Assembly: GCF_007988805.1 (NCBI RefSeq)
Contig: NZ_BJUV01000003.1
Location: 62,001 to 126,000 of the forward strand
Direction: 5' to 3'
Origin: Frigoribacterium faeni
Lineage (GTDB): Bacteria > Actinomycetota > Actinomycetes > Actinomycetales > Microbacteriaceae
Length of the DNA: 64,000 nucleotides
Positions 1 through 64,000 of this stretch are shown here, one piece after another. Both the position numbers and the translations under genes were made by a program. Position 1 is the first letter of the stretch. Each line of letters starts with the position of its first letter. Under the pieces are notes generated by a model. That model ran no database searches. It saw only the letters and a program-made list of their open reading frames with translations, and was not told where the DNA came from.

Positions 1-19
1 CGACGGACGCGAGGGCGTC

Positions 20-436
20 ATGGCGAGCGTGGTGGACGAGATCGGCTCGATGATGGTCGAGGCGAAGCGCACCATCGCCGCCGCGGCCTCGCGCTTCGAC
101 CCCGACGTGCCGCCGTCGGCGTTCTACGTGCTGCGCTACGTGATGAAGCACCAGCCCTGCACGGCCGGCGACATCGTCAAGGCGATGGCGATGGACAAGA
201 GCGCCGTGAGCCGCCAGGTGACCCTGCTGCGCGAGGCCGACTTCGTCGACATGGTGCCGGACGCCGCCGACGGCCGGGTCATGCTGCTGCGCAGCACGGC
301 CCGCGCCGACAGCCGCATGCTCGAGGTGCGGCACGAGAACCGCGCCGTGTTCCGCAGCCACGTCGAGGGCTGGACGGACGACGAGCTGGCCCAGTTCGCC
401 GGCTGGCTCCGCCGCTTCAACACCCCGGCGAGCTAG
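20..436 (+). CDS. MarR-family transcriptional regulator (5' end may lie outside window)
   Basis: Small winged-helix protein of the MarR type. The middle holds a helix-turn-helix (TAGDIVKAMAMDKSAVSRQVTLL, roughly residues 48-70, described here in part: the recognition helix is DKSAVSRQV), followed by a wing with the D-x-R motif (DAADGR) typical of MarR proteins. Family members bind small phenolic or lipophilic ligands and repress nearby exporters or redox enzymes. The frame stays open upstream to base 2, so the true start could precede the window; the ATG at 20 has only a weak GAGGG before it. It converges on the alcohol dehydrogenase at 512-1555 across a shared terminator. Target unknown. Confidence 0.8.
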   Translation: MASVVDEIGSMMVEAKRTIAAAASRFDPDVPPSAFYVLRYVMKHQPCTAGDIVKAMAMDKSAVSRQVTLLREADFVDMVPDAADGRVMLLRSTARADSRMLEVRHENRAVFRSHVEGWTDDELAQFAGWLRRFNTPAS

Positions 437-458
437 CCGCTCGTCGCCTCGCGCCGGT

Positions 459-501
459 ACGACGAAGGCCCCCTCCCGCGATGGGTGGGGGCCTTCGTCG
501 T
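459..501. terminator. Bidirectional hairpin terminator
   Basis: Perfect 15-bp inverted repeat (459-473 with 487-501, arm ACGACGAAGGCCCCC) around a 13-base loop, lying between two convergent genes. There is no long T tract, as is usual for actinobacterial terminators. Confidence 0.8.
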
Positions 502-511
502 GCGGTGGGCG

Positions 512-1555
512 CTAGATCGTGGCGGTGTCGATCACGAAGCGGTAGCGGACCTTGCTGGCGACGACGCGCTCGTAGGCGTCGTCGACGTCGTCCGCGCTGA
601 TCGTCTCGATCTCGGCGCCGATGCGGTGCTCGGCGCAGAAGTCGAGCATCTCCTGCGTCTCGGGGATCCCGCCGATGTTCGAGCCGGCGAGGCTGCGGCG
701 TCCGCCGATGAGCGAGCCGGCCCGGAACGACTGCGGGTTCTCGGGCAGACCGACGAACACCATCGTGCCGTTGAGGCGGAGGGTGCGGGCGTAGGCGTCG
801 ATGTCCATGTCTGCCGAGATCGTGTTGATGATCAGGTCGAACGAGCTCTTCAGCCGGCCGAACGTCTCGGGGTCGCTCGACGCGTAGTAGTGGTCGGCGC
901 CGAGCTTGAGGCCGTCCTCCTGCTTGGAGAGCGTCTGGCTGATGACGGTGACCTCGGCGCCCATGGCGTGGGCGATCTTGACGGCCATGTGGCCGAGCCC
1001 GCCCATGCCGACGACGGCGACCTTCTTGCCGGGGCCGGCGCCCCAGTGCTTCAGGGGCGAGTAGGTCGTGATGCCGGCGCAGAGCAGCGGCGCGGCCTCG
1101 TCGAGCGAGATGCCCTCGGGGATCGACAGCACGTAGTTCTCGTCGGCGACGATCTGCTTGGCGTAGCCGCCGTAGGTGGGCTCGCCCGAGTACTGGCGGC
1201 CGTTGTAGGTCGCGACGTTGCCCTTGACGCAGAACTGCTGCTCGCCGGCGAGGCAGTTCTCGCACTCGCGGCAGCTGTCGACGAAGCAGCCGATGCCGAC
1301 GCGGTCGCCGACCCGGTGCTTGGTGACGTCGGAGCCGACCTCGGTGACGATGCCGGCGATCTCGTGGCCGGGGACCATCGGGAAGATGGCCTCGCCCCAC
1401 TCCTCGCGGGCCTGGTGGATGTCGCTGTGGCAGATGCCGGCGAACGCGATGTCGATCTGGACGTCGTTCGGGCCGACGTCGCGCAGCTCGACGGTGGAGT
1501 GCTCGAAGGGGGCGCCGGCGGACGGCGTCAGCAGGACGGGGACGGTGGTGGGCAT
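512..1555 (-). CDS. Zinc-dependent NAD(P) alcohol dehydrogenase (YahK/AdhC-like)
   Basis: Medium-chain dehydrogenase of the cinnamyl-alcohol/YahK/AdhC group, reducing aldehydes with NADPH in the cytoplasm. Catalytic zinc ligands are Cys42 (GICHSD), His64-Glu65 (GHE) and Cys159 (LLCAG). The four structural-zinc cysteines are at 95, 98, 101 and 109. The Rossmann motif GMGGLG is at about 183-188. At 347 residues it is full length. The ATG at 1555 has a good Shine-Dalgarno (GGAGGT) 7 bases upstream. It stands alone between a terminator and the ROK kinase. The physiological substrate cannot be told from sequence. Confidence 0.92.
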   Translation of the reverse strand: MPTTVPVLLTPSAGAPFEHSTVELRDVGPNDVQIDIAFAGICHSDIHQAREEWGEAIFPMVPGHEIAGIVTEVGSDVTKHRVGDRVGIGCFVDSCRECENCLAGEQQFCVKGNVATYNGRQYSGEPTYGGYAKQIVADENYVLSIPEGISLDEAAPLLCAGITTYSPLKHWGAGPGKKVAVVGMGGLGHMAVKIAHAMGAEVTVISQTLSKQEDGLKLGADHYYASSDPETFGRLKSSFDLIINTISADMDIDAYARTLRLNGTMVFVGLPENPQSFRAGSLIGGRRSLAGSNIGGIPETQEMLDFCAEHRIGAEIETISADDVDDAYERVVASKVRYRFVIDTATI

Positions 1556-1690
1556 GGGATACCTCCGTGTGGTGGGTGGGTGCGCGCCTCGGGGCGCGCC
1601 GAATACCGACGACGTTGTGGGGTTGTCTCCACCCTAGGCCGAACGCCCGACAGCCGTTCCCAGCGATCCGGGACCCCGAGGAGGCGCGGC

Positions 1691-2632
1691 TCAGCCGAGC
1701 AGGTCGGCCTGCCAGACGAGGGCCGCGGCCCCGACGAGCGGGCTCTCGTCGCTGAGGCCCGAGCGGACGACGCGGACGCGACGGGCGTACTCGTTGACCG
1801 GCGCCTCCTGCACGGACGCGCGCACCAGGTCGAGGTAGTCGTCGCTGACGCGCGAGAAGCCGCCGCCGATGGCGACCACGTCGAGATCGAGCAGCGTCGT
1901 GACCGACGAGACGGCCTCGCCGACGGCGTTCGCCGAGCGCCGGACGGCCGCGACGGCGATCTCGTCGCCCGCGACGTAGCCGGCCGCGAGGTCCTCGCCG
2001 CGCTCGCCCTGCCAGCCCTGCTCACGCGCCCAGGCGACGACGTTGGGGCCGGACGCGATGACCTCGAGGGTGGCGGCCCAGGCGCTCTCCCCGGCGGGTC
2101 GGTCGGCGATCTGGATCTGGCCGATGTGACCGGCGTTGCCCGTGCCTCCCGACAGGAGCCGCCCGTTGACGATGAGCCCGCCGCCGACGCCGGTCGAGAC
2201 GGTGATGGCGAGGGCGTTGTCGACGCCCTGGGTGGCTCCGACCCAGTGCTCGGCGAGGGCCAGGCTGACGCCGTCGAGCCGGAGGGTGACGGGCGCGGCG
2301 TCGGGCAGCACCGAGGCGGCGAGGGCGGCGACCTGTTCGCGCAGCGGGTAGCCGCGCCAGGCGTGCAGGTTGATCGGCGAGACCGTCCCGTGCACGAGGT
2401 CGACGGGGCCGGCGCTGCCGATGCCCGCGCCGACGAGGGTGTCGCCGTCGGGAAGGGCCGCGAGGGCGTGGGCGACGACGGCGCGCACGGCCTCGGCGAG
2501 CTCGTCGGAGGTCGACCCGGCGCCGGTCGGGCGGCGGTCGCGGCTTCCATCGAGCAGGGCTCCGTCGGAGGCGACCAGCGCCGCCTCGACCTTCGTTCCG
2601 CCCACGTCGACGGCCAATGCGTATTCGCTCAC
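1691..2632 (-). CDS. ROK-family sugar kinase
   Basis: ROK family sugar kinase, 313 residues, starting at GTG 2632. The phosphate loop DVGGTK is at residues 9-14 and TGVGGG at 147-152. The sugar-binding signature reads AGHIGQ (about 167-172), which is closer to N-acetylmannosamine kinases (AGHIGH) than to glucokinases (AGEIGH). The CxCGxxGC zinc motif usual in ROK kinases is absent. A TACGCT box lies 7 bases before the GTG, so the transcript is probably leaderless. It is divergent from a PfkB kinase with about 100 bp between them, suggesting a shared sugar-phosphorylation role. The substrate is unknown. Confidence 0.85.
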   Translation of the reverse strand: MSEYALAVDVGGTKVEAALVASDGALLDGSRDRRPTGAGSTSDELAEAVRAVVAHALAALPDGDTLVGAGIGSAGPVDLVHGTVSPINLHAWRGYPLREQVAALAASVLPDAAPVTLRLDGVSLALAEHWVGATQGVDNALAITVSTGVGGGLIVNGRLLSGGTGNAGHIGQIQIADRPAGESAWAATLEVIASGPNVVAWAREQGWQGERGEDLAAGYVAGDEIAVAAVRRSANAVGEAVSSVTTLLDLDVVAIGGGFSRVSDDYLDLVRASVQEAPVNEYARRVRVVRSGLSDESPLVGAAALVWQADLLG

Positions 2633-2735
2633 GGGGGCAAGCGTACTGGGGGCGTGCGCCCTCGCCGCGTGCGGGAATAGGGTGATCTGCCGGCGCGCAC
2701 CGCACCGGTGCCGACACAGGGACGAAAGGTGCCCC

Positions 2736-3644
2736 ATGCCCACCACCGACGGTCGGGTCGCCGTTCTCGGCGACGCCCTCATCGACGAGCTCCGCACCGA
2801 CGACGGGTCGACCGACCACGTCGGGGGAGCGGGGCTCAACGTCGCGGTGGGGCTGAGCCGGCTCGGCGTGCCGACGACGCTGCTCGCCTCGGTCGGCGAC
2901 GACGCCGACGGCGACTCGATCCGGGCGTTCCTCGCCGACCACGGGGTCGAGCTGATCGCCACGGTGAACCCGCTCGGCACCGGCCGTGCGGTGTCGCTGC
3001 GGGTCGACGGCGAACCGACCTACGTCTTCACCGACGCGGCCGTCGCGCGTGGCCTCGACTTCTCGGCGGAGCAGCTGACCGCTCTCGAGGCGGCCCCGCT
3101 CGTCGCCGTCAGCTCGTATCCGTTCGACGACTCCGTGCTGACCGACCGACTGCTCGACGTGGTCGGCAGGACGCCGTCACGGCTGGTCGTCGACCCCAAC
3201 CCCCGGCCGGGGTTCCTGCCGGGCGGCGACGCCCAGGCGGCCGCCTTCGGAGCCGGGTTCGCCCGCGTGGCCGCGGCGTGCCTCCTGGTCAAGGTCGGCG
3301 ACGACGATGCGGCGCTGGTCGCCGACGGCGGGCTGTCGGACTGGCAGGAGGCGCTGCTCGCCGCCGGTGCCGGGGGAGTGCTCGCGACGCGGGGCTCCGA
3401 CGGGGCGAGCCTGCAGCTGGCCGGCCGGCCCGAGCTGCGGCGCGGCATCTCGACCGCCGAGGGCGAGGTCGTCGACACGATGGGGGCCGGCGACGCGACC
3501 TTCGCCGCCATCGTCTCCTCGCTGCTCGTCGACCGTCGCGAGCCCGGCTCGGTGGACTGGGCCGACGCGCTCGAGCGGGCGATGGACGTCGCGGCCGCCA
3601 CGGTGCGCGCGCCGGGCGCCCTGCTGCGCTCGCCGAGCCTCTAG
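2736..3644 (+). CDS. PfkB-family carbohydrate kinase
   Basis: Ribokinase-fold kinase, 302 residues. The N-terminal GGAGLNVA motif (about 30-37) marks the sugar-binding lid region and the C-terminal DTMGAGDATFAA holds the anion hole and catalytic Asp253. The ATG at 2736 follows a GAAAGG ribosome-binding site by about 7 bases. Family members phosphorylate fructose, ribose or related sugars using ATP. It is divergent from the ROK kinase, and convergent with the oxidoreductase downstream (22 bp gap). Fructokinase is a reasonable guess but specificity is not shown. Confidence 0.88.
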   Translation: MPTTDGRVAVLGDALIDELRTDDGSTDHVGGAGLNVAVGLSRLGVPTTLLASVGDDADGDSIRAFLADHGVELIATVNPLGTGRAVSLRVDGEPTYVFTDAAVARGLDFSAEQLTALEAAPLVAVSSYPFDDSVLTDRLLDVVGRTPSRLVVDPNPRPGFLPGGDAQAAAFGAGFARVAAACLLVKVGDDDAALVADGGLSDWQEALLAAGAGGVLATRGSDGASLQLAGRPELRRGISTAEGEVVDTMGAGDATFAAIVSSLLVDRREPGSVDWADALERAMDVAAATVRAPGALLRSPSL

Positions 3645-3666
3645 CGCCGGCGGGTCGCGCGCGGCG

Positions 3667-4668
3667 TCAGGCGCTCGCCTCGTGGGTGCTCCGCGCCTTG
3701 CCCGACAGGTACCAGTGCGAGCGGGCCCCGGTCTCGACGGGCTGCATGCCCACGACGACCTTGCCGCGGGAGTGCTTCTCGGCCAGGTCGTCGAAGGCCT
3801 GCGCGATGTAGTCGAACGGGTAGAAGCCCGAGATGAGCACGCGCACCTTGTTCTCGGCGATGAGCTTGGCGAGGGCGGCGAGGATCATCGCGGGCTCGGC
3901 GTCGTCGCGCTCCGGCCGGATGTAGCGCACCTCGAGGTCGAGCCGGTGCTCGCTCGAGCTGAACCGCGACGGCGCGACCCCGAGGGCCTCGGCCAGGTCG
4001 GGGTTGTCCCCTCCGAAGTTGTCGATGAACGCGGTGACGGGGCGACCGGCCGCCTCCTCGATCCGCTGCTGCAGGCCGTCGCCGTAGGTGATCGGCGTGA
4101 CGCCGATCGATCGCAGGTAGTCGTGGTTCGGCGGGCTGCAGGTGCCGATCACCTTGGCTCCCGCCGCGAGGGCCAGCTGGCACTCGATGTGACCGACCCC
4201 GCCCGCGGCGGCCGTGATGACGACGACGTCCCCGGTGCCGAGGTGCAGCGAGCGCACGACGTCGTACGCGGTGACCCCGGCGAGGTAGAGCCCGCCGGCG
4301 ACCTCCCACGACACGTGCGGCGGCTTCGTGACGATCGACGAGGCCGGGACGGTCACGAAGGTCGCGTGCGCGCCGCCGCCGATGGCGTGACCGATCACCT
4401 CGGCGCCCACCGAGAAGTCCCGCACGGCCGAGCCGCGCTTCTTGACGATCCCGGCGAAGCACGAGCCCTGCCGGGCGGGGAACTCGAGCGGCAGCCGGTC
4501 GGCGAAGTCGCCGAGCCGGATGAAGTTCTCGATGTGGTTGAGACCCGCGCAGACGACCTCGACGACGACCTCGTCGTCGCCCGGCACGGGCATCTCCTGG
4601 GGGACGAAGTGCAGTTCGTCGACGTCGCCGTAGCGATCGAACTCGACGGTCTTCCCTGAGCGACTCAT
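3667..4668 (-). CDS. Zinc-less medium-chain (quinone oxidoreductase-type) dehydrogenase
   Basis: NADP-binding medium-chain reductase, 333 residues. It has the N-terminal GroES-like fold and the quinone-oxidoreductase nucleotide motif AAAGGVG (about 153-159). None of the zinc-ligand clusters seen in the dehydrogenase at 512-1555 is present. It probably reduces quinones or alpha,beta-unsaturated carbonyls. The ATG at 4668 has a textbook AGGAGGT ribosome-binding site. It is a single gene by spacing; the substrate is unknown. Confidence 0.85.
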   Translation of the reverse strand: MSRSGKTVEFDRYGDVDELHFVPQEMPVPGDDEVVVEVVCAGLNHIENFIRLGDFADRLPLEFPARQGSCFAGIVKKRGSAVRDFSVGAEVIGHAIGGGAHATFVTVPASSIVTKPPHVSWEVAGGLYLAGVTAYDVVRSLHLGTGDVVVITAAAGGVGHIECQLALAAGAKVIGTCSPPNHDYLRSIGVTPITYGDGLQQRIEEAAGRPVTAFIDNFGGDNPDLAEALGVAPSRFSSSEHRLDLEVRYIRPERDDAEPAMILAALAKLIAENKVRVLISGFYPFDYIAQAFDDLAEKHSRGKVVVGMQPVETGARSHWYLSGKARSTHEASA

Positions 4669-4776
4669 GGCCTACCTCCTCGTGGCGTTGACTGATTCTG
4701 CGCCTCCCGGGGCCCGTCCGTCCGCAGGGCGGGGATCGGAGGAGGCGCGGTGTCGTCCGCGACGGGGAGTCGCGTC

Positions 4777-5673
4777 TCAGAGCGCGTCGGCGGACACCCC
4801 GAACGTGTCGCAGGCCGTGGCCCCGCCGGCCCGGCCGGTGTCGAACCAGCGCTGGCGCTGCTCGGCGGAACCGTGCGTCCAGGTGTCGGAGTCGACCTGG
4901 CCGCCGGAGGCCGCCTGGATGCGGTCGTCGCCCACTGCGGCGGCGGCGTCGAGGGCGTCGGCGATCTGCGCGTCGGTGACCGGCTCGAGGAACGTCGTGC
5001 CGGAGTCGTCCGTCACGGTGGAGGCGGAGCCGACCCAGGCCCCGGCGTAGCAGTCGGCCTGCACCTCGAGGCGGATCGTGTCCGACCCGGGCCCGGTGGC
5101 GCTGCGGTCGGCGCGGTCGAACGCGCCGCTCAGCTGCTGGATGTGGTGGCCCCACTCGTGGCCGACCACGTACATCTGCGCCAACGGGCCGGCGCTCGCG
5201 CCGTACTGCTCGCGCAGCTGGTCGAAGAAGTCGGTGTCGACGTAGAGGGCCCGGTCGGGCGGGCAGTAGAACGGGCCGGTCGCGCTCGTCGCGCCGCCGC
5301 AGCCGGTGTCGACCGACGACGTGAAGAGGAAGAACTCGGGGGTGGCGTAGTCGCCGATGCCGAGCTGCGGCGCCTCGGCCGCCCAGTAGGTGTCGAGCGA
5401 GTCGGCCGCTCCGGCCATGCGGCAGTCGATGCTCGCGTTGGCGTCGGCCCCGGTCGTGCAGCCCTCGAGCGCCGTCGACTCGACCTGCTGGGGCGTGCCG
5501 AGCGACTGCCCGTCGAGCAGGCCGCTGAGGTTGACGCCGGTGAACTGGTTGACGAGCGCCACGACGATCACGGCGACGATGCCCACACCGCCGGCGGCGA
5601 CGCCGGTCGTGCGACCGCGGCCCCGCCGCTTCACCTTGCTGCTGTCGATGCGGGCGTCGTCGTTGAATGACAT
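4777..5673 (-). CDS. Neutral zinc metallopeptidase, YpfJ-like, membrane anchored
   Basis: Member of the putative neutral zinc metallopeptidase family (YpfJ type, Pfam Zn_peptidase). A basic N-terminus precedes one transmembrane helix (about 25-43), placing the enzyme domain outside the cell. The family signature GCGGATSATGPFYCPPD is at about 124-140 and the zinc-binding HEWGH at about 172-176. A TATCTT box 6 bases before the ATG suggests a leaderless message. The cellular substrate of the family is not known. Confidence 0.9.
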   Translation of the reverse strand: MSFNDDARIDSSKVKRRGRGRTTGVAAGGVGIVAVIVVALVNQFTGVNLSGLLDGQSLGTPQQVESTALEGCTTGADANASIDCRMAGAADSLDTYWAAEAPQLGIGDYATPEFFLFTSSVDTGCGGATSATGPFYCPPDRALYVDTDFFDQLREQYGASAGPLAQMYVVGHEWGHHIQQLSGAFDRADRSATGPGSDTIRLEVQADCYAGAWVGSASTVTDDSGTTFLEPVTDAQIADALDAAAAVGDDRIQAASGGQVDSDTWTHGSAEQRQRWFDTGRAGGATACDTFGVSADAL

Positions 5674-5701
5674 GCGTCAGAAGATACGCCCGGTGCGAGC
5701 C

Positions 5702-6124
5702 TCAGGACTGGTCGGCGGCCTCGGCGCGCTCGCGCTCGGCGCGCAGGAGCGCCCGTCCGGCGTCGCGGTCCTTGACGCGCTGCTCCTCCTCGCGCACCTC
5801 GGCGAGGTTCGCCCGCTCGGTGACGAGCCAGGCCGGCATCTCCTCGAGCAGCGCGTGGATCTCGTCCGTGGTCAGGGCGTCGTCGACGCCCGCGCGGGCG
5901 AGGCCCGAGATCGTGACGCCGAGCTTCTGGGCGACGACGGGGCGGGGGTGCGGGCCGGTGCGGCGCAGCTCGGCCAGCCACTCGGGCGGCTCGGCGCTGA
6001 GCGCGGCGAACTCGTCGCGCGTCAGGGGGGTGGTCTGGAACGACTCGGGCGTCGCCGGCAGGTGCACCCCGAGCTTCTTCGCGGCCGTGAAGGGCTTGAG
6101 GGTCTGCGGGGTCTTCGGGGTCAT
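5702..6124 (-). CDS. DUF5997 family protein
   Basis: 140-residue soluble protein matching the actinobacterial DUF5997 pattern. It has TPKTxQTLKPxTAAKKLGVxLPATP at the N-terminus, two repeated modules in which a short helix pair ends in PEWL or PAWL (about 47-50 and 95-98), and GPHPRPVVAQKLGVTISGLARAG between them. The repeated LGV.. helix-turn units look helix-turn-helix-like. It is divergent from the LysR-substrate-domain protein at 6193 with 68 bp between; this pairing is conserved in actinobacteria. Function unknown; a joint regulatory unit is an inference. Confidence 0.8.
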   Translation of the reverse strand: MTPKTPQTLKPFTAAKKLGVHLPATPESFQTTPLTRDEFAALSAEPPEWLAELRRTGPHPRPVVAQKLGVTISGLARAGVDDALTTDEIHALLEEMPAWLVTERANLAEVREEEQRVKDRDAGRALLRAERERAEAADQS

Positions 6125-6192
6125 GACCGCAAGGGTACCGGTTGCACCGGGCCGGGCAGGTGCCGGGACGACCTCCCCGGTAGCCTGGGCCG

Positions 6193-6912
6193 ATGACGAC
6201 CGAGCCGACCCGCGCCTCCTTCCGCATCGGGTTCGTGCCCGGGGTCACGCTGTCGAAGTGGTCCCGCCTGTGGGAGGAGCGACGCGACGACCTCCCGCTC
6301 GAGATCGTCGAGGTCGAGGCCGAGCAGGCGCTCGCCGCGCTCTCCGGCGACGCACCCGTCGACATGGTGCTCGCGCGGCTCCCGCTCGCGACGGGCGACG
6401 AGCACTCGGTGATCCGGCTGTACGACGAGCGCGCCGTGGCCGTCCTGTCGAAGGACCACGCCCTGGCCGAGCTCGGCATCGAGCACGAGCTGACCTCGGC
6501 CGACCTCGCCGGCGAGACCCGGCACGATCTCGACCCGGCGCTCTCGGCGGCTCAGGCGATCGACGTCGCGGCGACCGGGTCCGGCGTCGCCGTCGTGCCG
6601 CAGTCGATCGCGCGACTGCACTCGCGCGGCGGGCTGACCTACCGGTTCGTCTCCGACCTCGAGCCGACCACGGTCGCGCTGGTCTGGCTTGCCGAGACCA
6701 CGGACGACGACGCCGACGACTTCATCGGCGTCGTGCGCGGGCGCACGGCCCGGAGCTCGAGGTCGCGGAGGCGCGACGAACCCGAGCAGGCGGCTCCCGC
6801 CACGAAGGGCTCGGCCCCCGACCCCCGCGGGGCCAAGCCCAAGCGGACGCCGCCCAAGGGCCGCGGTCCGCAGCGCGGCACGGGTCGCAGCCGCCCTCGT
6901 CGCGGACGCTGA
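6193..6912 (+). CDS. LysR-type substrate-binding domain protein without DNA-binding domain
   Basis: 239 residues. The first 180 resemble the effector-binding domain of LysR regulators (begins FRIGFVPGVTLSKWSRLW; GSGVAVVPQSIARL near 135-150). There is no N-terminal helix-turn-helix; instead the C-terminal ~55 residues are a disordered Arg/Lys/Pro tail that could bind nucleic acid. A TAGCCT box 6 bases before the ATG implies a leaderless transcript. It is divergent from the DUF5997 gene, its usual partner. A ligand-responsive regulator acting with DUF5997 is plausible but unproven. Confidence 0.8.
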   Translation: MTTEPTRASFRIGFVPGVTLSKWSRLWEERRDDLPLEIVEVEAEQALAALSGDAPVDMVLARLPLATGDEHSVIRLYDERAVAVLSKDHALAELGIEHELTSADLAGETRHDLDPALSAAQAIDVAATGSGVAVVPQSIARLHSRGGLTYRFVSDLEPTTVALVWLAETTDDDADDFIGVVRGRTARSSRSRRRDEPEQAAPATKGSAPDPRGAKPKRTPPKGRGPQRGTGRSRPRRGR

Positions 6913-7062
6913 CCGTCGGGGTACGGCATCGGGGTACAGGAGCGGCCGTCGAGCCCCTACCCCTCGGGGCTGAGCGGGCTTCGGGCCGCCGCGGCGTAGC
7001 GTCCACGCCACGATCGCATCGACGACCGGCCGACGGCGGCCGGCGCAGACGAAGGAGGCGCG

Positions 7063-7272
7063 ATGACGTTCAGCAAGGGAGACCACGTCACCTGGAACAC
7101 CCCGCAGGGCGAGACCCACGGCACGGTCGTGGAGAAGCGCGAGAAGGAGTTCCAGCTCGACGGTCAGAAGTTCACGGCCTCCGGCGACGAGCCCTACTTC
7201 ATCGTCGAGAGCGACAAGAGCGGATCGAAGGCGGCCCACAAGGGATCGTCGCTGTCCGCGAAGAAGAGCTGA
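7063..7272 (+). CDS. DUF2945 (hypervirulence-associated TUDOR-like) small protein
   Basis: 69-residue protein with the DUF2945 pattern: FSKGDHVTWNTPQGETHGTVVEK at the start, a small beta-barrel resembling a Tudor/SH3 fold, and a Lys/Ser-rich tail. Ribosome-binding site AAGGAGG 4 bases before the ATG. It is followed 40 bp later by another small gene, probably co-transcribed. Cellular role unknown; often found among stress or plasmid-borne small proteins. Confidence 0.8.
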   Translation: MTFSKGDHVTWNTPQGETHGTVVEKREKEFQLDGQKFTASGDEPYFIVESDKSGSKAAHKGSSLSAKKS

Positions 7273-7312
7273 CCCCCACCACCCGCCGCCCGCACCCCAG
7301 AAGGAGAACACC

Positions 7313-7549
7313 ATGGCCGACCTCGCCGACGTCCGCTGGAACGACGAAGCCCGCGACAAGATCCTGACCGACGCCGACAACGTGCTCCGCGACGCCGTGC
7401 GCGACGCGGCCGCCGCCCACTCGGGCGAATCGTGGGAGGAGTCCTTCAAGGCGATCAACGACGCCGTGAAGGACCGCTTCATCGACTACGAGCCCGGCCC
7501 GGACGTGCGCAAGTACGCCGAGGCCATCGAGCGCGGCGAGTACAGCTGA
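7313..7549 (+). CDS. Small hypothetical protein
   Basis: 78-residue soluble, acidic, helical protein (WNDEARDKILTDADNVLRDAVRDAAAAHSG in the first half, two aromatic-acidic stretches after). Strong ribosome-binding site AGAAGGAG before the ATG at 7313. It sits 40 bp after the DUF2945 gene and before a strong terminator, so the two small genes form one short operon. No family recognised. Confidence 0.65.
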   Translation: MADLADVRWNDEARDKILTDADNVLRDAVRDAAAAHSGESWEESFKAINDAVKDRFIDYEPGPDVRKYAEAIERGEYS

Positions 7550-7596
7550 GCCGCGCCTCCCTCGCTCCGCCCGGCGCGCGTGCGCCGGGTCCGTTG

Positions 7597-7624
7597 ACGC
7601 CCCTCGTCCTGCGACGAGGGGCGT
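7597..7624. terminator. Bidirectional hairpin terminator
   Basis: Perfect 12-bp stem (ACGCCCCTCGTC, 7597-7608, with 7613-7624) and a 4-base loop, followed by TT. It lies between the small-gene operon and the convergent MFS gene. Confidence 0.8.
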
Positions 7625-7646
7625 TCCCGGTCCGGGCGGGGACCGG

Positions 7647-8879
7647 TCACGGTGCGGCGTCGACGGCCCTCACCCGTGAGCCGAGGGCGACGATCACCGC
7701 GACGGCGACGATCAGCGCGGCCAGCGACACGAGCGCGACCGAGGTGCCGGCGAGCTCGACCACGGGGCCGACGACCACCTCGCCGATCGGCATCCCCGCC
7801 AGCGACGCCAGGGTCAGCACCGAGAACACGCGGGCCCGGTAGACGCCCGGCACCTGCCGCTGGATCGCGACGTCGAGCGGCACGGTGAAGACCTCGAGCC
7901 CCACGCTGGCGACGAACAGGCCGACGCTGATCCAGAAGAACCAGTGCAGCGGATCGAACACCACGGGGTCGGTGGCGAAGGCGAACGAGAGCAGCAGGAG
8001 CGGGGCGGCGAGGCCGGCCGCCCCCAGGCAGGCGATCCAGAGCCGCAGGCGCCCCCGCAGGGAACCCGCCCAGAACGCCCCCGCGATGAGGCCGAGCGTC
8101 TGGACGGCCCCGGCGAAGCCCCAGAGCAGGCGTCCGAAGGTCTGATCGGCGACGAGCGGCCCGACGATCTGGACGCCGCCGGCGAAGGCGAACTGGAACG
8201 TGAAGGCGAGCGCCGCCGTCGAGGTCAGCCAGCGGGTCCGCCAGACGAAGCCCAGACCGCTCCCGAGGTCGGCCAGCACGGAGCTCCCGCCGGAGGCGCG
8301 GGCGGCGTCCCGGGGGAGCCGGACGAAGACGAGCCCGGCCGCGGCGAACACCGCCGCCCCGATGGCGAGGGCGATCCCGGAGCCCAGCGTGCCGACCACC
8401 GCCCCGCCCACCGCGAAGCCGACGACGAGGCCGACGTTCGCACCGACCCGGACGAGCACGGTCGCGTCGGTGAGCCGTTCGTCGCGCACGGTGTCGCGCA
8501 CCAGCGACATCGTCGCCGGGCCGGAGAACGCGGCCGCGGCCCCGTTGACGGCGCCGATCGCGCCGAGCGTGAGCAGCGTCTCGGTCTGCGTGAGCATCAG
8601 GACCGCGGCGACGGCCAGCGACCCGGCCGACAGCAGCGACGACGTCACGGCCACGGCCCGTCTCGAGAACCGGTCGGCCAGCGTGCCGCCGACCAGCACC
8701 AGCGCGATGTTCGGCACCGACCGGGCCGCGACGACGAGACCCAGGTCGACGGCGTCGGCCCCGAGGTCGATCGCGGCGAAGACGATCGCGAGGGGCGCGA
8801 GCCCGCTGCCGATCCACGAGAGCAGACGCCCGGTCCACAGCGCCCGGAAGGCGGGGATCCTCAGCAGCGTCCACGGCAC
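7647..8879 (-). CDS. MFS exporter
   Basis: 410-residue major-facilitator protein with about 12 hydrophobic helices. The cytoplasmic loop after helix 2 carries the motif A-like GGTLADRFSRR (about 63-73). It resembles the enterobactin-exporter/MFS_3 group of drug and siderophore efflux pumps. The ATG at 8879 starts directly at the first helix (MPWTLLRIPAFRALWTGRLLS, cut here). It is divergent from the TetR gene at 9005, a common arrangement for a repressor and its exporter. Substrate unknown. Confidence 0.85.
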   Translation of the reverse strand: MPWTLLRIPAFRALWTGRLLSWIGSGLAPLAIVFAAIDLGADAVDLGLVVAARSVPNIALVLVGGTLADRFSRRAVAVTSSLLSAGSLAVAAVLMLTQTETLLTLGAIGAVNGAAAAFSGPATMSLVRDTVRDERLTDATVLVRVGANVGLVVGFAVGGAVVGTLGSGIALAIGAAVFAAAGLVFVRLPRDAARASGGSSVLADLGSGLGFVWRTRWLTSTAALAFTFQFAFAGGVQIVGPLVADQTFGRLLWGFAGAVQTLGLIAGAFWAGSLRGRLRLWIACLGAAGLAAPLLLLSFAFATDPVVFDPLHWFFWISVGLFVASVGLEVFTVPLDVAIQRQVPGVYRARVFSVLTLASLAGMPIGEVVVGPVVELAGTSVALVSLAALIVAVAVIVALGSRVRAVDAAP

Positions 8880-9004
8880 CGCTCGACTCTATGCCTCGGG
8901 TCGCCCGCGACACCGGGTCCGCACCCGGCCCGGGAGTCGCAGGCCCGGCCCGGGCGTCGCGGGCCCGGCGTCACACGCCCGGCGGACGACCTAGGCTGGC
9001 CCCG

Positions 9005-9685
9005 ATGGACGCCCCCGAGCCCGAGACGAGCAGCGACGAGGTCGCTCGCCCGCCCGTGCGCACGCCGGGGCGCTATCGCAAGGGCATCGCCAAGCGCGAG
9101 GCGATCCTCGACGCGGCGCTGCCGGTCTTCGGCCAGGTGGGGTTCCACGGAGCGTCCCTGCGTGAGATCGCCCGGCAGTGCGGCGTCTCGCACCAGTCGC
9201 TGATGCACTACTTCCCGACGAAGGACGAGCTGCTGATGGCGGTGCTCCGCCGCCGCGACGAGCGGCTGCGTCGGCACTTCGACGACGCCGGCGGCATGCG
9301 CGTCGACGAGCTCGTCGAGCTCGCCGAGTACAACGTCGACGTGCCCGTCGTCATCTCGCTGTTCATCACCGCGTCGGCCGAGGCCGTCTCGACCGAGCAT
9401 CCGGCGCACGAGTACTACCGCGACTACTACGAGCGGATTATCCGCTCGACCACGGCCTACCTCTCGGTGGCCGCCGACCGCGGCTGGCTGCGCCCCGGCT
9501 ACACCGCCGAGGGGGCCGCCCGGGTCGTGCTCGCCGTGCAGGACGGCCTGCAGCTGCAGTGGCTCTACGAGCGCGACTCCGTGAAGGTCGCCGACCTCAT
9601 GCGGCTCGTGATCGGCAGCGTGCTGAGCGTGCCCACGGCCGACCTCGACGAGGCGGTCCGCGAGGAGGCGCGGCGCGGTCGGTAG
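9005..9685 (+). CDS. TetR-family transcriptional regulator
   Basis: 226 residues with an N-terminal TetR helix-turn-helix: AILDAALPVFGQVGFHGASLREIARQCGVSHQSLMHYFPTKDEL, of which GASLREIA and SHQSLMHYF are diagnostic (about 45-75). The C-terminal ligand domain is not classifiable. The ATG at 9005 is chosen because a TAGGCT box lies 7 bases upstream (leaderless) and the region before it lacks conservation signs. Divergent from the MFS exporter, which it probably represses. The last codons contain the dispersed word GAGGAGGCGCG. Confidence 0.88.
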   Translation: MDAPEPETSSDEVARPPVRTPGRYRKGIAKREAILDAALPVFGQVGFHGASLREIARQCGVSHQSLMHYFPTKDELLMAVLRRRDERLRRHFDDAGGMRVDELVELAEYNVDVPVVISLFITASAEAVSTEHPAHEYYRDYYERIIRSTTAYLSVAADRGWLRPGYTAEGAARVVLAVQDGLQLQWLYERDSVKVADLMRLVIGSVLSVPTADLDEAVREEARRGR

Positions 9686-9746
9686 CCGATCCGCGCCTCC
9701 TCGAGGCGGACCGCCGGAGCCGACCCGCGCCTCCTCGGCCCTCGGG

Positions 9747-10592
9747 CTACTTCGCGCTGATCCGCTGGAACTTGCGGATGCAGAGCGGCACGAAGACGAC
9801 GAGCATCACGCCGATGCCGATCAGCACCGTCGCGTAGGGGTGCTGCATGGTCCAGATGTCGGGCACCGGGGTGGCGCCGAGGTTGCCGAACGACGTGCGG
9901 GCGGCCTGCACCAGCGACGAGACCGGGTTCCACTCGGCGAAGATCCGGAGGGGCGTCGGCAGGGTGTCGCTCGGCACGAACGCGTTGGAGATGAAGGTCA
10001 GCGGGAAGAGGATCATGAACGACGCGTTGTTGATCGTCTCGGGCGTCTTCACGCTCATGCCGAGCAGCGCCATCACCCAGCTGAACGAGTAGCTGAACAG
10101 CAGCAGCAGCGCCACGCCGCCGACGAACGATGCGGGCGACGCATTCACCCGCCAGCCGACCAGCAGGCCGGTGAGCATCATGATCACCATCGAGATCGTG
10201 TTGAGCGCGAGGTCGCTGTTCGTGCGGCCGATCAGCACCGCCGAGGGGCTCATCGGCAGGGTGCGGAACCGGTCGATGATGCCCTCCTTCAGGTCCTGCG
10301 CCATCGCCGAACCCGAGAACGTCGAGCCGAACACGACGGTCTGCGCGAAGATCCCCGCCATCAGGAACTGCGTGTAGTCGGTGCCCTGCACGGCGATCGC
10401 GCCGCCGTAGACCTGGCTGAACAGCAGCACGAACATGATCGGCTGCAGCACGGCGAAGATCAGCATGTCGGGCGAGCGCTTCACCTTGATCAGGTTGCGC
10501 TTCGTCACCGCCCAGCCGTCGGAGGCCCAGGTGCCGACACCCGTCTCGGCCTGCGGGGTGAGCGTGTGCGCGAGGGTCGTCGTCGCGGTCAC
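9747..10592 (-). CDS. ABC-2 type transporter permease (DrrB-like)
   Basis: 281-residue membrane protein with about six helices, ABC-2/DrrB type (KRNLIKVKRSPDMLIFAVLQP at the N-terminus; EGIIDRFRTLPMSPSAVL after helix 2 is the family's cytoplasmic coupling loop). Its start overlaps the end of the ATPase gene by 4 bases (ATGA), so the two are translationally coupled. Together they form an exporter for a drug or lipid. Confidence 0.88.
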   Translation of the reverse strand: MTATTTLAHTLTPQAETGVGTWASDGWAVTKRNLIKVKRSPDMLIFAVLQPIMFVLLFSQVYGGAIAVQGTDYTQFLMAGIFAQTVVFGSTFSGSAMAQDLKEGIIDRFRTLPMSPSAVLIGRTNSDLALNTISMVIMMLTGLLVGWRVNASPASFVGGVALLLLFSYSFSWVMALLGMSVKTPETINNASFMILFPLTFISNAFVPSDTLPTPLRIFAEWNPVSSLVQAARTSFGNLGATPVPDIWTMQHPYATVLIGIGVMLVVFVPLCIRKFQRISAK

Positions 10593-11659
10593 GGGCGCGC
10601 CTCCTTCGTCTTCCGGCGTCGGGTGCGGCGCCCGGTCGGGACCTCGTCGTCGCCATCGCCGCCCGCGCCGGGTCCGCCCGTCTCGCCGTCGGCCCCGTCT
10701 GCCCCGTCGTCCGCGGCCCGGTGGCCGGTCAGCTGCAGGAAGACGTCGTCGAGCGTGGGGCGGCGCATGCCCGCGTCGTGCAGCTCGATGCCCGCGGCGC
10801 CGAGGTCGGCCAGGGTGCGCTGCAGCGCGGTCGGCCCGTCGGTCACGGCGACCTCCAGCTGGCGGCCGTCGGCCCCGATCGACGGCTCGGAGTCGCCGTG
10901 GCGGCGGAGCACCTCGACGGCCTGGTCCGCGCGGGCCTCGTCGACCAGGGCGACGACCAGGCGGTGCCCGCCGACCTGGGCCTTGAGCTGGTCGGCCGTC
11001 CCCTCGGCGATGACGGCGCCGCCGTCGATCACCGAGATGTCGTCGGCCAGACGATCGGCCTCCTCGAGGTACTGCGTGGTCAGCAGCACGGTGGTGCCGC
11101 CGTCGACGAGGCTCGTGATGATGTCCCAGAGGGCGAGCCGGCTGCGCGGGTCGAGGCCGGTGGTCGGCTCGTCGAGGAACAGCACGCGCGGGTTCGTGAC
11201 GAGCGCCCCGGCGAGGTCGATGCGACGCCGCATGCCGCCCGAGAAGCCCTTGACCGGGCGGTCGCCGGCGGCGGAGAGGTCGAACACGTCGATCAGCTCG
11301 CGGGCCCGGTCGCGGCTGACCCGCGGGCCGAGGTGGTAGAGGCGCCCGATCATGTCGAGGTTCTCGAACCCGGTGAGGTTCTCGTCGACCGCGGCGTACT
11401 GACCCGAGACGCCGATCGAGCGTCGGACGGCCTGGGCGTCGGCGACCACGTCGAGCCCGGCGATGGTGGCCGTGCCCTCGTCGGGGCGCTCGAGGGTGGT
11501 CAGCATCTTGACGGCGGTCGTCTTGCCGGCGCCGTTCGGGCCGAGCAGCGCCTGCACCGTGCCCTCGGGCACCGAGAGGTCGAAGCCGGTCAGGGCGTGG
11601 ACGGGACCCGACTTCGACCGGTAGGTCTTGGTCAGGCCGTGAGCTTCGATCATCGCCAT
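10589..11659 (-). CDS. ABC transporter ATP-binding protein (DrrA-like)
   Basis: 356-residue ATPase with Walker A GPNGAGKT (about 40-47), signature GFSGGMRRR, and Walker B RVLFLDEP, in the DrrA/daunorubicin-resistance group. The C-terminal DUF4162-like region is followed by a Gly/Asp-rich then Arg/Lys-rich tail. The ATG at 11659 has AGGAGG at the right distance and is preferred over the in-frame codon 24 bases upstream. First gene of a two-gene operon with the permease. Confidence 0.9.
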   Translation of the reverse strand: MAMIEAHGLTKTYRSKSGPVHALTGFDLSVPEGTVQALLGPNGAGKTTAVKMLTTLERPDEGTATIAGLDVVADAQAVRRSIGVSGQYAAVDENLTGFENLDMIGRLYHLGPRVSRDRARELIDVFDLSAAGDRPVKGFSGGMRRRIDLAGALVTNPRVLFLDEPTTGLDPRSRLALWDIITSLVDGGTTVLLTTQYLEEADRLADDISVIDGGAVIAEGTADQLKAQVGGHRLVVALVDEARADQAVEVLRRHGDSEPSIGADGRQLEVAVTDGPTALQRTLADLGAAGIELHDAGMRRPTLDDVFLQLTGHRAADDGADGADGETGGPGAGGDGDDEVPTGRRTRRRKTKEARP

Positions 11660-11837
11660 CGGTGGCCTCCTGGACGCGCCCAAGGTACCGCTCGGCGGGC
11701 TCCGCCGCCAGGGGGCGACGGTGCTTCCGCCCGGTGCGCCTCCGGTGCGCCTCCCGTGCGCCTCCCGTGCGCGGCGGGTGTCCGGCGGGTGGTCGGCGCG
11801 TGTCCGGCGCGAGCCGCGTTACGGTCTCATTTCAAAC

Positions 11838-11867
11838 CTTGCCAGGTGGCAAGTTCCGCCCTACATT
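11838..11867 (+). promoter_or_regulatory. putA promoter with overlapping palindromic operator
   Basis: The -35 box TTGCCA (11839-11844) and -10 box TACATT (11862-11867) are 17 bases apart. The ATG of putA is 6 bases after the -10, so transcription should begin at or next to the start codon. A perfect palindrome CTTGCC-AGGT-GGCAAG (11838-11853) covers the -35 box and is a likely repressor site; the regulator is unknown. Confidence 0.7.
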
Positions 11868-11873
11868 CGTCCC

Positions 11874-14800
11874 ATGACCACCATCGACGAGACGGCGGGG
11901 CCGTCCACCGCAGCACAGTTCCCCGTCGGCGCGACCGGCCCGGCCCCCGCGCCGACCGTCGACGCCGACCTCCCCGCCGGCCTCGGCGACGACGCCGTCG
12001 CTCTCGCCCGCCGCTGGGCGCACGAGGCGTCGAGCGCCCCGAGCACGGGCTCGGCCCACCTGCTCGCCCAGGTGCTGAAGGACGAGTCGGGTCTCGCCTT
12101 CACCATCGGGTTCGTCGACCGGGTCGTCCGCCCGGAGGACCTCGGCGTCGCCGCGCGCAACCTGTCGACCCTGGCGAAGCAGGCCCCGTCCTTCCTGCCG
12201 TGGCACATGCGCGGCGCCGTCCGCCTCGGCGGCGTGATGGCGCCCGTGCTGCCCGGCGTCGTGGTGCCGATCGCCCGCCGCGTGCTGCGCGGCATGGTCG
12301 GCCACCTGATCGCCGACGCCCGCCCGGCCCGGCTCGGGGCCGCGATCGCGAAGATCAGGAAGGAGGGCACCCGCCTCAACCTCAACCTGCTCGGCGAGGC
12401 CGTGCTCGGCGACGCCGAGGCCGAGCACCGCCTGGCGGGCACGCGGGCCCTGCTCGCCCGCGACGACGTCGACTACGTCTCGATCAAGGTCTCGTCCATC
12501 GTCAGCCAGCTCTCGATGTGGGCCTTCGACGAGACCGTCGAGCGCGTCGTCGAGAAGCTGACCCCGCTCTACGAGCTGGCCGCCCGCTCGCCGAAGCCGA
12601 AGTTCATCAACCTCGACATGGAGGAGTACCGCGACCTCGACCTGACGATCGCGGTCTTCACGCGCCTCCTCGACCAGCCGCAGCTGCGCGGTCTCGAGGC
12701 CGGCATCGTGCTCCAGACCTACCTGCCCGACGCCCTCGGCGCTCTGCAGGGCCTGACCGAGTGGGCCACGGCCCGCGTCGATGCCGGTGGGGCCTCGATC
12801 AAGGTGCGCGTCGTCAAGGGCGCCAACCTCGCCATGGAGACCGTCGACGCCACGGTGCACGAGTGGCCGCTCGCCACCTACGGCACCAAGCAGGACAGCG
12901 ACACGAACTACAAGCGCGTGCTCGCCTGGGCCTTCACCCCCGAGCGCGCCCGAGCCGTGAAGATCGGCGTCGCCGGCCACAACCTGTTCGACATCGCCTT
13001 CGCCCACCTGCTCGCCGAGGCTCGCGGGGTGAGCGACCGCGTCGAGTTCGAGATGCTGCTCGGCATGGCCGAGGGGCAGGCCGAACTGGTCAAGGCCGAC
13101 GTCGGCGGGCTGCTGCTCTACACGCCCGTCGTGCACCCGCGCGAGTTCGACGTCGCCATCAGCTACCTCATCCGCCGCCTCGAGGAGAACGCCTCGAGCG
13201 AGAACTTCATGTCGGCCGTCTTCGAGCTCGCCTCGAACGAGGCCATGTTCGAGCGCGAGAAGGGGCGGTTCCTCGCCTCGCTGGCCGAGATCGACGGAGC
13301 CGTGCCGGCACCGCACCGCGTGCAGAGCCGCCTCGACCCCGCCCAGGCCCTGCAGCCGCGCGCGGCCGGCAGCGGGTTCGACAACGAGCCCGACACCGAC
13401 CCGGCCCTCGCCGCCAACCGCGCCTGGGGCCGCGGGATCGCCGCCCGCTCGGCCGACTCCCGCCTCGGCGTCGACCTGATCGAGGCCGCCCGCGTCACCG
13501 ACACCGGGGCGCTCGACGCGATCGTCGCCGACGCCGTCGAGGCGTCCGCCGCCTGGGCGGCCCGAGGAGGCGCGGGTCGCGCAGCCGTCCTGCGCGCCGC
13601 CGCCGCCACGCTCTCGGCCCGTCGAGCCGACCTGATGGAGGTCGCCGCCAGCGAGACGGGCAAGACCGTCGCCGAGGGCGACGTCGAGGTCAGCGAGGCC
13701 ATCGACTTCGCCACCTGGTACGCCCACCTCGCCGAGGAGCTCGACGCCGTCGACGGCGCCGACTTCGTGCCCGCGCGACTGACGCTGATCACCCCGCCGT
13801 GGAACTTCCCCCTCGCCATCCCGGCCGGCTCCACCCTCGCGGCGCTCGCCGCGGGCAGCAGCGTCGTCATCAAGCCGGCCGGTCAGGCCAAGCGCAGCGG
13901 CGCCGTCATGGTGCAGGCCCTCTGGGACGCCGGCGTGCCGCCCGAGGTGCTGAAGCTGGTCGACGTCGACGAGGGCGACCTCGGGCGTCACCTGGTCTCG
14001 CACCCGTCGGTCGACCGCGTGATCCTCACCGGCGCCTTCGAGACCGCCGCGCTGTTCACGAGCTGGCGCACCGATCTGCCCCTGCTCGCCGAGACCAGCG
14101 GCAAGAACGCGATCATCGTCACCCCGAGCGCCGACCTCGACCTGGCCGCCTCCGACGTGATCAAGTCGGCCTTCGGCCACGCCGGGCAGAAGTGCTCGGC
14201 GGCGAGCCTCGTGATCCTCGTGGGCTCGGTCGCGACCTCCGAGCGGTTCCGCCGCCAGCTGGTCGACGCCGCCTCCACGATGCGCGTCGGGCTGCCGTCC
14301 GACCCGACGACGCAGATGGGTCCGATCATCGAGCCCGCACACGGCAAGCTCGAACGAGCGCTCACCACGCTCGGCGCGGGCGAGTCGTGGCTGGTCGAGC
14401 CCCGGCGGCTCGACGACTCGGGCAGGCTCTGGTCGCCCGGTGTCCGCGCCGGCGTCGCCGCCGGCAGCGAGTTCCACCTGACCGAGTACTTCGGCCCCGT
14501 GCTCGGCATCATGACCGCTTCGACGCTCGACGAGGCCATCGAGCTGCAGAACGCGACCGACTACGGGCTCACCGCGGGGCTGCACACCCTCGACCCCGCG
14601 GAGCTCTCCACCTGGCTCGACCGCGTCGAGGCGGGCAACCTCTACGTCAATCGCGGCATCACCGGGGCGATCGTGCGCCGCCAGCCCTTCGGCGGCTGGA
14701 AGAAGTCGTCGGTCGGCGCGGGAGCCAAGGCCGGCGGACCGAACTACCTCGTGCACCTCGGGTCATGGCGGCCCACCGCCCTCTCCGAGGCTCAGGAGGC

Positions 14801-15422
14801 GCGCCCCGGTCGCGCCGCCCTGGCCGCCCTCGAGGCCGCGACCCCGCTGCTCGGGGCGTCGGGCGCCACGGCCCACGACGAGCTGATGGCCGCCGCCGCG
14901 TCGGACGAGCACTTCTGGGCGACCGAGTTCGGCGTCGCCCGCGACGTGAGCGACCTCGGGCTCGAACGCGACCTGCTGCGCTACCGGCCGCTGCCCGTGA
15001 CCGTCCGCGCGGCCGACGGGGCCGCCCCGGCCGACGTGGTGCGGGTGCTGCTGGCCGGCCTCCGGTCGGGCGCGCCGCTGACGGTGTCGACGTCGATCGA
15101 GCTGCCCGCCGGTCTCGTCTCGGCGCTGGGGCTCCGCGCGTCGGACGTGCGGAACGAGAGCGACGCCGCCTGGCACGACCGGGTGCGGTCGGGCGGGTTG
15201 CGGACCGAGCGCGTGCGGTTGGTGACCGACGGGGGCGACGTGACGGGCGCCTCCTCGGCCCTGGCGGACGCCCTCGGCGGCGACCCGGCCGTGGCCGTGT
15301 TCGCGGCGCCGGTCACGCCGACGGGGCGGCTCGAGCTGCTGCCGTTCCTCCGCGAGCAGGCCGTGGCGATCACGGCGCACCGGTTCGGCAACCCCGACCC
15401 GTGGAGCGCGCAGGTCATCTAG
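11874..15422 (+). CDS. putA: Bifunctional proline dehydrogenase / L-glutamate gamma-semialdehyde dehydrogenase
   Basis: 1182-residue PutA that oxidises proline to glutamate in two steps. The N-terminal half (to about 480) is the FAD-dependent proline dehydrogenase barrel (DVDYVSIKVSS near 200; VRVVKGANLAME near 310). The second half (about 520-1060) is the NAD-dependent aldehyde dehydrogenase, with TPPWNFPLAIP near 641, ETSGKNAIIV near 743 and catalytic Cys774 in AGQKCSAAS. A C-terminal extension of about 120 residues has no motif I recognise. The ATG at 11874 fits the leaderless promoter. The word GAGGAGGCGCG occurs inside the gene at 13564. Confidence 0.95.
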   Translation: MTTIDETAGPSTAAQFPVGATGPAPAPTVDADLPAGLGDDAVALARRWAHEASSAPSTGSAHLLAQVLKDESGLAFTIGFVDRVVRPEDLGVAARNLSTLAKQAPSFLPWHMRGAVRLGGVMAPVLPGVVVPIARRVLRGMVGHLIADARPARLGAAIAKIRKEGTRLNLNLLGEAVLGDAEAEHRLAGTRALLARDDVDYVSIKVSSIVSQLSMWAFDETVERVVEKLTPLYELAARSPKPKFINLDMEEYRDLDLTIAVFTRLLDQPQLRGLEAGIVLQTYLPDALGALQGLTEWATARVDAGGASIKVRVVKGANLAMETVDATVHEWPLATYGTKQDSDTNYKRVLAWAFTPERARAVKIGVAGHNLFDIAFAHLLAEARGVSDRVEFEMLLGMAEGQAELVKADVGGLLLYTPVVHPREFDVAISYLIRRLEENASSENFMSAVFELASNEAMFEREKGRFLASLAEIDGAVPAPHRVQSRLDPAQALQPRAAGSGFDNEPDTDPALAANRAWGRGIAARSADSRLGVDLIEAARVTDTGALDAIVADAVEASAAWAARGGAGRAAVLRAAAATLSARRADLMEVAASETGKTVAEGDVEVSEAIDFATWYAHLAEELDAVDGADFVPARLTLITPPWNFPLAIPAGSTLAALAAGSSVVIKPAGQAKRSGAVMVQALWDAGVPPEVLKLVDVDEGDLGRHLVSHPSVDRVILTGAFETAALFTSWRTDLPLLAETSGKNAIIVTPSADLDLAASDVIKSAFGHAGQKCSAASLVILVGSVATSERFRRQLVDAASTMRVGLPSDPTTQMGPIIEPAHGKLERALTTLGAGESWLVEPRRLDDSGRLWSPGVRAGVAAGSEFHLTEYFGPVLGIMTASTLDEAIELQNATDYGLTAGLHTLDPAELSTWLDRVEAGNLYVNRGITGAIVRRQPFGGWKKSSVGAGAKAGGPNYLVHLGSWRPTALSEAQEARPGRAALAALEAATPLLGASGATAHDELMAAAASDEHFWATEFGVARDVSDLGLERDLLRYRPLPVTVRAADGAAPADVVRVLLAGLRSGAPLTVSTSIELPAGLVSALGLRASDVRNESDAAWHDRVRSGGLRTERVRLVTDGGDVTGASSALADALGGDPAVAVFAAPVTPTGRLELLPFLREQAVAITAHRFGNPDPWSAQVI

Positions 15423-15480
15423 CCGGGCGGGCCCCGGCTCTGCTCTGCTCTGCTCTGCTCTGCCCTGCCCTGCCCTGCTC
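15423..15480. repeat. Pentanucleotide tract (TCTGC/CCTGC)n
   Basis: About ten consecutive units of TCTGC or CCTGC directly after the putA stop codon, at the edge of the hairpin array. The same five-base word in reverse complement (GCAGA) borders the repeat block near 32.68 kb. Confidence 0.85.
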
Positions 15481-15481
15481 T

Positions 15482-15975
15482 GCTCTGCACCGCGTCTCGT
15501 GCACCGCACCGCACCTAGTCCGGGTGCGCTGTGCGGAACGTGGTGCGGTGTGCGGCCTAGCGTCTGCACTGCGTTTCGTGCGCTGCACCGCACCGCGACT
15601 AGTCCTGGTGCGTTGTACGGAACGTGGTGCGGTGTGCGGCCTAGCGTCTGCACCGCGTTTCGTGCGCTGCACCGCACCTAGTCCGGGTGTGCTGCACGGA
15701 ACGCGGTGCGGTGTGCGGCCTAGCGTCCGCACCGCGGATCGTGCACCGCACCGCACCGCGCCTAGTCCTGGTGCGTTGCACGGAACGCGGTGCGGTCCGC
15801 GGCCTAGCGTCTGCACCGCGTTTCGTGCACCGCACCGCGGCTAGTTCGGGTGCGTTGTACGGGACGTGGTGCGGTGGGCGGTCGGGCGTGTGCACCGCGT
15901 TTCGGGCGCTGCACCGCGGCTAGTCCGGGTGCGGTGTACGGAACGCGGTGCGGTGCGGTGCGGTGCGGCGGCCGG
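15482..15975. repeat. Array of six 79-84 bp hairpin units (GCACCG/CTAG family)
   Basis: Six imperfect units begin near 15482, 15564, 15648, 15727, 15811 and 15891 at the word CTGCACCGCGTTTCGTGC. Each unit carries the inverse of this word (GGAACGCGGTGCGG) about 45 bases later and a central GCACC-TAGTCC-GGGTGC, so each can fold as a long hairpin with CTAG in the loop. Most also hold GGCCTAGCGT at the junction. The array ends in (GTGCG)n. It lies between the convergent 3' ends of putA and oleD and has no credible coding sequence. The array at 47.17-47.61 kb shares its words. Confidence 0.9.
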
Positions 15976-15989
15976 CCGCGGCGGACGGC

Positions 15990-16973
15990 TCAGACGGCGG
16001 GCTGCCCCGCGGCGTACCAGTCGGCGAGCCGCCGCAGGCCCTCGTCGACGCTGACGGCCGGCGTCCACCGCAGATCGTGCTGGGTCCGCCGCTGGTCGAA
16101 CCAGTGCGCGGTCGACAGCTGCTCGGCCAGGAACCGGGTCATCGGCGGCTCGTCCGTGCCCGGTCGGACGGCCCAGACCCTCTCGACGAGCGACCCCGCC
16201 GCCCGTGCGACACCCGCGGGCACGCGCAGGCGCGGCGCACGCACGCCGGCCGCGCCGCAGATCCCGGCCATCAGGTCGGCGACCGTGCGGGGCTCCCCGT
16301 TGGTGATCACGTAGGACCCGCCGCTGACGGCGTCGACGCGCTCGAGGGCGGCGGCGATGCCCGAGGCGGCGTTGTCGACGTAGGTCGAGTCGATCAGGGC
16401 GGCTCCGTGGTCGAGCAGCGGCAGCCGGCCCGAGCGGGCCCGGTCGACGATGCGCTCGACGAGCTGCGTGTCGCCGGGTCCCCACACCAGGTGCGGGCGG
16501 ACGGCCACGACGCGCAGGTCGTCGTCGGCCGCGGCCAGGGCGAGGCGTTCGGCGACGGCCTTGGTCCGGGCGTAGTCGCCTCGGGCCTCGGCGGGCGAGG
16601 CGGGCAGGGCGTCGTCGCCGACGATCGACGAGCCGGCGTGCGCCACCGACGGCGACGACACGAACACGAGACGGGGCACCGAGGAGGCGCGCATCGCCTC
16701 GATCAGCGACCGCGTGCCCCCGACGTTGACCGCCTCGAAGTCGGCCGGCGCCCCGGTCAGCGAGACCTTGGCGGCCAGGTGGACCACCGCCTCATGCCCG
16801 GCGACGGCCGCGGCGATCGAGCCCGCGTCCGTCATCGAGCCGAGGACGTCACGCACCCCGGCGACGCCCGAGGGGCGGCGTTGGAACGTCGAGACCTCGT
16901 GCCCCGTCGCGGCGATCGTCCGGGCGACGGCGCCGCCGAGGAGGCCGCTCGCGCCGGTGACCAGCACCTTCAC
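15990..16973 (-). CDS. oleD: OleD: NADPH-dependent 2-alkyl-3-ketoacid reductase
   Basis: 327-residue extended SDR of the 3-beta-HSD type. The cofactor motif TGASGLLG is at about 6-13 and the catalytic Y-x-x-x-K (YARTK) near 133-137. In head-to-head olefin synthesis, OleD reduces the beta-keto acid made by OleA to the 2-alkyl-3-hydroxy acid. The GTG at 16973 overlaps the oleBC stop by 4 bases (GTGA). Last gene of the oleA-oleBC-oleD operon; the hairpin array follows its 3' end. The assignment rests on neighbourhood as well as family. Confidence 0.88.
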   Translation of the reverse strand: MKVLVTGASGLLGGAVARTIAATGHEVSTFQRRPSGVAGVRDVLGSMTDAGSIAAAVAGHEAVVHLAAKVSLTGAPADFEAVNVGGTRSLIEAMRASSVPRLVFVSSPSVAHAGSSIVGDDALPASPAEARGDYARTKAVAERLALAAADDDLRVVAVRPHLVWGPGDTQLVERIVDRARSGRLPLLDHGAALIDSTYVDNAASGIAAALERVDAVSGGSYVITNGEPRTVADLMAGICGAAGVRAPRLRVPAGVARAAGSLVERVWAVRPGTDEPPMTRFLAEQLSTAHWFDQRRTQHDLRWTPAVSVDEGLRRLADWYAAGQPAV

Positions 16974-19834
16974 GGGCGGCGCATCCGTCCGCCCGAGAGA
17001 ACCGACGAGGCCCAGGCCGCCAGGCCCGACCGGTCGATCTTGCTGTTGTGCCGCACGTCGGTCGGCAGCGTCGGCACCGCGAGGACGGCGGCGACCCGGT
17101 GGCCGCCGGCCGACTCGACGGCCGCTCGCACCGCGGCGGCGGTCGACGCCGAGGCCAGCCCCGCGCGTCGGACCGGGGGGACGGTCTCGGCGACGACGAC
17201 CACCTGCTGCGTGCCGGCCGGTCCGATGCCGACGACGGCCGCCCGGGCGATCCCGGGCTGCGCCTCCACGGCCTGCTCGGAGGCGACCGGGGTCAGGACC
17301 CCGCGCGCCGTCGTGATCACGTGCGGCAGACGACCCTCGACCCACAGGCGCCCTTGAGCGTCGAGGTGGCCGACGTCGCCGGTGCGGTGCCAGCGGGTGC
17401 TCCGGGTCGACCCCCGCCGGCTGGCGCGGTGCGTCAGCCAGAGGCGGTCGTAGTGGTCCTCGACGTGCGGCGCCGAGACGACGATCTCGCCCGTCACGTC
17501 GGTGTCGGTCGTGAACCCGCCGGAGGCGCGACCCGCCTCGTCGAGGGCGGCGATCCGCACGGCGGTGGTCGCCCCCGGCAGCCCGACGCAGACCCCTCCC
17601 GCGTCGCGCACGCCACCGGCCGTCGCCGCCGCCCGGTCCGCCGAGGCGGCGCGGACGCCCTCGAGCGTGATGTCGGTCATCAGCAGGCCCTCGGTCATGC
17701 CGTAGGGCGTGTGCGGCGTGGCGTTCGGCATGAGCTCGCCGGCGGCGGCGAGCAGCGCCTCGGAGACGGGTGCGCCGGCCGAGAGGAACGTCTCGACGCC
17801 GGCCAGGGCGCGGCGGTCGCCGTCGTCGAGTCCGCCGGCGGTCGCGACGACGTTGGTCAGCGCGGCGGGCGACAGGAAGACCACCGTCGCGTCGACCGCG
17901 GCGGTGGCCGCCGCGACGGCGCGCGCCGTGAGGGTGCGCGGCTTCGTGACGTCCATGTCGGGGGTGACGCTGGTCGCGCCGAGGGCGGGGCCGAGCAGGG
18001 CGAACGGCGCGAAGCCGGCGACGAGCCCGGTGCCGGGGCCGACGCCGTACTGCGCCGCGAGGGCGTCGCGCAGGGCGGTCAGCTGGCCGTGACGGTAGAC
18101 GACGCCCTTGGCCGGACCGGTCGATCCGGAGGTGAACAGGATGGCCGCCTCGGCGTCGCCGGTCGGCGACTCGGGCAGCTCGGCGAGGGCCTCGTGCGCC
18201 CGACGTCCGAGCTCGGCGATCGCGGGCAGCGACGTCTCGACGCCGAGCGTCGCGGCCGTGACCGAGGGGAGGCGCGTCGTCGAGATCACGCGGCCCGGCC
18301 ACCCGAGGGCGCGGGCGGCGGTGAGCCCCGGCAGCTGACCGATGACGTGGTCGGGCCAGGCGCCGCGGACCGCGCGGGTCAGACCGCGGACCCCGAGGCC
18401 GGCGTCGGCCACGACCACGATGGCGCCGATCCGGATGCAGGCGTAGAGCACGGCGGTCAGGTCGGCTCCGGGCTGCACGAGCAGCGACACCCGGTCGCCG
18501 GGCAGCACGCCGTGCTTGCGCAGGCCGAGGGCGATCTCGTGCACGCGACGGGACAGGAGGCGCCAGCTGACCGAGCGCGGCCCCTCGGCGCCGGTCGGCA
18601 CCATCTCGATCAGCGCCGTGTCGGGACTGTCGGCGAGGGAGTCGAGGTACGACCAGAGCGGGCGGTCCTGGGAGGAGTCGCCCCGCGCCTCCTCGGCGAG
18701 GTGCTCGGCGGAGGCGGCTGCCGCGGCGGCCGTCGCCTCGTCGGCACCGGCGTCGACGGCCGCACGGGCGGCGGACGCCCCGACGGCGCCCGGACCGACG
18801 AGCCCGTGGGTCGCGTCGTCGTCGTCGGCATCGCTCTCGGGTGCGGAACCGCCGGGCAGACGGTCGTCCAGCCAGGTGAGCACGGCCCCGGCGTAGTCGA
18901 CGTCCTCCGCGATCAGGTGACCCGCGCCCTCGAAGCGGTGCACGTCGGCATGCGGCAGTCGGTCGATCAGGTCGTCGAGGTAGCGGTCGCTGAAGATCGG
19001 GTCGCGCGGGCCCCAGAGCATCAGGCTCGGCACCGCGACCTCGCGCAGGGCCGTGGCGATGCGGTCGAGCTCGGGGGCGCTCTCGTGGTGCTCGTCGACG
19101 GGGATGTCGGCGACGAAGCCGCCGATGCCGCCGCGCCGCGCGGCCGTGCGGTAGGGGGCGCGGAATCCGGCCTTGACGGCGGGGGAGAGCGCGGGGTGTC
19201 CGAGGGCGAGCGTCACGTCGAGGAACCCGGTGGTGCCGACGGTGGCGCGACCGAGCACGCCGCGAGCGAGGGTCAGCCGCAGCGGCGCGGGGATCGGGTC
19301 GGCCTCGGGCTGGTGGATCGCCGTGTTCAGCAGCATCAGACCCGCGAGCTGCTCGGGGTGGTCGACGGCCCAGCCCAGGGAGACGACGCCGCCCCAGTCG
19401 TGCCCGAGTGTGACGACGGGGCCCGTGAGCTCGAGGGCGTCGGTGAGATCGCCGAGATCGGCGACGCGCCGGGCCAGCGGGTGCGGCGAGCCGGTTCGCT
19501 CCGAGAAGCCCATGTCGAGCTGGTCGACGGCGACGACGCGCCAGGCCGGTCCGCCGGCCGCCGCGGTCTCGACCGTGCGGGCGACGAGCGACCGCCAGAG
19601 GTACGACCAGGTGGGGTTGCCGTGCACGCAGAGGATGGTGCCGACCGGTCGGACGTCGAGCTCGGCGAGGGCGTCGCCGTTGTCGAGGACGTGCCAGCGT
19701 CGGGAGGCGCGGTGCGAGCCGAGCCCGTAGGGCACGTCGACCAGACGCGACCACGACGGGTCGAGCCCGTCGAGCCCGGCCGGAGGCAGCATCGCGGGGG
19801 ACGTCGAGCGCGCGGCGCGGGGGAGGCGACTCAC
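16970..19834 (-). CDS. oleBC: OleBC fusion: beta-lactone decarboxylase / beta-lactone synthetase
   Basis: 954-residue fusion. The N-terminal part (to about 310) is an alpha/beta hydrolase related to haloalkane dehalogenases, with HGNPTWSYLWR near 71 and nucleophile Asp146 in GHDWGG: the OleB beta-lactone decarboxylase. An Ala-rich linker follows. The C-terminal part (from about 370) is an ANL adenylating enzyme with FTSGSTGPAKG near 565, TPYGMTEG and WHRTGDVGHLD: OleC, which closes the beta-lactone. Such fusions are known from actinobacteria such as Micrococcus. The GTG at 19834 overlaps the oleA stop (GTGA) and oleD overlaps its stop, so the three are coupled. Confidence 0.92.
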   Translation of the reverse strand: MSRLPRAARSTSPAMLPPAGLDGLDPSWSRLVDVPYGLGSHRASRRWHVLDNGDALAELDVRPVGTILCVHGNPTWSYLWRSLVARTVETAAAGGPAWRVVAVDQLDMGFSERTGSPHPLARRVADLGDLTDALELTGPVVTLGHDWGGVVSLGWAVDHPEQLAGLMLLNTAIHQPEADPIPAPLRLTLARGVLGRATVGTTGFLDVTLALGHPALSPAVKAGFRAPYRTAARRGGIGGFVADIPVDEHHESAPELDRIATALREVAVPSLMLWGPRDPIFSDRYLDDLIDRLPHADVHRFEGAGHLIAEDVDYAGAVLTWLDDRLPGGSAPESDADDDDATHGLVGPGAVGASAARAAVDAGADEATAAAAAASAEHLAEEARGDSSQDRPLWSYLDSLADSPDTALIEMVPTGAEGPRSVSWRLLSRRVHEIALGLRKHGVLPGDRVSLLVQPGADLTAVLYACIRIGAIVVVADAGLGVRGLTRAVRGAWPDHVIGQLPGLTAARALGWPGRVISTTRLPSVTAATLGVETSLPAIAELGRRAHEALAELPESPTGDAEAAILFTSGSTGPAKGVVYRHGQLTALRDALAAQYGVGPGTGLVAGFAPFALLGPALGATSVTPDMDVTKPRTLTARAVAAATAAVDATVVFLSPAALTNVVATAGGLDDGDRRALAGVETFLSAGAPVSEALLAAAGELMPNATPHTPYGMTEGLLMTDITLEGVRAASADRAAATAGGVRDAGGVCVGLPGATTAVRIAALDEAGRASGGFTTDTDVTGEIVVSAPHVEDHYDRLWLTHRASRRGSTRSTRWHRTGDVGHLDAQGRLWVEGRLPHVITTARGVLTPVASEQAVEAQPGIARAAVVGIGPAGTQQVVVVAETVPPVRRAGLASASTAAAVRAAVESAGGHRVAAVLAVPTLPTDVRHNSKIDRSGLAAWASSVLSGGRMRRP

Positions 19835-20853
19835 CAGGCGAGTTCCATCATCGCGGTGTTGATGCCCGAGCCCACTCCCATCAGCAGCACGCGATCGCCG
19901 CGCGAGAGCGTCTTGGACTCCTCGACGAGCGTGATCGGGATCGACGCCGGGCCGACGTTGCCGAGCGTGGGGTAGGTCAGCGGCACGCGCTTGCGGTCGA
20001 TGCCGGCCGCCTTGACGAAGGCGCTCGTGTGGACGTCGCTCACCTGGTGCATGACGTAGCGGTCCATGCCCTGCCAGTTCCAGTCGCGCTTCGCCTCCTT
20101 CCAGGCCGAGACGACGAGCTCCATGCCGCGCTTGAGCAGGGCCTTGGCATCGGTGAACATGCCGTCGACGCTGCCGACGCAGAGGTCGTAGTTCTCGGTG
20201 GCCGCCCGGGTGACCCCGCCGAGGATGCGGTGTCCCTCGGGGTGCCGGTCGGCCCGGCCGATCACCGCGGCGGCGGCGCCCGATCCGAGGGTGAGGCTGG
20301 CGAACTCGCTCATGAAGTCGTCGCGGTCGAAGCCCTCGGTGAGCAGGCGGTCGATGGTGTTGACCTGGACGTCGTCGGCGTCCTCGCCGTCGATGATGAC
20401 GGCGTAGTCGATCTGGCCGGCGTCGATCAGCTGCGAGGCGAGGGTCATGCCGTTGACGAAGCCGAGGCAGGCGTTGGCGATGTCGAAGTTCGTGGCCGAC
20501 GAGGGCAGGCCGAGCCCGTGGTGCAGACGGACGGCGACCGACGGCTCGAGGTGCGGGCGGGTGACGGAGGTGTTGATCAGCAGGCCGACCTGATCGGGTC
20601 GCACGCCGGCCTCGGCGAGGGCGCGCCTCCCGGCGTCGATGGCCGCGTCGTCGAAGCTCTGATCGGGGCCCCAGTTGCGGCGCTCGTGCACGCCGGCCAC
20701 GCGCTGCAGCAGGCCCGTGGGCATCTTGAGTCGTTTCAGCACGGGGAGGAGCTTCTCGTCGATGCTGGCCGAGGTGGTGACCCGGTCCGCCATCGTGCTG
20801 GCGACGGACAGCAACGCCGCGTTGCTGTGCCGGGTCGTGGCGTTTCCGTTCAC
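19831..20853 (-). CDS. oleA: OleA: acyl-CoA head-to-head condensing thiolase
   Basis: 340-residue thiolase-superfamily enzyme that joins two fatty acyl-CoAs to a 2-alkyl-3-ketoacid, the first step to long-chain olefins. Catalytic Cys129 (ANACLGF), His269 (VMHQ) and Asn299 (TLGNVG) are in place, as is the glutamate in HLEPS (Glu103) that distinguishes OleA from FabH. Length matches the characterised Xanthomonas enzyme. The GTG at 20853 has AGGGAG about 6 bases upstream. First gene of a complete three-gene ole operon; products should be membrane C27-C31-type alkenes. Confidence 0.93.
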   Translation of the reverse strand: MNGNATTRHSNAALLSVASTMADRVTTSASIDEKLLPVLKRLKMPTGLLQRVAGVHERRNWGPDQSFDDAAIDAGRRALAEAGVRPDQVGLLINTSVTRPHLEPSVAVRLHHGLGLPSSATNFDIANACLGFVNGMTLASQLIDAGQIDYAVIIDGEDADDVQVNTIDRLLTEGFDRDDFMSEFASLTLGSGAAAAVIGRADRHPEGHRILGGVTRAATENYDLCVGSVDGMFTDAKALLKRGMELVVSAWKEAKRDWNWQGMDRYVMHQVSDVHTSAFVKAAGIDRKRVPLTYPTLGNVGPASIPITLVEESKTLSRGDRVLLMGVGSGINTAMMELAW

Positions 20854-21009
20854 CGGAACTCCCTGTCGAGTTGTCTGGGGTAGGCGTTGACCGGCGCACC
20901 TGACCGAACCGTGTCGGTCGGGGCCGGGAGGTCGTGGCACCAGGGTCGGTGCATCCTGACGAGTTTACGGCCCTCGTCGCTGGGTGGTTGCCAGGTTCGT
21001 GGGGCACAG

Positions 21010-21029
21010 ACATGCCGATCGGGGCATGT
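21010..21029. promoter_or_regulatory. Inverted repeat upstream of oleA
   Basis: ACATGCC-N6-GGCATGT, a perfect 7-bp inverted repeat in the 227-bp gap between the oleA start (20853) and the end of the small gene at 21081. It could be an operator for the ole operon or a weak terminator stem; no regulator is encoded next to it. Confidence 0.4.
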
Positions 21030-21080
21030 TCCAAGGGCGGATGCGTCGCGCACGGCAGCCCTCGCGGGGCACCGCGCGGG

Positions 21081-21362
21081 TCACCCGCGCGGGTCGCGGG
21101 GGAGGCGGACGATCGTCCGGCGACCGCCCCGGGTCCACCAGACGAGGTCGGCGACGGCCCAGGCGACGGCGCCGAGCGCGGCGAGCACGACGATCACCGT
21201 GATGACGGTGATCGATCCGCCGCCCACCGCGAGGGCGGCGACGATGCTCGCGACGACGATGAGCGCGCAGAGGATCGTCACGATCGGCAGGACGCGCCCG
21301 CCGCGCTTGGTCAGCAGCCAGTTCGGCACGTCGGGGTCGATCTGCACCGTCTTCTCTCGCAT
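21081..21362 (-). CDS. Small membrane protein (paralogue of the one at 21418)
   Basis: 93 residues with two transmembrane helices. It reads PNWLLTKRGGRVLP near the N-terminus, then two hydrophobic stretches, then WAVADLVWWTRGGRR. The divergent neighbour at 21418 shares the same frame of features (PFWILTKTGTVLPP ... GVADLVWWSRDDRR), so the two are diverged copies. The ATG is at 21362. Function unknown. Confidence 0.7.
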   Translation of the reverse strand: MREKTVQIDPDVPNWLLTKRGGRVLPIVTILCALIVVASIVAALAVGGGSITVITVIVVLAALGAVAWAVADLVWWTRGGRRTIVRLPRDPRG

Positions 21363-21417
21363 CCGGCCAGGGTAGCCGCCCGGCGTCGTCGCACCCGGGG
21401 CCGGGTACTGTCGTGGC

Positions 21418-21663
21418 ATGAGCGAGCTGCGTCGACCCTTCTGGATCCTGACCAAGACGGGCACCGTGCTCCCTCCCGTGCTCGAGGTGGCTCTGGGACT
21501 CTTCGGCCTGGTGGTCCAGATCGCGACCCTGACCTCGGGCGAGCCGGTCGAGTTCGTGAGCGTCGTCGTCCTGTTCGTCGCCCTGCTGCTCGTCGCCCAG
21601 GGCGTCGCCGATCTCGTCTGGTGGTCGCGCGACGACCGGCGCGCCCGGGCCCGCCAGGGCTGA
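21418..21663 (+). CDS. Small membrane protein (paralogue of the one at 21081-21362)
   Basis: 81 residues, two predicted transmembrane helices, with a C-terminal VADLVWWSRDDRR motif shared with its divergent neighbour. A TACTGT box lies 6 bases before the ATG at 21418, so the message is probably leaderless. Only 55 bp separates the two divergent starts. Function unknown. Confidence 0.7.
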   Translation: MSELRRPFWILTKTGTVLPPVLEVALGLFGLVVQIATLTSGEPVEFVSVVVLFVALLLVAQGVADLVWWSRDDRRARARQG

Positions 21664-21718
21664 TCCTCCGCCGCACGACCGCTCGACCGCACGACCGCTC
21701 GACCGCTCGACCGCTCGA

Positions 21719-22789
21719 TCAGTCGGCTCGGCGCGGCCGCCGCGACGTCCGCAGCCGGTGGGTCGCGAGCAGCAGCACGACGACGACCCCCACGCCGACC
21801 ACGGTGTCGACGCTCCGCCACACGACGAGCTCGCCGACGTCGACCGGTCCCGCCAGGGCGGACATGCCGAGCGCCATGGGCGTCACGAACAGCAGGGTCA
21901 GACCGTAGTTGCGCATGACGGCGAGCTCGGCGGCGAACTGCAGCACCCCGAACAGGACGATCAGCCAGAGGGTGTCCGGCTCGAGGGCCAGCAGGCCGGC
22001 GGCGAGGACGACCCCGGCGAGGGTGCCGAGGAGGCGGTGGCCGGCTCGCACGAGCTGCGTCGCCGTCGCGCTCCCCACCACGGGCACGACGGCCGAGACC
22101 ATCGCCCAGTAGGGGTTCTCGAACCCCGCGGCCACGCTGATCAGCCCGGCCGCGAGGGAGGCCACGAGGCAGATGCCCGCGTGCACGAGCGTGCGACGAC
22201 GGTCGAGGAGGCGCGGGTCGCGCCTCCAGACCCGTCCCGTCCCCGTCGCGAGGGCCCGTCGGCCGCGCGGGGTGAGCGCCCCGGCGAGCGATGCGGCGAG
22301 GGCGAGCGCGAGGCTCGCGGGCGCCACGACGGCTGCGGCGGCGACGGACGCCCCGTCGGCGGGGACGAAGGCGCAGACGCCGAGGCCGAACACGAAGAAG
22401 AGGGGCCCGGGCGGGCTCCATCGGCGCAGGTCGGAGACGAGCGAGGCGAGCCCGGCGACCACGGCGACGGCGAGGACGAGCCCGACGGCGGGGGTGGCCA
22501 GCGCCGAGAGCGCGGCTCCGAGCACGACGCAGAGCACGAGCCCGACGCCGGCCTCGAGCTGCATGCCGATCCGCTGCAGACGCGGGAGCCCCCGACCGAA
22601 GGCCGAGGCGAACGCGCCGAAGGTGGCGTAGGGCGCCCACTCGAGGTGGCCCAGGGCGGCGAGGACAGCGAGCGGGGCGACGACGGAGACGGCGACGCGC
22701 GCCGCGGGGAGGTGCGCGGCGTCGTGCGGCCCGAACCGGAACAGGTCGGCGGGGCGGGGGAGCAGGGAGCCGCGGGCGGCGTCGGTCAT
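21719..22789 (-). CDS. FUSC-family inner-membrane protein
   Basis: 356-residue membrane protein with two sets of hydrophobic helices (about residues 25-190 and 200-345) typical of the FUSC/aromatic-acid-exporter-like family. Conserved elements include EWAPYATFGAFASAFGR near 50 and ENPYWAMVSAVVPVVGS near 225. It is divergent from a MarR regulator, with two matching palindromes in the shared 105-bp spacer, so it is probably a MarR-controlled efflux protein. Substrate unknown. Confidence 0.85.
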   Translation of the reverse strand: MTDAARGSLLPRPADLFRFGPHDAAHLPAARVAVSVVAPLAVLAALGHLEWAPYATFGAFASAFGRGLPRLQRIGMQLEAGVGLVLCVVLGAALSALATPAVGLVLAVAVVAGLASLVSDLRRWSPPGPLFFVFGLGVCAFVPADGASVAAAAVVAPASLALALAASLAGALTPRGRRALATGTGRVWRRDPRLLDRRRTLVHAGICLVASLAAGLISVAAGFENPYWAMVSAVVPVVGSATATQLVRAGHRLLGTLAGVVLAAGLLALEPDTLWLIVLFGVLQFAAELAVMRNYGLTLLFVTPMALGMSALAGPVDVGELVVWRSVDTVVGVGVVVVLLLATHRLRTSRRPRRAD

Positions 22790-22834
22790 GGGGTCCTCTC
22801 GAGAGCGTCCGTCGTGCGCTCGTCGTCGAGGTGC

Positions 22835-22846
22835 TTCACGGGTGAA
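22835..22846. promoter_or_regulatory. Putative MarR operator 1
   Basis: Perfect palindrome TTCAC-GG-GTGAA between the divergent FUSC and MarR genes. A second, near-identical copy lies 29 bases further on. Confidence 0.65.
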
Positions 22847-22863
22847 TCAGTCGTCGAGAATAC

Positions 22864-22875
22864 TTTACCAGTGAA
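22864..22875. promoter_or_regulatory. Putative MarR operator 2
   Basis: TTTAC-CA-GTGAA, one mismatch from the palindrome at 22835-22846. It lies just upstream of the TAGGAT box (22883-22888) of the marR gene, where bound repressor would block both genes. Confidence 0.6.
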
Positions 22876-22894
22876 CGAACAGTAGGATCGACGG

Positions 22895-23425
22895 ATGCGA
22901 GATGCCGTCGACGCCGTCCACGACCAGTGGCGGTCCCTCCGCCCCGACCTCGACGTCGAGGCGATCCTCGTCGTGGGCCGTGTCAACCGGATCGCCCGCA
23001 TCGTGCAGCGGCAGAGCGACGAGCTGCTGCGCGAGCACGGTCTCAGCCGGGCGGACTTCGACCTCCTGGCCGCGCTCGTGCGTCGCGGAACGCCGACCTC
23101 GCCGACGCGGCTGGCCGACGAGACCCTGCTCTCGCCGCCGGCCATCACGAAGCGCATCCGGGTGCTGACGGCGGCCGGCCGGATCGAGCGCCTCGACAAC
23201 CCCGACGACCTGCGCGGCTACTTCGTCGCCCCGACCGCGGCGGGCCGCGAGGTGCTCGACACCGTCCTGGGCCCCCAGCTCGCGGCCGAGTCCGCCCTGC
23301 TCGAACACCTCGGGCCCGAGGCCCGCGCCCAGCTGGGTGACGGGCTCCGGGCCCTCCTGGTGGGTCTCGAGTCGGATCAGCGCCGGATGGTCACCGGAGC
23401 CGACCAGCGCGACGCGGTCGTGTAG
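22895..23425 (+). CDS. MarR-family transcriptional regulator
   Basis: 176 residues: long N-terminal helix (ILVVGRVNRIARIVQRQSDELL, cut), winged helix with SPTRLADETLLSPPAITKRI near 68-87, and a wing containing DNPDDLRGYFV. These are MarR hallmarks. A TAGGAT box 6 bases before the ATG means a leaderless transcript. Divergent from FUSC and probably autoregulated through the two palindromes in the spacer. Its last 49 bases overlap the 3' end of the convergent GH16 gene. Confidence 0.88.
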   Translation: MRDAVDAVHDQWRSLRPDLDVEAILVVGRVNRIARIVQRQSDELLREHGLSRADFDLLAALVRRGTPTSPTRLADETLLSPPAITKRIRVLTAAGRIERLDNPDDLRGYFVAPTAAGREVLDTVLGPQLAAESALLEHLGPEARAQLGDGLRALLVGLESDQRRMVTGADQRDAVV

Positions 23426-25086
23426 CCGGGCTTCGATCCGGTCACCTTGACGCCGATCCTCTTGCCGACGTCGGCCGACGTGGTGCGGTAGGTGGTGCCG
23501 GTGGCGCCCTTGATCCACGAGCCGTCGCGGGTCCACTGGAAGGTCCAGGTGGTGCCGGTCGTCCAGGTGCCGCGCTGACCGGTGAGGGTGCTGCCGACCT
23601 TGGTCGAGCCCTTCACCCCGGGGGTCCCGGTCCTCAGGGTCGACGGCTTGATCGTCGCGGCGCTCGACGTGCGGGCGACGGCGGTGTGTCCGGCCTTCGT
23701 GCCGGTCACGACGACCGTGATCGCGCGATTGGCGTCGGAGGCGGTGGGCACGTAGGTCGAGGCCGTCGCGCGGGAGATCGCCTGGCCGTTCCGCTTCCAC
23801 TGGTAGCTGAACGACGTGCCGCTCGTCCAGGTGCCGGTCTTGGCGCCGACCTTGCCGCCGACGGTGGGCGTACCCGTCACGGTGGGCGTGGCGCTGGCGA
23901 GCGGAGCCGCCGCGACGGCGACCGCGGCGGACGTCGTCGCCGCCGCCGTGTAGCCGGACTTCGTGCCCTTCACCGTGACGGTCAGGGTGCGACCGGCATC
24001 GGCTGCCGTGGTCTTGTAGGTCTGGCCGGTCGCTCCGGCGATCGCCGCGCCTCCTCGGCTCCACTGGTAGCTGAAGGCCGTGCCCGAGGTCCACGTGCCG
24101 GGCTTGGCGGTCAGCGTCGCACCGGCGGTGAGGGTGCCGGTGATCTGCGGCGTGGCCGTGGTGAGCGTGGCGGGCTTCGCCGGGGTGGGCGTCGTGGGGG
24201 CGGGCGTGGTCGGCAGGTTCACCGTCGCCGCGCTGCCCGGCGTGTACTTGTACTGGCTGACCCAGTCGACGAGCAGGTGGCCCTTGGTCGAGGCGGCCGG
24301 CTTGCTGCCGTTCGTGGCTGTCTGCAGCACCCAGTGCATGGGGGTCTTGGGGACGTTCGTGGTGGTCGAGGCGACGACGACCCCGTCGAGCAGGTAGGTG
24401 ATCCTGTCGGGCAGCCAGTCGATCGTGTACGTGTGCCAGCCGGTGTACGACGTCTTCGTGTCGACGCCCATCTCGGTGATCCAGGGCTCGCCGAGCTTGT
24501 GGTTGAAGGCCTGGGTCGAGCCGTCGAGGCTGCCCTCGGGGAAGTTGATCTCGCCGTTCTCCCAGACGTTGTCGTCGTCCCAGAGCAGGAACGCCGTGCC
24601 GTAGCCGGGCAGGGCGTCGGACTTCATGCGGACGCTGTAGCGGCCGTACGTGGTCCCGCCCCACTTGCCGTCGATCAGGGGGATCGGCGCGGCGGCGCGG
24701 GGGACGCCGTCCGTTCCGGTGTGCAGGTTCATGTCGAGCACGCCGTCGTGCACGGAGAGGATCTTGGCGTCGTAGCGCCCGATGTTCCAGGTGTCGCCGA
24801 AGCCGTCGTAGGTCATCCACTGCTTGGCGTAGGGGCCGGGGAATCCGCCGGCGGCGACCGGCGTGGTGAAGTCGTCCTTGAAGATCTGCGTCCAGCCGGC
24901 CAGGTGGCCGTTCAGGAGCGTCGTCGACGCGGCGGCGGCGTCGGTCGCCTTCTTGCCGGCGATGATCGAGCCGGTGGCGGCCGAGGCGCTCTGCGCGCTC
25001 GTGGCGACGAGAGCGGACGCGAGCAGTGCGCTCGCGACGATCGTCGCGCCGATCGACAGCGCTCGTGTGGATGTCCGTGTGACCAT
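23377..25086 (-). CDS. Secreted glycoside hydrolase family 16 protein with three C-terminal Ig-like repeats
   Basis: 569 residues. A signal peptide (about 1-37, ending SASA) is followed by a GH16 beta-sandwich (about 60-265) and a Thr/Pro linker. Three repeats of about 85 residues follow, each with GTWTSGTxFSYQW and a ..GYTAA.. end, probably cell-wall or glycan binding. The catalytic segment is ENGEINFPE: nucleophile Glu179 and acid/base Glu184 are kept, but the middle residue is Asn181 where the family motif ExDxxE has Asp. Substrate is probably a beta-glucan or galactan. ATG 25086 is chosen as the one giving a clean signal peptide. Confidence 0.87.
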   Translation of the reverse strand: MVTRTSTRALSIGATIVASALLASALVATSAQSASAATGSIIAGKKATDAAAASTTLLNGHLAGWTQIFKDDFTTPVAAGGFPGPYAKQWMTYDGFGDTWNIGRYDAKILSVHDGVLDMNLHTGTDGVPRAAAPIPLIDGKWGGTTYGRYSVRMKSDALPGYGTAFLLWDDDNVWENGEINFPEGSLDGSTQAFNHKLGEPWITEMGVDTKTSYTGWHTYTIDWLPDRITYLLDGVVVASTTTNVPKTPMHWVLQTATNGSKPAASTKGHLLVDWVSQYKYTPGSAATVNLPTTPAPTTPTPAKPATLTTATPQITGTLTAGATLTAKPGTWTSGTAFSYQWSRGGAAIAGATGQTYKTTAADAGRTLTVTVKGTKSGYTAAATTSAAVAVAAAPLASATPTVTGTPTVGGKVGAKTGTWTSGTSFSYQWKRNGQAISRATASTYVPTASDANRAITVVVTGTKAGHTAVARTSSAATIKPSTLRTGTPGVKGSTKVGSTLTGQRGTWTTGTTWTFQWTRDGSWIKGATGTTYRTTSADVGKRIGVKVTGSKPGYTTASRWSAPVTIRR

Positions 25087-25377
25087 GTCGCGGTGACCCT
25101 TCCCTGGGATGTCGGAAGGGCAAGCGGGGTGCATCGGGGGGATGGAGGGGACTCGACCCGACGATCGCTCATCGGGGTACAGCACCCCGCGGAGCTTCGG
25201 GTTCCTCGGGGTGCATCAAGTGTGCACATGGGGGACGGATTCCCGTCATCCCCAAGTCGGGTCGCCCTCATTGTGGGGAGCTAAGCGGCGTCTGTCCCCC
25301 GCGATGTACCCCGCCCTCGGCTCGCTGTCGGAGTTCATACAGGTTTCGTTTCGAGGCCATCACGGGCCGCCACGCAC
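25087..25377 (-). promoter_or_regulatory. Leader/promoter region of the GH16 gene
   Basis: About 290 bp without a gene. It holds a direct repeat of CGGGGTGCATC (near 25125 and 25207) and an octamer palindrome TGTGCACA (25221-25228). No promoter boxes could be assigned with confidence; GH16 genes are often sugar-controlled, so operators here are plausible. Confidence 0.35.
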
Positions 25378-25410
25378 GAAGGCCCCGATCGTCGGACGAT
25401 CGGGGCCTTC
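25378..25410 (-). terminator. Terminator after tRNA-Thr
   Basis: Perfect 14-bp stem GAAGGCCCCGATCG (25378-25391 with 25397-25410), 5-base loop, immediately 3' of the tRNA on the minus strand. Confidence 0.75.
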
Positions 25411-25414
25411 GGGG

Positions 25415-25491
25415 TGGAGCCGCCTGTCGGATTCGAACCGACGACCTTCGCTTTACAAGAGCACTGCGCTACCGGACTGCGCCAAGGCGGC
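25415..25491 (-). tRNA. tRNA-Thr (anticodon TGT), CCA encoded
   Basis: On the minus strand, acceptor GCCGCCT pairs with AGGCGGC and is followed by TCCA. The D-arm is GCGC...GCGC, the anticodon loop CTTGTAA gives anticodon TGT, and the T-arm contains GGTTCGAATCC. The base pair at the top of the anticodon stem is mismatched. Codon read: ACA (and others by wobble). Confidence 0.9.
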
Positions 25492-25530
25492 TGGCTCTCG
25501 ACAGCTTACAAGCCGATGCCGGCGTGGTTG

Positions 25531-26469
25531 TCAATCCCCCCGGCCGGGATCCGCTCGAGATCGAGGGATCGGGAGCTCGCGGACGTAGGTGAGCATCGGC
25601 CGGTGCAGCAGGGGGTGCTCGGTCGGCTCGCCGAACGGCCGCCAGCCCTCGCGTTCGTACAGGCGGACGGCCCTCGTGTTGTCGGTCAACGCGTGCAGGA
25701 CCGCTCGCGGGTGGCCGAGGGCCGCCAGCTCGTCGACGGAGGCGCGGAGCAGGTCGGTCCCGAGCCCCCTCGTCTGGCGGTCGGGGGCCACGGCGAGGAG
25801 ACCGAGCACGGGCGCCTCGACGGGATCCGACGGCAGACCGCTGCCGGGGGCCGTCGCCAGGGCGAAGCCCTCCAGGCCGTCGCCGCCGTCGGCGACGTGC
25901 CAGGCGATCGCCCCGGGGAACCGGGCCCGCGCACGTTCCGCGACGCCGTCGGTGGCATGGCCGTCGCGTGCGGCGCAGGCGGCCACCCAGAGCTCGACGC
26001 AAGCGCCTTCGTCACCCGGTCGACCGTCGCGGATGGTCGGCGCCCCACGATCGACGATGAGGCGCTTGCCGAGACTGATCGCGTCGTAGGGCGCGTAGCC
26101 GAGCCGTTCGTAGAAGCCGAGGACGGCCGTGTTCTCCGGTCTCACCTGCAACTGGACCTTCGCGCAGCCCCGGGCGAGGAGGGCGTCCTCCGCCTGCCCG
26201 ACGAGGGTCGCGCCGAGGCCCGTGCCCCGCTGGTCGGAGCGGACGCCGAGGTAGTGGATCCAGCCGCGGTGGCCGTCGTACCCCGCCATCACCGTGCCGA
26301 CGATGGCGCCGTCGGCGTCCTCGGCGACGACGAAGAGGCCGTCGTCGACCTGCAGCTTGCGCCCGATGTCCGCGACGGGGTCGTTCCAGGGCCGGGTGAG
26401 ACCGGCCTCCTGCCAGAGCAGGACGACGGCGTCGGTGTCGGCTGCGGTCGCCGGACGGATCGATGTCAC
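25531..26469 (-). CDS. Tandem GNAT acetyltransferase (YpeA-like domain plus second GNAT domain)
   Basis: 312 residues with two GNAT domains. The first (about 1-145) matches YpeA: LWQEAGLTRPWNDP near 20, acetyl-CoA loop LGVRSDQRGTGLG near 75, GFYERLGYAPYDAISLGKRL near 115. The second (about 150-300) has its own CoA loop LAVAPDRQTRGLGTDLL and a C-terminal AVRLYEREGWRP. GTG 26469 is preferred, with AGAGGA about 9 bases upstream. Acetylated targets are unknown; two-domain GNATs often modify antibiotics or thiols. Confidence 0.82.
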   Translation of the reverse strand: MTSIRPATAADTDAVVLLWQEAGLTRPWNDPVADIGRKLQVDDGLFVVAEDADGAIVGTVMAGYDGHRGWIHYLGVRSDQRGTGLGATLVGQAEDALLARGCAKVQLQVRPENTAVLGFYERLGYAPYDAISLGKRLIVDRGAPTIRDGRPGDEGACVELWVAACAARDGHATDGVAERARARFPGAIAWHVADGGDGLEGFALATAPGSGLPSDPVEAPVLGLLAVAPDRQTRGLGTDLLRASVDELAALGHPRAVLHALTDNTRAVRLYEREGWRPFGEPTEHPLLHRPMLTYVRELPIPRSRADPGRGD

Positions 26470-26605
26470 GGGCGGGTCCTCTCGGTCGCGGGGGTGTCGA
26501 GGGCGGGACGAGGTGCGCGGCGATTGGCGCGGGGGAGGGGAAGAGTGGTGAAGTAGGGGGTGCGCGGCGTCGGCCGCGACCCGGCCCGGATCACGAGGAG
26601 CCCCC

Positions 26606-26788
26606 ATGACCAACATCTTGACCGCCATCGGTTCGATCGTCCTGCTGCTCGTCAGCTTCGCGCTGTTCGCCTACTCGTTCGGTTCGGGCGAGCCGAACGC
26701 CATCATCTTCTTCGCCGGCATCGTGGCGATGACGGGCTCGTTCTGGCTCCCGATCACGGTCGTCGGCAACAGCCACAAGACCTGGTGA
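26606..26788 (+). CDS. Small membrane protein, 60 aa
   Basis: Two transmembrane helices (about 5-25 and 33-53) joined by SFGSGEPNA. Ribosome-binding site GAGGAG before the ATG and a perfect terminator right after the stop support expression as a single gene. No family recognised. Confidence 0.65.
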   Translation: MTNILTAIGSIVLLLVSFALFAYSFGSGEPNAIIFFAGIVAMTGSFWLPITVVGNSHKTW

Positions 26789-26792
26789 CGGC

Positions 26793-26822
26793 ACGACCCC
26801 GGCGCCTCGGCGCCGGGGTCGT
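26793..26822 (+). terminator. Hairpin terminator
   Basis: Perfect 14-bp stem ACGACCCCGGCGCC (26793-26806 with 26809-26822), 2-base loop, 4 bases after the stop of the small membrane gene; the nitroreductase gene converges on it. Confidence 0.8.
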
Positions 26823-26828
26823 CATCCG

Positions 26829-27389
26829 TCAGTCGCGAGGCAGCGCGCTCAGGTGCCTGCTCGCGTCGACCCGCTTGCGGGGCTTGTCGTCGTCGCGACG
26901 AGGGTCGCGGCCTCCGATATAGAGCCAGCCGAGCAGCTTCTCGTCGCCGGTCAGGCCATGGGCGGCCTGCACCTCGGCGGCGCGCGTGAAGACCCCCGTG
27001 CGCCACATGACGCCCCAGCCCAGGTCGTCGAGCACGAGCGACAGCAGATGGGCGACGCCCGAGGCGACGCTCTCCTGCTCCCACTCGGGCACCTTGCGAC
27101 TCGGAGAGGGCGACGACACCACGGCGAGCACCAGCGGTGCGCGCAGGGACTTCTGCTCGAGCTTCTCGGCGTCGCGACCCTCGGCACCGCTCGCCGCGGC
27201 GAGCGACCGGCCGATCACCAGGCGGTCGTCGCCGCGCAGCTCGATGAGACGCCACGGCCGCATCGACGAGTGGTCGGCCACGGTGGCCGCGGCCTCGACC
27301 GCGGCGAGGAGCTGCTCGTGGTCGGGGGCCTCGTCGGTCACCTTCGAACGCGAGCGACGCCGTGCCGCCGCCGCCGACACCGTGCTCAT
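26829..27389 (-). CDS. Nitroreductase-family protein
   Basis: 186 residues of the compact FMN nitroreductase type (YdjA-like). DHSSMRPWRLIEL near 39-51 is the N-terminal FMN-binding segment, and the C-terminal GWLYIGG near 155 is the conserved end motif. A basic, low-complexity N-terminus precedes it. It follows msrB by 4 bp and is probably co-transcribed, giving a small redox/repair operon. Electron acceptor unknown. Confidence 0.82.
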   Translation of the reverse strand: MSTVSAAAARRRSRSKVTDEAPDHEQLLAAVEAAATVADHSSMRPWRLIELRGDDRLVIGRSLAAASGAEGRDAEKLEQKSLRAPLVLAVVSSPSPSRKVPEWEQESVASGVAHLLSLVLDDLGWGVMWRTGVFTRAAEVQAAHGLTGDEKLLGWLYIGGRDPRRDDDKPRKRVDASRHLSALPRD

Positions 27390-27393
27390 GAGA

Positions 27394-27816
27394 TCACTCG
27401 GCGGTCTTCTCGGCCGCGTCGCCCTCGCTGAAGGTGAGCGAGACCGAGTTCATGCAGTAGCGGTCGCCGGTCGGCGTGCCGAAGCCGTCGGGGAACACGT
27501 GGCCCAGGTGCGAGCCGCAGGTCGCGCAGCGGACCTCGGTGCGCACCATGCCGAGGCTGTCGTCGTCGATGAGCTGGACGGCCTCGGGGTCGACGGACTC
27601 GTAGAAGCTCGGCCAGCCGCAGTTGCTGTCGAACTTGGTGCCGCTCTTGAACAGCTCGGCGCCGCAGGCGGCGCAGGCGTAGACGCCGGCGCGGCTCTCA
27701 TCGAGCAGCTCGCCCGTCCACGGGCGCTCTGTCGCAGCCTCGCGCAGCACGGCGTACTGCTCGGGGCCGAGCTCGGCTCGCCACTGCTCTTCGGACTTCT
27801 CGACCTTGTACGACAC
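27394..27816 (-). CDS. msrB: Peptide-methionine (R)-S-oxide reductase
   Basis: 140-residue MsrB that repairs methionine R-sulfoxide in proteins with thioredoxin. The zinc-binding CxxC pairs are at Cys48/51 and Cys97/100, and the catalytic cysteine is Cys121 in RYCMNS (most family members have RYCINS). GTG 27816 is chosen because AGGAGT lies 6-7 bases upstream. First gene of an operon with the nitroreductase. Confidence 0.93.
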   Translation of the reverse strand: MSYKVEKSEEQWRAELGPEQYAVLREAATERPWTGELLDESRAGVYACAACGAELFKSGTKFDSNCGWPSFYESVDPEAVQLIDDDSLGMVRTEVRCATCGSHLGHVFPDGFGTPTGDRYCMNSVSLTFSEGDAAEKTAE

Positions 27817-27910
27817 GGTTGACTCCTGGTTCGTCGGGGACTCCTCCATTCAACACGGTCCCCCCGACACTCATTCCTGCGCGAGGTCGGCGTCTGCCTA
27901 GAATTCCCAG

Positions 27911-28906
27911 ATGCTCCTCGCCGACCGGTTCCGAGACCACGCCGTCGCCGCCGAGCGCGAGGGGTCGGCGCTCTACGTCGACTGGTCGCTCGGACTGGCT
28001 TCCGACGCCGAGGCCCTCCGCCTGGTCGAGCGCGCCCCGGAGGCTCGGCGCCAGCCCGCCCTCGTGCTCGCCGTGTGCCGCTGGCTGGGGGCGCCCCTCG
28101 AACCGTGGCCCGTTCTCCGCGACTGGCTGCTCGCCCACGGGGACGCGTTCGTCGCCGAACTCGGTCGGCGGCAGACGCAGGTCAACGACGTGCGGCGCCT
28201 CGGCCCGGTCTCGCTGGCGCTCGCGCGCCTCGAGGGTCCGATCGCGCTGCTCGAGATCGGAGCCTCGGCGGGACTCTGCCTGCTGCCCGACCGGTTCGCC
28301 TTCCGTGCGAGCGTGCGCGACCCCGACGGGCCGGGCGACGAGCGCCTCCGCAGCCTCGCCTGGGGCGACCCCGACAGCCCGGTGGCGATCGATCTCCACG
28401 TCGACGGACCGCTCCCCGGCCGGGTCGAGCTGCCGCCGGTCGTCTGGCGGGCGGGGATCGACCTCGACCCCGTCGACGTCACCGACCCCGCCGCCGTCTC
28501 GTGGCTCGAGACCCTGCTGCCGCCCGGGCCGACGGAACGGGTGGAGCTGCTGAGGCGGGCCGTCGCGATCGCCCGGAGCGCGCCTCCTCGGATCGTCCGC
28601 GGCGACGCGGTCGACGCGCTCCGCGACCTGGCCGCCGGCGCCCCGCCCGAGGCGCAGCTCGTCGTGGTCTCGACCGGCACGCTCGTCTATCTGCCCGGTC
28701 GTCGTCGGCAGGCGTTCGTCGACGCCGTCCGCGCCCTCGACGCCCGGTGGGTCTCGTACGAACGACGGGACCTGCTGCACGACGTGGTCGCCGAGGTGCC
28801 CGACGGCCTGGCGCCCGGCGCGGACTTCGCCGCCCTGGCCCTCGACGGACGGGCGATCGGGGTCGGCGACGCCCACGGCACCCGTCTGCGGATGCTGCCC
28901 GTCTGA
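27911..28906 (+). CDS. DUF2332 family protein
   Basis: 331 residues matching the DUF2332 pattern: the RRQTQVNDVRRLGPVSLAL segment near 86, ALLEIGASAGLCLLPDRFAF near 110, and a C-terminal LVVVSTGTLVYLPGRRRQAF near 250. The GASAGL motif suggests a nucleotide- or SAM-binding Rossmann-type fold, but activity is unknown. A TAGAAT box ends 6 bases before the ATG (leaderless). Confidence 0.82.
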   Translation: MLLADRFRDHAVAAEREGSALYVDWSLGLASDAEALRLVERAPEARRQPALVLAVCRWLGAPLEPWPVLRDWLLAHGDAFVAELGRRQTQVNDVRRLGPVSLALARLEGPIALLEIGASAGLCLLPDRFAFRASVRDPDGPGDERLRSLAWGDPDSPVAIDLHVDGPLPGRVELPPVVWRAGIDLDPVDVTDPAAVSWLETLLPPGPTERVELLRRAVAIARSAPPRIVRGDAVDALRDLAAGAPPEAQLVVVSTGTLVYLPGRRRQAFVDAVRALDARWVSYERRDLLHDVVAEVPDGLAPGADFAALALDGRAIGVGDAHGTRLRMLPV

Positions 28907-29004
28907 CGTCGGCCGACCGGGCGGTGGCTCGCTCCGAACCGCGCCCCGCCTCCTGGCCCATCGGCGGGCCACCCGTAGGATGACCACGATCGAGAGGGCG
29001 GGTG

Positions 29005-29298
29005 ATGACCGAGAACGGCACTCCGGGCGACAAGGTGCGTGCCGTCGACCTCTCGGAACGCGACCGCGCCATCCTCGACCTCGAGCAGTCCGCTCCCGAC
29101 GCGGGCCGCCGCAAAGAGGCGATCATCCGCCGCGAGCTGGGCCTGTCGACCGCCCGCTACCAGCAACTCCTCAACTCGCTCATAGACCGACCCGCTGCAC
29201 TGGCCTACGCCCCCATGCTCGTCGGGCGCCTGCTGCGTCTGCGCGACGCGCGCTCGCACGCCCGTGCGACACGCTCGTTCGGGCCGCCGACCCGCTGA
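29005..29298 (+). CDS. DUF3263 domain protein
   Basis: 97-residue actinobacterial DUF3263 protein: ILDLEQSAPDAGRRKEAIIRRELGLSTARYQQLLNSLID (cut to key part GRRKEAIIRRELGLSxxRYxQ) looks like a sigma-70 region-4/helix-turn-helix motif. A TAGGAT box at 28976 and a GAGAGGG ribosome-binding site precede ATG 29005. It is followed 22 bp later by a LytR C-terminal domain protein, the standard pairing. Probably envelope-linked; role unknown. Confidence 0.85.
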   Translation: MTENGTPGDKVRAVDLSERDRAILDLEQSAPDAGRRKEAIIRRELGLSTARYQQLLNSLIDRPAALAYAPMLVGRLLRLRDARSHARATRSFGPPTR

Positions 29299-29320
29299 CA
29301 CCACGGAAGACCCACCGCAC

Positions 29321-29905
29321 ATGCCGACGTTTCCCCGCGACCGTTTCGACGACCTGCCCCACGACCTCGAGAGGGTCGGCGCCCACCGGTCGCGGCCCCG
29401 GCGCGGACGCGGCTGGGTCGTCTTCGCCTGGGCCGCGCTGGCCACCGGCCTGCTGGTCGGCGGCGGGGTCGTGGCGCTCGCCGTGCTGAACGACAGCTTC
29501 CAGTTCACCAACCCCTCGCAGGCGACCTCGGCCGAGGCGTCCGGCGGGACGACCGACGCGGCGGGGGAAACCCCCGAGTCGACGCCCGCCGACACGGTCG
29601 CGCCGGTCACCGACCCCACGCAGGTCGATCCGTCGGTCACGATCGCCGTGCTCAACGGCACGTCGACGGCCGGTCTCGCGGGCGCGGCCACGACCGAGCT
29701 GACCACGGCGGGCTGGACGGTCGCCACCCAGGGCAACGCCGGCGACACCAGCGCGCCCACCTCGACCGTCTACTACGCCGACCCGGCCGACGAGGGCGTG
29801 GCCCTCGGCCTCGCCCAGGCTCTCGGCATCAGCGCCACGTCGGCCAGCGCCGCGTTCCCGAACGCCTCGGTCACCGTCGTGCTCGGCACGGACTACACCC
29901 CCTGA
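29321..29905 (+). CDS. LytR C-terminal domain protein, single-pass membrane
   Basis: 194 residues: short basic cytoplasmic N-terminus, one transmembrane helix (about 33-54), Thr/Ala-rich extracytoplasmic linker, and a LytR_C domain (TIAVLNGTSTAGLAGAATTEL near 110, VYYADPADEGVALGLAQALG near 150). Such domains accompany LytR-CpsA-Psr cell-wall ligases. Probably co-transcribed with the DUF3263 gene; a terminator-like inverted repeat follows at 29915. Confidence 0.85.
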   Translation: MPTFPRDRFDDLPHDLERVGAHRSRPRRGRGWVVFAWAALATGLLVGGGVVALAVLNDSFQFTNPSQATSAEASGGTTDAAGETPESTPADTVAPVTDPTQVDPSVTIAVLNGTSTAGLAGAATTELTTAGWTVATQGNAGDTSAPTSTVYYADPADEGVALGLAQALGISATSASAAFPNASVTVVLGTDYTP

Positions 29906-29914
29906 GACGGCCCG

Positions 29915-29961
29915 CCCGAGGAGGCGCGGCGGCGGACGGTCCCGATCCGCGCCTCCTCGGG
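29915..29961. terminator. Inverted repeat of the dispersed GAGGAGGCGCG word
   Basis: CCCGAGGAGGCGCGG (29915-29929) and its exact reverse complement (29947-29961) form a 15-bp stem with a 17-base loop, 10 bp after the stop of the LytR_C gene. It probably acts as a terminator. Confidence 0.7.
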
Positions 29962-30039
29962 GCTCCCGTGTTACGCGCGTGTTTAAAGTCGGGTGATTTC
30001 GACTCACCTTCTTGGTGAGAGCCTTCTCCTCGGCCCGGC

Positions 30040-30210
30040 CGCCCCGTTAAGATCTGGAACTGGTCGCCCCCTCCGGCTCGCTGACCGCGTGTTCCCGCAC
30101 GAGTGACGCCGCCCCGTCGGGGTGCGCAGGTCACTGCGTTGAAGACCCGGCTCTGGCATCAACGCACGCGCCGCACCATCACAGCAACGAGCAACAAGGG
30201 GAGCGAGAAC
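30040..30210 (+). promoter_or_regulatory. Long 5' leader of the cold-shock gene
   Basis: About 250 bp separates the previous terminator from the csp ATG. A TAAGAT box near 30046 could be the -10, giving a leader of about 150 bases, as in cspA-type genes where the untranslated region acts as a temperature-sensitive element. The assignment is tentative. Confidence 0.4.
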
Positions 30211-30414
30211 ATGGCCAACGGAACCGTCAAGTGGTTCAACGCCGAGAAGGGCTTCGGCTTCATCACGGTCGAGGGAGGCGGACAGGACGTCTTCGTCCAC
30301 TACTCGGCCATCGACATGAGCGGCTACAAGGTGCTCGAGGAGGGCCAGGCGGTCGTCTTCGACGTCGGCACCGGCAGCAAGGGCCCGCAGGCGGAGTCCG
30401 TCCGACTCGCCTGA
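30211..30414 (+). CDS. Cold-shock protein (CspA family)
   Basis: 67-residue OB-fold RNA chaperone with both RNA-binding motifs, KGFGFI (RNP1) and VFVHY (RNP2), and the family start [14 protein letters not shown]. Full family length. ATG 30211 follows AAGGGGAG. Single gene, ended by a strong terminator at 30451-30486. Confidence 0.95.
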
Positions 30415-30450
30415 GGCCGCCCGGCGTGCTCGGGCACGCCTCCGCGACAG

Positions 30451-30486
30451 GACGACGCCGCCCCGGGAAACCGGGGCGGCGTCGTC
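30451..30486 (+). terminator. Hairpin terminator with GAAA tetraloop
   Basis: Perfect 16-bp stem GACGACGCCGCCCCGG closed by GAAA, 36 bp after the csp stop and before the groEL regulatory region. Confidence 0.85.
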
Positions 30487-30520
30487 GTCCGTCGGCGGGT
30501 CGGACGGCGTTCCTCCGTCA

Positions 30521-30547
30521 CTTGCACTCTCACCTGGTGAGTGCCAG
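30521..30547 (+). promoter_or_regulatory. CIRCE element 1 (HrcA operator)
   Basis: CTTGCACTC-N9-GAGTGCCAG, a close match to the CIRCE consensus TTAGCACTC-N9-GAGTGCTAA. Binding site of the heat-shock repressor HrcA. Confidence 0.85.
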
Positions 30548-30555
30548 AATCGTTG

Positions 30556-32243
<1,688 letters not shown>

Positions 32244-32277
32244 TCCGCACCGCGCGGCTCGCGCCGCGCACACGCTC

Positions 32278-32309
32278 AAGGGCGGTTCCCCTCCGGGGGA
32301 GCCGCCCTT
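32278..32309 (+). terminator. groEL terminator
   Basis: 14-bp stem AAGGGCGGTTCCCC (32278-32291 with 32296-32309) with one G-T pair and a 4-base loop, followed by a short C-rich stretch, 35 bp after the groEL stop. Confidence 0.8.
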
Positions 32310-32339
32310 CGGCGTACCCGGGGCGTTCAGCGTGAGCGT

Positions 32340-32705
32340 GGGTGGCGCTCGGAGGGCAGGGCAGGGCGGGGTGGGGCGGCTGCGGCCGGGCGCGGGACGG
32401 CGCAGGACCGCACGACACCACGACGTGGGCACAGCGCCAGGATTTCTCCTGGTGCGGTGCCCACGTCGTAGCGCGGTGTGGCGCGGTGCGGGCGGGGCGA
32501 CAGTCGACGCGAGGTGGCCTTCGGCGACGGCGGGCGGGGCGGCACGGCCCATCGCAAGACCGCACGACACCACGGCGTGGGCACAGCGCCAGGATTTCTC
32601 GTGGTGCGGTGCCCACTTCGTGGTGCAGTGCCCACCTAGTGGTGCGGTGTGGCGCGGTGCGGCGCAAAGAGACGCAGAGCAGAGCAGAGCAGCGCAGGGC
32701 GCGGC
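32340..32705. repeat. Repeat block: two ~155-bp units each with a GTGGGCAC...CCAGG hairpin
   Basis: No gene. Two related units start near 32403 and 32553 (each opens CGCA-AGACCGCACGACACCACG). Unit 1 carries a 22-bp imperfect inverted repeat (32420-32441 with 32448-32469; core GTGGGCACAGCGCCAGG) around the loop ATTTCT. Unit 2 repeats it with a degraded right arm and adds a CTAG-containing copy of GTGGTGCGGTGCCCAC. (GGGCA)n and (GCAGA)n tracts border the block at 32357 and 32683. A third copy of the hairpin lies at 54341-54384. Confidence 0.85.
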
Positions 32706-32711
32706 GGGCTG

Positions 32712-34475
32712 CTACGCGGGCTGCGGGGCGGTGGCGGGCGCGGAGGCGGCTGCAGCGGGCAGCAGGGGGAGCGCGACACGGAAGGTCGCACCGCCTCCCG
32801 GGGTGTCGAACACGTCGACGGTGCCGCCGTGCGCCGCGACGATGCCCGAGACGATCGCCAGCCCGAGCCCGCTGCCGCCGGTGTCCCGCGTGCGCGACGA
32901 GTCGGCGCGCCAGAAGCGCTGGAAGATCTTCTCGCGGATCTGCGGAGGGATGCCCTCGCCGTGGTCGACGATCGCGACCGTGGCGAGAGCGCGGCTCGGG
33001 TCGGACTGCACGACGATCTCGATGGGGCTGTCGTACTCGGTGAAGCGCATGGCGTTGCCCATCAGGTTCGTGATCACCTGACGGATCTTGTTCTCCTCGC
33101 CCAGGATGACCGCCGGCGCCTCGTCGTGGGGCGTCTGCTCGGCGATGGGCAGGGGAGCGCTGCCGTCCGCACCCCGGACCCCGCGGGCGCGCAGGCTGCG
33201 CAGGCGGGCGAGGGTCGCCCCGGCGAACGAGGCCGTCGCGCCGGCGACGGGTGCCGGCGAGGAGGCGGACGTCGACGGGACGGCCGACGGGGCGGGCGCG
33301 GAGGCGGTCCCACCGGCGTCGGGCTCCGATTCGGCGGACTCGACGAGCTCGCCCGTCTCGGACGGGTCGCGCACCGGCTCGCTGGGCGGCACCGGGTCGA
33401 GCACGACGACCTCGATGTCGCGGTCGGGGTTCGACGCCATGGTGTCGAGGGCGGAGTCGCGGGCCAGCTGCACGAGGTCGACGGGGCCCAGCTCGAGGGG
33501 CTTCGACTCGTCGAGGCGGGCGAGCTGCAGGAGGTCCTGGACGAGCACCCCCATGCGGATCGCCTCCTTCTCGATGCGGTCCATCGCCTGGGCGACGTCC
33601 TCCGGCTTGGTCAACGCGCCCATGCGGTACAGCTCGGCGTAGCCCCGGAGGCTGACCAGCGGGGTCCGCAGCTCGTGGCTGGCGTCGCCCACGAATCGCC
33701 GCATCTGGTCGATGGTCTTGGCACGGTCGTCGAAGGCGTCGTCGATGCGGTTCAGCATCGTGTTCAGCGAGCGGTTGAGCCGGCCGACCTCGGTGTTCGG
33801 CGTCGTCGAGTCGAGCCGCTGGCTGTAGTCGCCGTCGGCGAAGCGCGCGGCCGTGGCCTCGACGTCGCGGAGGGGCGAGAAGGTGGAGGTGACGAGCAGC
33901 CGGGTCAGGGCGGCCCCGAGCACGACGACCGAGACGCCGAAGCCCAGGAAGATGCCGCCGAAGCGCCCGATCGTGGCATTCGTCGCCGCGAGGTTCGTGC
34001 CGGTGACGATCGTCGCGTCGATGGTCTGCGTGGCGCCGCTCGTCGAGGTCAGCGTGAGGGGCTTCACGACGGCGTAGACGCGCCACTCCTGATCGTGCGT
34101 GCGGTTGTCGACGCTCTGCGCCTCGCCGCCCGCGCTCTCGGCGACCGTGACACCGGCGAGCACCGGTCCGACGCCGTCCTCGAGGAGGTCGCTCGTGTCG
34201 CAGATCATCGATCCGTCGGGGTTGAGGATCGCCAGATAGCTCGACTTGTCGCCGAAGTTGATGGTGCACGAGTCGCCGTTGCGCGAGGCGCCGGTGAAGC
34301 TGTCGGCCGAGGTCTTCAGCTGGGTGTCGACCTGCCCGTACAGGTAGGTGCTGAGCACCGTCATGGTGCCGAGACCGGCCACGAGGAGGCCGAGGGTCAC
34401 CAGGGTCACCGTGATGCCGGTGATCTTCGTGCGGATGGAGATCTCGTTCCACCACTGCGAGAGGCGTGCGTGCAT
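32712..34475 (-). CDS. Two-component sensor histidine kinase with large linker insertion
   Basis: 587 residues. Transmembrane helix 1 (about 20-42), extracytoplasmic sensor with Cys70 and Cys92, helix 2 (about 172-195), HAMP, HisKA with phospho-acceptor His267 (ASHELRTPL), and an HATPase with N-box NLMGNAMRFT near 470 and G-boxes near 500-540. Between HisKA and HATPase (about 361-455) there is an unusual Pro/Ala/Ser/Glu-rich insertion of about 95 residues. Preceded on the same strand by its OmpR-type partner at 34538; both form a TrcRS/PhoPR-like system. Signal unknown. Confidence 0.9.
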   Translation of the reverse strand: MHARLSQWWNEISIRTKITGITVTLVTLGLLVAGLGTMTVLSTYLYGQVDTQLKTSADSFTGASRNGDSCTINFGDKSSYLAILNPDGSMICDTSDLLEDGVGPVLAGVTVAESAGGEAQSVDNRTHDQEWRVYAVVKPLTLTSTSGATQTIDATIVTGTNLAATNATIGRFGGIFLGFGVSVVVLGAALTRLLVTSTFSPLRDVEATAARFADGDYSQRLDSTTPNTEVGRLNRSLNTMLNRIDDAFDDRAKTIDQMRRFVGDASHELRTPLVSLRGYAELYRMGALTKPEDVAQAMDRIEKEAIRMGVLVQDLLQLARLDESKPLELGPVDLVQLARDSALDTMASNPDRDIEVVVLDPVPPSEPVRDPSETGELVESAESEPDAGGTASAPAPSAVPSTSASSPAPVAGATASFAGATLARLRSLRARGVRGADGSAPLPIAEQTPHDEAPAVILGEENKIRQVITNLMGNAMRFTEYDSPIEIVVQSDPSRALATVAIVDHGEGIPPQIREKIFQRFWRADSSRTRDTGGSGLGLAIVSGIVAAHGGTVDVFDTPGGGATFRVALPLLPAAAASAPATAPQPA

Positions 34476-34537
34476 AGGGGCGTCAGAGTACCGGGAACGC
34501 CTGGGAGCCGAGGCGTTCGTGACGGTGCGACCCTGCT

Positions 34538-35230
34538 CTAGCTCTTGGAGGCCTTGAGCATGTAGCCGAAGCCGCGCTTGGTCTGGATGATCGGCTCGGC
34601 CGAGAACTGGTCGAGCTTGCGGCGCAGGTACGAGATGTAGCTCTCGACGATCCCGGCGTCGCCGTTGAAGTCGTACTCCCAGACGTGGTCGAGGATCTGG
34701 GCCTTCGACAGGACGCGGTTGGGGTTGAGCATGAGGTAGCGCAGCAGCTTGAACTCGGTCGGGCTGAGCTCGATCGCGGTCTCGCCGATGGTGACCTCGT
34801 GGGTGTCCTGGTCCATCGTGAGCTCGCCGGCGCGGATGATCGCGTCTTCGTCCTCGTTCATGGTGCGACGCAGAATCGCCTTGATGCGAGCGACGATCTC
34901 GTCGAGGCTGAACGGCTTGGTGACGTAGTCGTCGCCGCCGACGGTCAGCCCGGTGATCTTGTCCTCGGTGTCGTCCTTCGCCGTCAGGAACAGGATCGGC
35001 GAGGTGTAGCCCGACGACCGCAGGCGCTTCGTGACGCCGAAGCCGTTCATGTCGGGGAGCATCACGTCGAGGATGATCAGATCGGGCTCTTCTTCGAGCA
35101 CGGCGGAGATCGCCTGTGCTCCGTTGCCGACGGCGCGGACGGCGAATCCCGCGAAGCGCAGGCTCGTGGTCAGCAGGTCGCGGATGTTCGGTTCGTCGTC
35201 GACGATAAGGATCTTGGGGCCGTCACTCAT
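34538..35230 (-). CDS. OmpR-family response regulator
   Basis: 230 residues. Receiver domain with phospho-acceptor Asp55 (LDVMLPD), acidic Asp11-Asp12, and Lys in VTKPFS near 104; winged-helix DNA-binding domain from about 130 (ELSPTEFKLLRYL, RGFGYML). It is transcribed first, 62 bp before the sensor kinase, as one operon. Similar to TrcR-type regulators by sequence feel; regulon unknown. The dispersed word occurs as CGCGCCTCCTCGG just upstream of its start. Confidence 0.93.
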   Translation of the reverse strand: MSDGPKILIVDDEPNIRDLLTTSLRFAGFAVRAVGNGAQAISAVLEEEPDLIILDVMLPDMNGFGVTKRLRSSGYTSPILFLTAKDDTEDKITGLTVGGDDYVTKPFSLDEIVARIKAILRRTMNEDEDAIIRAGELTMDQDTHEVTIGETAIELSPTEFKLLRYLMLNPNRVLSKAQILDHVWEYDFNGDAGIVESYISYLRRKLDQFSAEPIIQTKRGFGYMLKASKS

Positions 35231-35310
35231 GCGCCAAGTATCTGCGCGCCTCCTCGGCGTTTCCTGTGAGCGGAACGCGTGTCAGCCGCACGCCAGCGCC
35301 ACGTCGCCCC

Positions 35311-35958
35311 TCAGGACGCCGGGTCGGGCCACTCGACGTTCGGCACGAGGGCGATGCGCGTGGTGAGCTCGAGCAGCTCGTCGGGCACGGCGAGCGTGAA
35401 GGCCACGCCCTCGCGGTGCTCGAGCACCGCGGTGTATCCGGAGGCGCGGGTGATCTGCCACCCCGGGAACTCCTCGACCGTCGCGGCGACGACCCGTGCC
35501 TCCTGGGCGTCGTCGCTGGCGCCGATCGCCGTGAGGCCGGCGAAGAGGTGGTCCTTCACCGGCGAGCCGGCCAGCAGGTCGCTGCGCTCGATCACCTCGG
35601 GGTCGGGGCTCCAGGTGACCACGCTGAGGTACGAGCCCGCGTGCAGCCCGCCCTGCACCTCGTAGGTGCGCTCGACGGAGACGACGATCGACGGGTCCCA
35701 GTCGGCGAGGCGGGCGTTCTGACCGCGGAACTCCATCGCGTCGTGGTCGAGCGAGGCCACCAGCGGGCCGAAGGTCGCGAAGGGGGCCTGGTCGGCCGCG
35801 AACACCCGGCGCAGGCTGTCGCGCCAGAGGTCGTCGTCGCCCAGCGGCAGGTCGGACGAGCCGTCGGGGAGGCGCGGGTCGTCGGGGAGGCGCGCATCGC
35901 CCGGGAGGCGCGGGTCGCCGTCGTCGGACGGGTCGCGCGGGTCGGCGGGCCCGCTCAT
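35311..35958 (-). CDS. Hypothetical protein with Asp/Pro-repeat N-terminus
   Basis: 215 residues. The first ~40 are a disordered run of RLP-DDP units (DPRLPGDARLPDDPRLP), encoded by three tandem copies of GGGAGGCGCG, so the repeat comes from the dispersed DNA word. The rest is a soluble domain of unknown family with TFGPLVASLDHDAMEFRG near 62 and several Trp residues. The start overlaps the XPB helicase stop by 4 bases (ATGA), so it is translated after the helicase. Function unknown; a link to XPB is inferred from coupling only. Confidence 0.7.
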   Translation of the reverse strand: MSGPADPRDPSDDGDPRLPGDARLPDDPRLPDGSSDLPLGDDDLWRDSLRRVFAADQAPFATFGPLVASLDHDAMEFRGQNARLADWDPSIVVSVERTYEVQGGLHAGSYLSVVTWSPDPEVIERSDLLAGSPVKDHLFAGLTAIGASDDAQEARVVAATVEEFPGWQITRASGYTAVLEHREGVAFTLAVPDELLELTTRIALVPNVEWPDPAS

Positions 35959-37589
35959 GCGGCGAGGGCCGGCGAGTCGAGGATCGTGTAGCTGTAGCCC
36001 TGCTCGGCGAGGAACCGCTGGCGGTTCTGCGCGAAGTCCTGGTCGACGGTGTCGCGGCTGACCAGCGTGTAGAACGACGCCGGCAGGCCCGACTTCTTCG
36101 GCCGCAGCAGGCGTCCGAGGCGCTGCGCCTCCTCCTGTCGCGAACCGAACGAGCCGCTGACCTGGATGGCGACGGTCGCCTCGGGCAGGTCGACCGAGAA
36201 GTTCGCGACCTTCGAGACCACCAGCACCTTGATCTCGCCGTCGCGGAACGCCTGGTAGAGCCGCTCGCGCTCGTCGATCGGGGTGCCGCCGGTCAGCGTC
36301 GGGGCGTCGAGGGTCGCGGCGAGCTGCTCGAGCTGGTCGAGGTACTGCCCGATCACGAGGATCTGCTCGCCGTCGTGCCGGGCCACGAGGTCGCGGACGA
36401 CGTCGAGCTTGGCGTCGGCGGTGGCCGCGAGCCGGTAGCGCTCGTCGTCGGGGGCGGCCGCGTACTCGAGCCGCGCCTCCTGGGGCAGGTCGACGCGCAC
36501 CTCGTAGCAGGAGGCCGGCGAGATGTAGCCCTGCGCCTCGATCTCCTTCCACGGGGCGTCGAACCGCTTCGGGCCGATCAGACTGAACACGTCGCTCTCA
36601 CGGCCGTCCTCGCGCACCAGGGTCGCGGTCAGACCGAGCCGGCGCCGGGCCTGCAGCTCGGCGGTGAGCTTGAACACGGGGGCGGGCAGCAGGTGCACCT
36701 CGTCGTAGACCACGAGACCCCAGTCGAGGGCGTCGAGCAGCGACAGGTGCGTGTACTTGCCCCCGCGGCGGGCCGTCAGGATCTGGTACGTCGCGATGGT
36801 GACCGGCTTGATCTCCTTGACCGAGCCCGAGTACTCGCCGATCTCGTCCTCGGTCAGCGAGGTGCGCTTCAGGAGCTCGTCGCGCCACTGCCGGGCCGAG
36901 ACCGTGTTCGTGACGAGGATCAGCGTCGTCGTGCCGGCGGCCGCCATGGCACCCGCGCCGACGAGGGTCTTGCCCGCGCCGCAGGGCAGCACCACCACGC
37001 CCGACCCGCCGTCGAAGAAGTTGTCGATGGCCTGCTGCTGATAGCCGCGCAGCTGCCAGTCGGTCTGGTCGAGGTCGATCGCGTGGGGCGTGCCGGGGGT
37101 GTAGCCGGCGTGGTCCTCCGCCGGCCAGCCCAGCTTCACCAGCTGCTGCTTGACCTCGCCCCGAGCCCAGGGGAGGAGCTCCCACTCGGTGTCGCTGCGC
37201 CGGACGCCGAGCAGCTCGCCGATCTTCTTGACCCGGGTGACCTCGCGGAGGACCGTCGAGTCGGTGCCGCGCAGCACGAGGGTGTCGCCGTCGCGCTCGA
37301 TCACGATGCGGCCGTAGCGGGCCACCGTCTCGGCGACGTCGACCGTGACGCTCTGCGGCACCGGGAACTTCGAGTACTTCTCGAGGGTGCCGAGCATGTC
37401 CTCCGCGGTGTGGCCGGCGGCGCGGGCGTTCCACAGCCCGAGTCGCGTGATGCGGTAGGTGTGGACGTGTTCGGGGGCCCGCTCGAGCTCGGCGAACACC
37501 GAGAGGTCGTGGCGTGCGTCTTCGGCCTGCGGGTGGGCTACCTCGAGCAGGACGGTGCGATCGCTCTGGACGATCAGGGGGCCGGTCAT
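35955..37589 (-). CDS. DNA repair helicase XPB (actinobacterial type)
   Basis: 544-residue superfamily-2 3'-to-5' helicase like archaeal and mycobacterial XPB. N-terminal damage-recognition-like domain to about 170, Walker A LPCGAGKT at 201-208, DEVH box at 296-299, the XPB-specific RED motif (VREDGRE, near 326), and a second RecA domain ending in RLGRLLRPK. Bacterial XPB unwinds DNA in repair; its exact pathway is unsettled. It lies between the helicase-associated gene and a small protein with which it overlaps. Confidence 0.95.
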   Translation of the reverse strand: MTGPLIVQSDRTVLLEVAHPQAEDARHDLSVFAELERAPEHVHTYRITRLGLWNARAAGHTAEDMLGTLEKYSKFPVPQSVTVDVAETVARYGRIVIERDGDTLVLRGTDSTVLREVTRVKKIGELLGVRRSDTEWELLPWARGEVKQQLVKLGWPAEDHAGYTPGTPHAIDLDQTDWQLRGYQQQAIDNFFDGGSGVVVLPCGAGKTLVGAGAMAAAGTTTLILVTNTVSARQWRDELLKRTSLTEDEIGEYSGSVKEIKPVTIATYQILTARRGGKYTHLSLLDALDWGLVVYDEVHLLPAPVFKLTAELQARRRLGLTATLVREDGRESDVFSLIGPKRFDAPWKEIEAQGYISPASCYEVRVDLPQEARLEYAAAPDDERYRLAATADAKLDVVRDLVARHDGEQILVIGQYLDQLEQLAATLDAPTLTGGTPIDERERLYQAFRDGEIKVLVVSKVANFSVDLPEATVAIQVSGSFGSRQEEAQRLGRLLRPKKSGLPASFYTLVSRDTVDQDFAQNRQRFLAEQGYSYTILDSPALAA

Positions 37590-37684
37590 GAGGGACGAGT
37601 CTAGGCGCGCCTCCTGCGGTCGTCCTCAGGCGGGTGGCATGGGGGCGATCGGGCGGCCGAGGAGGCGCGGGTCGGCCTGCTCCC

Positions 37685-39541
37685 TCAGCTCGCGCTCGAC
37701 ACCGAGACCACGTGCGACAGCGGCAGCGTGCGTTCGACGTCGGACTTCTTGTCGCGCCCTCTGACCCGGCCGCCGCCGACGCCCGTGGGCTCCATCTGCA
37801 GGCTCGACGTCGAGCCGTCGGGCATCGCGATCGCGATGGTGACGGTGAGTCGGCCCTTGACCGCCGCGTCGAGCTGACGGGCGATCCAGGCGCGGTCGGT
37901 GGTCTCGGTCGAACCGTCGGCGTCCGCGGTGAGGCGCTCGACCATCTCGCGGAGGGTGTCGCGCGGGGGGACAGGCACCGGGCGACGCGGGCGGCGTCGC
38001 ACCGGAGGGGCCACCGACGTGCCGGACCCGTCGAGCACGACCACGGGGTAGCGCTCGTCGCTCAGGGCCCAGAAGACGGTGTCGCGTTCGAACCGGCTGG
38101 CGATCCGCAGACCGTCGACGCGGCGCAGTCCGAGCGGGGCCAGGGCGTGGTCCACCTCGAGGGTGTCGACGCCGGCGTGGTCGTCCGCCTCGATCAGGGT
38201 GATCGCCTCGGCCGGCAGGCCCGGCGTGCCGGGATCGACGCTCGAGACGCGGAACCGCCCGTGCCGTTCCGCCGACTGCTGCACGAGGTAGTCGAGCGGC
38301 TGAGGGATCCCGGTGGCCGAGATCCCGTTCAGGAAGTCGCGCAGGCTCTCGGCGGTCTCGCCCTCGCTCAGCGCCCGCTGCACGCCGCCCTCGGTGATGC
38401 GGTACGTCGCGGCGAGGCCCGCGCTCTCGACGGTCGCGATCACCCGGAGGCGCGCGTCGAGCGCCGGGGAGAGCGGGCCGGGCGCCACCACGGTCAGGTC
38501 GTGCTGGAGGTAGACCTGCTCGATGGCGTCGGGCAGCAGCTCGGCCACCCGCTCACGGGCGGCGTCGGCGCCCTCGTGGAACAGGGCGAGCGCGGCCGAC
38601 GTCGGCACGCCGCCCGAGCTCAGCCCGAGCAGCTCCGCCGCCCGGGCGAACGAGGCGAGCCGGTCCGGGACCCAGGCCGCGCCGGCCGGGTACGACCACA
38701 GCGTGAACTCGCGCAGCGGCTCGCCCCACGAGGTCTCGACGCGCTGCGACAGGACGGCGACGATCTCGGGCGGCAGCGAGTCGAGCCAGGTGGCGGTGAG
38801 CGTCTGCCAGCGATCGGGCCACGACGAGGCGAGCCAGGGCGCGGCCTCGGGCGTCACCACCCAGCCGTCGGGACTGGTCTGGGCGAGTCCGGCCCGGGTG
38901 GTGATGCCCAGCAGCGTCGAGACGTCGTCGACGTCGACCCGGGCCGCCTCGGCCAGGCGGCGGGTCTCGGGCAGAGCCAGTCCGCCCTTGGCGAGCTCGC
39001 GGGCGGGGGACTGCTCGAGAGCGCGGAGGATCTCGGCGACCTCGATCACGATCGCGTAGAGGCGCTCGGCCGAGCGGGCGTCGACGGCGTCGCGGTCGAC
39101 CTCGTCGACGGCCTCGAGCACGACGGGCGGACGCTCGGCCGCGAGACGGTCGGCCGCGAGCAGGGGGTCGTCGTCGAGGCGCTCGCCGACGGCGTCGGGG
39201 GTGCCGACCACGGTGTCGCTCAGCGCGAGATCGCCGGACGGGACGAGGAGGAACAGCTCGACCAGGTGGGCGACGGCGGCGTCGACCGATTCGCCGTCGT
39301 CGAGGCGGGCGGCGATGCCGGCGACGTCGGCGGGCACGCGGGCGGCCTGCAGCACGCGCAGCTCGGTGCGATCGAGACGCGACAGCACGTCGCGCACCGA
39401 GGCCGGCTCGAGCAGGGCGTCGGCGAGGTCGAAGGCGTCGTGGACGGACGACGGGCGGAGCAGCCTCACCGAGAGGCGGCGGACGAGATCGTCCGCCGGG
39501 GCGCCGCGGAGCACGCCGGCCAGATCGAGTGCACTGGTCAT
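37685..39541 (-). CDS. Helicase-associated protein (XPB partner, Helicase_C_3-type)
   Basis: 618-residue protein always found beside actinobacterial XPB genes. It lacks Walker motifs. N-terminal helical/winged-helix repeats (ELRVLQAARVPADVAGIAARL near 80, cut) are followed by a middle region rich in Trp and a C-terminal helicase-associated domain. ATG 39541 has GGAGGT at 8 bases. 95 bp before the XPB gene on the same strand, so probably one operon. A scaffold or regulator for XPB is a reasonable inference; no activity is shown. Confidence 0.8.
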   Translation of the reverse strand: MTSALDLAGVLRGAPADDLVRRLSVRLLRPSSVHDAFDLADALLEPASVRDVLSRLDRTELRVLQAARVPADVAGIAARLDDGESVDAAVAHLVELFLLVPSGDLALSDTVVGTPDAVGERLDDDPLLAADRLAAERPPVVLEAVDEVDRDAVDARSAERLYAIVIEVAEILRALEQSPARELAKGGLALPETRRLAEAARVDVDDVSTLLGITTRAGLAQTSPDGWVVTPEAAPWLASSWPDRWQTLTATWLDSLPPEIVAVLSQRVETSWGEPLREFTLWSYPAGAAWVPDRLASFARAAELLGLSSGGVPTSAALALFHEGADAARERVAELLPDAIEQVYLQHDLTVVAPGPLSPALDARLRVIATVESAGLAATYRITEGGVQRALSEGETAESLRDFLNGISATGIPQPLDYLVQQSAERHGRFRVSSVDPGTPGLPAEAITLIEADDHAGVDTLEVDHALAPLGLRRVDGLRIASRFERDTVFWALSDERYPVVVLDGSGTSVAPPVRRRPRRPVPVPPRDTLREMVERLTADADGSTETTDRAWIARQLDAAVKGRLTVTIAIAMPDGSTSSLQMEPTGVGGGRVRGRDKKSDVERTLPLSHVVSVSSAS

Positions 39542-39581
39542 TGGGGTCGACCTCCGAAGAATGCGCAGCCGGGCGCTGCGT

Positions 39582-39863
39582 CTACCGTGTGGTGCCCCGG
39601 TTCTCTCGCACACGTCGCACGCCACTGGCGACGACGTAGGCGATGATCAGCAGGATGGCGAGGGGGAGCCCGATGAGCGGCAACACGCTGATCGCCGGCC
39701 ATGCGCCCGTCGTGAAGTCGGTGACGGCACCGGTCACGCGGGCGATGAAGATGACCGCGAACGAGGCGATCGACAGCACGACGATCGCGGCGATCATGAA
39801 GATCAGCACGCGTTCAGTACGATGGACGCTCGTCGGCGTGCTCTTCTCGGTCTTCTCGGCCAC
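39582..39863 (-). CDS. Small membrane protein, 93 aa
   Basis: Two transmembrane helices (about 20-43 and 55-78) after a charged, Thr-rich N-terminus; ends in VRRVRENRG. It lies upstream of the XPB-associated gene on the same strand and divergent from the cold-shock gene at 39947. Family not recognised. Confidence 0.65.
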   Translation of the reverse strand: MAEKTEKSTPTSVHRTERVLIFMIAAIVVLSIASFAVIFIARVTGAVTDFTTGAWPAISVLPLIGLPLAILLIIAYVVASGVRRVRENRGTTR

Positions 39864-39946
39864 CTGCCCAGGATAGCGGGGGCGCGCCCCGACCTCGCGC
39901 TCTAAGCTGAGGTCGCTTTCACCACACCTCTTCTAGGAGTCCAGTC

Positions 39947-40324
39947 ATGCCCACCGGCAAGGTCAAGTTCTACGACGACGAGAAGGGCTTCGGCTTCATC
40001 AGCAGTGATGACGGTCAAGAAGTCTTCCTCCACGCGTCGGCCCTGCCCGCCGGCACCGTGGGTGTCAAGGCGGGGACCCGTCTCGAGTTCGGCATCGCCG
40101 ACGGCAAGCGGGGCGCTCAGGCGCTCTCCGTGCGCGTCCTCGAGGCCGCGCCGAGTCTCGCGAAGATGAGCCGTCGGTCCGCCGACGACATGGCGGTCAT
40201 CGTCGAGGACCTCGTGAAGGTGCTCGACAAGGCCGGCGGAGACCTCCGTCACGGCCGCTACCCGCAGAACGGCGCGCGCATCGCCGTGCTGCTCCGCACC
40301 GTCGCCGACTCGTTCGATGCCTGA
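39947..40324 (+). CDS. Cold-shock-domain protein with C-terminal helical extension
   Basis: 125 residues. The first ~68 are a cold-shock domain (KGFGFI and VFLHASAL in place of VFVHYS). The remaining ~57 form an extra helical segment (SRRSADDMAVIVEDLVKVLDKAGGDLRHGRYP, cut) seen in the longer actinobacterial Csp proteins. TAAGCT box at 39903, AGGAG at 39935. The last 8 bases overlap the DUF3027-like gene, implying coupled translation. Confidence 0.9.
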   Translation: MPTGKVKFYDDEKGFGFISSDDGQEVFLHASALPAGTVGVKAGTRLEFGIADGKRGAQALSVRVLEAAPSLAKMSRRSADDMAVIVEDLVKVLDKAGGDLRHGRYPQNGARIAVLLRTVADSFDA

Positions 40325-40961
40325 CGCCGTGACGACGCCCTATTCCGAGCTGGCCCGCCGCGCGCTGCTCGAGATCACCCCGGACGAGACCATCGGCGCC
40401 GAGGTCGAGGCGATCGAGGACGAGCCCGGCGTCACGTCCGTCCGGTTCGCGACCCTGCTGCCCGGCTACCCCGGCTGGCACTGGACGGTCAGCGTCGCTC
40501 ACCTCGACGGCGAGGAGCCCTCGGTGCTCGAGGCCGAGCTGCTGCCCGGCGACACCGCGCTCATCGCACCCGACTGGGTGCCGTGGGCCGACCGCCTCGC
40601 CGAGATGAAGGCCCAGGAGGCGCGTGACGGCTCCGAGGGCGACTCCGACGACGAGGACGACGACGAGTCCGGCGACGACGAGGACGATGACTCCGAGGAC
40701 GACGACGAGTCGGACGACGACGATTCCGACGACGACGATGACGACGAGTCGGACGACGACGCTCCGCGCGGCAGCATCGTGCACGGCGGCGACGTCGACG
40801 GCGTCGACATCGACGACCTCGATCAGCCGGCCGCCGACGACGAGGCCGACGAGGCCCCGGTCGTTCCCGGCGCGCATCCCGAGGCCGACCTCGACGACGA
40901 CTCGCACGCCGACGACTGGGACGGCGAGGACGAGGACCCGCTCGAGCGGCGCCGTCGCTGA
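40317..40961 (+). CDS. DUF3027-like protein with long acidic tail
   Basis: 214 residues. The N-terminal ~100 match the DUF3027 core (GYPGWHWTVSVAHL near 41, VLEAELLPGDTALIAPDWVPWADRL near 62). The C-terminal half is almost wholly Asp/Glu/Ser, with runs of Asp, and should be disordered. It overlaps the cold-shock-domain gene by 8 bp, the usual actinobacterial pairing, hinting at a shared RNA- or ribosome-related role; the function is not known. Confidence 0.8.
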   Translation: MPDAVTTPYSELARRALLEITPDETIGAEVEAIEDEPGVTSVRFATLLPGYPGWHWTVSVAHLDGEEPSVLEAELLPGDTALIAPDWVPWADRLAEMKAQEARDGSEGDSDDEDDDESGDDEDDDSEDDDESDDDDSDDDDDDESDDDAPRGSIVHGGDVDGVDIDDLDQPAADDEADEAPVVPGAHPEADLDDDSHADDWDGEDEDPLERRRR

Positions 40962-41020
40962 CGCGACCCGGCCCGCGAGGGACGACCCGCGCCTCCTCGG
41001 CTCCGGTCCCTGAACGACAC

Positions 41021-41057
41021 GGACGCCCCGCCACGATCTCGTCGTGGCGGGGCGTCC
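41021..41057. terminator. Bidirectional hairpin terminator
   Basis: Perfect 16-bp stem GGACGCCCCGCCACGA (41021-41036 with 41042-41057), 5-base loop, between the convergent DUF3027 and serC genes. Confidence 0.85.
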
Positions 41058-41076
41058 GTCGTGCGGGGCGTCCGGG

Positions 41077-42198
<1,122 letters not shown>

Positions 42199-42276
42199 CT
42201 AGTGACGCGGCGAGACGCCCAGCGTCCAGCCGGTAGGCTTGCCGGGTAGTCCACGCGTTCCACTGGGAGGCCCCTG

Positions 42277-42969
42277 TTGACCGATCTCGTCGACACCACT
42301 GAGATGTACCTGCGCACGATCCTCGACCTCGAAGAAGAGAACATCGTGCCGCTGCGCGCGCGCATCTCCGAGCGTCTCGGCCACTCCGGCCCGACCGTGT
42401 CGCAGACGATCGCCCGCATGGAGCGCGACGGTCTCGTCGTGGTGTCGGGCGACCGGCACCTCGAGCTGACCCACGACGGTCGCAGCAAGGCCACGCACGT
42501 GATGCGCAAGCACCGCCTGGCCGAACGGCTGCTCGCCGACGTGATCGGCCTCGACTGGGCCTACGTCCACGACGAGGCCTGCCGGTGGGAGCACGTGATG
42601 AGCGAGCAGGTCGAACGCCGTCTCCTCGAGATGCTCGACCACCCGACCGAGTCGCCCTACGGCAACCCGATCCCTGGTCTCGACGAGCTCGGCGACTCGC
42701 CCGCGGGCCGGTTCCTCGACGGCGTCGTCAACCTGGTTCAGGTGCTGGCCGAGAACCCCGACGGCGTCACCCGGCCCGTCCGTCGGCTGGCCGAGCCCGT
42801 GCAGTTCGAGCCCGAGCTGCTGCAGCAGCTGCAGAACGCCGGCGTCACCCCCGGCAACACGGCGACGGTCACGTCGGCCGGGTCGTACGTCTTCGTCCAC
42901 GTCGAGGGTCGTGACGAGGGGCTCGAGCTGCCGAACGAGGTCGCTCAGCACATCTACGTCTCGAGCTGA
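42277..42969 (+). CDS. DtxR/IdeR-family iron-dependent regulator
   Basis: 230 residues. N-terminal winged helix (RISERLGHSGPTVSQTIARMER near 29-50), dimerisation/metal domain and C-terminal SH3-like domain. All DtxR metal ligands are at their canonical numbers: Met10, His79, Glu83, His98, Cys102, Glu105, His106. Cys102 points to Fe(II) rather than Mn(II) sensing. Start codon is TTG at 42277 with GGGAGG 8 bases upstream; a TAGGCT box is at 42234. Controls iron uptake and storage genes elsewhere. Confidence 0.93.
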   Translation: MTDLVDTTEMYLRTILDLEEENIVPLRARISERLGHSGPTVSQTIARMERDGLVVVSGDRHLELTHDGRSKATHVMRKHRLAERLLADVIGLDWAYVHDEACRWEHVMSEQVERRLLEMLDHPTESPYGNPIPGLDELGDSPAGRFLDGVVNLVQVLAENPDGVTRPVRRLAEPVQFEPELLQQLQNAGVTPGNTATVTSAGSYVFVHVEGRDEGLELPNEVAQHIYVSS

Positions 42970-43012
42970 CCTCCAGCATCCGGTCGGGTCTCGGTCGGGT
43001 GCCGGTCGGGCA

Positions 43013-43033
43013 GTTACCTATTTGTTACAAATA
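43013..43033 (+). promoter_or_regulatory. GTTAC direct repeat and palindrome upstream of NlpC/P60 gene
   Basis: GTTAC-N6-GTTAC (43013-43028), an 11-bp-period direct repeat, overlaps the perfect palindrome TATTTGT-T-ACAAATA (43019-43033). AT-rich in a GC-rich genome. The direct repeat resembles sites of the cell-wall response regulator MtrA in other actinobacteria, whose targets include NlpC/P60 genes; assignment is inferred. Confidence 0.5.
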
Positions 43034-43078
43034 TCCCTCTGAAGGATGACTTCAGGCCCTCCCTCGGGTACAGTCGCA

Positions 43079-43218
43079 GGGTCCCCCAGGCCAGGAAGCA
43101 GGCCGGGGGATCCGTGGCAAGACGTCTCCTCCATCCCGTCTCTTGCCGTGAGTCGTTGATCTTGACGAACGGATGGGGCAGCTCCCTAGTGCTGCCGAGA
43201 CGCAGGAGAACCACCGCC
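43079..43218 (+). ncRNA. Structured 5' leader of the NlpC/P60 gene
   Basis: Three stems can be drawn in the ~140 bases before the start codon: GGTCCCCC-A-GGCC with GGCC-GGGGGATCC (43079-43112), GGCAAGACG with CGTCTCTTGCC (about 43117-43148), and GGCAGC with GCTGCC (about 43175-43195). The ribosome-binding site follows the third stem. Riboswitches (c-di-AMP, ydaO type) are common before such genes, but the ydaO core sequences were not found here, so the class is open. Confidence 0.45.
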
Positions 43219-44115
43219 TTGACCCGACCTCCCCACGATCGCGCCACGAGCGGGCAGCTGACCCCTGTTGCCCCGACCACGCCGGCCGACCTCCCCACTC
43301 GTTCCTCCCTGCGTCGAGCCGCTGCCGCGGCGCCCGCACCTCGTGGCCGCTCGAGCCGCAAGCGCACCGCCGTCTCGATCACGGTCATGACGCTCACCGC
43401 CGGGCTCTTCGGCACGATGGCCCTCCCCGCGTTCGCGCAGACGCCCGCGTCGACCGATGCCGGCTCGACCGCCACCGCCGCGATCTCGCAGTCGCGCACC
43501 GCCGACGCCCAGACCGTCTCGGTCGCCGACGGTGTCGCTGCGGCCGACACCGGTCGTGACGGTTACACCGCCACCTCGCAGGCCACGCTCGACCAGGCCG
43601 CTGCGGCCGCCGCCGAAGCCGTCCAGCGCGAGGCCGAGCGGGCCGAGCTCGCCGAGCAGTACGCGAGCTACACCGGACCCACCGCCTCCGACTACGTCGC
43701 GTCCACGACCGACGCCTCCGCGTCGACCGGTACCGCCGCGGCGACCGGCACGACGGCGACGCCCGGCGAGTTCAGCCTCGACGCCGTCTACCAGACCGCG
43801 CTGCAGTACCTCGGCACGCCGTACGTCTACGGCGGGGCCACCCCGGCGGGCTTCGACTGCTCGGGCTTCATCATGTTCGTCTACGCGCAGTACGGCATCT
43901 CGCTTCCGCACTCGGTGCCGGCGCAGGGCGCTCTCGGCACCCCGATCTCGGCCGCCGAGGCGCAGCCCGGCGACGTCATCATCTTCAACGACGGTTCGCA
44001 CGACGGCTTCTACGCCGGCAACGGCATGATCCTCGACGCGCCCAAGCCCGGCGGCGTGGTCAGCGTCCGTCCGCTGTGGACGAGTGCTGTGCACTACGTG
44101 CGTTTCGGGGTCTGA
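43219..44115 (+). CDS. Secreted NlpC/P60 peptidoglycan endopeptidase
   Basis: 298 residues from TTG 43219 (AGGAGA 8 bases upstream). A basic N-terminus and signal peptide (about 48-73, cleavage after AFA) lead to an Ala/Thr-rich linker and short helical region, then a C-terminal NlpC/P60 domain (about 188-298). Catalytic Cys214 in GFDCSGF and His261 in GSHDGFY, where the family usually has HVGIY; the third residue is not clear. Cleaves peptide cross-links or stems in the wall. Leader carries possible MtrA-type sites and an RNA structure. Confidence 0.88.
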   Translation: MTRPPHDRATSGQLTPVAPTTPADLPTRSSLRRAAAAAPAPRGRSSRKRTAVSITVMTLTAGLFGTMALPAFAQTPASTDAGSTATAAISQSRTADAQTVSVADGVAAADTGRDGYTATSQATLDQAAAAAAEAVQREAERAELAEQYASYTGPTASDYVASTTDASASTGTAAATGTTATPGEFSLDAVYQTALQYLGTPYVYGGATPAGFDCSGFIMFVYAQYGISLPHSVPAQGALGTPISAAEAQPGDVIIFNDGSHDGFYAGNGMILDAPKPGGVVSVRPLWTSAVHYVRFGV

Positions 44116-44153
44116 CGACCCGCGCCTCCTCGGCTGACGCATCGACACTCTGT

Positions 44154-44189
44154 GAAGAGCCGTACTGCCCCTTGGCAGCACGGCTCTTC
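44154..44189 (+). terminator. Hairpin terminator of NlpC/P60 gene
   Basis: GAAGAGCCGT-A-CTGCC (44154-44169) pairs with GGCAG-C-ACGGCTCTTC (44174-44189), 15 bp with one mismatch and a 4-base loop. Confidence 0.8.
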
Positions 44190-44238
44190 CGGGGTTAACC
44201 TGGCCATCTCGGAGTACCGCTGAGACCAGGAGAGTCAC

Positions 44239-44316
44239 ATGCCTCGCACGCCCGCCACTCGCACCATGGGTGAGCGGTCGCACGAGCACATACGACAACA
44301 CCCCGCCGCACGCTAG
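44239..44316 (+). CDS. Small ORF, 25 aa, Arg/His-rich (possible leader peptide or part of an sRNA)
   Basis: An ATG at 44239 with a good ribosome-binding site (AGGAGAG, 6 bases upstream) opens a 25-codon frame ending at TAG 44316. The peptide starts MPRTPATRTMGERSHEH and ends in Ala-Ala-Arg. The stop touches a canonical intrinsic terminator (44317-44345). A TTAACCT box near 44195 could be the promoter. Either a small protein, a leader peptide attenuating the HNH gene at 44430, or a small RNA of about 140 bases. Confidence 0.5.
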   Translation: MPRTPATRTMGERSHEHIRQHPAAR

Positions 44317-44345
44317 AGCACTGCCCTTCGGGGCGGTGCTTTTTT
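44317..44345 (+). terminator. Intrinsic terminator with T6 tract
   Basis: AGCACTGCCC-TTCG-GGGCGGTGCT followed by six T: a UUCG-capped stem with one G-T pair, the most classical rho-independent terminator in the window. Confidence 0.9.
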
Positions 44346-44429
44346 CGTGCGCAGGGCACTGCTGGGCCCGGCTGCTGCGAGACGGATCGAATCCCTGGAA
44401 GCCGTCCAGGGTGCTTCGAAAGGGAAAGC

Positions 44430-44924
44430 ATGCGCACTCTCGTCCTCAACGCCGGCTTCGAACCGCTGGCCGTGGTGTCCGATCGGCGGGCCCTCGTGCT
44501 CGTCATGACCCAGAAGGCTACGGTCGTGTCGGCCGACGCCGACCATCCGGTGCTCGGGGCGACGATCGCCTACGACCGTCCGTCGGTGATCGTGCTGACC
44601 CGGTACGTGCGGATCCCGCATGGGCGGACCATCCCGGTCTCCCGGCGAGGGGTGCTGCGGCGCGACGCGCACCACTGCGCCTACTGCGGGCGCTCGGCGA
44701 CGACCATCGACCACGTCCAGCCGCGATCGCGCGGCGGGGCCGACAGCTGGGAGAACCTCGTGGCCTGCTGCCTCAAGTGCAACAACCTGAAGAGCGACCG
44801 GACGCCGGCCGAGATGGGCTGGGTGCTGCGCTGGACGCCGAAGGCGCCGCACGGGGTCGGCTGGGTCGTGCGCGGGGTGGAGCGGCCGCAGCGCGAGTGG
44901 GACGAGTTCCTGGCTGCTGCGTGA
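44430..44924 (+). CDS. HNH endonuclease family protein
   Basis: 164 residues. N-terminal domain LVLNAGFEPLAVVSDRRAL, common to actinobacterial HNH proteins, then an HNH core with zinc cysteines CAYC near 85, catalytic DHVQPRSRGG near 97, and CLKCNNLK near 114. Ribosome-binding site AAAGGGA before ATG 44430. No restriction or phage genes are near, so this is probably a housekeeping or repair nuclease, of unknown target. Followed by a large palindrome. Confidence 0.88.
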   Translation: MRTLVLNAGFEPLAVVSDRRALVLVMTQKATVVSADADHPVLGATIAYDRPSVIVLTRYVRIPHGRTIPVSRRGVLRRDAHHCAYCGRSATTIDHVQPRSRGGADSWENLVACCLKCNNLKSDRTPAEMGWVLRWTPKAPHGVGWVVRGVERPQREWDEFLAAA

Positions 44925-44938
44925 GGGGCGGTCGGGCG

Positions 44939-45008
44939 ACGATGAACCCCGTTCGCGACGATGAACCCCGTTTTCGCGAGGTTCATGGTCGCGAACGGGG
45001 TTCATCGT
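44939..45008. repeat. Long palindrome with nested hairpin after HNH gene
   Basis: 21-bp perfect arms (44939-44959 with 44988-45008; core GATGAACCCCGTTCGCGAC) enclose a 28-base interior which itself pairs (ATGAACC with GGTTCAT) and repeats the outer word. It begins 15 bp after the HNH stop. Probably the terminator, but larger than needed. Confidence 0.85.
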
Positions 45009-45150
45009 GTGGGCGGGGGTCGATCGAACCCCGGCGTGAGCGGAGAACCTCGTCGTGCGGGGGTTCCGTGCTCATGCCGGGGTGCGGCGCGGGGCGGAGC
45101 CCTGGTCGGCGGGCGTCAGGAGGCGCGGGTTCGGTAGACTCGCCGGGTCA

Positions 45151-45222
45151 GCCTCTGTAGCTCAATGGAAGAGCAGTTCCGTCCTAAGGAAAGGGTTGGG
45201 GGTTCGAGTCCCTCCAGGGGCA
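45151..45222 (+). tRNA. tRNA-Arg (anticodon CCT)
   Basis: Acceptor GCCTCTG pairs with CAGGGGC, D-arm AGCTC..GAGC, anticodon loop GTCCTAA (anticodon CCT, codon AGG), T-arm GGGGG-TTCGAGT-CCCTC. CCA is not encoded. TAGACT box at 45135-45140. The 3' end is repeated downstream in inverted form. Confidence 0.9.
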
Positions 45223-45390
45223 CCCCAACGCCGCTGCGCGCCGATGTGCCCCTGGAGGCACTCGAACCCCTGAGGCCCCGCGCTTCGCGCGCCCGTTCAG
45301 GGGCACTTCCAACGCCGCTGCGCGCCGATGTGCCCCTGGGGGGACTCGAACCCCCGCGGCCCCGCGCTTCGCGCGCCCGTCCAGGGGCAC
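45215..45390 (-). repeat. Tandem 83/84-bp units containing tRNA-like (acceptor plus T-arm) elements
   Basis: Two units (45215-45297 and 45298-45381), each beginning CAGGGGCAC, the tRNA-Arg 3' end. On the minus strand each holds a 61-base element (45246-45306 and 45330-45390): GTGCCCCTG pairs with CAGGGGCAC as an acceptor-like stem, a GC hairpin replaces the D and anticodon arms, and a canonical T-arm follows (copy 2: GGGGG-TTCGAGT-CCCCC). They read as truncated, antisense tRNA-like copies. Confidence 0.8.
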
Positions 45391-45452
45391 GTGGACCCGC
45401 TCATGCTCCCGATGGCCGGGGCCACCGCGCGACCGTGCGGCAGACTGAGCGC

Positions 45453-46148
45453 ATGGGGGCACCACGGGGGAAGAGCCGTCGACCGACTCGCCGACGCACG
45501 ACGCGCGCGAAGCGGCCGCGTCCGAAGCGGACGGCGACCGAATGGCTGCAGCTCGCTCTCATCCTGCCTCTCGTCATCGGGATCGCGCTCGTCGCCACGG
45601 GGGTCATCATGCTCCCCGGGGCCGCCCTCGCCCGACACTCCTCGGACACGCTCGTCGACGCGGGCGAGACCGGCACGGGAACGGTCGTCGAGGTCATGCG
45701 AACCCACGACCCCGGATCCCGGTACGGCAGCGGCCCGACGGTCTATTACCCCGTCACCGAACAGGTGCTCGACGGCGCGGAGAGCACGAAGGAGTGGACC
45801 GCCTACAAGGTCCGCGACGAGACGTACTGGGCGGTCGGCGACAGGGTCCCGCTCCGGTTCGACCCGGCGGATCCGACTCACGTCGTCCTCGATGGCGAGG
45901 CCGACCGGCGGATCGTCGAGAGGCGGGCGTGGACCTTCGGGCTCGAGCTGCTCGTCGGCACCGGGTTCCTCCTCCTCGGCATCGGCGCGGAGGCGTCGCG
46001 CCGCAGATGGCTCCCGTCCGACGCCGATCGTCGGAAGACGCGCGCGGCCCGGCGGCGGGGTGCGGAGCGGGCGAGACGCCGAGCCAGGCGACGTGCGGAA
46101 CGCCGGGCCGAGAGGCCGGCGCAGCACGGCGGCGGGTCGGTGTCGTGA
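45453..46148 (+). CDS. DUF3592-like membrane protein
   Basis: 231 residues. Basic N-terminus, transmembrane helix 1 (about 31-55), a beta-rich extracytoplasmic domain with GTGTVVEVMRTHDPG and VYYPVTEQ near 75-100 and RVPLRFDPADPTHVVLD near 130, helix 2 (about 155-175) and an Arg-rich tail. The order matches DUF3592 proteins, of unknown function. CAGACT box 6 bases before ATG 45453 suggests a leaderless start. Ended by the inverted repeat at 46199. Confidence 0.7.
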   Translation: MGAPRGKSRRPTRRRTTRAKRPRPKRTATEWLQLALILPLVIGIALVATGVIMLPGAALARHSSDTLVDAGETGTGTVVEVMRTHDPGSRYGSGPTVYYPVTEQVLDGAESTKEWTAYKVRDETYWAVGDRVPLRFDPADPTHVVLDGEADRRIVERRAWTFGLELLVGTGFLLLGIGAEASRRRWLPSDADRRKTRAARRRGAERARRRARRRAERRAERPAQHGGGSVS

Positions 46149-46198
46149 TCGAGGGTGGAGCCTCCCCGGGCGAGAGCGGCGCCGAGCGCGGGCGATCA

Positions 46199-46244
46199 GC
46201 CGAGGAGGCGCGGTGCGGGAGGTCTCGCACCGCGCCTCCTCGGC
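46199..46244. terminator. Inverted repeat of the GAGGAGGCGCG word
   Basis: Perfect 19-bp stem GCCGAGGAGGCGCGGTGCG (46199-46217 with 46226-46244), 8-base loop, 50 bp after the DUF3592-like gene. Confidence 0.8.
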
Positions 46245-46375
46245 TCGCTCGGTCCCCCGCGCCCAGGGGGCAGTAATACGACAGGTGTAGCCTGAAACGG
46301 TCGCGCAAGGACGTGCGACCGGGCTCCGGCGTCGAGTCGGTGCCGACGTGTCACCGAGAGAATCGGAGCCAGCTC

Positions 46376-47161
46376 ATGGAGCGTTTCACCGACAAGGTCG
46401 TCCTCATCACCGGCGGAGGGTCGGGCCTCGGCCGGGCCGCCGCCGTCCGCGTCGCCGAGGAGGGTGCGAAGCTCGCCCTCGTCGACGTCTCCGAGAAGGG
46501 CCTGGCCGACTCGCAGGCCGCCGTGCTCGAGGCCGTGCCCGGTGCCGACGTGCTCACCATCGTCGCCTACGTGTCGAGCGAGACCGACGTCGCACGCTAC
46601 GTCGACGCCACCGTCGAGCGCTTCGGGCGCATCGACGCCTTCTTCAACAACGCCGGCATCGAAGGGAAGCAGAACCTCACCGAGGACTTCGGCGCCGACG
46701 AGTTCGACAAGGTCGTCTCGATCAACCTGCGCGGCGTGTTCCTCGGGCTCGAGAAGGTGCTCGGCGTCATGCGCGCCCAGGGCGACGGCGGCACCGTCGT
46801 CAACACCGCCAGCGTCGGCGGCATCCGCGGCGTCGGCAACCAGTCGGGCTACGCCGCCGCCAAGCACGGCGTCGTCGGCCTGACCCGCAACTCGGCCGTC
46901 GAGTACGGCCAGTTCGGCATCCGCATCAACGCGATCGCCCCCGGCGCCATCTGGACCCCGATGGTCGAGGCCTCGATGCGCCAGCTCGACGCCGAGGACC
47001 CCAAGGGCGCGGCGGAGCAGTTCATCCAGATCAACCCGACCAAGCGCTACGGCGAGGCCTCCGAGATCGCCTCGGTCGTCGCGTTCCTGCTGTCGGACGA
47101 CGCCAGCTACGTCAACGCCGCGGTCGTGCCGATCGACGGCGGGCAGTCCGCCAAGTACTGA
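46376..47161 (+). CDS. Short-chain dehydrogenase/reductase
   Basis: 261-residue classical SDR. Cofactor motif TGGGSGLG near 12-19, NNAG near 88, catalytic Ser in NTASVGG near 140 and YAAAK near 157. ATG 46376 follows CGGAG; a TAGCCT box at about 46287 gives a leader of about 80 bases. Substrate unknown. The hairpin array begins right after the stop. Confidence 0.9.
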   Translation: MERFTDKVVLITGGGSGLGRAAAVRVAEEGAKLALVDVSEKGLADSQAAVLEAVPGADVLTIVAYVSSETDVARYVDATVERFGRIDAFFNNAGIEGKQNLTEDFGADEFDKVVSINLRGVFLGLEKVLGVMRAQGDGGTVVNTASVGGIRGVGNQSGYAAAKHGVVGLTRNSAVEYGQFGIRINAIAPGAIWTPMVEASMRQLDAEDPKGAAEQFIQINPTKRYGEASEIASVVAFLLSDDASYVNAAVVPIDGGQSAKY

Positions 47162-47612
47162 CGCCGGGCCCCGCGCGGCTTGTCGCACCGCGTTCCGAGC
47201 GCCGCACCGGGACTAGACGCGGTGCGGTGTCCGTTTCGCGGTGCGGTGCTTGTTTTGCGGTGCGGTGTTCGTTTCGCGGTGCGATGTGCCGCGGGGCTTG
47301 TCGCACCGCGTTTCGAGCACCACGCCGGGACTAGCTGCGGTGCGGTGTCCGCTTCGCGGTGCAGTGTCCGTTTCGCGGTGCGGTGTCCGTTTCGCAGTGC
47401 AGTGTGCCGCGGGGCTTGTCGCACCGCGTTTCGAGCGCGGCACCGGGACTAGACGCGGTGCGGTGCTCGTTTGGCGGTGCGGTGTCCGTTTCGCGGTGCA
47501 GTGTGCCGCGGGGCTTGTTGCACCGCGTTTCGAGCGCGGCACCGGGACTAGACGCGGTGCGGTGCTCGTTTCGCGGTGCGGTGCGGTGCGGTGCGGTGCG
47601 GTGCGGTGCGTG
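47162..47612. repeat. Second GCACCG/CTAG hairpin array with 19-bp subrepeats
   Basis: Four units begin near 47178, 47298, 47417 and 47515 at GCTTGT(C/T)GCACCGCGTTTCG, each with GGGACTAG and then one to three copies of a 19-bp word (GCGGTGCGGTGTCCGTTTC). It ends in a (GGTGC)n run of about eight units (47573-47610). It shares GCACCGCGTTTCG, the CTAG core and the GCGGTGCGGTG word with the array at 15.5 kb. No gene is present in these 450 bp. Confidence 0.9.
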
Positions 47613-47615
47613 GGA

Positions 47616-47662
47616 GCCGGGGAGGCGCGGGGCGTCGGGGACGGACGCCGCGCCTCCTCGGC
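47616..47662. terminator. Imperfect inverted repeat of the GAGGAGGCGCG word
   Basis: GCCGGGGAGGCGCGG-G-GCGTC (47616-47636) pairs with GACGCCGCGCCTCCTCGGC (47644-47662) with one mismatch and one bulge, between the hairpin array and the next gene. Confidence 0.65.
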
Positions 47663-47697
47663 ATGTCATCGCCGGAGGCGCCTGCCAGGATGTCGGC

Positions 47698-48459
47698 ATG
47701 CGGAGTTTCGACGACCTGGTGGGCGAGGCGGCGACGGCCGACGTGACGGGCTGGGGCTTCGGGTGGCTCGACGGCCGCGCGACCGAGGAGCGGCCGCCCT
47801 GGGGCTACGCGCACCTGATGGCCGAGCGGTTCGCCCGGGTCGAGTCCGCTCTCGACCTCGACACGGGCGGCGGCGAGGTCGTCGCGGAGGCGCCCGTGCT
47901 GCCTCCGCGCATGGTCGTGACCGAGGGGTGGCCGCCCAACGCCCGTGCGGCGCGCGAACGCCTGGGGCCGCGCGGGGTCGACGTCGTCGAGACGGTCGAG
48001 GGCGGCGGCCTGCCGGTCGCCGACGCGTCGTTCGAGCTGGTGACGGCGCGGCACCCGGTCCGGCCCGACTGGGTCGAGATCGCCCGGGTGCTGGCGCCCG
48101 GCGGTGCGTACCTCGCACAGCACGTGGGCCCGGCCTCCGCCTTCGAGCTCATCGAGTACTTCCTCGGGCCGCTGCCGGAGCAGCGCCGGGCCCGCGACCC
48201 CCGGGCCGAGACCGCCGAGGCGCGCGAGGCCGGGCTCGAGGTCGTGCAGCTGCGCGAGGCCACCTGCCGCATGGAGTTCTCCGACGTCGGAGCGGTCGTC
48301 TGGGTCCTGCGGAAATGCGTGTGGTGGGTTCCCGACTTCAGCGTCGAGCGGTACCGCGACCGGCTCGTCGAGCTCGACGCGCAGCTCCGGGGCGGCGAGC
48401 GGTTCGTCGCGTACTCGACGCGGCACCTGATCGAGGCGCGGCGACCGCTCGCGGTGTGA
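47698..48459 (+). CDS. Methyltransferase-like protein (SAM-dependent fold, class I)
   Basis: 253 residues resembling actinobacterial class I methyltransferases. ALDLDTGGGEVVAEAPVLPPRMVVTEGWPPN near 51 is the SAM-binding loop and acidic strand (DTGGGE), followed by LPVADASFELVTARHPV near 100 and RVLAPGGAYLAQHVG near 124. Substrate unknown. ATG 47698 has a CAGGAT box 6 bases upstream. Convergent with the DeoR gene, 13 bp apart. Confidence 0.8.
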   Translation: MRSFDDLVGEAATADVTGWGFGWLDGRATEERPPWGYAHLMAERFARVESALDLDTGGGEVVAEAPVLPPRMVVTEGWPPNARAARERLGPRGVDVVETVEGGGLPVADASFELVTARHPVRPDWVEIARVLAPGGAYLAQHVGPASAFELIEYFLGPLPEQRRARDPRAETAEAREAGLEVVQLREATCRMEFSDVGAVVWVLRKCVWWVPDFSVERYRDRLVELDAQLRGGERFVAYSTRHLIEARRPLAV

Positions 48460-48472
48460 GGGCGGGTGCGCC

Positions 48473-49258
48473 TCAGCTCGGTGCGACGACGAGGTCGACG
48501 CCCGCGTCGCGGACCGTGCCGGCGACGCCGTCGGTCAGTCCCGCGTCGGTGACGACGAGGTCGAGCTCGTCGAGTCGGAGCGCCCGGTACTTCGCGAACC
48601 GGCCGTACTTCGAGCTGTCCGCCACGAGCACCGACGACTCCGACGCGGCCACGGCGGCCCGCTTCGCGTCGATCTTCGCCTCGACCGGCGTCGTCACCCC
48701 GTGGGAGAGATCCCACGAGCTCGACGAGATGAATGCGAGGTCGAGCGAGAGCTCGTCGAGCATCAGACGCGTCAGCCGGCCCATCGTCGACCGGTTCGAC
48801 TTCTCGACCCGCCCGCCGACGCAGATCAGGTCCGCGCTCGGGTGGTCGAGGAACGCCTCGACCGTCACGAGGTCGTTCGTGACGACCGTGAGGCCGGCGA
48901 CGTCGTCGAGGAACGGGCGCATGGCCTGGATCGTCGTGCCGGCATCGAGGTAAACGGTCATGTCGTCGTGCACCAGCTCGGCGGCCCGCCGCGCGATCGC
49001 GCGCTTCTCGGCGACGTCGGCCGCCTCCTTCTCGGCTCGGCTCGGCTCGACCAGCAGACGCGACGCCAGCTTGGCCCCGCCGGGCGTCGCCGACACCCGG
49101 CCCTGCTCCTCGAGGACGGCGACGTCGCGGCGCACCGTCATCTGGCTCACCCCGAGCAGATCGGTGAGCTGGTGATAACTCAGGACCCGCTCCCGTTCGA
49201 GGTGGCCCACGATGCTCTCGCGGCGCTGCTCGGGGATCAGGGGTGTCGTCTGCGGCAT
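48473..49258 (-). CDS. DeoR-family transcriptional regulator of the tetronate locus
   Basis: 261 residues with an N-terminal DeoR helix-turn-helix (LSYHQLTDLLGVSQMTVRRDVAVLEEQGRV, key part SQMTVRRD near 38-45) and a C-terminal sugar-phosphate sensor domain (LDAGTTIQAMRPFL near 103; ADSSKYGR near 214). Lies 22 bp downstream of otnC on the same strand, so it is in the operon and probably autoregulates it, responding to a phosphorylated four-carbon acid. Confidence 0.9.
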   Translation of the reverse strand: MPQTTPLIPEQRRESIVGHLERERVLSYHQLTDLLGVSQMTVRRDVAVLEEQGRVSATPGGAKLASRLLVEPSRAEKEAADVAEKRAIARRAAELVHDDMTVYLDAGTTIQAMRPFLDDVAGLTVVTNDLVTVEAFLDHPSADLICVGGRVEKSNRSTMGRLTRLMLDELSLDLAFISSSSWDLSHGVTTPVEAKIDAKRAAVAASESSVLVADSSKYGRFAKYRALRLDELDLVVTDAGLTDGVAGTVRDAGVDLVVAPS

Positions 49259-49280
49259 CGTCCCGGCCTTTCTCGCGGCG

Positions 49281-50024
49281 TCAGCTTAGTGCGGCGGCAT
49301 CGGTCCACGGCGTGCCCCACGACGCCGTGATCGCCCGCACCTGCTCGGGCGCGATCAGCCTCCGCGCCCCGCCCTGCGTGAGCAGCGTCACGCGGCAGGC
49401 CTCCTCGAGCTCGACGGCGCTCGACACGGCGGCCTCGATCGACTCGGCTCCGACGACGGCGCCGTGGTTCGACAGCAGGGCGGCCCGGAACGGGTGGGGG
49501 CTGTCGGTGATGAGATCCCCCATGGCCGGATCGCCGGGTGCGACGAAGCCGAGGAGCGGCACCTGACCCAGGCGCATCAACGAGTAGGGCGTCAGTGGGG
49601 GCACGGCGCTGTGGTCGGCCCACGGCTCGAGGCACGAGAGGGCCACCGCGTACGGCGAGTGGACGTGCACGACGGCCCGGTGGGCGGGGTTCTTCGCGAG
49701 CAGGGCGACGTGCAGCGCGACCTCCTTCGAGGGACGCGGCCCGAGCGGCTGCCCCTCGGCGTCGACGATCGGACGACCGTCGGCGCCGAGCACGGCCAGG
49801 TCGTCGCCGCCGAGCGAACCCAGGCTGGTGCCGGTGCCCGTCATGAGCAGCTGGCCGCCGGACCGCAGGCTGAGGTTGCCCGAACTGCCCGGGCTGAGAC
49901 CGGCGTCGACCAGCGCCCGCCCTGCCGCGACCAGGCGGTCGATGTCGGCCCGTCGGTCGGCGTCGGCCGGGCGATCCGCGTCGTCGCGGCGATCGACGTC
50001 CCGCGTCGGCCCGGCGTCGCTCAC
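49281..50024 (-). CDS. otnC: 3-oxo-tetronate 4-phosphate decarboxylase (class II aldolase family)
   Basis: 247 residues of the class II aldolase/adducin fold: SPGSSGNLSLRSG near 44, zinc histidines in HVHSPYA near 118 and SNHGAVV near 184. A charged Asp/Arg-rich N-terminus (about 25 residues) is extra. Next to otnK, this identifies OtnC, which decarboxylates 3-oxo-tetronate-4-phosphate to DHAP. GTG 50024 overlaps the otnK stop (GTGA). A short-start alternative near residue 26 cannot be excluded. Confidence 0.85.
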   Translation of the reverse strand: MSDAGPTRDVDRRDDADRPADADRRADIDRLVAAGRALVDAGLSPGSSGNLSLRSGGQLLMTGTGTSLGSLGGDDLAVLGADGRPIVDAEGQPLGPRPSKEVALHVALLAKNPAHRAVVHVHSPYAVALSCLEPWADHSAVPPLTPYSLMRLGQVPLLGFVAPGDPAMGDLITDSPHPFRAALLSNHGAVVGAESIEAAVSSAVELEEACRVTLLTQGGARRLIAPEQVRAITASWGTPWTDAAALS

Positions 50025-51274
50025 GCGCCGACCTCGGGCGAGAGAGCGCCCCAGGCGCTCGAGAAGAGGTCCACGCCGCCGAAGTTGCCGCTCTTCAGCA
50101 CCAGGGCGACGTCGCGGCCGGAGCGGGTGGTGGCTGCGCTCCAGCAGACGCCCGGCGCGAGCTGCGGTCCGATGTCGAGCACGCCGACGCCTAGAGCCTG
50201 CACGACGGCCCCGCTGGTCTCGCCGCCCGCCACGATCACCCGGTCGACGTCGCCGTGATCGACGAGTCCGGCGACCAGCGTCGACAGGACGGTCTCGACC
50301 GCCGTGGCCGCTCCCGGGAGGGAGTCGGCGGAGCGCACGTCGGCTGGCTCGCCGACCGAGTAGACGACCGGCACGGCCTCGGGGGCGAGCCCGCGGACCC
50401 AGGTCGCGAGGGCGGCGGCCTCGGCCGCGGGGTCGGCTGTCGCCGCGGCGACGTCGACCCGGCGGACCGGATGACGACCGGCGGCGTCGGCGATCTGACC
50501 GCGCGTCGTCGCCGACGCCGACCCGCAGACGACGAGTCGCCGGGCCGCGTACGAGCCGACCGCGTCGACGCCCGATCCGCCGGTGGGGCCCTCGAGTCCG
50601 AGGGCGAGTCCCGACCCTCCGCTGATCAGGCGGTCGTCGGCCGTGGCGGCGGCGATGGTCCGCAGATCGTCGTCGTCGACGGCGTCCACCACGACGTAGC
50701 CGGCCGCGGCGGCGTCGAGGGCCTCGCGCAGCGGCCCGGCCCCTCGGCGCACGGTCGCCAGCGGGATCTCGCCGATCTCGGCCGCGGTCTGCGGGGCGAG
50801 GAGGTCGCGCAGACGCGACCGCGTCATCGGGGTCAACGGGTGGTGACGCATCGAGGAATCCTCGAGCAGGTCACCCCCGACGAAGAGGTGCCCTCGGTAG
50901 ACCGTGCGGCCGTTGGCGGGGAACGCGGGCACGACCACGACCCGGTCGGCCTCGAGCAGCGAGCGCAGGGCGTCGAGCACCGGCCCGATGTTCCCCTCGT
51001 CGGTTGAGTCGAAGGTCGAGCAGTACTTGGCGTAGATCCTCTCGGCGCCCCAGCCGAGGAGGCGCGTGGCCGCTCCCACGGACTCGCTCACCGCGGTCGC
51101 CACGGGCGCGGTCCGGGACTTGAGGGCCACGACGACCGCATCGAGCTCGGACAGGTGGGCGGGGGAGAGGTCGTGGTCGTCGATGACCACGGCGGTGCGG
51201 AAGCCGCGGACGCGCAGGGTCGTCGCGAGATCGGTGGCTCCGGTGAAGTCGTCTGCGACGGCGCCTATCAGCAT
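50021..51274 (-). CDS. otnK: 3-oxo-tetronate kinase (four-carbon acid sugar kinase)
   Basis: 417-residue DUF1537-type kinase. N-terminal substrate domain begins IGAVADDFTGATDLA and contains KYCSTFDSTDEGNIGP near 83; the C-terminal nucleotide domain has VVYSVGEPAD and VIVAGGETSGAVVQALG near 345-360. OtnK phosphorylates 3-oxo-tetronates before OtnC cleavage. First gene of the otnK-otnC-deoR operon; divergent from the COG4091 gene across a 200-bp control region. Confidence 0.9.
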   Translation of the reverse strand: MLIGAVADDFTGATDLATTLRVRGFRTAVVIDDHDLSPAHLSELDAVVVALKSRTAPVATAVSESVGAATRLLGWGAERIYAKYCSTFDSTDEGNIGPVLDALRSLLEADRVVVVPAFPANGRTVYRGHLFVGGDLLEDSSMRHHPLTPMTRSRLRDLLAPQTAAEIGEIPLATVRRGAGPLREALDAAAAGYVVVDAVDDDDLRTIAAATADDRLISGGSGLALGLEGPTGGSGVDAVGSYAARRLVVCGSASATTRGQIADAAGRHPVRRVDVAAATADPAAEAAALATWVRGLAPEAVPVVYSVGEPADVRSADSLPGAATAVETVLSTLVAGLVDHGDVDRVIVAGGETSGAVVQALGVGVLDIGPQLAPGVCWSAATTRSGRDVALVLKSGNFGGVDLFSSAWGALSPEVGA

Positions 51275-51374
51275 GGGGGCCTTTCGGTGCTGCGGCCCGA
51301 GGTGACGGCGGAGCGTCGATCGGGCGGTCGGTGGGGCTGGCCGGATCAGTCTATGTGACGATCTGGGAGAATGT

Positions 51375-51402
51375 TTGACAATTTGTGAAGTCTCGCTATG
51401 GT
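51375..51402 (+). promoter_or_regulatory. Promoter of COG4091 gene with overlapping DeoR-type operator
   Basis: -35 TTGACA (51375-51380) and -10 TATGGT (51397-51402), 16 bases apart. An imperfect palindrome TTGACAA-T-TTGTGAA (51375-51389, two mismatched positions and a centre base) overlaps the -35 box and is a candidate site for the adjacent DeoR regulator. Confidence 0.6.
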
Positions 51403-51475
51403 TGCTGTGCTCGCCTCAGCTCTCACCCGACGACGCCTCCTCGCGGGGCGAGCCCCTCAACGAACGGGAACAACG

Positions 51476-52837
51476 ATGATCCTCTCCAGCCCGACCCGGC
51501 GCCCGTCGCCGATCCGCATCCTCGTCACCGGCGCGAACGGCGGCTACGGACGCACCCTGCTCGACCAGCTCCGCCGCCTCCCCGACATGACCGCCACGCA
51601 GCTCGTCGACCCCGACGTCGCCGGCGTCTCGGCCCTGCTCGTCGACCTGGGCGTCACCGACGAGGGCATCGCCACGCCCTCGTCTCCGGCCGAGACGGCC
51701 GCTGCGCTCGCGGAGGGTCGCATCGCCGTCCTCGCCGACGGATCGGCCATCGACTGGAGCGGCGTCGACGTGCTCGTCGAGGCCACCGGGCGCATCGACG
51801 CCGGCCACGCCTACGCCTCGACCGCGCTGGAGAACGGCACGCACGTCGTCATGGTGAGCAAGGAGATCGATTCGGTCGCCGGCGTCGCGCTGAGCCGGAC
51901 GGCCCGCGAGAAGGGGCTGCGCTACCTTCCGGGCGACGGCGACCAGCCGGCCAACCTGCTGCGTCTCGTCGCCTGGGTGCTCGAGTGCGGCTTCGACATC
52001 GTCGCCCTCGGCAAGTCGAGCGAGTACGACCTCGTCTTCGACCCCGAGTCGGGCACCGTCGACCAGAACGGCGTGACCGTCGACGCCCCCGGCCTCGCGG
52101 GGCTGCTGGGTCTCGGCGACGATCCGCTCGCGACCGTGGCGGCCCGTGCCTCCCAGGTGGCGGCCCTCAAGCGGTCGGCCGCGGCCGACTACTGCGAGAT
52201 GAACGTCGTGTCGCTCTACACCGGGGCGGGCGTCGACGTCGAGTCGATGCACTACCCGGTCGCGCGTCCGGCGGAGCTGGCCGACATGTTCGCCTCCCGC
52301 GCCGACGGCGGGCTGCTCGACCGCACCGGCGTCGTCGACGTCTTCTCGATGCTGCGGCTGCCGGGCGAGGCGAGCTTCGCCGGCGGCGTCTTCGTGATCG
52401 TCCGCACCGGCGACCCGGTCACCTGGGAGACCCTCCGCGGCAAGGGCCACGTCGTCAGTCGCGACGGCCGCTACGCCTGCATCTTCTGGCCGTACCACTA
52501 CATGGGCGTCGAGACCCCGCTGACGGTCGCCGCGGCCGTCGACGGCACCTCGGTCGTGTCCGAGCCTCGTCAGCACACCGTGCTCGCCGCTCGGGCGTCG
52601 GCCGACCTCCCGGCGGGGACGACGTTCCGCGTCGAGGGCCACCACCACGAGATCGCCGGGGTCGCCCCTGTGATCCTCCAGCCCGACGCCGGCGAGATCG
52701 CGCCGTACTACCTGCTCTCGGGCGCTACGCTCCGCGCCGACGTGGTGGCGGGTGCGCTCGTGCGGTTCGCCGACCTCGACGGCGTCCCCGAGGGCGCGGC
52801 GGCCGCCTACCGGACCGGTCTCGCGCTCGGTCGCTGA
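51476..52837 (+). CDS. COG4091-type NAD(P)-dependent dehydrogenase (homoserine dehydrogenase-like, SAF domain)
   Basis: 453 residues. Rossmann motif GANGGYG near 19-25, central dehydrogenase region with HVVMVSKEIDSVAG near 124, GDGDQPANLLRLV near 154 and GKSSEYDLVF near 177, and a C-terminal SAF-like domain (ARASADLPAGTTFRVEGHHHEI near 370, cut). In this locus it probably oxidises a four-carbon acid sugar to the 3-oxo acid used by OtnK; that assignment is inferred from neighbourhood. ATG 51476 with GGGA upstream. Confidence 0.8.
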   Translation: MILSSPTRRPSPIRILVTGANGGYGRTLLDQLRRLPDMTATQLVDPDVAGVSALLVDLGVTDEGIATPSSPAETAAALAEGRIAVLADGSAIDWSGVDVLVEATGRIDAGHAYASTALENGTHVVMVSKEIDSVAGVALSRTAREKGLRYLPGDGDQPANLLRLVAWVLECGFDIVALGKSSEYDLVFDPESGTVDQNGVTVDAPGLAGLLGLGDDPLATVAARASQVAALKRSAAADYCEMNVVSLYTGAGVDVESMHYPVARPAELADMFASRADGGLLDRTGVVDVFSMLRLPGEASFAGGVFVIVRTGDPVTWETLRGKGHVVSRDGRYACIFWPYHYMGVETPLTVAAAVDGTSVVSEPRQHTVLAARASADLPAGTTFRVEGHHHEIAGVAPVILQPDAGEIAPYYLLSGATLRADVVAGALVRFADLDGVPEGAAAAYRTGLALGR

Positions 52838-52890
52838 GCCGCGCCTCCCTCACCCTCATCCCACCCCACCCGTACAGGAGATCGACGACG

Positions 52891-52944
52891 ATGAACCTCG
52901 CACCCCATCACCCCCACCGCCCGAGAGTCGAGACGCGCTCGTGA
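52891..52944 (+). CDS. Leader peptide ORF coupled to the transporter gene
   Basis: 17-codon frame MNLAPHHPHRPRVETRS with an AGGAG ribosome-binding site. Its TGA overlaps the transporter GTG (sequence TCGTGAGC), so ribosomes finishing it could re-start on the transporter, which has no good ribosome-binding site of its own. It has three His and three Pro codons. Confidence 0.5.
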   Translation: MNLAPHHPHRPRVETRS

Positions 52945-54320
52945 GCGTCGAGGTCGTCGCCCTCGTCGTGCTCGTGGCCGTGTTCGCCGTCTCGGCGGTC
53001 CGGAACGTCCACATGGGCGCGCTCGCCCTGGTCGCCGCGTGCATCGTCGGCGTGCTGGTCGTCGGCGAAAGCTTCGACGACGTGCTCGGCGGGTTCCCCG
53101 TCGACGCGCTGCTGATCCTGCTCGGCATCACGTACCTGTTCGGCATCGCCCGCGTCACCGGGACGATCGACTGGCTGGTCGACCGCTCGGTGCGCCTGAT
53201 CGGCGACCGGGTGGCGCTCATCCCGTGGGCGATGTTCGTCATCGGCACCCTCGTAGCCTGCCTCGGAACGTCGCACGCGGCCTTCACGATCGTGCCGATC
53301 GCGATGAGCCTGGCGCACAAGCACCGCATCCACTCGACGATGATGGGCATCGTCATGAGCTCGGCGATCGTCGGTGGCGCGCTGGCCCCGACGAGCATCA
53401 ACGGCATCACGGTCATGACCGTGGCCCGCACCGCCGGCATCCCCTACAACCCGGCTCTGATGTTCGGCCTCTCGGTGGGGATCAACACCGTCGTCGTGCT
53501 CATCGCGTTCTTCCTCTTCGGTGGACGCGAGCTGATCGCCCGCAGCCGCGGGGTCGGAGCGGCGAGCGGTGCGAAGGGGTCGGGCGGCTCCGGCCCCGGC
53601 TCCGGCTCCGCTGGCGGATCGCGTGGACGCTCGGTGTCGCGCGACGTCGCCGCGGGCCAGGGCGGCGGGACGGCCGTGCTGACCGAGACCGCCCAGGACC
53701 GCCTCTCCGGCTACCAGGTGCTCGTGCTCGCCTCGATCCCCGTGCTGATCGTCGGCTTCTTCACCATCACTCTGCTCGAGATCGACCTGAACCTCGGCGC
53801 GGTCGCCCTGACCCTCGCGGTGCTGCTCGCCTTCGTCAAGCCCGACGTCGGTCGTCAGGCCCTCGGCAAGATCGACTGGAACACGATCCTGCTGCTCGGC
53901 GGGATCATCACCTACGTCGGCGTGCTCACCCGTCTCGGCGCCATCGACCAGCTCGGCGAGGTCGCCCGCTCGGTCAACACCCCGCTGCTCGCAGCGCTGG
54001 TGATCTGCGTGATCGCCGGCCTGGTCTCGGCGTTCGCGTCGACCATCGGGATCCTCGGTGCGCTCATCCCGCTCGCCGTGCCTCTGCTGGTGCCCGGCGG
54101 CGGTCTGGAGATGACCGGCTTCATCTACGCCCTGGCGATCTCCGCCTCGCTGGTCGACTGCGCGCCGTTCGGCACCACCGGTGCGACGATCGTGGCGTCG
54201 GGCGTCGAGGAGGAGCGGCCCCGCCTCTACCGCCACCTCACGGCGTGGGGGCTGTCGATGGTCGTCATCGGCCCGGTCGCGACTCTGCTGCTGTTCGTCG
54301 TGCCGTTCCTGGGTGGGTAG
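52941..54320 (+). CDS. MatC/SLC13-like organic-acid transporter
   Basis: 459 residues, about 11-12 transmembrane helices, with the MatC N-terminal pattern (AVFAVSAVRNVHMGALALVAA near 15, cut) and GGALAPTSINGITVMT near 150. A Gly/Ser-rich, positively charged cytoplasmic loop (about 200-250) splits the two halves. Likely imports the four-carbon acid degraded by the otn genes. GTG 52941 overlaps the leader-peptide stop. Probably co-transcribed with the COG4091 gene. Palindrome at 54341 follows. Confidence 0.82.
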   Translation: MSVEVVALVVLVAVFAVSAVRNVHMGALALVAACIVGVLVVGESFDDVLGGFPVDALLILLGITYLFGIARVTGTIDWLVDRSVRLIGDRVALIPWAMFVIGTLVACLGTSHAAFTIVPIAMSLAHKHRIHSTMMGIVMSSAIVGGALAPTSINGITVMTVARTAGIPYNPALMFGLSVGINTVVVLIAFFLFGGRELIARSRGVGAASGAKGSGGSGPGSGSAGGSRGRSVSRDVAAGQGGGTAVLTETAQDRLSGYQVLVLASIPVLIVGFFTITLLEIDLNLGAVALTLAVLLAFVKPDVGRQALGKIDWNTILLLGGIITYVGVLTRLGAIDQLGEVARSVNTPLLAALVICVIAGLVSAFASTIGILGALIPLAVPLLVPGGGLEMTGFIYALAISASLVDCAPFGTTGATIVASGVEEERPRLYRHLTAWGLSMVVIGPVATLLLFVVPFLGG

Positions 54321-54340
54321 CGGCCGGGCACGGCGCCACG

Positions 54341-54384
54341 AGATGGGCACGGCACCAGGTCTTCCCCTGGTGCCGTGCCCATCT
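54341..54384. repeat. Palindrome of the GTGGGCAC/CCAGG family (terminator-like)
   Basis: Perfect 19-bp arms AGATGGGCACGGCACCAGG (54341-54359) and reverse complement (54366-54384), loop TCTTCC, 20 bp after the transporter stop. Closely related to the two hairpins at 32.42 and 32.57 kb. Confidence 0.9.
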
Positions 54385-54490
54385 TCTGTCGTCGTGCGGT
54401 CCTTCGGCGCCGTGCCCGTCGTCCGGCGCGGCGGGCGGGTAGCCTCGGCGAGCGGGACGGGCCCGCGGGTTGACGACGGAAGGAGGCGCG

Positions 54491-54985
54491 GTGACCGACG
54501 ACACGACGGCCCGCGCGTCCGAGGGCAGCGGTCGGGCGCGGCCGGTGCACCTCCGGTGGAGCTCGATCGGCCTCGTCGCGCTGGGTGGCACGGTGGGGAC
54601 GGCGATCCGCGAGGGACTCGCCCTGACGTTCCCCGCGCCTCCCGGGGGGTTCCCGCTTACCGTCTTCGCGATCAACCTGGTCGGCTCGTTCGCGCTCGGG
54701 CTGCTGCTCGAGACGCTCGTCCGCCGAGGCCCCGACGAGGGCGCACGACGCACCGCCCGCCTGCTGCTCGGCACCGGTCTGATCGGCGGGTTCACCACCT
54801 ACAGCGCGTTCGCGGTCGACGTCGCCGCCCTCACCGACGGCGCCCCGGCGGTCGCGATCGGCTACGCGGTCGGGTCCGTGGTGCTCGGAGCCGTCGCGGC
54901 GGGGGCCGGCATCGTAGCCGGGGCGCGGCTGCACGGACGCCGGTCCCGACGGGGAGCCTCCGATCGTCCGGGAGGCGCGTCGTGA
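54491..54985 (+). CDS. crcB: Fluoride channel subunit CrcB/Fluc (first copy)
   Basis: 164 residues, four helices, with Fluc motifs ALGGTVGTAIREGL near 37, INLVGSFALG near 64 and GLIGGFTTYSAFAVD near 97. Charged N- and C-terminal tails. GTG 54491 has GGAAGGAGG 4 bases upstream, within a copy of GGAGGCGCG. Overlaps the second crcB by 4 bases (GTGA); the pair probably forms a hetero-dimeric fluoride exporter. Confidence 0.92.
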   Translation: MTDDTTARASEGSGRARPVHLRWSSIGLVALGGTVGTAIREGLALTFPAPPGGFPLTVFAINLVGSFALGLLLETLVRRGPDEGARRTARLLLGTGLIGGFTTYSAFAVDVAALTDGAPAVAIGYAVGSVVLGAVAAGAGIVAGARLHGRRSRRGASDRPGGAS

Positions 54986-55380
54986 CCTCGCCGCTCGTCT
55001 TCTTTGCGATCGCCCTGGCCGGCGGGCTCGGGGCCGCCCTTCGTCTCGTCGTCGACGGCCTGGTCCGGTCGGTCGTCTCGCGCCCGGGCCGGCCGCGGGC
55101 GTTGGCCGGGTTCCCGGTCGGCACGGCGGTGATCAACGTCACGGGCTCGTTCGCGCTCGGTCTGCTCACCGGCCTCGCCGCCTCGCACGGTCTGCCGCGC
55201 GAGTGGCTGCTGATCGCCGGAGGCGGCCTGGTCGGCGGCTACACGACCTTCAGCACGGCCAGCGTCGAGACGGTCCGGCTGCTGCTCGAGGGCCGGTGGC
55301 GTGCGGGTCTGCTGAACGGCGGGGGAGTGCTGGTGCTGTCGGTGGGGGCTGCGTTGCTGGGGCTCGTCGTCGGAGGCTGA
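54982..55380 (+). CDS. crcB: Fluoride channel subunit CrcB/Fluc (second copy)
   Basis: 132 residues, four helices; ALAGGLGAALRLVVD near 11, VINVTGSFALG near 51 and GLVGGYTTFSTASVET near 81 match the Fluc family. GTG 54982 overlaps the stop of the first copy. No fluoride riboswitch core was recognised upstream of the pair. Confidence 0.92.
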   Translation: MTSPLVFFAIALAGGLGAALRLVVDGLVRSVVSRPGRPRALAGFPVGTAVINVTGSFALGLLTGLAASHGLPREWLLIAGGGLVGGYTTFSTASVETVRLLLEGRWRAGLLNGGGVLVLSVGAALLGLVVGG

Positions 55381-55523
55381 GTCGCGCCTCCTCGGACGGA
55401 CGGACGGGGGCGGTGCGGGCTCGGCGTTGCAGGCGGGTGGGGCGGTGCGGTGGGTTGGGCGGCTGGTGCGGGCGGCTGGTGCGGGCGGCTCACGAGCCGT
55501 GGGGAGAAGAGTGTTCGCGCGCG

Positions 55524-56040
55524 AGCTATTACGTTTTCATGCGTAACAGTCCGCGATGGAGCCCCCGGGCGTCGTGGGCCTGACCTCCGGGGGTGAGCCT
55601 CGCGGCGGGGACGTCGGGGGTGGCGTTCGTCGCGGGGCTATTACGTTTTGACGCGTAATAGCTTGCGATGGGACGTGCGGCCCTGTGCCGCGGATCTCGC
55701 GGGCCGGGCCGGGCAGGGCAGGCAGGCAGGCTGGCAGGGCCGGGCAGGGCAGGGCGGAGGGGACGTCGGGGGTGTCGTTCGTCGCGGGGCTATTACGTTT
55801 TGATGCGTAATAGCTTGCGATGGGACGTGCGGCCCTGTGCCGCGGATCTCGCGGGCTGGGCTGGGCTGGGCTGGGCTGGGCTGGGCTGGGCTGGGCCGGG
55901 TAGGGCAGGGCCGGGTAGGCCAGGGCCGGGCCGGGCAGGGCCGGGCAGGGCAGGGCCTGGCGGAGGGGACCTCGGGGTGGTGTTCGTGCCGGGGCTATTA
56001 CGTTTCGATGCGTAATAGCTCGCGACGGCGCACACGGCCC
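55524..56040. repeat. Array of four units with AT-rich palindrome GCTATTACG...CGTAATAGC
   Basis: Palindromes start at 55526 (degenerate), 55637, 55789 and 55994: 9-bp stem, 8-base loop (TTTTGATG). Each is preceded by GACGTCGGGGGTG..GTTCGTCGCGGG (variable) and followed by CTTGCGATGGGACGTGCGG. Spacing grows (111, 152, 205 bp) because (GGGCA)n and (GGGCT)n tracts expand between units. No gene. Confidence 0.9.
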
Positions 56041-56149
56041 CGCCCTCGGACGTCTCGCACCGGACGTCTCGTCCCGGATCTCGCGGGCCGACGCAGCGGC
56101 GGCGGTGCGGAACGGCCGGGGCACGACGAGACGCGAGGTGGTGCGGAGT

Positions 56150-56290
56150 GCGCGCGGCAGCGCGAGCCGCGCACAGCACGAGAGGGGCCGGCGCGAGCCA
56201 CGCACAGCACGAGAGGGCCTGGCGCGATCCGCACGCATGCCGCGGGGAACCGGCGCGAGCCGCACGCATCCCCCGGGGAACCAGCGCGAA
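56150..56290. repeat. Direct repeats between palindrome array and modBC
   Basis: Two copies each of GCGCGAGCC-CGCACAGCACGAGAGGG-type and GCGCGA-CCGCACGCAT-CGGGGAACC-type words (about 30-36 bp units) at the 3' end of modBC. No gene or promoter recognised. Confidence 0.7.
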
Positions 56291-56297
56291 CCGCCGC

Positions 56298-58538
56298 TCA
56301 GGACGAGCGGGTCGGATAGACCGCGGCCGCATCACGGGCGAACGAGAACCAGACCGGCTCGCCGACCCGCTCGTCCAGCTCCGCCGCGAGTCGCGGGCTC
56401 AGATCCGCGGACAGCAGCTCGCTCCGCGCCCGCACCACGTCACCACGCGGCTCGAGGTCGAGCAGCTCGCGACGCACGCTCTCGAGCGACGGATCGCCGG
56501 GACGCTCGACGGTCACCGTGACCAGCGCAGGAGGCACGGCGAACGAGACCGCGCCTCCCTCTGTCACGTCCGCGAGGGTCTCCCCTCCGGCAGCCGGACC
56601 CTCGGCGAACGGACCTCCGGCGGGCGGACCCCCGGCAGTCGGACCCCCGGCACGGAGACCCGCGGAACCGAGCCCGGCGCCGAGCCGGAACCCGGTCGCG
56701 TCGTCGACCCGCACCTCCCCGTCGCGTCGCACCCCCGACACCAGGTTCAGCCCGGCCAGCTCGGCGGCGAACACGGATCGCGGGCGATCGAGCACCTCGG
56801 ACGGCGTCCCGACGTCGACGACGCGTCCACCCTCGACGATCACGACCCGATCGGCCAGCGTGTAGGCGTCGAGCACGTCGTGGGTCACGATCAGCACGCT
56901 CCGCCCGGCGAGCACCCGACGCAGCACGCGCCGCAGCGCCGGCGCCACCGCGACGTCGAGGGCCGCCATCGGCTCGTCGAGCAGCAGCAGCCCCGGGTCC
57001 GACGCCAGCGCGCGCGCGACCGCCACGCGCTGCGCCTGCCCACCCGAGAGATCGGCCGGGCGACGTTCGGCGAGAGCCGTGGCGTCCACCTCCGCGAGCC
57101 AGCGTCGGGCGAGGACCCGCGCCTCCTCGGCCCCGGCGCCCGCGCTGCGCGGACCGAACGCCACGTTCTCGAGCACCGTCAGATGCGGGAACAGCAGCGC
57201 CTGCTGCGCGAGGAGCGACACCCGCCGGAGGTGCGGTGCCCGCCAGACCGGCCGCCCGCCCCGGTCACGGCGGAGGTCGAAGAGCACCGCGTCGTCGAGC
57301 GTGCCGCGTCCGCGATCCGGGTGCACGAGACCCGCGGCGACGTCGAGCAGCGTCGACTTCCCGGCACCGTTCGGGCCGAGCACCGCGACGGTCTCGCCCG
57401 CCGCTATCTCGAGCGACAGCTCCACGTCGCGCGCCTCGACGCGCAACTCGATCGAGGCGCGCGCCGCCGCAGCCGGGACGGGGTGCGTCGAGCGGTCCGC
57501 CTCGGAGCCCGATCCGCGTCCGGTCTCGCGGCCGGACGCGGAGGGCTCGCGGCGATCAGCGGCGGGAGGCGCAGCCGAGTCCGAGGAGACCCGGGAGGCC
57601 GAGGAGGCGCGGGTCGTCCTCGCCCACGCCGGCCCGCCCGTCCGATGGGCCACCGCCACGATGACGACCGCGACGACGACGAGCACCAGCGAGAGGGCGA
57701 CGGCCGTGTCGGGATCGGTCTCGCGTTGCAGGTAGATCTCGAGCGGGAGGGTGCGGGTGGTTCCCTGCAGACTGCCCGCGAAGGTCAGCGTCGCGCCGAA
57801 CTCGCCGAGCGCCCGGGCGAACGACAGCACCGCCCCCGACAGCACGGCGGGCAGCACGAGGGGCAGCGTGACCCGACGCAGCACCGTGGTGGGGCGGGCG
57901 CCGAGCGTGGCGGCGACCTGCTCGTAGCGCGTGCCGACGGTTCGCAGCGCCCCCTCGAGGCTCAGCACGAGGAACGGCAGGGCCACGAAGGTCTGCGCGA
58001 TCACCACCGCGGTCGTCGAGAACGCGATCTCCACGCCGAGCACCTCGAACGTGCCGCCGAGCAGCCCGCGGCGGCCGTAGGTGTAGAGCAGCGCGATGCC
58101 GCCGACGACCGGCGGCAGCACCAGGGGCAGCAGCACGAGCGCCCGCAGCACCTGCTGCCCGCGGAACCTCGCCCGCGCCAGCACGAGCGCCATCGGCACG
58201 CCGAACACGATGCAGAGCACCGTCGCCGACACCGAGGTGCGGAGACTGAGCAGCAGCGCGTCGACCGACGACTCGGACGTCACCAGCGGGACGAACCGCG
58301 GCCAGTCCACACGCAGCACCATCGCGACGAGCGGCAGGAGCACGAACGCCCCGCCGAGCGCGGCGACGACGACCACCCACCGCGGGAGCCCCGAGATCGT
58401 CGGGGCCCGAGCGGCGCCCCGTGCCCGGGTTCCGACAGCGGCGCGATCCGGCGCTCCGGCCGGGGCATCGACGGCGGCCGCCGCACGGTCGCGCGCGGCC
58501 GCTCGGTCGGGCGCGGCGGCGCGACGCGACGTGATCAG
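56298..58538 (-). CDS. modBC: Molybdate ABC transporter permease-ATPase fusion
   Basis: ModB permease (six helices, coupling motif [21 protein letters not shown]) fused through a Ser/Pro/Gly linker to ModC ATPase (Walker [10 protein letters not shown], signature [15 protein letters not shown], Walker B LLLLDEP) and a C-terminal TOBE-like region with AGGPxAGGP repeats. The only usual start is GTG 58376, which would leave helix 1 with no basic flank. The frame stays open to CTG 58538, which overlaps the modA stop as CTGA and adds 54 Arg/Ala-rich residues; that start is used here with caution (692 or 746 residues). Confidence 0.85.
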
Positions 58539-59413
58539 GGCGCTCCGAAGCCGGCGGCCGAGAGCACGTCCTGGCCGGCGGCGCTGGTCACGTAGTCGAC
58601 GAACGCCTGGGCGACGTCGGCCGAGTCGGAGTCCTTCAGCGCGACGATCGGGTACGTGTTGACCGCCTCGCTCGACTCGTCGAACTCGATGCCCTCGACG
58701 GCGTCGCCCGCCGCGGCCACGTCGGTGACGTAGACCAGGCCCGCGTCCGCCTCGCCCGAGGTGACCTTGCCCAGCACGTCGGTGACCGACGACTCCTCGC
58801 TGACCGGGGAGAGCGTGATGCCGGCCGCCTCCTCGACCGCGACCGTCGCCGAGCCGCAGGGCACCGCGGGGGCGCAGACGACCAGCGCGACGTCGGGGTC
58901 GGCGAGATCGGCCAGGTCGGCGACGCCGGCGGGGTTGCCCGGCGGCACGGCGATCTCGAGCACGTTCGTGGCGAAGTCGACGGGGTCGCCCTCGGCCAGG
59001 TCGGCGTCGGTGACCTTCGTCATGTTCTTCGTGTCGGCCGAGGCGAACACGTCGGCGGGGGCGCCCTCGGTGATCTGCGTGACGAGGTCGGACGACCCGG
59101 CGAAGGTCAGCTCGACGCTCGCGCTCGGGTTCGCCACCTCGAAGTCGGACGCCAGCTGCGTGAAGGTGCCCTTGAGCGAGGCGGCGGCGAACACGGTGAT
59201 GTCGCCCGAGAGCTGCCCGGCGACGGGCGTCCCGGCTGCCGTGTCGGTGTTCCCGGGGGGCGCGTCGGCGCCGCCGCCCGACGCGCAGCCGGCCAGGGCG
59301 AGGCCGACGAGCGCGACCGAGGCGAGCAGCGGGGCGGCGCGGAAGGCGGAGCGGCGGGCGGCCGAGCGGCCGGTCGAGCGGCGGTCCGAGCGGGGAGCGG
59401 AGGGGCGGGTCAT
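58535..59413 (-). CDS. modA: Molybdate-binding lipoprotein
   Basis: 292 residues. Lipobox LAGC (Cys43) after a signal peptide, then a periplasmic-binding fold: [16 protein letters not shown] near 67, [12 protein letters not shown] near 107, Cys pair [12 protein letters not shown] near 160. These are ModA features. ATG 59413 overlaps the stop of the ModE-like gene (ATGA). Delivers molybdate to ModBC. Confidence 0.92.
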
Positions 59414-59820
59414 GCGTCGGCCTTTCGGAGAGGGGTCTCGACCATGACGGTCGTGGCCTTGACGACGGCGATGGCGACCGAGCCGAGCTCGAGGCCGAGC
59501 TCGCGCACGGCCTCGCTGCTCATCAGCGAGACCACGCGGTGCGGACCGCACTGGATCTCGACCTGCGCCATGACGGTGTCCATGACGATGTCGGTCACCA
59601 GGCCGACGAAGCGGTTGCGGGCCGACCGGCCGACACCCGAGGGGTCGTCGGGGAGGACGGCGTTCTCACGGGCCAGTCGGGCGAGGGCGAGACCGTCGAC
59701 GACGGTGCGCGACGACGCGTCGCGCTCGCTCTCGAGCGTGCCGTCGGCGATCCAGCGGCGGACGGTGTCGTCGCTGACGCCGAGGAACACCGCGGCGTCG
59801 CGGATCCGTATCTGAGGCAT
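59410..59820 (-). CDS. ModE-like molybdate regulator (MerR/excisionase-type HTH plus TOBE/mop domain)
   Basis: 136 residues. N-terminal helix-turn-helix of the excisionase/MerR type ([24 protein letters not shown], key part [10 protein letters not shown]) and a C-terminal mop/TOBE oxyanion-binding domain ([23 protein letters not shown] start, [21 protein letters not shown] end). First gene of the regulator-modA-modBC operon. TAGGAT box 7 bases before ATG 59820 (leaderless). Confidence 0.88.
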
Positions 59821-59940
59821 GGAATGGATCCTAGCGCCCGATCTGCGGACGTAACCCGTCGTCCGCGACGCACGAGCGGATTCCCCGCCCGTCATCCGTC
59901 GCGCGTCTCTCGTGGCCCGACGCGCGTCGACCGGCGACGC

Positions 59941-60003
59941 GATCGAGTGGTCGGAAGATGTCCTTCCCGCGGCCGCGACGAGCATCGACGGACCACTCGA
60001 TCG
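59941..60003. repeat. Degenerate copy of the GATCGAGTGGTC palindrome
   Basis: Outer arms CGATCGAGTGGTC (59941-59953) and GACCACTCGATCG (59991-60003) are intact. The inside begins GGAAGATG like the two complete copies at 63.24 and 63.82 kb but has lost its pairing. Lies between the mod operon and the sortase 3' end. Confidence 0.8.
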
Positions 60004-60016
60004 GCAGGCGCGACGA

Positions 60017-60691
60017 CTACGAGGTGCGTTCGGCGAAGACGATCCGGTTGTCGTCGTAGTGCCCCACGCTGCGATCGAAGTACCCGCCGCAGGTGATGAG
60101 CCGCAGCTCGTCGTCCGCCGTCGCGCCGAAGACCCGCGCGGTCGGGAACTCCGCCTTGGCGACGTCCGCGATCTCGGTCACGACGTACCGGGCGATCGTG
60201 CCCTCGGCATCGGTCACGCTGATCTCGTCGCCCGCGACGACCTCCGAGAGGCGAGCGAAGACGGCGGGCCCCGTGGTCGAGTCGACGTGCGCCGCGATGA
60301 CGGTCGGTCCGCGGCCGCCGGGCTTGCCGCCTCCCGTGAACCACCCGACGTCGTCGAAGTCGACCGGCACCTCCATCCGGCCGTCGGCGGCGATGCCGAG
60401 GTCGATCAGGGGCTCGTCGAGGTCGATGGCGGGCACCGACACGCGGGTCGGGGCGACGCCCTCGGCGATCGCGGGGGCCGCGGGCGCCGACGATGCCGCA
60501 GGAGGCGCGGCGACGGTCGGCGTCGGACTCGTCGTCGTCGGCACGCCGGCGCCGCTCGGGGCCGCGGGTGCGCCTCCTCCCGTCGAGCAGGCGGTCAGCA
60601 GCAGGGCCGCGAGCGCGAGGGCGGGCGCGGCCGCACGGCGGGCGCGCTGCTCGCGCAGCCCGCCCGCCGTCGTGCGACCGCCGGAGATCAG
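60017..60691 (-). CDS. Class F sortase-like lipoprotein (apparent CTG start)
   Basis: Sortase barrel with catalytic His in AAHVDS, Cys in LITCGG and Arg in NRIVFA, C-terminal half of the protein. In frame upstream of the first ordinary start (GTG 60544) is an obvious lipoprotein signal: basic region, LALAALLLTAC (lipobox Cys35) and a Gly/Pro linker. No ATG, GTG or TTG precedes it. The frame opens at CTG 60691, inside a CTGA overlap with the CHRD gene stop, giving 224 residues. Pairs with the CHRD-domain protein, its usual neighbour. Confidence 0.82.
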   Translation of the reverse strand: MISGGRTTAGGLREQRARRAAAPALALAALLLTACSTGGGAPAAPSGAGVPTTTSPTPTVAAPPAASSAPAAPAIAEGVAPTRVSVPAIDLDEPLIDLGIAADGRMEVPVDFDDVGWFTGGGKPGGRGPTVIAAHVDSTTGPAVFARLSEVVAGDEISVTDAEGTIARYVVTEIADVAKAEFPTARVFGATADDELRLITCGGYFDRSVGHYDDNRIVFAERTS

Positions 60692-61413
60692 GACTCCTGG
60701 CGGCGGTGGCGTCGGGCCGCGACGAGGCCGGCGGCTCCGAGCAGTCCGAGGGCGCCGAACGCGCCCGCTCCGATGAGGGCCGAGGTGTCGGTCGAGGCGT
60801 TCGCCGCGCCTCCTGCACCGGTGTCGACGCCGCCCACGGGCACCTGCGTCAGCTGCCCGCGCACGACGCCGGCGGCGAAGTCGACGGTGTGCGAGTCTCC
60901 GGTGAAGCCGGCCGGGTTCGCCTCGATCTGCGCGAGCGTGAAGCCCTCGCCGGTGTCGCTGCCCGCATCGCTCGTGACGCCCGTGGTGAAGGGGCCCTGC
61001 AGGCAGCCGCTGCTCGTGCGCTCGCCGGTGCCGTCGTCGACCGGGTTCGGGAACGCGATGCGCGGCGGGCCGGCCTGACCGGCGGCGGCCTCGTGGATGT
61101 GGGTCGCCGTCTTGGCGGGGCTTTCGTAGTCGCCGGACACTCCCGAGAGGGTGATGTCGTAGCAGATGATCTCGAGCTCGGAGTTGATCCGGAAGTCGAA
61201 CGTCCCGGTGGCGCCCTCCTGGCCGGGGGTCGCGACGCCGTCGTTGTCGATCACCTGGTCCGGGGTGGCCATGACGGTGAAGGCGCTGGTGAAGGAGTCG
61301 GGCTCGCCGACCTCGGTCTCGGCGTTCGCCGGCGCGGCGACCAGCAGGGTCATCGCGGCGGCTGCGGCGCCGCCGATGGTCAGGGTGCGGACGGAACGGT
61401 TCATCTTCGACAT
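60688..61413 (-). CDS. CHRD-domain surface protein
   Basis: 241 residues: signal peptide (about 1-31, ending ANA), a CHRD domain (about 35-190; HIHEAAAGQAGPPRIAFPNP near 106 is the signature), a Gly/Ala/Thr linker, and a C-terminal hydrophobic helix with an RRHRR tail. The tail resembles a sortase sorting signal, but no LPxTG precedes the helix. Translated just before the sortase (CTGA overlap). Overlaps the EamA gene end by 13 bp. Confidence 0.85.
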   Translation of the reverse strand: MSKMNRSVRTLTIGGAAAAAMTLLVAAPANAETEVGEPDSFTSAFTVMATPDQVIDNDGVATPGQEGATGTFDFRINSELEIICYDITLSGVSGDYESPAKTATHIHEAAAGQAGPPRIAFPNPVDDGTGERTSSGCLQGPFTTGVTSDAGSDTGEGFTLAQIEANPAGFTGDSHTVDFAAGVVRGQLTQVPVGGVDTGAGGAANASTDTSALIGAGAFGALGLLGAAGLVAARRHRRQES

Positions 61414-62516
61414 GCTTCCTCTGCCTCTCGCTGGGCGCGGCCCGGTCGGACGGCGCTTCTGGAGGGGCTTACGTCGACGAGGCGCGGTCCGTTCACGGCG
61501 GATCGGACTTTCTCGTCCGGTCGCTCGTCGGCGGGCGTCGCCGCCGGGCGATCGGCGGGAGGCACGGCGTCCGGTCCCGCGCCGTCCGGCGTTCCCGTGG
61601 GTCGCTCGTCGGCGGGCATCGCCCGGGCGCCGTCGAAGCGGAGCACGAGCGCCACCCCGGAGGCGCACAGCGCGAACCCGACGACGGTCACGACGGTCAG
61701 CGGCTCGCCGAGGAGGGCGGTGCCCGCGAGCGCGGTCGTCGGCGCGACCAGGAACAGCAGGGCGTTCAGGGCGGTGATGCCGACGCGGCGCAGCAGCCAC
61801 CAGTAGAGGCCGTAGGCGACGAGGGTGGGGAGCACGGCCGACAGCACGGCGGCGAACCAGAAGCCGGCCTCGGCGGGTGGCGCGAGCGTCCCCGTGGCGA
61901 CGGCGAGCACGATCAGGGCCGCCGCGGTGACCGACACGTGGATCGTCAGCGTGGTGACGACCGGGAGCCGGGCCGGGGCGCGTCGCTCGGCGAAGGTCCC
62001 GACGATCAGGCAGGCCATGGCCGCCGCGGGCAGCAGATACGCCGCCGCCGACGCGTCGGATCCGCCGAGCTGCGATCCGACCACCGCGGCGACCCCGCCG
62101 GCGCCCAGTGCCAGGCCGACCCACTGGCCGCCCCGCACCCGCAGGCCCAGCAGCGGCCCGACCAGGGTCGCGACGACGAGCGGCTGGACGGCGTCGATGA
62201 GCGCGGTGGTGCCCGTCGCGATGCCCGCGCCGACCGCGGCGTAGACGAAGGCGCAGTAGCCGAACTGGGCGAACAGGCCGATCGTCGCCTGCTGTCGGAG
62301 CTCTGTGCGCGAGACGCCGCGGAAGGCGCCGGTCGCCAGGGCCACGACGATCAGCACGACGGCCAGCGGGGCGAATCGCCAGGCGAGCAGGGTGGTCGCG
62401 GGCGTGTCGACGGTGGCGATCTTGGCGATGACGAAGCCCGAGCTCCACGACGCGACGAAGGCGGCGGAGGCGAGCACGGTGACCACGGCACCGAGTACAC
62501 CGATCTGTTTACTCAT
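61401..62516 (-). CDS. EamA/DMT-family exporter
   Basis: 371 residues with ten transmembrane helices in two EamA repeats (ASWSSGFVIAKIA near 22; APTTALAGTALLGEPLT near 270). A disordered Pro/Asp-rich tail of about 70 residues follows the last helix and runs into the start of the CHRD gene. A TATAGT box 7 bases before ATG 62516 indicates a leaderless start. Divergent from a TetR regulator with a shared operator. Substrate unknown. Confidence 0.87.
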   Translation of the reverse strand: MSKQIGVLGAVVTVLASAAFVASWSSGFVIAKIATVDTPATTLLAWRFAPLAVVLIVVALATGAFRGVSRTELRQQATIGLFAQFGYCAFVYAAVGAGIATGTTALIDAVQPLVVATLVGPLLGLRVRGGQWVGLALGAGGVAAVVGSQLGGSDASAAAYLLPAAAMACLIVGTFAERRAPARLPVVTTLTIHVSVTAAALIVLAVATGTLAPPAEAGFWFAAVLSAVLPTLVAYGLYWWLLRRVGITALNALLFLVAPTTALAGTALLGEPLTVVTVVGFALCASGVALVLRFDGARAMPADERPTGTPDGAGPDAVPPADRPAATPADERPDEKVRSAVNGPRLVDVSPSRSAVRPGRAQREAEEACRR

Positions 62517-62520
62517 GCGG

Positions 62521-62537
62521 CCGACTATACAGGTCGG
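62521..62537. promoter_or_regulatory. Shared TetR operator and back-to-back promoters
   Basis: CCGAC-TATACAG-GTCGG inverted repeat in a 33-bp divergent spacer. It overlaps the minus-strand -10 box TATAGT and touches the plus-strand -10 box TAGAAT (62538-62543), so one bound repressor would close both promoters. Confidence 0.65.
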
Positions 62538-62549
62538 TAGAATCGGCGG

Positions 62550-63206
62550 GTGACCGAATCCGCTGCCGTCTCCGGGGCCTCCGCCGCGCCTCCTTCCGGG
62601 CCGCTCGCCGTGCTCCTCGCCCCCGCCGACCTCCCGGCGCTGACCCCCGCCGCGCGTCGCGTGCTCGACGCCGCGTCGCGCCTGTTCTACGACCGGGGCA
62701 TCCACGCGGTCGGCGTCGACACGATCGCGGCCGAGGCCGGGGTGACGAAGAAGACCCTCTACGACCGCTTCGGATCGAAGGAGGCGCTGGTCGTCTCGTA
62801 CCTGCGGCATCGCGACGCAGGATGGCGCGACCACGTCTCCGCCCAGCTCGCCCGGGTGCCCGAGCCCGGCGTGGACCGGGTGCTCGCCGTGTTCGACGCG
62901 GCGATCTCGTGGATGGACGCGAACAGCCCCAAGGGGTGCAGCGCCATCAACGCCCGCGCCGAGGTGGGCGACGGGCACGACGGCCACCCGGTGTTCCCCG
63001 AGGTGTCACGGCAGAAGGTCTGGATGCTCGACGTGTTCGCGGAGCTCTGCCGCGCGGCCGGGGTGGCGGACGCGGACGACACGGCTCGCCTGCTGATGCT
63101 GCTCTACGAGGGCGGTCTCGTCACGATCGGCATGGAGACGTTCGCCCGGCCGCTGGCCGTCGCGCGCGACGCCGCCCGTGCGGTGCTCGAGGCGCGCGTC
63201 GCCTGA
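62550..63206 (+). CDS. TetR-family transcriptional regulator
   Basis: 218 residues. Helix-turn-helix VLDAASRLFYDRGIHAVGVDTIAAEAGVTKKTLYDRFGSKEAL near 39-80 (VDTIAAEAG, TKKTLYDRF diagnostic). GTG 62550 with TAGAAT 6 bases upstream. Divergent from and probably repressing the EamA exporter through the spacer palindrome. Confidence 0.9.
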   Translation: MTESAAVSGASAAPPSGPLAVLLAPADLPALTPAARRVLDAASRLFYDRGIHAVGVDTIAAEAGVTKKTLYDRFGSKEALVVSYLRHRDAGWRDHVSAQLARVPEPGVDRVLAVFDAAISWMDANSPKGCSAINARAEVGDGHDGHPVFPEVSRQKVWMLDVFAELCRAAGVADADDTARLLMLLYEGGLVTIGMETFARPLAVARDAARAVLEARVA

Positions 63207-63237
63207 CGCGCGCGCGTCGCTCGTTCGCGCGTCGTGG

Positions 63238-63299
63238 GATCGAGTGGTCGGAAGATGCTCTTCGATCGCCCGCGAAGAGCATCTTCCGACCAGTCGATC
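63238..63299. repeat. GATCGAGTGGTC-family palindrome, complete copy 1
   Basis: 27-bp arms (63238-63264 with 63273-63299) differing at one base (GAGTGG against GACTGG), core TCGGAAGATGCTCTTCG, loop ATCGCCCG. It follows the tetR stop by 31 bp. Confidence 0.9.
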
Positions 63300-63328
63300 C
63301 CGTCGCGGGCTCGTCCTCGTGGTCGGCG

Positions 63329-63703
63329 TCAGCCGAAGGCCGTCGCGACGGGCCAGGCGACGAGGAACGACACGGGCGGCAGCATGGCGACACCGCCGAT
63401 GACGCCGAGGACCCGGCCGACGCGCCCCACCAGCGACCCCGCCAGAATCGCGAGGATGACGCTCCCCGGAAGCAGGAAGACGATGGACATCGCGGCCATC
63501 TGGACGACGGGGCTGTCGGAGCCGAGCCAGGCCGTCTCGGACGCGGCGGTGACCAGGCAGAGGAGGAGCGCCGCGACCGCCAGCAGCCACCCGCGGGCCG
63601 TGCCCTCGAGCGAGCTCGGGCTCGCCTCGATCGGCTCGCGCGCCGGCAGAGCGGCGACCTCCGCCTCGGCCCGGCGGAGTCGCTCGTAGTCGATGTCGTC
63701 CAC
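63329..63703 (-). CDS. Membrane protein, 124 aa
   Basis: Acidic N-terminal helix (MDDIDYERLRRAEAEVAAL, first ~35 residues cytoplasmic), then three hydrophobic helices (about 37-57, 66-90, 97-122). No family recognised. It is bracketed by two copies of the GATCGAGTGGTC palindrome (63238 and 63824). Confidence 0.7.
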   Translation of the reverse strand: MDDIDYERLRRAEAEVAALPAREPIEASPSSLEGTARGWLLAVAALLLCLVTAASETAWLGSDSPVVQMAAMSIVFLLPGSVILAILAGSLVGRVGRVLGVIGGVAMLPPVSFLVAWPVATAFG

Positions 63704-63823
63704 GGGTCGAACCTACCGCCGTGGGGGCCTCGGGGGTCTCCTCGTCGCGCCCGTCGGGCGCGCGCGGGCGTGGGCGTCGCGTCCGTCGCTCTCGCGACCG
63801 TCCCCTCGCACCTGGGTCTCGGG

Positions 63824-63884
63824 GATCGAGTGGTCGGAAGATGCTCTTCCATCGCCCGCGAAGAGCATCTTCCGACCAGTCGAT
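63824..63884. repeat. GATCGAGTGGTC-family palindrome, complete copy 2
   Basis: Arms 63824-63849 and 63860-63884 with the same single mismatch as copy 1 and a near-identical loop (CATCGCCCGC). Nothing else is seen in 63704-63980 apart from a GAGCGCG-type low-complexity tract at 63885-63945. Confidence 0.9.
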
Positions 63885-63980
63885 GAGCCGGAGCGCGGGA
63901 GCGCGCGAGCGCGGGGGAGCGAGAGCGCGCGAGCGCGGGGCACTCGGCGGCGTCGGAGGTCGGGGCGCGAGACTGGCCGC

Positions 63981-64000
63981 ATGCGTCTCCACACGACCAC
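63981..64000 (+). CDS. Possible start of a gene running out of the window
   Basis: ATG at 63981 opens a frame (Met-Arg-Leu-His-Thr-Thr) to the window end. GAGACT lies 6 bases before it, the same spacing as the leaderless starts elsewhere here. Too short to identify. Confidence 0.3.

Follow-up and report, generated by a model that had tools for sequence, protein, structure and literature searches.

The window, a stretch of 64,000 nucleotides of DNA, carries a tandem array of six hairpin units in the gap between two convergent genes: putA, which ends at position 15422 on the forward strand, and an oleD-like reductase, which ends at 15990 on the reverse strand. An earlier note, made from the sequence alone, had described this array as six CTAG-centred hairpins of 79 to 84 bp, and it is confirmed here as a real feature by TRF, by a covariance model (R1) and by folding. 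The features of the locus, and a second array of the same family further along the window, are as follows (window coordinates; strand given for the genes).

11721–15422, forward strand: putA (proline dehydrogenase / aldehyde dehydrogenase), longest open reading frame, taken from the ORF start
15437–15488: (GCTCT)n simple-repeat tract leading into the array, 10.4 copies (TRF)
15481–15552: hairpin unit 1, CTAG centre (R1 and fold)
15560–15636: hairpin unit 2, 5 bp longer, CTAG centre (R1 and fold)
15644–15715: hairpin unit 3, CTAG centre (R1, with this unit in the model seed, and fold)
15723–15799: hairpin unit 4, 5 bp longer, CTAG centre (R1 and fold)
15807–15878: hairpin unit 5, CTAG centre (R1 and fold)
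15886–15957: hairpin unit 6, CTAG centre (R1 and fold)
15944–15969: (GCGGT)n tail, 3' end of the array (sequence)
15990–16973, reverse strand: oleD-like NAD-dependent epimerase/reductase, convergent neighbour, inferred start codon
47171–47610: second array of the family, downstream of an SDR gene, with four CTAG centres, 19-bp-phased half-units and a (GCGGT)n tail (TRF and core matches)

Both the convergence of the flanking genes and the identity of putA hold as originally proposed, as do the simple-repeat tracts at the two ends of the array. The name oleD denotes a best match only, because the score of the reductase against NF042422 (308.8) lies below the curated 580-bit cut-off.

TRF reports the array as a tandem repeat at 15484–15957, with a period of 79/163, 5.8 copies and a score of 595. 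Each of the six units is a hairpin with a 25-bp stem and CTAG in its middle. The first cores of the units lie at 15487, 15566, 15650, 15729, 15813 and 15892, and the unit-to-unit distance is 79 and 84 bp in alternation: units 2 and 4 have five additional bases, since their two left-arm cores are 24 bp apart rather than 19 bp. R1, built from nine hairpins of four genomes with array unit 3 among the nine, matches all six units at 2.1e-14 to 1.7e-7 (G000:C3:77481-77957, which is window 15481–15957; G000 is the window's own genome). Folding of the forward strand gives −42 to −50 kcal/mol for the six units, with z scores of −2.2 to −4.7 against dinucleotide shuffles. Shuffles that fold as well number 6 of 200 for unit 1, 3 of 200 for unit 2 and 0 of 200 for each of units 3–6, and the whole 558-nt array stretch has a fold z score of −11.4.

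CTAG had been called scarce in general and yet present in every unit, and this is what we find. The window holds 32 copies versus 54.4 expected from shuffles, and ten of the 32 lie within the array, six of them in the middle of a hairpin, one per unit, and the other four in linkers (units 1–4). Across 439 kb of the window's own genome, the density of CTAG is 7.21 per kb inside arrays versus 0.24 per kb outside. A protein-coding explanation of the array is rejected, as a Pfam scan of the two open reading frames that lie on or partly on it gave no match; an Rfam search of the window returned two tRNAs and nothing else. A phage origin is likewise rejected, with 0 exact matches in viral contigs.

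Spread of the family and its 19-bp lattice

A single element of the family is about 60 bp long and comprises two arms, GCACCGCGTTTCG-6 bp-GCACCGCG, that face each other at a centre often bearing CTAG. The unit is not confined to the array: with up to one mismatch, the core GCACCGCGTTTCG has 190 matches in the window's own genome, compared with 3 for a reversed-pattern control. A DNA uptake sequence, which requires a short core in very high copy number, is a further reading that was considered. It is also present in relatives, with R1 matches in all 16 Frigoribacterium genomes searched. Counted on both strands, these number 4 to 92 per genome in the 15 relatives, lowest in G302 (4) and G307 (10), and at least 150 in G000; as a palindrome is usually counted on both strands, the number of places is about half of this, roughly 2 to 46 in the relatives and at least 75 in the window's own genome. 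An exact-pattern scan of named genomes, in which loci were chosen by their CTAG pattern, gave at least 30 stretches, and all those listed are from Frigoribacterium. Among 150 Microbacteriaceae genomes, searched with stricter filters at which weak matches are lost, R1 finds 15–33 matches in each of three Frigoribacterium genomes and only two or three weaker matches (E up to 1e-6) in each of 5 of the 147 others. The family had been put forward as undescribed and seemingly is, since a search for palindromic, inverted or tandem repeats of Frigoribacterium and Microbacteriaceae gave nothing on point in a literature of published papers that were largely open-access.

The element does not always carry CTAG. 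The motif is present in 5 of 10 CTAG-type elements that were collected by eye and not by their CTAG pattern (L154, L164, L165, L176, L200, L201, L245, two in L252, and L253), and the others mostly carry CTCG or CGAG.

The arrangement of the elements in the window's own genome is highly regular. With up to two mismatches, the 13-bp core occurs 319 times in 439 kb, compared with 29 times in a mononucleotide shuffle. Neighbouring cores on the same strand are spaced by 19 bp (96 cases), 38 bp (13) or 57 bp (2), and opposed neighbours by 28 bp (37), 47 bp (32), 66 bp (2) or 85 bp (1), with opposed spacings off this series at 52 bp (twice) and 20 bp (once); the cores therefore form one 19-bp lattice converging on a central 22-bp palindrome. 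(A tally of 177 "centres" is set aside here, as it takes in off-centre pairs.) Close neighbours are in phase in 111 of 132 cases. An arm has from one to about six cores, with extra cores added in exact 19-bp steps, and entire hairpins are themselves tandemly repeated. The repetition is far from exact: only 5 of 96 adjacent 19-mers are identical, and the 318 19-mers fall into 225 kinds.

Because selecting units by their core inflates its apparent conservation, conservation was judged on unselected neighbouring slots. Slots lying 19 bp inward from a core have 1.15 bits per core position versus 0.54 in the spacer. Of 165 such slots, 91 match the core with at most three mismatches, versus 0 of 165 at shifts of 15, 17, 21 or 23 bp. 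The slot 19 bp outward lies within three mismatches in 49 of 167 cases, with 0.43 bits in its core part and 0.62 in its spacer part; outward slots as a whole are unconserved because an arm usually has no more than one or two cores. These inward slots, and a phase that is held across many half-units with no paired partner, are what would be expected if the core were read as a binding array by a putative protein that stacks or dimerizes every 19 bp, such as a nucleoid, partition or roadblock factor. We consider this rather unlikely. A spacing of 19 bp does not equal an integral number of B-DNA turns, the outward slots as a whole are unconserved, and spacer identity is higher between adjacent units (0.508) than between different contigs (random, 0.392), so that simple local duplication accounts for part of the lattice.

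Arrays are so far seen only in G000, because 1.44 Mb from 12 other genomes contains no lattice neighbours and a single same-strand core pair, 78 bp apart, in G167; in the stretches read, the elements of the relatives stand singly. Tandem copies could in principle be created by short-read assembly across palindromes, and the genome is in 83 contigs, several of which start inside the repeat (C35, C38, C10 and C14), with 8 of the 35 arrays at an edge of the sequence read. We regard an assembly artefact as highly improbable, however, as the units differ from each other, contigs cross arrays of 465–775 bp into called genes on both sides, and the single hairpin recurs in 15 further assemblies, of which two consist of one contig. 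That the arrays arose through loss of the palindrome nuclease SbcCD is rejected: SbcD scores above cut-off in 16 of 16 genomes, G000 included. The SbcC-type matches are under the curated cut-off in 16 of 16 genomes, a cut-off passed by only 1 of 14 control genomes, and in the window's own genome they adjoin SbcD.

Position at gene ends and changes in the two arms

When 1.2 Mb from 12 genomes was searched de novo for strict hairpins, 132 were found, five of them in coding sequence, compared with none in mononucleotide shuffles of two segments; 61 of the 132 are long (at least 56 bp) and non-coding. With genes called by a simple codon-usage caller, 60 long hairpins of all families could be placed: 37 in convergent, 19 in co-directional and 4 in divergent gaps, so that 56 of 60 lie in the first two classes. 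Convergent gaps make up 28,012 of 151,001 gap bases (19%), and relative to gap bases the convergent excess has p 2e-13 and the divergent deficit p 2e-4, values in which orthologous copies are counted separately and are not independent. Of all placed intergenic hairpins, 5 of 126 are in divergent gaps. For the arrays of the window's own genome, the eight at an edge were dropped and the remaining 27 comprise 10 in convergent, 14 in co-directional and 3 in divergent gaps, a convergent enrichment that is not significant (10 of 27, p 0.10).

The palindrome at a given gene end is not fixed. By eye, the type of palindrome varies between lineages at 16 loci behind putA: G000 has the array described here, G304 and G306 have a TCACGACATGCC type, G305 has a degenerate GCACCGCG type, G218, G110, G260, G167 and G298 have other types, G300, G301, G299 and G303 have a GC-rich hairpin, and G307, G302 and G035 have no obvious palindrome. 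The convergent partner of putA differs in G300, G301, G299 and G305. Another gap contains the CTAG type in G305, G303 and G218, a degenerate CTAG type in G304, a ATGAACCCCG type in G000, G301 and G306, a GAACCACG type in G110, G260 and G167, and no palindrome in G302 and G035.

The two arms also change together. An initial alignment of nine sequences gave no clear signal (7 double cells versus 4.2, reached by 38 of 500 shuffles). A larger set comprises 29 CTAG-type elements of 65 non-redundant R1 matches; the 36 left out are of other types or lengths, lack a CTAG centre, come from G304 or, in one case, are half-degenerate. In this set, 32 cells are changed on both sides of a pair versus 12.6 in shuffles, a value reached by 0 of 500 with clade kinship uncorrected. 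Two of the five measures used are weak, namely the pairs changed on both sides (6 versus 5.0, reached by 145 of 500 shuffles) and the further pair types (24 versus 21.0, reached by 24 of 500). Among orthologues, where 22 ungapped element pairs were compared and 11 gapped ones of 33 were dropped, there are four complementary double changes, three of them independent, versus about 0.3 expected. One of these distinguishes Leaf8 from a close relative within a block that is 99.6% identical and has local flanks of 96.8%. The same comparison contains 31 single-sided changes.

Across loci, the two clades differ at three pairs: 13-60 is C-G in 18 of 18 elements of one clade versus G-C in 6 of 11 of the other, pair 21-52 is G-C in 17 of 18 versus A-T in 7 of 11, and pair 25-48 is T-A in 2 of 18 versus 8 of 11. 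These dialects speak for the putative stacking protein considered above, whose own changes they would track.

The same data bear on the possibility that the array is a functionless GC-rich minisatellite, grown by slippage and unequal exchange and conserved merely through its youth. The restriction of arrays to G000, the tandem higher-order repeats, the simple-repeat tracts at both ends and the local similarity of units all fit such an origin. We nevertheless judge it quite unlikely: hairpins of the family occur in 16 of 16 genomes searched, core and phase persist through 225 kinds of 19-mer, base changes are paired, and the elements are placed at gene ends.

Comparison with known elements and the preferred reading

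The earlier note had likened the array to REP or BIME elements, and the position of the family is indeed REP-like. As PMC3733652 describes them, REP, BIME and REPIN elements are high-copy intergenic palindromes, mostly in convergent or co-directional gaps near 3' ends, with several families per genome, some of them clustered, and in each of these respects they resemble the Frigoribacterium family. The same source gives REP elements end tags of GTAG or CGTC, the GTAG ones being associated with RAYTs. Here the likeness ends. The Frigoribacterium element is about 60 bp long with a 25-bp stem, compared with 20–40 bp for REP, often has a central CTAG, and contains a 19-bp direct repeat inside each arm. 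The GTAG/CGTC tag is absent from the consensus of 29 aligned CTAG-type elements, which were picked for their central CTAG and not for their ends; their flanks are CGCACC and GGTGnC. The predicted RAYT gene was also sought, and Y1_Tnp (PF01797) is found in 0 of 16 Frigoribacterium genomes, compared with 5 of 14 control genomes by the same search. Membership of a RAYT-driven REP family is therefore rejected on both counts.

Mobility of another kind, as a selfish, non-autonomous MITE- or REPIN-like element with a putative transposase and no host role, agrees with a family that is dispersed, intergenic and genus-specific, varies in R1 copy number (4 to 92 in relatives, at least 150 in G000) and is present or absent at the same gap between species. 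MITEs and bacterial minisatellites are short, palindromic or tandem, and dispersed, as is the Frigoribacterium element, and where a MITE has terminal inverted repeats this entire element is an inverted repeat. Unlike them, it combines palindromic units, a conserved core and diverged spacers. Against mobility, Y1_Tnp is missing from all 16 genomes, and no autonomous copy is seen in 1.44 Mb outside G000, where well-matched arms are paired as hairpins; the 39 arm matches with no mate within 60 bp have two mismatches in 38 cases and one in the other. Among the indels and breakpoints inspected in 200 kb of Leaf8 and its close relative (G300 and G301), a set that lacks one break of about 2 kb, none is a hairpin insertion with a target duplication. 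The sole presence/absence case, a palindrome found in Leaf8 and absent from the relative, lies between 24-bp direct repeats of a different motif, from the AGGAGGCGCGG...CCGCGCCTCCT family, which remain as one copy in the relative; this points to recombination rather than transposition. The proposal of a mobile element gains no support from these comparisons, and we hold it to be rather doubtful.

The note had also set the array apart from a simple terminator, a distinction that placement at gene ends does not decide, as a bidirectional terminator would equally give it. By folding and placement, a stable GC-rich hairpin lies behind the stop codon, as is canonical for terminators, and a consensus scan finds no U-tract or terminator-like site in window 15300–16100. 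PMC8355165 reports that hairpin clusters without poly-U trails act as terminators and that poly-U is not required; the Frigoribacterium hairpins resemble these clusters, and intrinsic terminators, in being predicted stable RNA hairpins that lie clustered just behind stop codons. They differ in forming a dispersed repeated family with a 25-bp stem and an unpaired half-unit lattice, and in the turnover of sequence type at a fixed site. A third likeness is to quasipalindromes made by template switching, which in PMC8794818 is shown to create and maintain hairpins in RNA genes: both have double changes that match between the arms, and perfect stems that arise suddenly. Those cases concern RNA genes, whereas the Frigoribacterium element is a multi-copy intergenic family (PMC8794818).

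Considered together, these data favour a reading to which we give a probability of roughly 0.55: the elements would be RNA hairpins that serve 3' ends in both directions and belong to a REP-like family without RAYT, whose palindromicity is kept by template switching and/or selection, and the array a tandem amplification, so far only in the window's strain, of this genus-wide intergenic palindromic repeat. The palindrome, lying just behind stop codons and often in convergent gaps, would be transcribed from either side; its RNA would fold into the 25-bp hairpin and, for both neighbouring genes, end transcription or block 3'-exonucleases. The hairpins thus probably end or protect messages, a function that, like mobility and any lattice-reading protein, is inferred. 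Complementarity of the arms would be maintained by hairpin-templated (template-switch) correction and/or by selection, which would explain the paired base changes, the clade dialects and the swapping of palindrome types at the same gap, and arrays would expand through unequal recombination between copies. Several observations count against this reading: there is no U-tract, some hairpins and arrays lie in divergent gaps, own-genome arrays lack a significant convergent enrichment, two of the five covariation measures are weak, and single-sided changes in orthologues outnumber double ones. Moreover, an RNA hairpin has no need of a core that stays conserved on a fixed lattice while its spacers diverge.

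With this family, the intergenic palindromes of bacteria gain an actinobacterial branch that lacks RAYT. It also offers a system in which the birth of long hairpins, their two-arm correction, their swapping at fixed gene ends and their amplification can be followed species by species. On the practical side, such arrays and contig ends fall together in this assembly of short contigs.

Long palindromes of other sequence

The long hairpins fall into 16 sequence families, which are not fully independent because some may be distantly related (R1 also matches GAACC- and CCAGG-type elements); clustering by shared 9-mers joined 56 of the 61 in one chain and was discarded. Their arms resemble themselves at shifts of 19 bp (0.479) and 20 bp (0.418), versus about 0.30 in shuffled arms. 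The best internal shift is 19 in 8 of the 16 families (null 9.9%), two of which are weak (identity 0.36 and 0.41), one of these two being the tRNA-end palindrome. The largest family has its best shift at 20, and 10 of its 11 members are GAGGGCGGGTC palindromes of 68–74 bp with a 20-bp internal repeat (L168–L187; G110, G218 and G167). The shorter, terminator-like family AGGAGGCGCGG...CCGCGCCTCCT forms strict hairpins in 9 of 12 Frigoribacterium genomes (for example L154–L202).

Outside the genus, 20 stretches of 20 kb from 20 other Microbacteriaceae genera contain 13 strict hairpins, compared with the 132 in 1.2 Mb of Frigoribacterium; six are long and none is best at a shift of 19. Five further long hairpins from other genera, at loci picked by core matches, also have a best shift other than 19. 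Of the weak R1 matches in other genera, which are selected by the model itself, three of five are best at 19. At L243, in another Microbacteriaceae genus, two long palindromes ending GTCGAATCGATTCGAT...ATCGAATCGATTCGAC lie within 20 kb.

A 19-bp phase that is common to several sequence families would also suit the putative stacking protein. It further allows a broader reading, in which palindrome families of differing sequence and one plan, with two motifs 19 or 20 bp apart per arm, are swapped at gene ends, and a common sequence-reading factor or copying mechanism other than RAYT imposes the lattice. Clade dialects would then be co-evolving specificities, and the arrays a runaway into satellite-like repeats in the window's strain. 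We hold this reading tentatively, as possible and less probable than the bidirectional 3'-end hairpins preferred above; if a factor does read the 19-bp lattice, it would represent a new kind of repeat-binding or repeat-copying system.

Palindromes and duplications are also seen behind other genes. By eye, other gene 3' ends in the window's own genome look tandemly duplicated, with copies of about 110 bp at L030 and partial tRNA copies at L011, perhaps reflecting a general tendency to local duplication behind genes. Within window 45151–45390, tRNA-Arg(CCT) has behind it its own 3' end in inverted copy, with a 28-bp arm (45198–45270), and an 84-bp tandem repeat. This palindrome may have been freshly made from the gene end, and similar-looking inverted tRNA ends are present in G301, G302, G303 and G035.
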